In this document: in pieces, positions 1-7,750 of the stretch | Layout: every line of letters begins with the position of its first letter | Numbering within the stretch: the stretch's first letter is position 1 | NCBI GenBank assembly: GCA_017541365.1 | Contig: JAFXZF010000067.1 | Location: 1 to 7,750, forward strand | Reading direction: 5' to 3' | DNA from: Prevotella sp. | GTDB lineage: Bacteria > Bacteroidota > Bacteroidia > Bacteroidales > Bacteroidaceae | Length of the DNA stretch: 7,750 nt | Made by a program: the position numbers and the translations under genes | Notes under the pieces: generated by a model | Database searches by the model: none | Told to the model about the DNA's origin: nothing | The model's input: the letters and a program-made list of their open reading frames with translations, nothing else

Positions 1-387
1 CAGGCACAATCACCCAGAGGTAATAATAATTTTCAACTTTCAATTCTCAATTTTCAATTTGACGGCAGCTTCGCAGCCGTCATAATCTCGGCACTTTTTT
101 TCGCTGGCGTACATTTCAATCCAGCACAGATGCCCCATGCCTTTATCGTAGGCTGCTTGTTAGGTTGGCTCTTTGTGCGCACCAATAGCATCGTGCCTGG
201 CTTCATCCTCCATTGGATAAACAACTCTGCCGCATACGTAGCAGTAAAGATGTTTCCACACATGCCGATGGATGCTCCCTTGGTTAGTTACTTTGGTTCT
301 ACAGCGGCAGTAGTGCAGGCAGTTGTCTGCTCACTCATGATTGCCCTGCCTGCCCTCTATCAACTCAATAGAGTGCTGAAGAAATAA
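1..387 (+). CDS. CPBP family intramembrane metalloprotease, C-terminal part (5' end outside window)
   Basis: The frame is open from base 1 to the TAA at 385-387, giving 128 visible residues with the start outside the window. Two of the three CPBP (Abi/CAAX protease-like) motifs are visible: FxxxH as FAGVH at fragment residues 34-38, followed by FNPAQMP, and HxxxN as HWINN at 71-75. The first motif (EExxxR) would lie upstream of the window. Hydrophobic segments around residues 24-38, 47-70 and 97-118 fit membrane helices. Members are integral membrane proteins; the His, Asn and Glu residues are thought to form the active site, and substrates are mostly unknown. A run at residues 10-20 (roughly FQLSILNFQF) is encoded by 7-bp repeats identical in style to those in the non-coding DNA here. 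It falls in the linker between the expected motif-1 helix and the motif-2 helix. The family call is solid; the substrate is unknown. Confidence 0.86.
   Translation, partial: QAQSPRGNNNFQLSILNFQFDGSFAAVIISALFFAGVHFNPAQMPHAFIVGCLLGWLFVRTNSIVPGFILHWINNSAAYVAVKMFPHMPMDAPLVSYFGSTAAVVQAVVCSLMIALPALYQLNRVLKK
30..60 (+). repeat. 7-bp tandem repeat inside the CPBP coding region
   Basis: Four consecutive 7-bp units start at 30, 37, 44 and 51 (TTTTCAA, CTTTCAA, TTCTCAA, TTTTCAA), followed by TTT. The tract reads through in the CPBP frame. In this orientation none of the three frames contains a stop; the reverse complement has TGA in every frame. The same unit type occurs in non-coding DNA at 5598-5625 and 7319-7346. 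Confidence 0.85.
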
Positions 388-402
388 TAGTATTATTATA
401 CG

Positions 403-438
403 AATAAAGGCTGGAACCTTTTGGTTTCAGCCTTTATT
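403..438. terminator. Bidirectional intrinsic terminator between convergent genes
   Basis: Bases 403-418 pair with 423-438 through 16 pairs (one G-T) around a TTTT loop. The outer ten pairs are AATAAAGGCT with AGCCTTTATT. The A/T-rich outer stem leaves T-rich tracts on both strands, so it can end the CPBP transcript and the minus-strand gene cluster. The WbqC stop codon (427-429) lies in one arm, so the last WbqC codons are part of the terminator. Confidence 0.88.
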
Positions 439-1095
439 GTTTCTTAGATAGAGTATGGTCTCTGGTCCCTCGTTGAAAAGAAGGTCAAGGATGGAGAGAC
501 CAGAGATAAAGCCGTGACGACGTTGGAAGGTTTGGTAGTAATGAACGGGAACGTGAACGGGAACGTGAACAACTCTTCCCCCTTGTGGTGGAGTTGAGGG
601 GAGGCTCGTTAGTTTTATTTCTTTCTTTGCCCCGATTAAATCCAGCATTTTCCTCATTATGGCAAGATTATAGTCGAAGAGGTGCTGCCAGTTGTTAGCC
701 TTGAAGGTTTCCTCATCAAAGAAAGGGTAGATGTCATCCTTATAGTAATCAAAAAATGGTGACATACCGTAAGCACTCTTCAGTGCCTCCCAGTGCTGAT
801 GACGCCAGTTGCCATGCTCGCTGACGAGAACCTCCTTAACGTTAACCTTAACCTTAACTTCTTGAACTAGCGCGTCAGCGCGACTTGAACCTCCTTGAAC
901 CAGAGCCGCAGGCTCGTTTGAACTCCTTGAACCGCGAAGCTCTCGTCCCTTCGTCGTGACGGGCACCGTCAGTATCTGCTTACCATTCGCCGTTGCTATC
1001 TCGCAACGGTTACGAGAAGTTTGTTTGATGTAGCTCTCGTGAGCATCAATATACACGGTTTCATCGGTACTGAACAATTGCCTGTACCAATCCAC
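427..1095 (-). CDS. WbqC family protein (glycan-biosynthesis-associated), start uncertain
   Basis: Family signatures: IDAHESYIKQTSRNRCEIA at about residues 16-34, NWRHQHWEALKSAYG at 96-110 followed by SPFFDYYKDDIYPFF, and the C-terminal YYQTFQRRHGF..LSILDLLFNEGPETILYL. WbqC proteins are cytosolic and often associated with polysaccharide or O-antigen genes; their chemistry is poorly defined. GTG at 1093-1095 is the only ATG/GTG/TTG available, but it is probably not the true N-terminus. The frame continues upstream and encodes VLHTTYFGS directly before VDWYRQLF, matching the usual WbqC N-terminus (hydrophobic-P-TTYFG-type). The frame stays open back to 1206 without an ATG, GTG or TTG; ATC at 1125-1123 would give the usual length. 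Two in-frame repeat tracts interrupt the family pattern, at residues ~51-86 and 175-185. It is the last gene of the minus-strand cluster. Confidence 0.82.
   Translation of the reverse strand: MDWYRQLFSTDETVYIDAHESYIKQTSRNRCEIATANGKQILTVPVTTKGRELRGSRSSNEPAALVQGGSSRADALVQEVKVKVNVKEVLVSEHGNWRHQHWEALKSAYGMSPFFDYYKDDIYPFFDEETFKANNWQHLFDYNLAIMRKMLDLIGAKKEIKLTSLPSTPPQGGRVVHVPVHVPVHYYQTFQRRHGFISGLSILDLLFNEGPETILYLRNNKG
541..570 (-). repeat. 6-bp tandem repeat in WbqC coding region (VHVPVHVPVH)
   Basis: Five 6-bp units alternate RTGAAC and GGGAAC on the plus strand. Read from the minus strand they encode a Val-His/Val-Pro alternation directly before the conserved YYQTF. The region is normally a variable linker in the family. 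The unit has a constant GAAC with two variable bases. Confidence 0.8.
835..947 (-). repeat. Composite in-frame repeat tract in WbqC (stem-loops, GTTCAAG motifs, 6-bp repeats)
   Basis: On the coding strand, GTTCAAG motifs alternate with small palindromes, followed by four GTTAAG-type 6-bp units (835-858). Palindromes on the plus strand are GAGCC-GCA-GGCTC at 903-915 and GCGC-GTCA-GCGC at 870-881. The tract encodes about 36 residues (~51-86), ending VQEVKVKVNVKE. It lies between LTVPVTTKG and VLVSEHGNW, where WbqC proteins normally have a short loop. Two blocks are shared with the helicase tract at 2844-2998. Confidence 0.85.
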
Positions 1096-1151
1096 ACTGC
1101 CGAAATATGTTGTATGTAAAACGATAACGTGTTGTACGTTTAAAAGAGTAG

Positions 1152-3101
1152 TTACTTCTTTTTCTTTGGTCTGCGACGAGCCCAGCCCTCTTCCTGTCCA
1201 AGCATCTCAAAGAGAGCCTTGCGTTCATCAAAGGCTTTCTTGCGAGCCGCATTGTCACGTCCCCTGCGAGTGGATTCCGTATTGTCAGGCTGAAAGTCTT
1301 TGCTCTTGCCCTGTGGACGAGCCTTCTTCTCGCTATCCTCCCTGCACGTTACTTTCTTGTTGTGATAAAAAGCGTGGCTGAGTGCCTTGATAACTTTCTT
1401 GGCATCCTTGGTGGGCACTTCGATGAGACAGAATGTAGGCATGATGTCGATATGTCCCACATCCTGCCTGCCTGGCACGTTGCGATTGATAAACTGCATC
1501 ACCTCGCCAGGGAAGAAACGGTCGTTTCTGCCAAGGTTGATGAAGAGTTTGGTATAACCCTTCTGCACTCCCTCGCGCGGTTTCTTTGCTTTCCAGTCCG
1601 TGCCGCCTTTGTCCTTCTTTTCCTTCTTGCTGAGCACCACCTCCTCTATCTCTGGAGCATTGGCATAATACTGCAGGAAGCGGCCAAACTCGCGGCTCAC
1701 CACCTTCTTGAGTATCTCCTCCTTATCCACATACTCGAAGTGGCGGCGTATCTCCGTCATGAAAGGCTCTATCTGCTCATCGTCAACGTCAGTTTTCTCG
1801 ATTTCATCGATAGCGCGAAACAGTTGCTTAGTACATATCTCCTCTGCCGTAGGTATCCTGCCTGCCACGAAAGTCTTGCCGATAATCTTCTCCACCTCGC
1901 GCACCTTGTGGCGCTCACGGCTGTGTATGATGGCGATGGACGTACCCTTCTTGCCTGCCCTGCCCGTTCTGCCTGAGCGATGGGTGTATGACTCGGTGTC
2001 ATCAGGCATGGAGTAGTTGATGACGTGCGTGAGGTCGTTGACATCCAAACCACGTGCCGCCACGTCTGTTGCCACGAGGAGTTGTGTCAGGTGATTGCGG
2101 AAGCGCTGCATCGCCAGGTCACGCTGCTGCTGCGACAGGTCGCCATGCAGAGCCTCAGCGTTATATCCCTCCTTGATGAGTTTGTCGGCAATCTCCTGTG
2201 TCTCTATCTTTGTTCTGCAGAATATGATGCCGTATATCCTCGGATTATAGTCCACCACACGTTTCAGTGCGAGGTATTTGTCCTTGGCGTTCACCATATA
2301 ATATATATGGTTGACGTTCTCCGCCCCCTCGTTGCGCGAACCCACCACTATCTCCTCATGGTTACTGAGGTATTTCTTCGCCACCTTCTCCACCTCCTTG
2401 CTCATCGTAGCAGAGAAGAGCAACGTCTGGTGTTCCTCTGGCAGAGCCTCAAAGATGGTGTTGATGCTATCCGAGAAACCCATGTTGAGCATCTCGTCCG
2501 CCTCGTCGAGCACTATATGGCTCACACCGTCGAGGTGTACCTTGCCACGTTCCATGAGGTCTATGAGTCTGCCTGGCGTCGCCACTATTATCTGTGCGCC
2601 GTGTCTTAGCGAGCGTATCTGGTCGCTGATGCTCGTCCCACCATACACCGCCACGATGTTGATGCCCTTGAGGTACTTGGAGAAGTCACGCAGGTCGTCC
2701 GTTATCTGCAGACACAGTTCTCGTGTGGGGGATAGCACAATAGCCTGCGTTGTGCGGTCTTTGGCGTTTATCCTCTGCAGCAGTGGCAGTCCGAATGCCG
2801 CCGTCTTGCCCGTACCCGTCTGTGCCAGGGCTATGAGGTCCTTGTTAACGTTAACCTTAACCTTAACCTTAACTTCTTGCTCCTCTTGAACCTTTGCTCC
2901 GAGCTTGCTCGCCTGAGCACCTACTGGAGCGCAAGAGCCTTCAAACTCTTGAACCAGAGCCGCAGACTCGCTTGAACTCTCTTGAACTCCTTGAACCAAG
3001 AAAGGTATCACCGCCTCCTGCACGGGCATGGGCTGTTCAAAGCCAAGCTCATCGATGGCGTGGCATATTTCAGGTATTATACCCAGTTCTTCAAAACTCA
3101 T
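1152..3101 (-). CDS. DEAD-box ATP-dependent RNA helicase with DbpA-like RNA-binding domain
   Basis: This 649-residue protein shows all core motifs: the Q-motif region with Gln28, AQTGTGKT (93-100, Walker A), PTRELCLQ (125-132), TPGR (175-178), DEAD (199-202), SAT (230-232), VATDVAARGLD (343-353) and HRSGRTGR (374-381). Residues ~516-588, starting YTKLFINLGRNDRFFPGEVMQFI, resemble the DbpA RNA-binding domain, followed by a Lys/Arg-rich tail. It should unwind RNA with ATP in ribosome assembly, cold response or mRNA decay (DeaD/CsdA- or DbpA-type). ATG at 3101 places the Q motif at the normal distance. It lies 50 bp downstream of RNase R on the same strand, which fits joint RNA decay. An insertion of ~49 residues (38-86) separates IPFLVQG from DLIALAQTGTGKT; other DEAD proteins usually have only a residue or two there. 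The exact paralogue (deaD, rhlE or dbpA) is not resolvable. Confidence 0.95.
   Translation of the reverse strand: MSFEELGIIPEICHAIDELGFEQPMPVQEAVIPFLVQGVQESSSESAALVQEFEGSCAPVGAQASKLGAKVQEEQEVKVKVKVNVNKDLIALAQTGTGKTAAFGLPLLQRINAKDRTTQAIVLSPTRELCLQITDDLRDFSKYLKGINIVAVYGGTSISDQIRSLRHGAQIIVATPGRLIDLMERGKVHLDGVSHIVLDEADEMLNMGFSDSINTIFEALPEEHQTLLFSATMSKEVEKVAKKYLSNHEEIVVGSRNEGAENVNHIYYMVNAKDKYLALKRVVDYNPRIYGIIFCRTKIETQEIADKLIKEGYNAEALHGDLSQQQRDLAMQRFRNHLTQLLVATDVAARGLDVNDLTHVINYSMPDDTESYTHRSGRTGRAGKKGTSIAIIHSRERHKVREVEKIIGKTFVAGRIPTAEEICTKQLFRAIDEIEKTDVDDEQIEPFMTEIRRHFEYVDKEEILKKVVSREFGRFLQYYANAPEIEEVVLSKKEKKDKGGTDWKAKKPREGVQKGYTKLFINLGRNDRFFPGEVMQFINRNVPGRQDVGHIDIMPTFCLIEVPTKDAKKVIKALSHAFYHNKKVTCREDSEKKARPQGKSKDFQPDNTESTRRGRDNAARKKAFDERKALFEMLGQEEGWARRRPKKKK
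2844..2998 (-). repeat. Composite in-frame repeat tract between Q motif and Walker A of the helicase
   Basis: Coding strand: several GTTCAAG motifs, an imperfect palindrome (plus strand 2958-2970, GAGCC-GCA-GACTC), a palindrome CGAGC-TT-GCTCG at 2900-2911, then five 6-bp units at 2844-2873 (GTTAAC twice and CTTAAC three times on the plus strand). The product is rich in VQE, Ser and Ala and ends EVKVKVKVNVN. The order of parts is the same as in the WbqC tract. Confidence 0.87.
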
Positions 3102-3114
3102 CTATTTCCTTTTT

Positions 3115-3151
3115 AACTGTGAACTGTGAACTGTGAATTGTGAATTGTGAA
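3115..3151. repeat. 7-bp tandem repeat between RNase R and helicase genes
   Basis: AACTGTG occurs three times (3115, 3122, 3129) and AATTGTG twice (3136, 3143), then a diverging unit begins at 3150 and runs into the RNase R stop codon (3152-3154). The tract fills most of the 50-bp spacer between two co-directional genes. It is related to the 7-bp units at 4481-4515 and 7450-7477. Confidence 0.9.
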
Positions 3152-5473
3152 TTATTCCACTATCGTAAAGTCCAGTTGTTTTTTCTCCAAGTTTGCCTTT
3201 GCCACCTTTATGCGCACCTCGTCGCCCAGTTGGTAGCGGTTATGATGGCGACGGCCCACGAGGCAGAAGTTTTTCTCGTCAAACTCATAGTAGTCGTCCT
3301 TCAAGTCATGTATCGCTATCATACCCTCGCAGTGATTTTCATCGATTTCAGCGTATATTCCGTGGCTTGTGATACCCGATACGTGAGCATCATACTCCTC
3401 GCCGAGGTGTTCGCCCATAAACTCCACCATCTTGTACTTTATAGAGTCACGCTCAGCATTAGCCGCCACCTGTTCCATCTGGCTGGAGTGCTCGCACAGT
3501 TCCTCGTAATAGTTCTGGTTGGCACTCTTTCCTCCCTCCTCGTAGCGTGTCAGCAGTCTGTGCACCATAGTGTCGGGATAGCGTCGTATGGGCGACGTGA
3601 AGTGGGTGTAGTAGTCAAATGCCAGTCCGAAGTGCCCTATGTTGTGCGTGCTATACTTCGCCTTCATCATCGCTTTCAGCGCCACGAGCTGTATGGCGTT
3701 GCTCTCTGCCCTACCCTCAAACTCATCCATCAGCGCATTGAGAGCACGTGCCGTAGCGCCCTTGGTGCTCGTTGACTTCATCCTATATCCGAAGCGCACC
3801 ACAAACTGTTTCAGCTGTTCCATCTTGATAGGGTCAGGATTGTCGTGCACGCGGTATGGCAGTGTCTTCGCCTTCTTACCCTTAGGCACCTTTCCCACGC
3901 TCTCCGCCACCGTCTTGTTGGCTATGAGCATAAACTCCTCTATGAGTTTGTTGGCATCCTTTGAACGCTTGAAATATACCCTTGTCGGCTTGCCCTTCTC
4001 ATCGATGTCGAAGCGCATCTCCTCGCGGTCAAACTTCACCGAACCGTTCTTAAATCTCCTTGCCCTTAGTTTCTTGGCGAGGGCATCGAGGGTTATGAGT
4101 TCCTTGGCATATTCGCCCTCATACTCTTTTTTCTTTGGTGCAGGCTCGCCTGTGCCGTCCTTCACCCCGTTCCTCTCCAGTATCTCCTGCACCTCTTCGT
4201 AGCAGAAGCGGCGGTCGCTCCTTATCACCGTGTGCACTATGCGGTAGTCCTTTATCTCCGCCTCCTCGTCCATGGTGAATATCACCGAGTACGCCAGTTT
4301 GTCCTCGTCAGGCCTCAGCGAACAGATGTAGTTGCACAGCCTCTCAGGCAACATCGGTATCGTCCTGTCCACGAGGTATATGCTCGTAGCCCTCTTCTGC
4401 GCCTCCTTATCGATTATCGATCCCTCCGTCACGTAGTGGCTCACGTCAGCGATGTGCACGCCAACCTCATAAAGTTTTTTCAGTTCACAGTGCTCAGTGC
4501 TCAGTTCACAGTTAGAGTTATCGTTAAGGTTATGGTTAAGGTTATGGTTATGGTTATCGTTATGGTTATGGTTATCGTTAAGGTTAAGGTTAAGGTTATG
4601 GTTAAGGTTAACCTCCCTTATACTCAGTGCATCGTCAAAATCCTTGGCATCATGCGGATCTATCGTACATGTGAATACCCCACGAAAATCCTCTCTGCGG
4701 TCTATCTCCTCCTGTGTTATCACGTCGCTTATCTTGTTGGCGGCATCCTCCACAGCCTGCGGGTATTTATATGGCAGTCCATACTGAGCCAGTATAGCAT
4801 TCATCTCAGCGTTGTTTTCGCCCATTTCACCGAGTATATCCACCACTTCCGCCAGTATGTTGCGGTGCTCGGCATCAGGCCATGCCACCACCTTCACCAC
4901 GGCGCGGTCGTTGGTCTTGCCGCCCTTGAGTTTCGACTTAGGTATTATGATACTCATCGCCAGCGGCTCCTGAGGTATGAGGAATGCGAGGTCGCTGTCC
5001 ACCTCCAGCCTGCCCACAAACTGTTCCTTCTTTCTCTCTATAATCTCTATCACCTGTGCCTCGCGTATATGGCTGCGTCGGCGTGCCATCATGCAGAAGC
5101 GCACCCTGTCGCCCGTCAGAGCCCACAGTGAGTTTCTCTCCGCCACGAATATAGGTTTCTCACTACCCACTGGCGTCACCGTATTACGTCCGTTGGCCTT
5201 AGCCTGGAACACGCCCTCCATCACCTGTGTGCTGTCCGCCAGTTTGTACGATGAGTCCGTCACTTTTACCAGGTAGTCATCCCATGCCATCTCCTCCATG
5301 ATGTCGATGGCGAGCATCTTCATGGGGTGCGTGTCGAGCTTCAACTGTCTGAACACTTCCTTAAACGATACCACCTGTCCCGGACGGCTGTTAAAGAACG
5401 CCTCCAGTTTCTCTGCCAACAGCGGCCTCGTGATTCTCTTGCCGCCCTTCTTTTCTCTTGTTTTCTTTCCCAT
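3152..5473 (-). CDS. rnr: Ribonuclease R (RNB/S1 exoribonuclease)
   Basis: This 773-residue protein has the RNase R order: N-terminal winged-helix region (~14-75), two cold-shock domains (~85-240), RNB catalytic domain (~260-600) and S1 domain (~690-770). The catalytic cluster IDPHDAKDFDDA has Asp272, Asp278, Asp280 and Asp281, the Mg2+-binding residues of the family. HFTSPIRRYPD at 624-634 is the other conserved RNB segment. It degrades RNA 3'-to-5', including structured RNA, and acts in mRNA and rRNA quality control. AGGAG lies just 2 bases before the ATG at 5473, an unusually recognisable but tightly spaced ribosome site. Odd feature: residues ~288-333 are a repeat-encoded Asn-rich run (NLNHNLNLN... 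then CELSTEHCEL), placed between DDALSIRE and LYEVGVHIADVSHYV. Most RNase R proteins have only a short turn there. All catalytic residues are intact, so activity is expected. Confidence 0.96.
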   Translation of the reverse strand: MGKKTREKKGGKRITRPLLAEKLEAFFNSRPGQVVSFKEVFRQLKLDTHPMKMLAIDIMEEMAWDDYLVKVTDSSYKLADSTQVMEGVFQAKANGRNTVTPVGSEKPIFVAERNSLWALTGDRVRFCMMARRRSHIREAQVIEIIERKKEQFVGRLEVDSDLAFLIPQEPLAMSIIIPKSKLKGGKTNDRAVVKVVAWPDAEHRNILAEVVDILGEMGENNAEMNAILAQYGLPYKYPQAVEDAANKISDVITQEEIDRREDFRGVFTCTIDPHDAKDFDDALSIREVNLNHNLNLNLNDNHNHNDNHNHNLNHNLNDNSNCELSTEHCELKKLYEVGVHIADVSHYVTEGSIIDKEAQKRATSIYLVDRTIPMLPERLCNYICSLRPDEDKLAYSVIFTMDEEAEIKDYRIVHTVIRSDRRFCYEEVQEILERNGVKDGTGEPAPKKKEYEGEYAKELITLDALAKKLRARRFKNGSVKFDREEMRFDIDEKGKPTRVYFKRSKDANKLIEEFMLIANKTVAESVGKVPKGKKAKTLPYRVHDNPDPIKMEQLKQFVVRFGYRMKSTSTKGATARALNALMDEFEGRAESNAIQLVALKAMMKAKYSTHNIGHFGLAFDYYTHFTSPIRRYPDTMVHRLLTRYEEGGKSANQNYYEELCEHSSQMEQVAANAERDSIKYKMVEFMGEHLGEEYDAHVSGITSHGIYAEIDENHCEGMIAIHDLKDDYYEFDEKNFCLVGRRHHNRYQLGDEVRIKVAKANLEKKQLDFTIVE
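4481..4515 (-). repeat. 7-bp tandem repeat inside the RNase R coding region
   Basis: Five 7-bp units on the plus strand start at 4481, 4488, 4495, 4502 and 4509 (CAGTTCA, CAGTGCT, CAGTGCT, CAGTTCA, CAGTTAG). On the coding strand they give NCELSTEHCEL. The same unit (TGAACTG when reversed) forms the non-coding array at 3115-3151. In the RNase R frame the tract is open, while both other frames hit TGA. Confidence 0.85.
4517..4612 (-). repeat. Sixteen-unit 6-bp repeat in RNase R encoding an Asn-alternating run
   Basis: Sixteen uninterrupted 6-bp units on the plus strand have a constant GTTA followed by AG, TG, TC or AC. On the coding strand each unit ends TAAC, so every second residue is Asn, alternating with Leu, His, Asp or Val. 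The orientation is opposite to the related arrays in the helicase and WbqC genes, although all three genes lie on the same strand. Confidence 0.95.
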
Positions 5474-5497
5474 AACTCCTATTACTTTGTACGAAAC

Positions 5498-5590
5498 GTC
5501 ACTTCGTGACTACGATACGCCTTCGGCTACGATACGCTGACGCTACGATACGGGGCTAAAGCCCCTACAATACGTCACTTCGTGACTACG
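5498..5590. repeat. Intergenic array of five tiny stem-loops separated by TACGATACG
   Basis: Between the S41 protease and RNase R genes, five short palindromes are separated by a 9-bp spacer (TACGATACG at 5511, 5528 and 5544; TACAATACG at 5566). The palindromes are GTCAC-TTC-GTGAC (5498-5510 and again 5574-5586), GCC-TTC-GGC (5519-5527), CGCTGACGC (5535-5543) and GGGGC-TAAA-GCCCC (5552-5565). A final TACG ends the array at 5590. It is expected to be transcribed if the genes form one operon, and could then influence termination or mRNA stability. No coding potential is apparent. Confidence 0.9.
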
Positions 5591-5597
5591 AAAACTG

Positions 5598-5625
5598 TCA
5601 ATTTTCAATTTTCAATTATCAATTT
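5598..5625. repeat. 7-bp tandem repeat overlapping the 3' end of the S41 protease gene
   Basis: Four 7-bp units (TCAATTT, TCAATTT, TCAATTA, TCAATTT) start at 5598, 5605, 5612 and 5619. The first bases of the second unit, reversed, are the TGA stop of the S41 gene (5605-5607). The last codons of the gene (IIEN) are also repeat-encoded. Confidence 0.9.
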
Positions 5626-7317
5626 ACCAATCTCCTCCACTGCCCGCTTCACCTGCGTGTCTTCCCTCAGCATGCACGCTATCTTACCCCTTTGGTAGTA
5701 GTATGCCGTGATGATCTCCTGTTCCAGCATGTGCGTTATCATCTCGCGGTTGTTGTCCAGTTCACGTTCCAGGTTATGCTGCAGTTTCTTTTCCAGTGCA
5801 TCAAACTCACCCTTCGCTTCATCGTAGTAGCCCTCAAACTTTGCTATCTCTACGAGTTTGTCATACACCTTGCTCGTCTCGCGGTCATACTTGAAGCCAC
5901 TCTCCATCACCCTTCTCTTGAAGTCGGCGTAGTCGCTCTCCGTGATGTGAAACTCCTCCACTGGTGCTATCCTCTCATGACTGTTCACGTAGTCCGTCAC
6001 GTAGTAGTGCACCACCTCCGTAGAGTCCAGCGCCCCACGGAAGAGGTACATCGTCAGGTTGGTCATCGTGTCGGGCTTCACCTCTATGTCGGGCATTATG
6101 CCGCCGCCGTCGCGCACCGTCCTGCCCTTGCGGGTCTTAAACTCCCTCGTCAGCGAGTCAGGTATATGCTCCCTGTATCCCCCTCCCGTATGTTTGTAGT
6201 TTACGGCCTGTATGCATCTGCCGCTCGGTATGTAGTATTTCGATACGGTGAGTTTCAGCGACCCGTCATGTGGCAGGTCGACCGTCTGCTGCACCAGTCC
6301 CTTGCCGTACGTCCTCGTGCCCATTATCACTGCCCTGTCGAGGTCCTGCAGCGACCCCGCCGTTATCTCGCTTGCCGATGCCGAACTCTCGTTTACCAGC
6401 ACCACTATGGGCATCACCGTGTCGAGCGGTTCCTGTTCCGTCACGTACACCTTGTTGGAGCGTTTCAGTTTGCCCTTTGTCGTCACCAGCGTCGTACCCT
6501 TCGGCACAAACATACCCGTTATCTTTATCGCCTCCTGCAGTGCACCACCTCCGTTGCCTCTCAGGTCAAACACCAGTCCCTTCATGCCCTTACTGCGCAT
6601 GTCTATCAGTGCACGGCGCACATCCCTCGAGCAGTCCTCCGTAAACTGTGTCAGCACCACGTAGCCCACGCTGTCATTCACCATGCCGTAGTACGGCACG
6701 CTGGGCAGCTGTATCGCCCTTCGCGTTATCTTTATCTTCAGCGTCTCCCCCTTTGCCTTTGAACTCCCTTGAACCTTTGAACTCCTTTGAACCAGCGAAG
6801 CGTCTTGAACTCCTTGAACCCTCTTGACCTTCAAGAGGAACGTCGTCCCAGGCTCACCCCTCAGATGGCTGCTCACGTATGCCACCTCTCTGTCCACCAT
6901 CGACGTATCGTCCACGGCGAGTATCACGTCGCCCTTGCGCAGTCCCGCCTCCGCGGCAGGCATACCCTCGTACAGCTCGTCTATCACCACCTGTCCCGTC
7001 CTGAGGTCTTTCTTTATCAGCGCCCCTATGCCCGCATACTTACCCGTCAGCATCTGTTTCAGGTTCTTCATGTCGCTCGCAGGGTAATACTCCGTGTAGG
7101 GGTCCAGCGAGTGCAGCATGGCATTGATGCCATAGCCCACCGTCTCGTCAGCATCCAGAGTATCCACATACATCATGTCGAGACTCTTGTATATAGCAGA
7201 AAACGTCTCCAGGTTTCTCGCCACCGCAAAGTTGTGGTTCTTCTCCTCACCATGCGCCACGGCCGCAAGCGCCATCAGCACCGCCACCATGCATATATAT
7301 CTTATCTTTCTCATCAT
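5605..7317 (-). CDS. Periplasmic S41 family C-terminal processing protease with PDZ domain
   Basis: The protein is 570 residues from the ATG at 7317 (a second ATG follows at 7314). This start gives a clean signal peptide: MMRKIRY, a hydrophobic stretch, then a likely signal peptidase I site after AVAHG (residue 23). No lipobox is seen. A PDZ domain covers ~92-200. The S41 core includes FDLRGNGGG (~250-258) and the Ser-Lys dyad: Ser314 in SASASE and Lys339 in YGKGLVQQ, 25 residues apart as in E. coli Prc. Ctp proteases cut exported or envelope proteins near their C-termini. An insertion at ~167-190 (VQGVQDASLVQ...), in the PDZ domain between LLKVKR and ETLKIKITR, is encoded by GTTCAAG-type repeats. 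The last residues and the stop lie in a 7-bp repeat. It is the first gene of the minus-strand cluster, with a -7 element just upstream. Confidence 0.94.
   Translation of the reverse strand: MMRKIRYICMVAVLMALAAVAHGEEKNHNFAVARNLETFSAIYKSLDMMYVDTLDADETVGYGINAMLHSLDPYTEYYPASDMKNLKQMLTGKYAGIGALIKKDLRTGQVVIDELYEGMPAAEAGLRKGDVILAVDDTSMVDREVAYVSSHLRGEPGTTFLLKVKRVQGVQDASLVQRSSKVQGSSKAKGETLKIKITRRAIQLPSVPYYGMVNDSVGYVVLTQFTEDCSRDVRRALIDMRSKGMKGLVFDLRGNGGGALQEAIKITGMFVPKGTTLVTTKGKLKRSNKVYVTEQEPLDTVMPIVVLVNESSASASEITAGSLQDLDRAVIMGTRTYGKGLVQQTVDLPHDGSLKLTVSKYYIPSGRCIQAVNYKHTGGGYREHIPDSLTREFKTRKGRTVRDGGGIMPDIEVKPDTMTNLTMYLFRGALDSTEVVHYYVTDYVNSHERIAPVEEFHITESDYADFKRRVMESGFKYDRETSKVYDKLVEIAKFEGYYDEAKGEFDALEKKLQHNLERELDNNREMITHMLEQEIITAYYYQRGKIACMLREDTQVKRAVEEIGKLIIEN
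6751..6837 (-). repeat. In-frame GTTCAAG-type repeat tract within the PDZ domain of the S41 protease
   Basis: Plus-strand TTGAAC motifs recur at irregular spacings of about 9-17 bp, with a GCGAAGC mini-palindrome between them. The tract ends in a perfect inverted repeat CTCTTGA-CCT-TCAAGAG (6821-6837). About 24 residues result. This is the same motif class as in the WbqC and helicase tracts but lacks the 6-bp array. Confidence 0.8.
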
Positions 7318-7318
7318 T

Positions 7319-7346
7319 TCAACTGTCAATTATCAATTATCAATTG
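7319..7346. repeat. 7-bp tandem repeat forming the leader of the S41 protease gene
   Basis: Four 7-bp units (TCAACTG, TCAATTA, TCAATTA, TCAATTG) start at 7319, 7326, 7333 and 7340. They end one base from the ATG at 7317. With the -7 element at 7351-7358, nearly the whole 5' untranslated region would be repeat DNA. No Shine-Dalgarno site is seen. Confidence 0.88.
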
Positions 7347-7350
7347 ATTA

Positions 7351-7384
7351 CAAAAGTACATATTTTATTCTTAACAGCCACACC
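7351..7384 (-). promoter_or_regulatory. Bacteroidales-type promoter for the S41 protease gene cluster
   Basis: On the minus strand TACTTTTG (7358-7351) matches the Bacteroidales -7 consensus TAnnTTTG exactly. About 19 bases upstream lies TGTGG, a weak -33 candidate rather than TTTG. The predicted transcript start is about 7344, roughly 27 bases before the ATG. Confidence 0.6.
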
Positions 7385-7449
7385 GCCCCCACTTTTTTTA
7401 TTATTATTTCAAGTCTATTGTTAAAAAATACAAAATATAGAATAATTAT

Positions 7450-7477
7450 GAATTGCGAATTGTGAACTGTGAATTAT
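7450..7477. repeat. 7-bp tandem repeat upstream of tRNA-Asn
   Basis: Units GAATTGC, GAATTGT, GAACTGT and GAATTAT start at 7450, 7457, 7464 and 7471. They overlap the -33 region of the tRNA promoter. The orientation matches the array at 3115-3151. Confidence 0.88.
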
Positions 7478-7491
7478 TTTTCGTACCTTTG
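7460..7491 (+). promoter_or_regulatory. Promoter of tRNA-Asn
   Basis: TACCTTTG at 7484-7491 matches the -7 consensus TAnnTTTG. TTG at 7460-7462 lies 21 bases upstream, fitting a -33 element. The -33 bases belong to the second unit of the 7-bp repeat. The tRNA begins 33 bases after the -7 element. Confidence 0.7.
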
Positions 7492-7523
7492 CACTCGCTT
7501 TTGAGACATAAGGCACACATCTT

Positions 7524-7597
7524 GCTTCCTTAGCTCAGTTGGTTAGAGCATCTGACTGTTAATCAGGGGGTCCTTGGTTCAAGCCCAAGAGGGAGCG
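7524..7597 (+). tRNA. tRNA-Asn (anticodon GTT)
   Basis: A complete 74-base cloverleaf. The acceptor stem is GCTTCCT with AGGGAGC (7 pairs, one G-T) and a G discriminator. The D arm is GCTC...GAGC, the anticodon stem is TCTGA/TCAGG, and the loop CTGTTAA places GTT at positions 34-36. The T stem CTTGG/CCAAG encloses the loop TTCAAGC. CCA is not encoded; GCGC follows. It reads AAC and AAU codons. Confidence 0.96.
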
Positions 7598-7608
7598 CGC
7601 TGAAAATC

Positions 7609-7640
7609 AAGCACTTACGAGAAATCGCAAGTGCTTTTTT
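7609..7640 (+). terminator. Intrinsic terminator after tRNA-Asn
   Basis: AAGCACTT (7609-7616) pairs with AAGTGCTT (7629-7636). An inner CGA-GAAA-TCG stem follows one mismatch, and the run of T continues to 7640. It starts 12 bases after the tRNA. Confidence 0.92.
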
Positions 7641-7646
7641 CTTCTA

Positions 7647-7668
7647 TTTGCGAACGATTTGCGAACGA
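7647..7668. repeat. 11-bp tandem direct repeat downstream of the tRNA terminator
   Basis: TTTGCGAACGA occurs twice back to back (7647-7657 and 7658-7668). The remaining sequence to 7750 is A/T-rich with no convincing gene; an ATGAAA at 7745 could begin a gene but is cut by the window edge. Repeats just after a tRNA can mark a recombinase site, but no integrase is visible here. Confidence 0.75.
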
Positions 7669-7750
7669 TAAGTAAATATAAAAACATATAAATAAGGTGT
7701 ATTAGAATGCGTGATAGCCGTAGATTGATGAATATTTATTTCTTATGAAA

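What the first reader, a model, noticed from the sequence alone, without database searches (positions are those of the whole stretch)
1..7329. All five protein genes carry in-frame, stop-free short-repeat tracts
CPBP (30-60), WbqC (541-570 and 835-947), helicase (2844-2998), RNase R (4481-4612) and the S41 protease (6751-6837) each hold repeat DNA read through in frame. Every tract lies between conserved motifs, where relatives usually have a short loop, and no catalytic motif is hit. One such gene could be chance; five of five in one window suggests a repeat family that spreads genome-wide and is kept where it is in frame and in a loop. Rickettsia palindromic elements inserted in genes are a known parallel, but the units here (6, 7 and GTTCAAG motifs) look different.
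Basis: partly seen in the sequence, partly recalled or inferred. Interest (0 to 1): 0.9.

Follow-up and report, generated by a model that had tools for sequence, protein, structure and literature searches.

The report
Mobile short repeats inside Prevotella proteins
In some rumen Prevotella, short tandem repeats and a 39-base dispersed DNA snippet are found inside ordinary genes, read through as extra protein loops, a small-scale relative of the palindromic insertions known from Rickettsia proteins.

Summary
The window is Prevotella (nearest named genome: yak reticulum MAG RGIG9994), and all five genes carry repeat tracts at the stated places, in frame and stop-free. Against 30 orthologues per gene, most have a short loop at the RNase R, helicase, S41 and first WbqC sites. 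The second WbqC tract replaces a mostly conserved segment; the cut-off CPBP gene is unclear. AlphaFold draws the RNase R and helicase tracts as unstructured stretches. The four complete genes are under purifying selection.

The pattern is genome-wide. In 374 kb of the nearest genome, hexamer/heptamer arrays are 11.6 times denser outside genes, yet 28 of 264 predicted genes hold one. Inside genes heptamers sit in the stop-free orientation, and hexamers are over-represented.

The helicase tract also holds a 39-bp (13-codon) dispersed element. It occurs in 4 of 200 Prevotella genomes, is usually followed by AA, is read in all four of its open frames, and lies in frame in at least 11 conserved genes. 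In one gene family, proteins with and without it differ by exactly its 13 residues.

Best reading: selfish, RPE/SDR-like repeat modules filtered by selection. What moves the element is unknown; IS200/RAYT-type transposases were not found in the three genomes richest in it.

The parts
1..387 (+). CPBP (Rce1-like) protease gene, 5' end outside the window
   Evidence: Pfam PF02517
28..60 (+). heptamer tract (TTTCAAT-type) read as NNNFQLSILNFQF, followed at about 62-80 by a small hairpin
   Evidence: TRF period 7; hairpin fold
427..1095 (-). WbqC-like gene
   Evidence: PF08889
541..570 (-). hexamer tract (GTGAAC/GGGAAC) read as VHVPVHVPVH; replaces a largely conserved segment
   Evidence: different DNA at this place in G001
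835..947 (-). composite tract: TTAACC-type hexamers, then CTTGAAC units with two hairpin modules
1152..3101 (-). DEAD-box RNA helicase gene (DEAD, Helicase_C, DbpA)
2844..2998 (-). composite tract upstream of the P-loop: TTAACC hexamers, TTGAAC units, 39-bp element, hairpin module; residues 39-85 have pLDDT below 50
2897..2935 (-). 39-bp dispersed element, read antisense as CAPVGAQASKLG
3115..3151 (.). intergenic AACTGTG/AATTGTG heptamer array between helicase and RNase R
   Evidence: a similar array stands there in G001
3152..5473 (-). RNase R gene
   Evidence: RNB, CSD2, S1
4481..4612 (-). heptamer plus hexamer tract between two RNB strands; 66 bp (11 hexamers) shorter in G001; residues 291-330 have pLDDT below 50
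5498..5582 (.). intergenic hairpin array: CTACGA(T/A)ACG-type spacers, variable stems
5605..7329 (-). S41 family protease gene
   Evidence: PDZ and Peptidase_S41
6751..6837 (-). TTGAAC-type tract between the PDZ and S41 domain matches; 18 bp shorter in G001
7524..7598 (+). tRNA-Asn(gtt), outside the phenomenon

Best explanation
The tracts are selfish or neutral repeat DNA. Two processes feed them: (a) short tandem arrays of 6- or 7-base units, many beginning with AA, that expand and contract by slippage and recur across the genome; (b) small modules that insert between such units, best seen in a 39-bp element usually followed by AA (G^AA). Copies that land in genes survive only if they keep the frame, lie in an orientation without stop codons, and mostly fall in a turn or linker; most others are purged. 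The result is enzymes with extra, probably disordered, loops. Shown: the arrays and element copies, length polymorphism, an exact 13-residue presence/absence, purifying selection on the host genes. Shown but partly ascertained: the frame and orientation filter. Inferred: the copying mechanism, neutrality, and translation of the loops.
For: Genome-wide arrays: 299 TRF rows versus 6 in the control. 38 arrays inside genes (310,896 coding bases) versus 90 elsewhere, gene ends included (63,381 other bases), an 11.6-fold difference; 28 of 264 genes hold one; hexamers inside genes 12 of 21, heptamers 26 of 107, Fisher p=0.004, or 11 of 20 and p=0.013 without the natural L7/L12 case. Heptamers inside genes have 70 of 78 frames open on the gene strand and 17 of 78 on the other strand; elsewhere 154 of 486 are open. 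24 of these 28 genes have a Pfam domain.

Tract turnover between the window and G001, at 91.7% nt identity: -66 bp in RNase R, -18 bp in S41, both WbqC tracts altered, the helicase tract nearly unchanged. dN/dS outside tracts: 0.03, 0.12, 0.09 and 0.17 for RNase R, helicase, S41 and WbqC.

Element: the window's helicase tract matches seven places in G001, among them the WbqC tract at 99% over 67 bp; 4 of 200 genus genomes, 52 copies, reversed-pattern control 0; 54 copies read, all followed by A and 43 by AA. Exact 13-residue presence/absence in one gene family, in two lineages. In-frame copies with conserved sequence on both sides in 11 different genes.
Against: No mobilising enzyme was found. 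Orientation bias inside genes is partly ascertainment: my gene caller needs an open frame, so arrays that break genes are counted as outside. Tandem units could arise locally by slippage without copying. The second WbqC tract displaces a largely conserved segment, so tolerance is not always a spare loop. The element folds no better than shuffles: 235 of 1000 did as well, and 22 of 200 for the longer window stretch. Only 25 of 54 copies sit in a detectable 6/7-mer array, against 7.9% of random places. In the two structure models low confidence is not special to the tracts: 214 of 773 and 174 of 649 residues are below 50. No protein-level evidence exists.
Confidence: 0.75

Rival explanations
1. 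Pure local slippage: each tract grew in place from a chance seed, and shared units only reflect polymerase bias for certain 6- and 7-mers.
For: The RNase R tract differs by whole hexamers between the window and G001. The same RNase R loop carries quite different repeats in other Prevotella.
Against: The 39-bp element is not tandem, yet recurs nearly identically in 52 places of 4 genomes and as an exact 13-residue presence/absence. Periods 6 and 7 dominate, where I would expect slippage to favour shorter units (general knowledge).
Confidence: 0.15
2. REP/REPIN elements moved by a RAYT (IS200-like Y1) transposase.
For: Small element with hairpin potential, and GTAG beside the inner hairpin on the antisense strand (sequence). 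G488, with 3 copies, has four Y1 genes.
Against: Y1_Tnp (PF01797) was not found in G001, G009 and G475, the genomes with 6, 23 and 20 copies, and is present in 8 of the 14 tested genomes in which the element was not found. These three genomes are 78, 90 and 91% complete.
Confidence: 0.08
3. Contingency (phase-variation) repeats kept by selection to switch genes on and off.
For: Heptamer slippage in a gene shifts the frame, and 26 heptamer arrays lie inside genes.
Against: Hexamers are enriched in genes; the window and G001 differ by 66 and 18 bp, both multiples of three; targets include housekeeping enzymes such as HemC-CobA-HemD and DXS.
Confidence: 0.07
4. Recombination between arrays (gene conversion) is the only copying process; modules ride as cargo between flanking repeats.
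For: G001's WbqC and helicase tracts, 2 kb apart, both match the window's helicase tract at 99%; spacer units change in concert at 5498-5582.
Against: The L308 gene carries exactly 13 extra codons at a site without an array, next to uninterrupted homologues.
Confidence: 0.2
5. Metagenome assembly artefact.
For: The nearest genomes are MAGs.
Against: Tracts and element recur in independent assemblies; a genome with a contig of the same length as one of the isolate Prevotella bivia DSM 20514 has 47 heptamer hits; tracts keep frame and host genes show low dN/dS.
Confidence: 0.03

Closest known systems
Rickettsia palindromic elements (RPE)
   Same: Palindromic repeat DNA present between genes and in frame inside conserved protein genes; the one tested host enzyme, guanylate kinase, stays active with changed substrate affinity (passages of PMC2229807).
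   Different: RPEs are 105-146 bp; the element here is 39-40 bp and occurs together with 6/7-mer arrays in Prevotella.
Other small bacterial repeats fused in frame to genes (Correia 107 bp, ERIC 127 bp)
   Same: In-frame intragenic copies are described (passages of PMC2229807).
   Different: Longer, with terminal inverted repeats and target duplications in that paper's table; sequences not compared.
Cyanobacterial heptamer arrays (STRR) and small dispersed repeats (SDR, Elhai 2008; recalled abstract, paper not read)
   Same: Dispersed heptamer arrays with very small elements embedded in them.
   Different: SDRs are 21-27 nt as recalled; here 39-40 bp, different organism, and at least 12 of 54 copies lie in frame in conserved genes.
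TAACTGA heptamer repeats of Beggiatoaceae, Cyanobacteria and five Bacteroidetes
   Same: Sporadic, mostly intergenic heptamer arrays; in one genome 24 sets lie in or overlap ORFs (passages of PMC4679880).
   Different: One fixed unit there; several units, in-frame tolerance and an embedded dispersed element here.
REPIN/RAYT
   Same: Small hairpin elements dispersed in a genome (passages of PMC3116915).
   Different: Y1 transposase not found in the three genomes with most copies.
BrickBuilt MITE/minisatellite of Porphyromonas gingivalis (name recalled)
   Same: Repeat-bearing small element in Bacteroidales (title and abstract start of PMC4596501 in a search listing).
   Different: The paper describes a minisatellite inside a MITE; I did not compare sequences.

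Membership tests
RPE | in-frame presence inside conserved protein genes | tested here: met
   11 genes
RPE | length 105-146 bp | tested here: not met
   39-40 bp
RPE | sequence homology to Rickettsia RPE | not tested
   no RPE sequence was fetched
STRR | dispersed heptamer arrays, mostly outside genes | tested here: met
   81 of 107 heptamer arrays outside genes or at gene ends
STRR | cyanobacterial unit sequences | not tested
   units not compared
SDR | embedded in tandem heptamers | tested here: inconclusive
   25 of 54 copies in a 6/7-mer array versus 7.9% of random places
SDR | 21-27 nt (recalled) | tested here: not met
   39-40 bp
REP/RAYT | Y1 (RAYT) transposase in the genome | tested here: not met
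   0 of 3 copy-rich genomes (78-91% complete); G488 with 3 copies has it
REP/RAYT | GTAG tag next to the hairpin | tested here: inconclusive
   GTAG present on the antisense strand (sequence); no significance test
MITE | target site duplication | tested here: inconclusive
   the right end GCGCAAG is kept in nearly all copies while the left flank varies, which speaks against one; but at L308 the bases GCAAG stand on both sides, and no empty DNA site was read
phase-variable contingency locus | on/off frameshift alleles in the population | not testable with these tools
   needs population reads

The most novel reading that the evidence does not exclude
A 39-bp element, exactly 13 codons and open in four of six frames, is an active site-specific (G^AA) mobile DNA moved by an undescribed mechanism. 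Together with AA-led repeat modules it continually inserts new peptides into loops of conserved Prevotella enzymes. It would be among the smallest coding mobile elements and a natural loop-insertion experiment across a proteome.
Probability: 0.45. Interest if true: 0.88.

Novelty: new variant of a known kind. Interest (0 to 1): 0.74.

Why it matters
Repeat DNA read in frame inside conserved proteins is known above all from Rickettsia, and from some MITEs of other bacteria, with elements of about 100 bp or more. Here a common gut and rumen genus shows a smaller version, in about one predicted gene in ten of one genome, with proteins with and without an insertion side by side. That makes it possible to measure which protein loops tolerate insertions in nature, and to look for an unknown mechanism that moves 39-bp DNA.

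Tried and rejected
RAYT/IS200 transposase as mover: PF01797 not found in G001, G009 and G475. Unusual folding stability of the element: not supported, 235 of 1000 shuffles equal or better; some hairpins in the tracts fold better than shuffles (window 62-84 and 900-918, 2 of 200 shuffles as good in each), others do not. P0241, a 918-aa RNase R that looked like a giant tract, is a tandem duplication of a gene segment. L356, suspected of being a gene broken by the element, is followed by a separate homoserine dehydrogenase gene, so a break is not shown; its own C-terminus may be truncated. L307's long ORF around the element has no Pfam or NCBIfam match and was not counted. One of the 28 array-bearing genes, L7/L12 (L071), holds a natural alanine-rich hinge. 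The built-in reversed-pattern control of the heptamer search is not a null, because that pattern reads almost the same backwards. In one search the observed CTACGA stems were measured with four extra bases; one search gives the like-for-like figure. Literature: one search found no paper; the listings (15 of 19,800 shown; 12 of 38; 6 of 6) showed no title on these tracts or the element in Prevotella; most subscription papers are not in that library.
Full report
What the window is. Five protein genes (CPBP cut at the edge, WbqC, DEAD helicase, RNase R, S41 protease) and a tRNA-Asn. The window's own assembly is not held. The nearest genome, G001, has a contig of the same length (32,814) as JAGCPC010000016.1, Prevotella sp. 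RGIG9994 from yak reticulum. Over the aligned region the window and G001 are 91.7% identical in DNA.

Observation. Aligned with the 30 best orthologues per gene, mostly of the same genus (recounted; counts include six residues on either side), RNase R has 56 residues where 23 of 30 have 13-16; the helicase 64 where 28 of 30 have 17-20; S41 41 where 26 of 30 have 20-21; the first WbqC tract 50 where 29 of 30 have 15-30. The second WbqC tract is different: 27 of 30 orthologues carry 29-31 residues, most with a shared pattern, and the window 22, so the repeat has replaced, not extended. CPBP could not be judged, because both the window and the G001 contig cut the gene. For RNase R, 57 of 60 genomes searched have a match, and only in G001, G002 and G035 does one match run across the tract; in the others it stops near residue 288 and resumes near 334 or covers only part of the gene.

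Structure. AlphaFold2 models from alignments of 25 and 22 sequences have modest confidence (mean pLDDT 66-67; 214 of 773 and 174 of 649 residues below 50). They draw RNase R 291-330 almost without secondary structure between strands 281-288 and 334-342, and helicase 39-85 between helix 26-39 and strand 88-92, just before the P-loop. Low confidence occurs elsewhere in both models too.

Genome-wide. In 39 contigs of G001 (C1-C39, first 20 kb each; 374,277 known bases) TRF gave 299 rows against 6 in one Markov-3 randomisation; 109 have period 7, 17 period 6. With a simple gene caller of my own (264 genes, 83% coding), hexamer/heptamer arrays number 38 inside genes (310,896 coding bases) and 90 elsewhere, gene ends included (63,381 other bases). 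28 genes hold at least one; hexamers are inside genes in 12 of 21 cases, heptamers in 26 of 107 (p=0.004; 11 of 20 and p=0.013 without L7/L12); heptamers inside genes have 70 of 78 frames open on the gene strand but 17 of 78 on the other strand. Part of that bias is ascertainment, since the caller needs an open frame. 24 of the 28 genes have Pfam domains, among them DXS, an ETF-domain protein, a POT transporter, an O-methyltransferase, a LacZ-type galactosidase and an NRPS-like protein with three arrays; in five (L067, L085, L086, L088, L093) the array lies within a single domain match. One, L7/L12, is a natural alanine hinge and should be discounted.

Turnover under selection. Between the window and G001 the RNase R tract differs by 66 bp, S41 by 18 bp, both WbqC tracts are altered, and the helicase tract is nearly unchanged. 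Outside the tracts dN/dS is 0.03 (RNase R), 0.12 (helicase), 0.09 (S41) and 0.17 (WbqC). G009 and G475, at 82-90% RNase R identity, match the query only up to residue 288 and again from 334, so they lack a matching tract. More distant Prevotella carry other repeats in the same RNase R loop, such as SPLSSLHSPLTTPN, NLKPQTSNL, KDEGKKDEG and VESGKLKVESSGKL. Of the 120 best protein hits, 119 could be scored: 65 have 7-10 residues there, 34 have 11-19 and 20 have 20 or more.

The dispersed piece. The helicase tract contains a non-tandem segment found at seven places in G001, including the WbqC tract at 99% over 67 bp. With up to 3 mismatches over 32 bases, 4 of 200 genus genomes have it: G001 6, G009 23, G475 20, G488 3; the reversed pattern gives none. 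I read 54 copies, counting the window and four weaker ones; three of G009's were not listed and not fetched. Conservation starts sharply at TCCGAG and ends at GCGCAAG; the next base is A in 54 of 54 and the next two AA in 43. 33 copies are 39 bp long, 17 are 40 bp, 4 unclassified. Neighbouring arrays differ (AACTGTG, AACGGG, CTTGAAC, CTACGAAACG types), so I infer that it entered them separately. 39 bp is 13 codons, and four of six frames are open.

In genes. Pfam was run on 20 ORFs at or beside copies. Copies with conserved sequence in the same frame on both sides lie in the helicase (window and G001), WbqC, HemC-CobA-HemD, an AAA helicase, a Pfam-M24 aminopeptidase, a permease, a DegT aminotransferase, QueE, GH88, LpxB and the L308 protein. 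These are 12 copies in 11 genes, using all four open frames. 11 of these 12 are the 39-bp type, against 22 of the other 42 copies (two-sided p=0.018; 10 of 11 and p=0.035 without the window copy); this grouping was made by hand after seeing the data, and one copy (L355) has a degenerate left end. Other copies lie, judged by eye, in signal-peptide regions or at C-termini (L334, L369, L366, L331), and the rest between genes or in unresolved ORFs.

Exact insertion. The L308 protein and homologue P0001 have KLRACSPEHLLERKNAESLG where the other homologues have a single K at that place; the difference is exactly 13 residues. In a second lineage P0006 has the insert and its near twins P0035, P0042 and P0044 do not. 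P0001 and P0006 are the only carriers among the 120 listed homologues (49 aligned). Either the site was hit twice or the allele was exchanged. The LpxB loop before LLLPGSRR holds the element in one frame in G475 and in another frame, itself interrupted, in P0145, while P0146 has GTTCAAG-type units (28 of 120 listed homologues aligned).

Mechanism. The IS200/RAYT-type transposase family was not found in the three genomes richest in copies. The element folds no better than shuffled sequence, though some copies carry two-sided changes in the inner hairpin, such as GAGCTTGCTC to GAACTTGTTC. I therefore infer, without proof, insertion at G^AA by an unknown process, with slippage and recombination reshaping arrays, and selection removing copies that break frame or fold.

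Known relatives. RPEs (PMC2229807, passages) affect proteins in the same way but are 105-146 bp; the same paper reports in-frame Correia and ERIC copies. Heptamer arrays are known in cyanobacteria, Xanthomonas, Beggiatoaceae and a few Bacteroidetes (PMC4692102, PMC4679880, passages). SDRs embedded in heptamers are recalled from Elhai 2008; the paper was not read. I saw no report for Prevotella in the listings. The case is a new variant of a known kind.

Noticed in passing
window 5498-5582 and L059 counterpart: Arrays of tiny hairpins with near-constant spacers (CTACGATACG in the window, CTACGAAACG in G001) but different stems each time; 19 distinct inserts in the searched sequence have mean longest stem 3.2 versus 1.5 shuffled. 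The spacer base changed in concert between the two genomes.
   Followed up: partly
window 861-918, 2948-2975: TTGAAC units flank another set of hairpins with variable stems (GCGCGTCAGCGC, GAGCCGCAGGCTC); 19 distinct inserts, mean longest stem 3.0 versus 2.2 shuffled.
   Followed up: partly
window 5598-5625: The S41 protease stop codon and last residues (KLIIEN) are encoded by a TCAATTT/TCAATTA heptamer array, so the array sets the protein's C-terminus.
   Followed up: no
L074:6763-8895: A HemC-CobA-HemD fusion protein carries three separate heptamer tracts and the 39-bp element; no separate HemC C-terminal domain match was reported.
   Followed up: no
L093:1737-3893: One open frame joins a POT transporter and a Ham1-type NTPase; read-through fusion or assembly, not checked.
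   Followed up: no
copies L010, L335 (+), L319 (-), L334 (-): The inner hairpin of the 39-bp element is swapped for another palindrome (CGCGAAGCG, CGCTTTGCG) while most of the rest is unchanged, as in the variable-stem arrays.
   Followed up: no
order-wide heptamer counts: Heptamer arrays are patchy: 130 of 295 genomes of the order have the SAAYTNT triple, and three members of one genus (g2) have 0, 79 and 42 matches.
   Followed up: no
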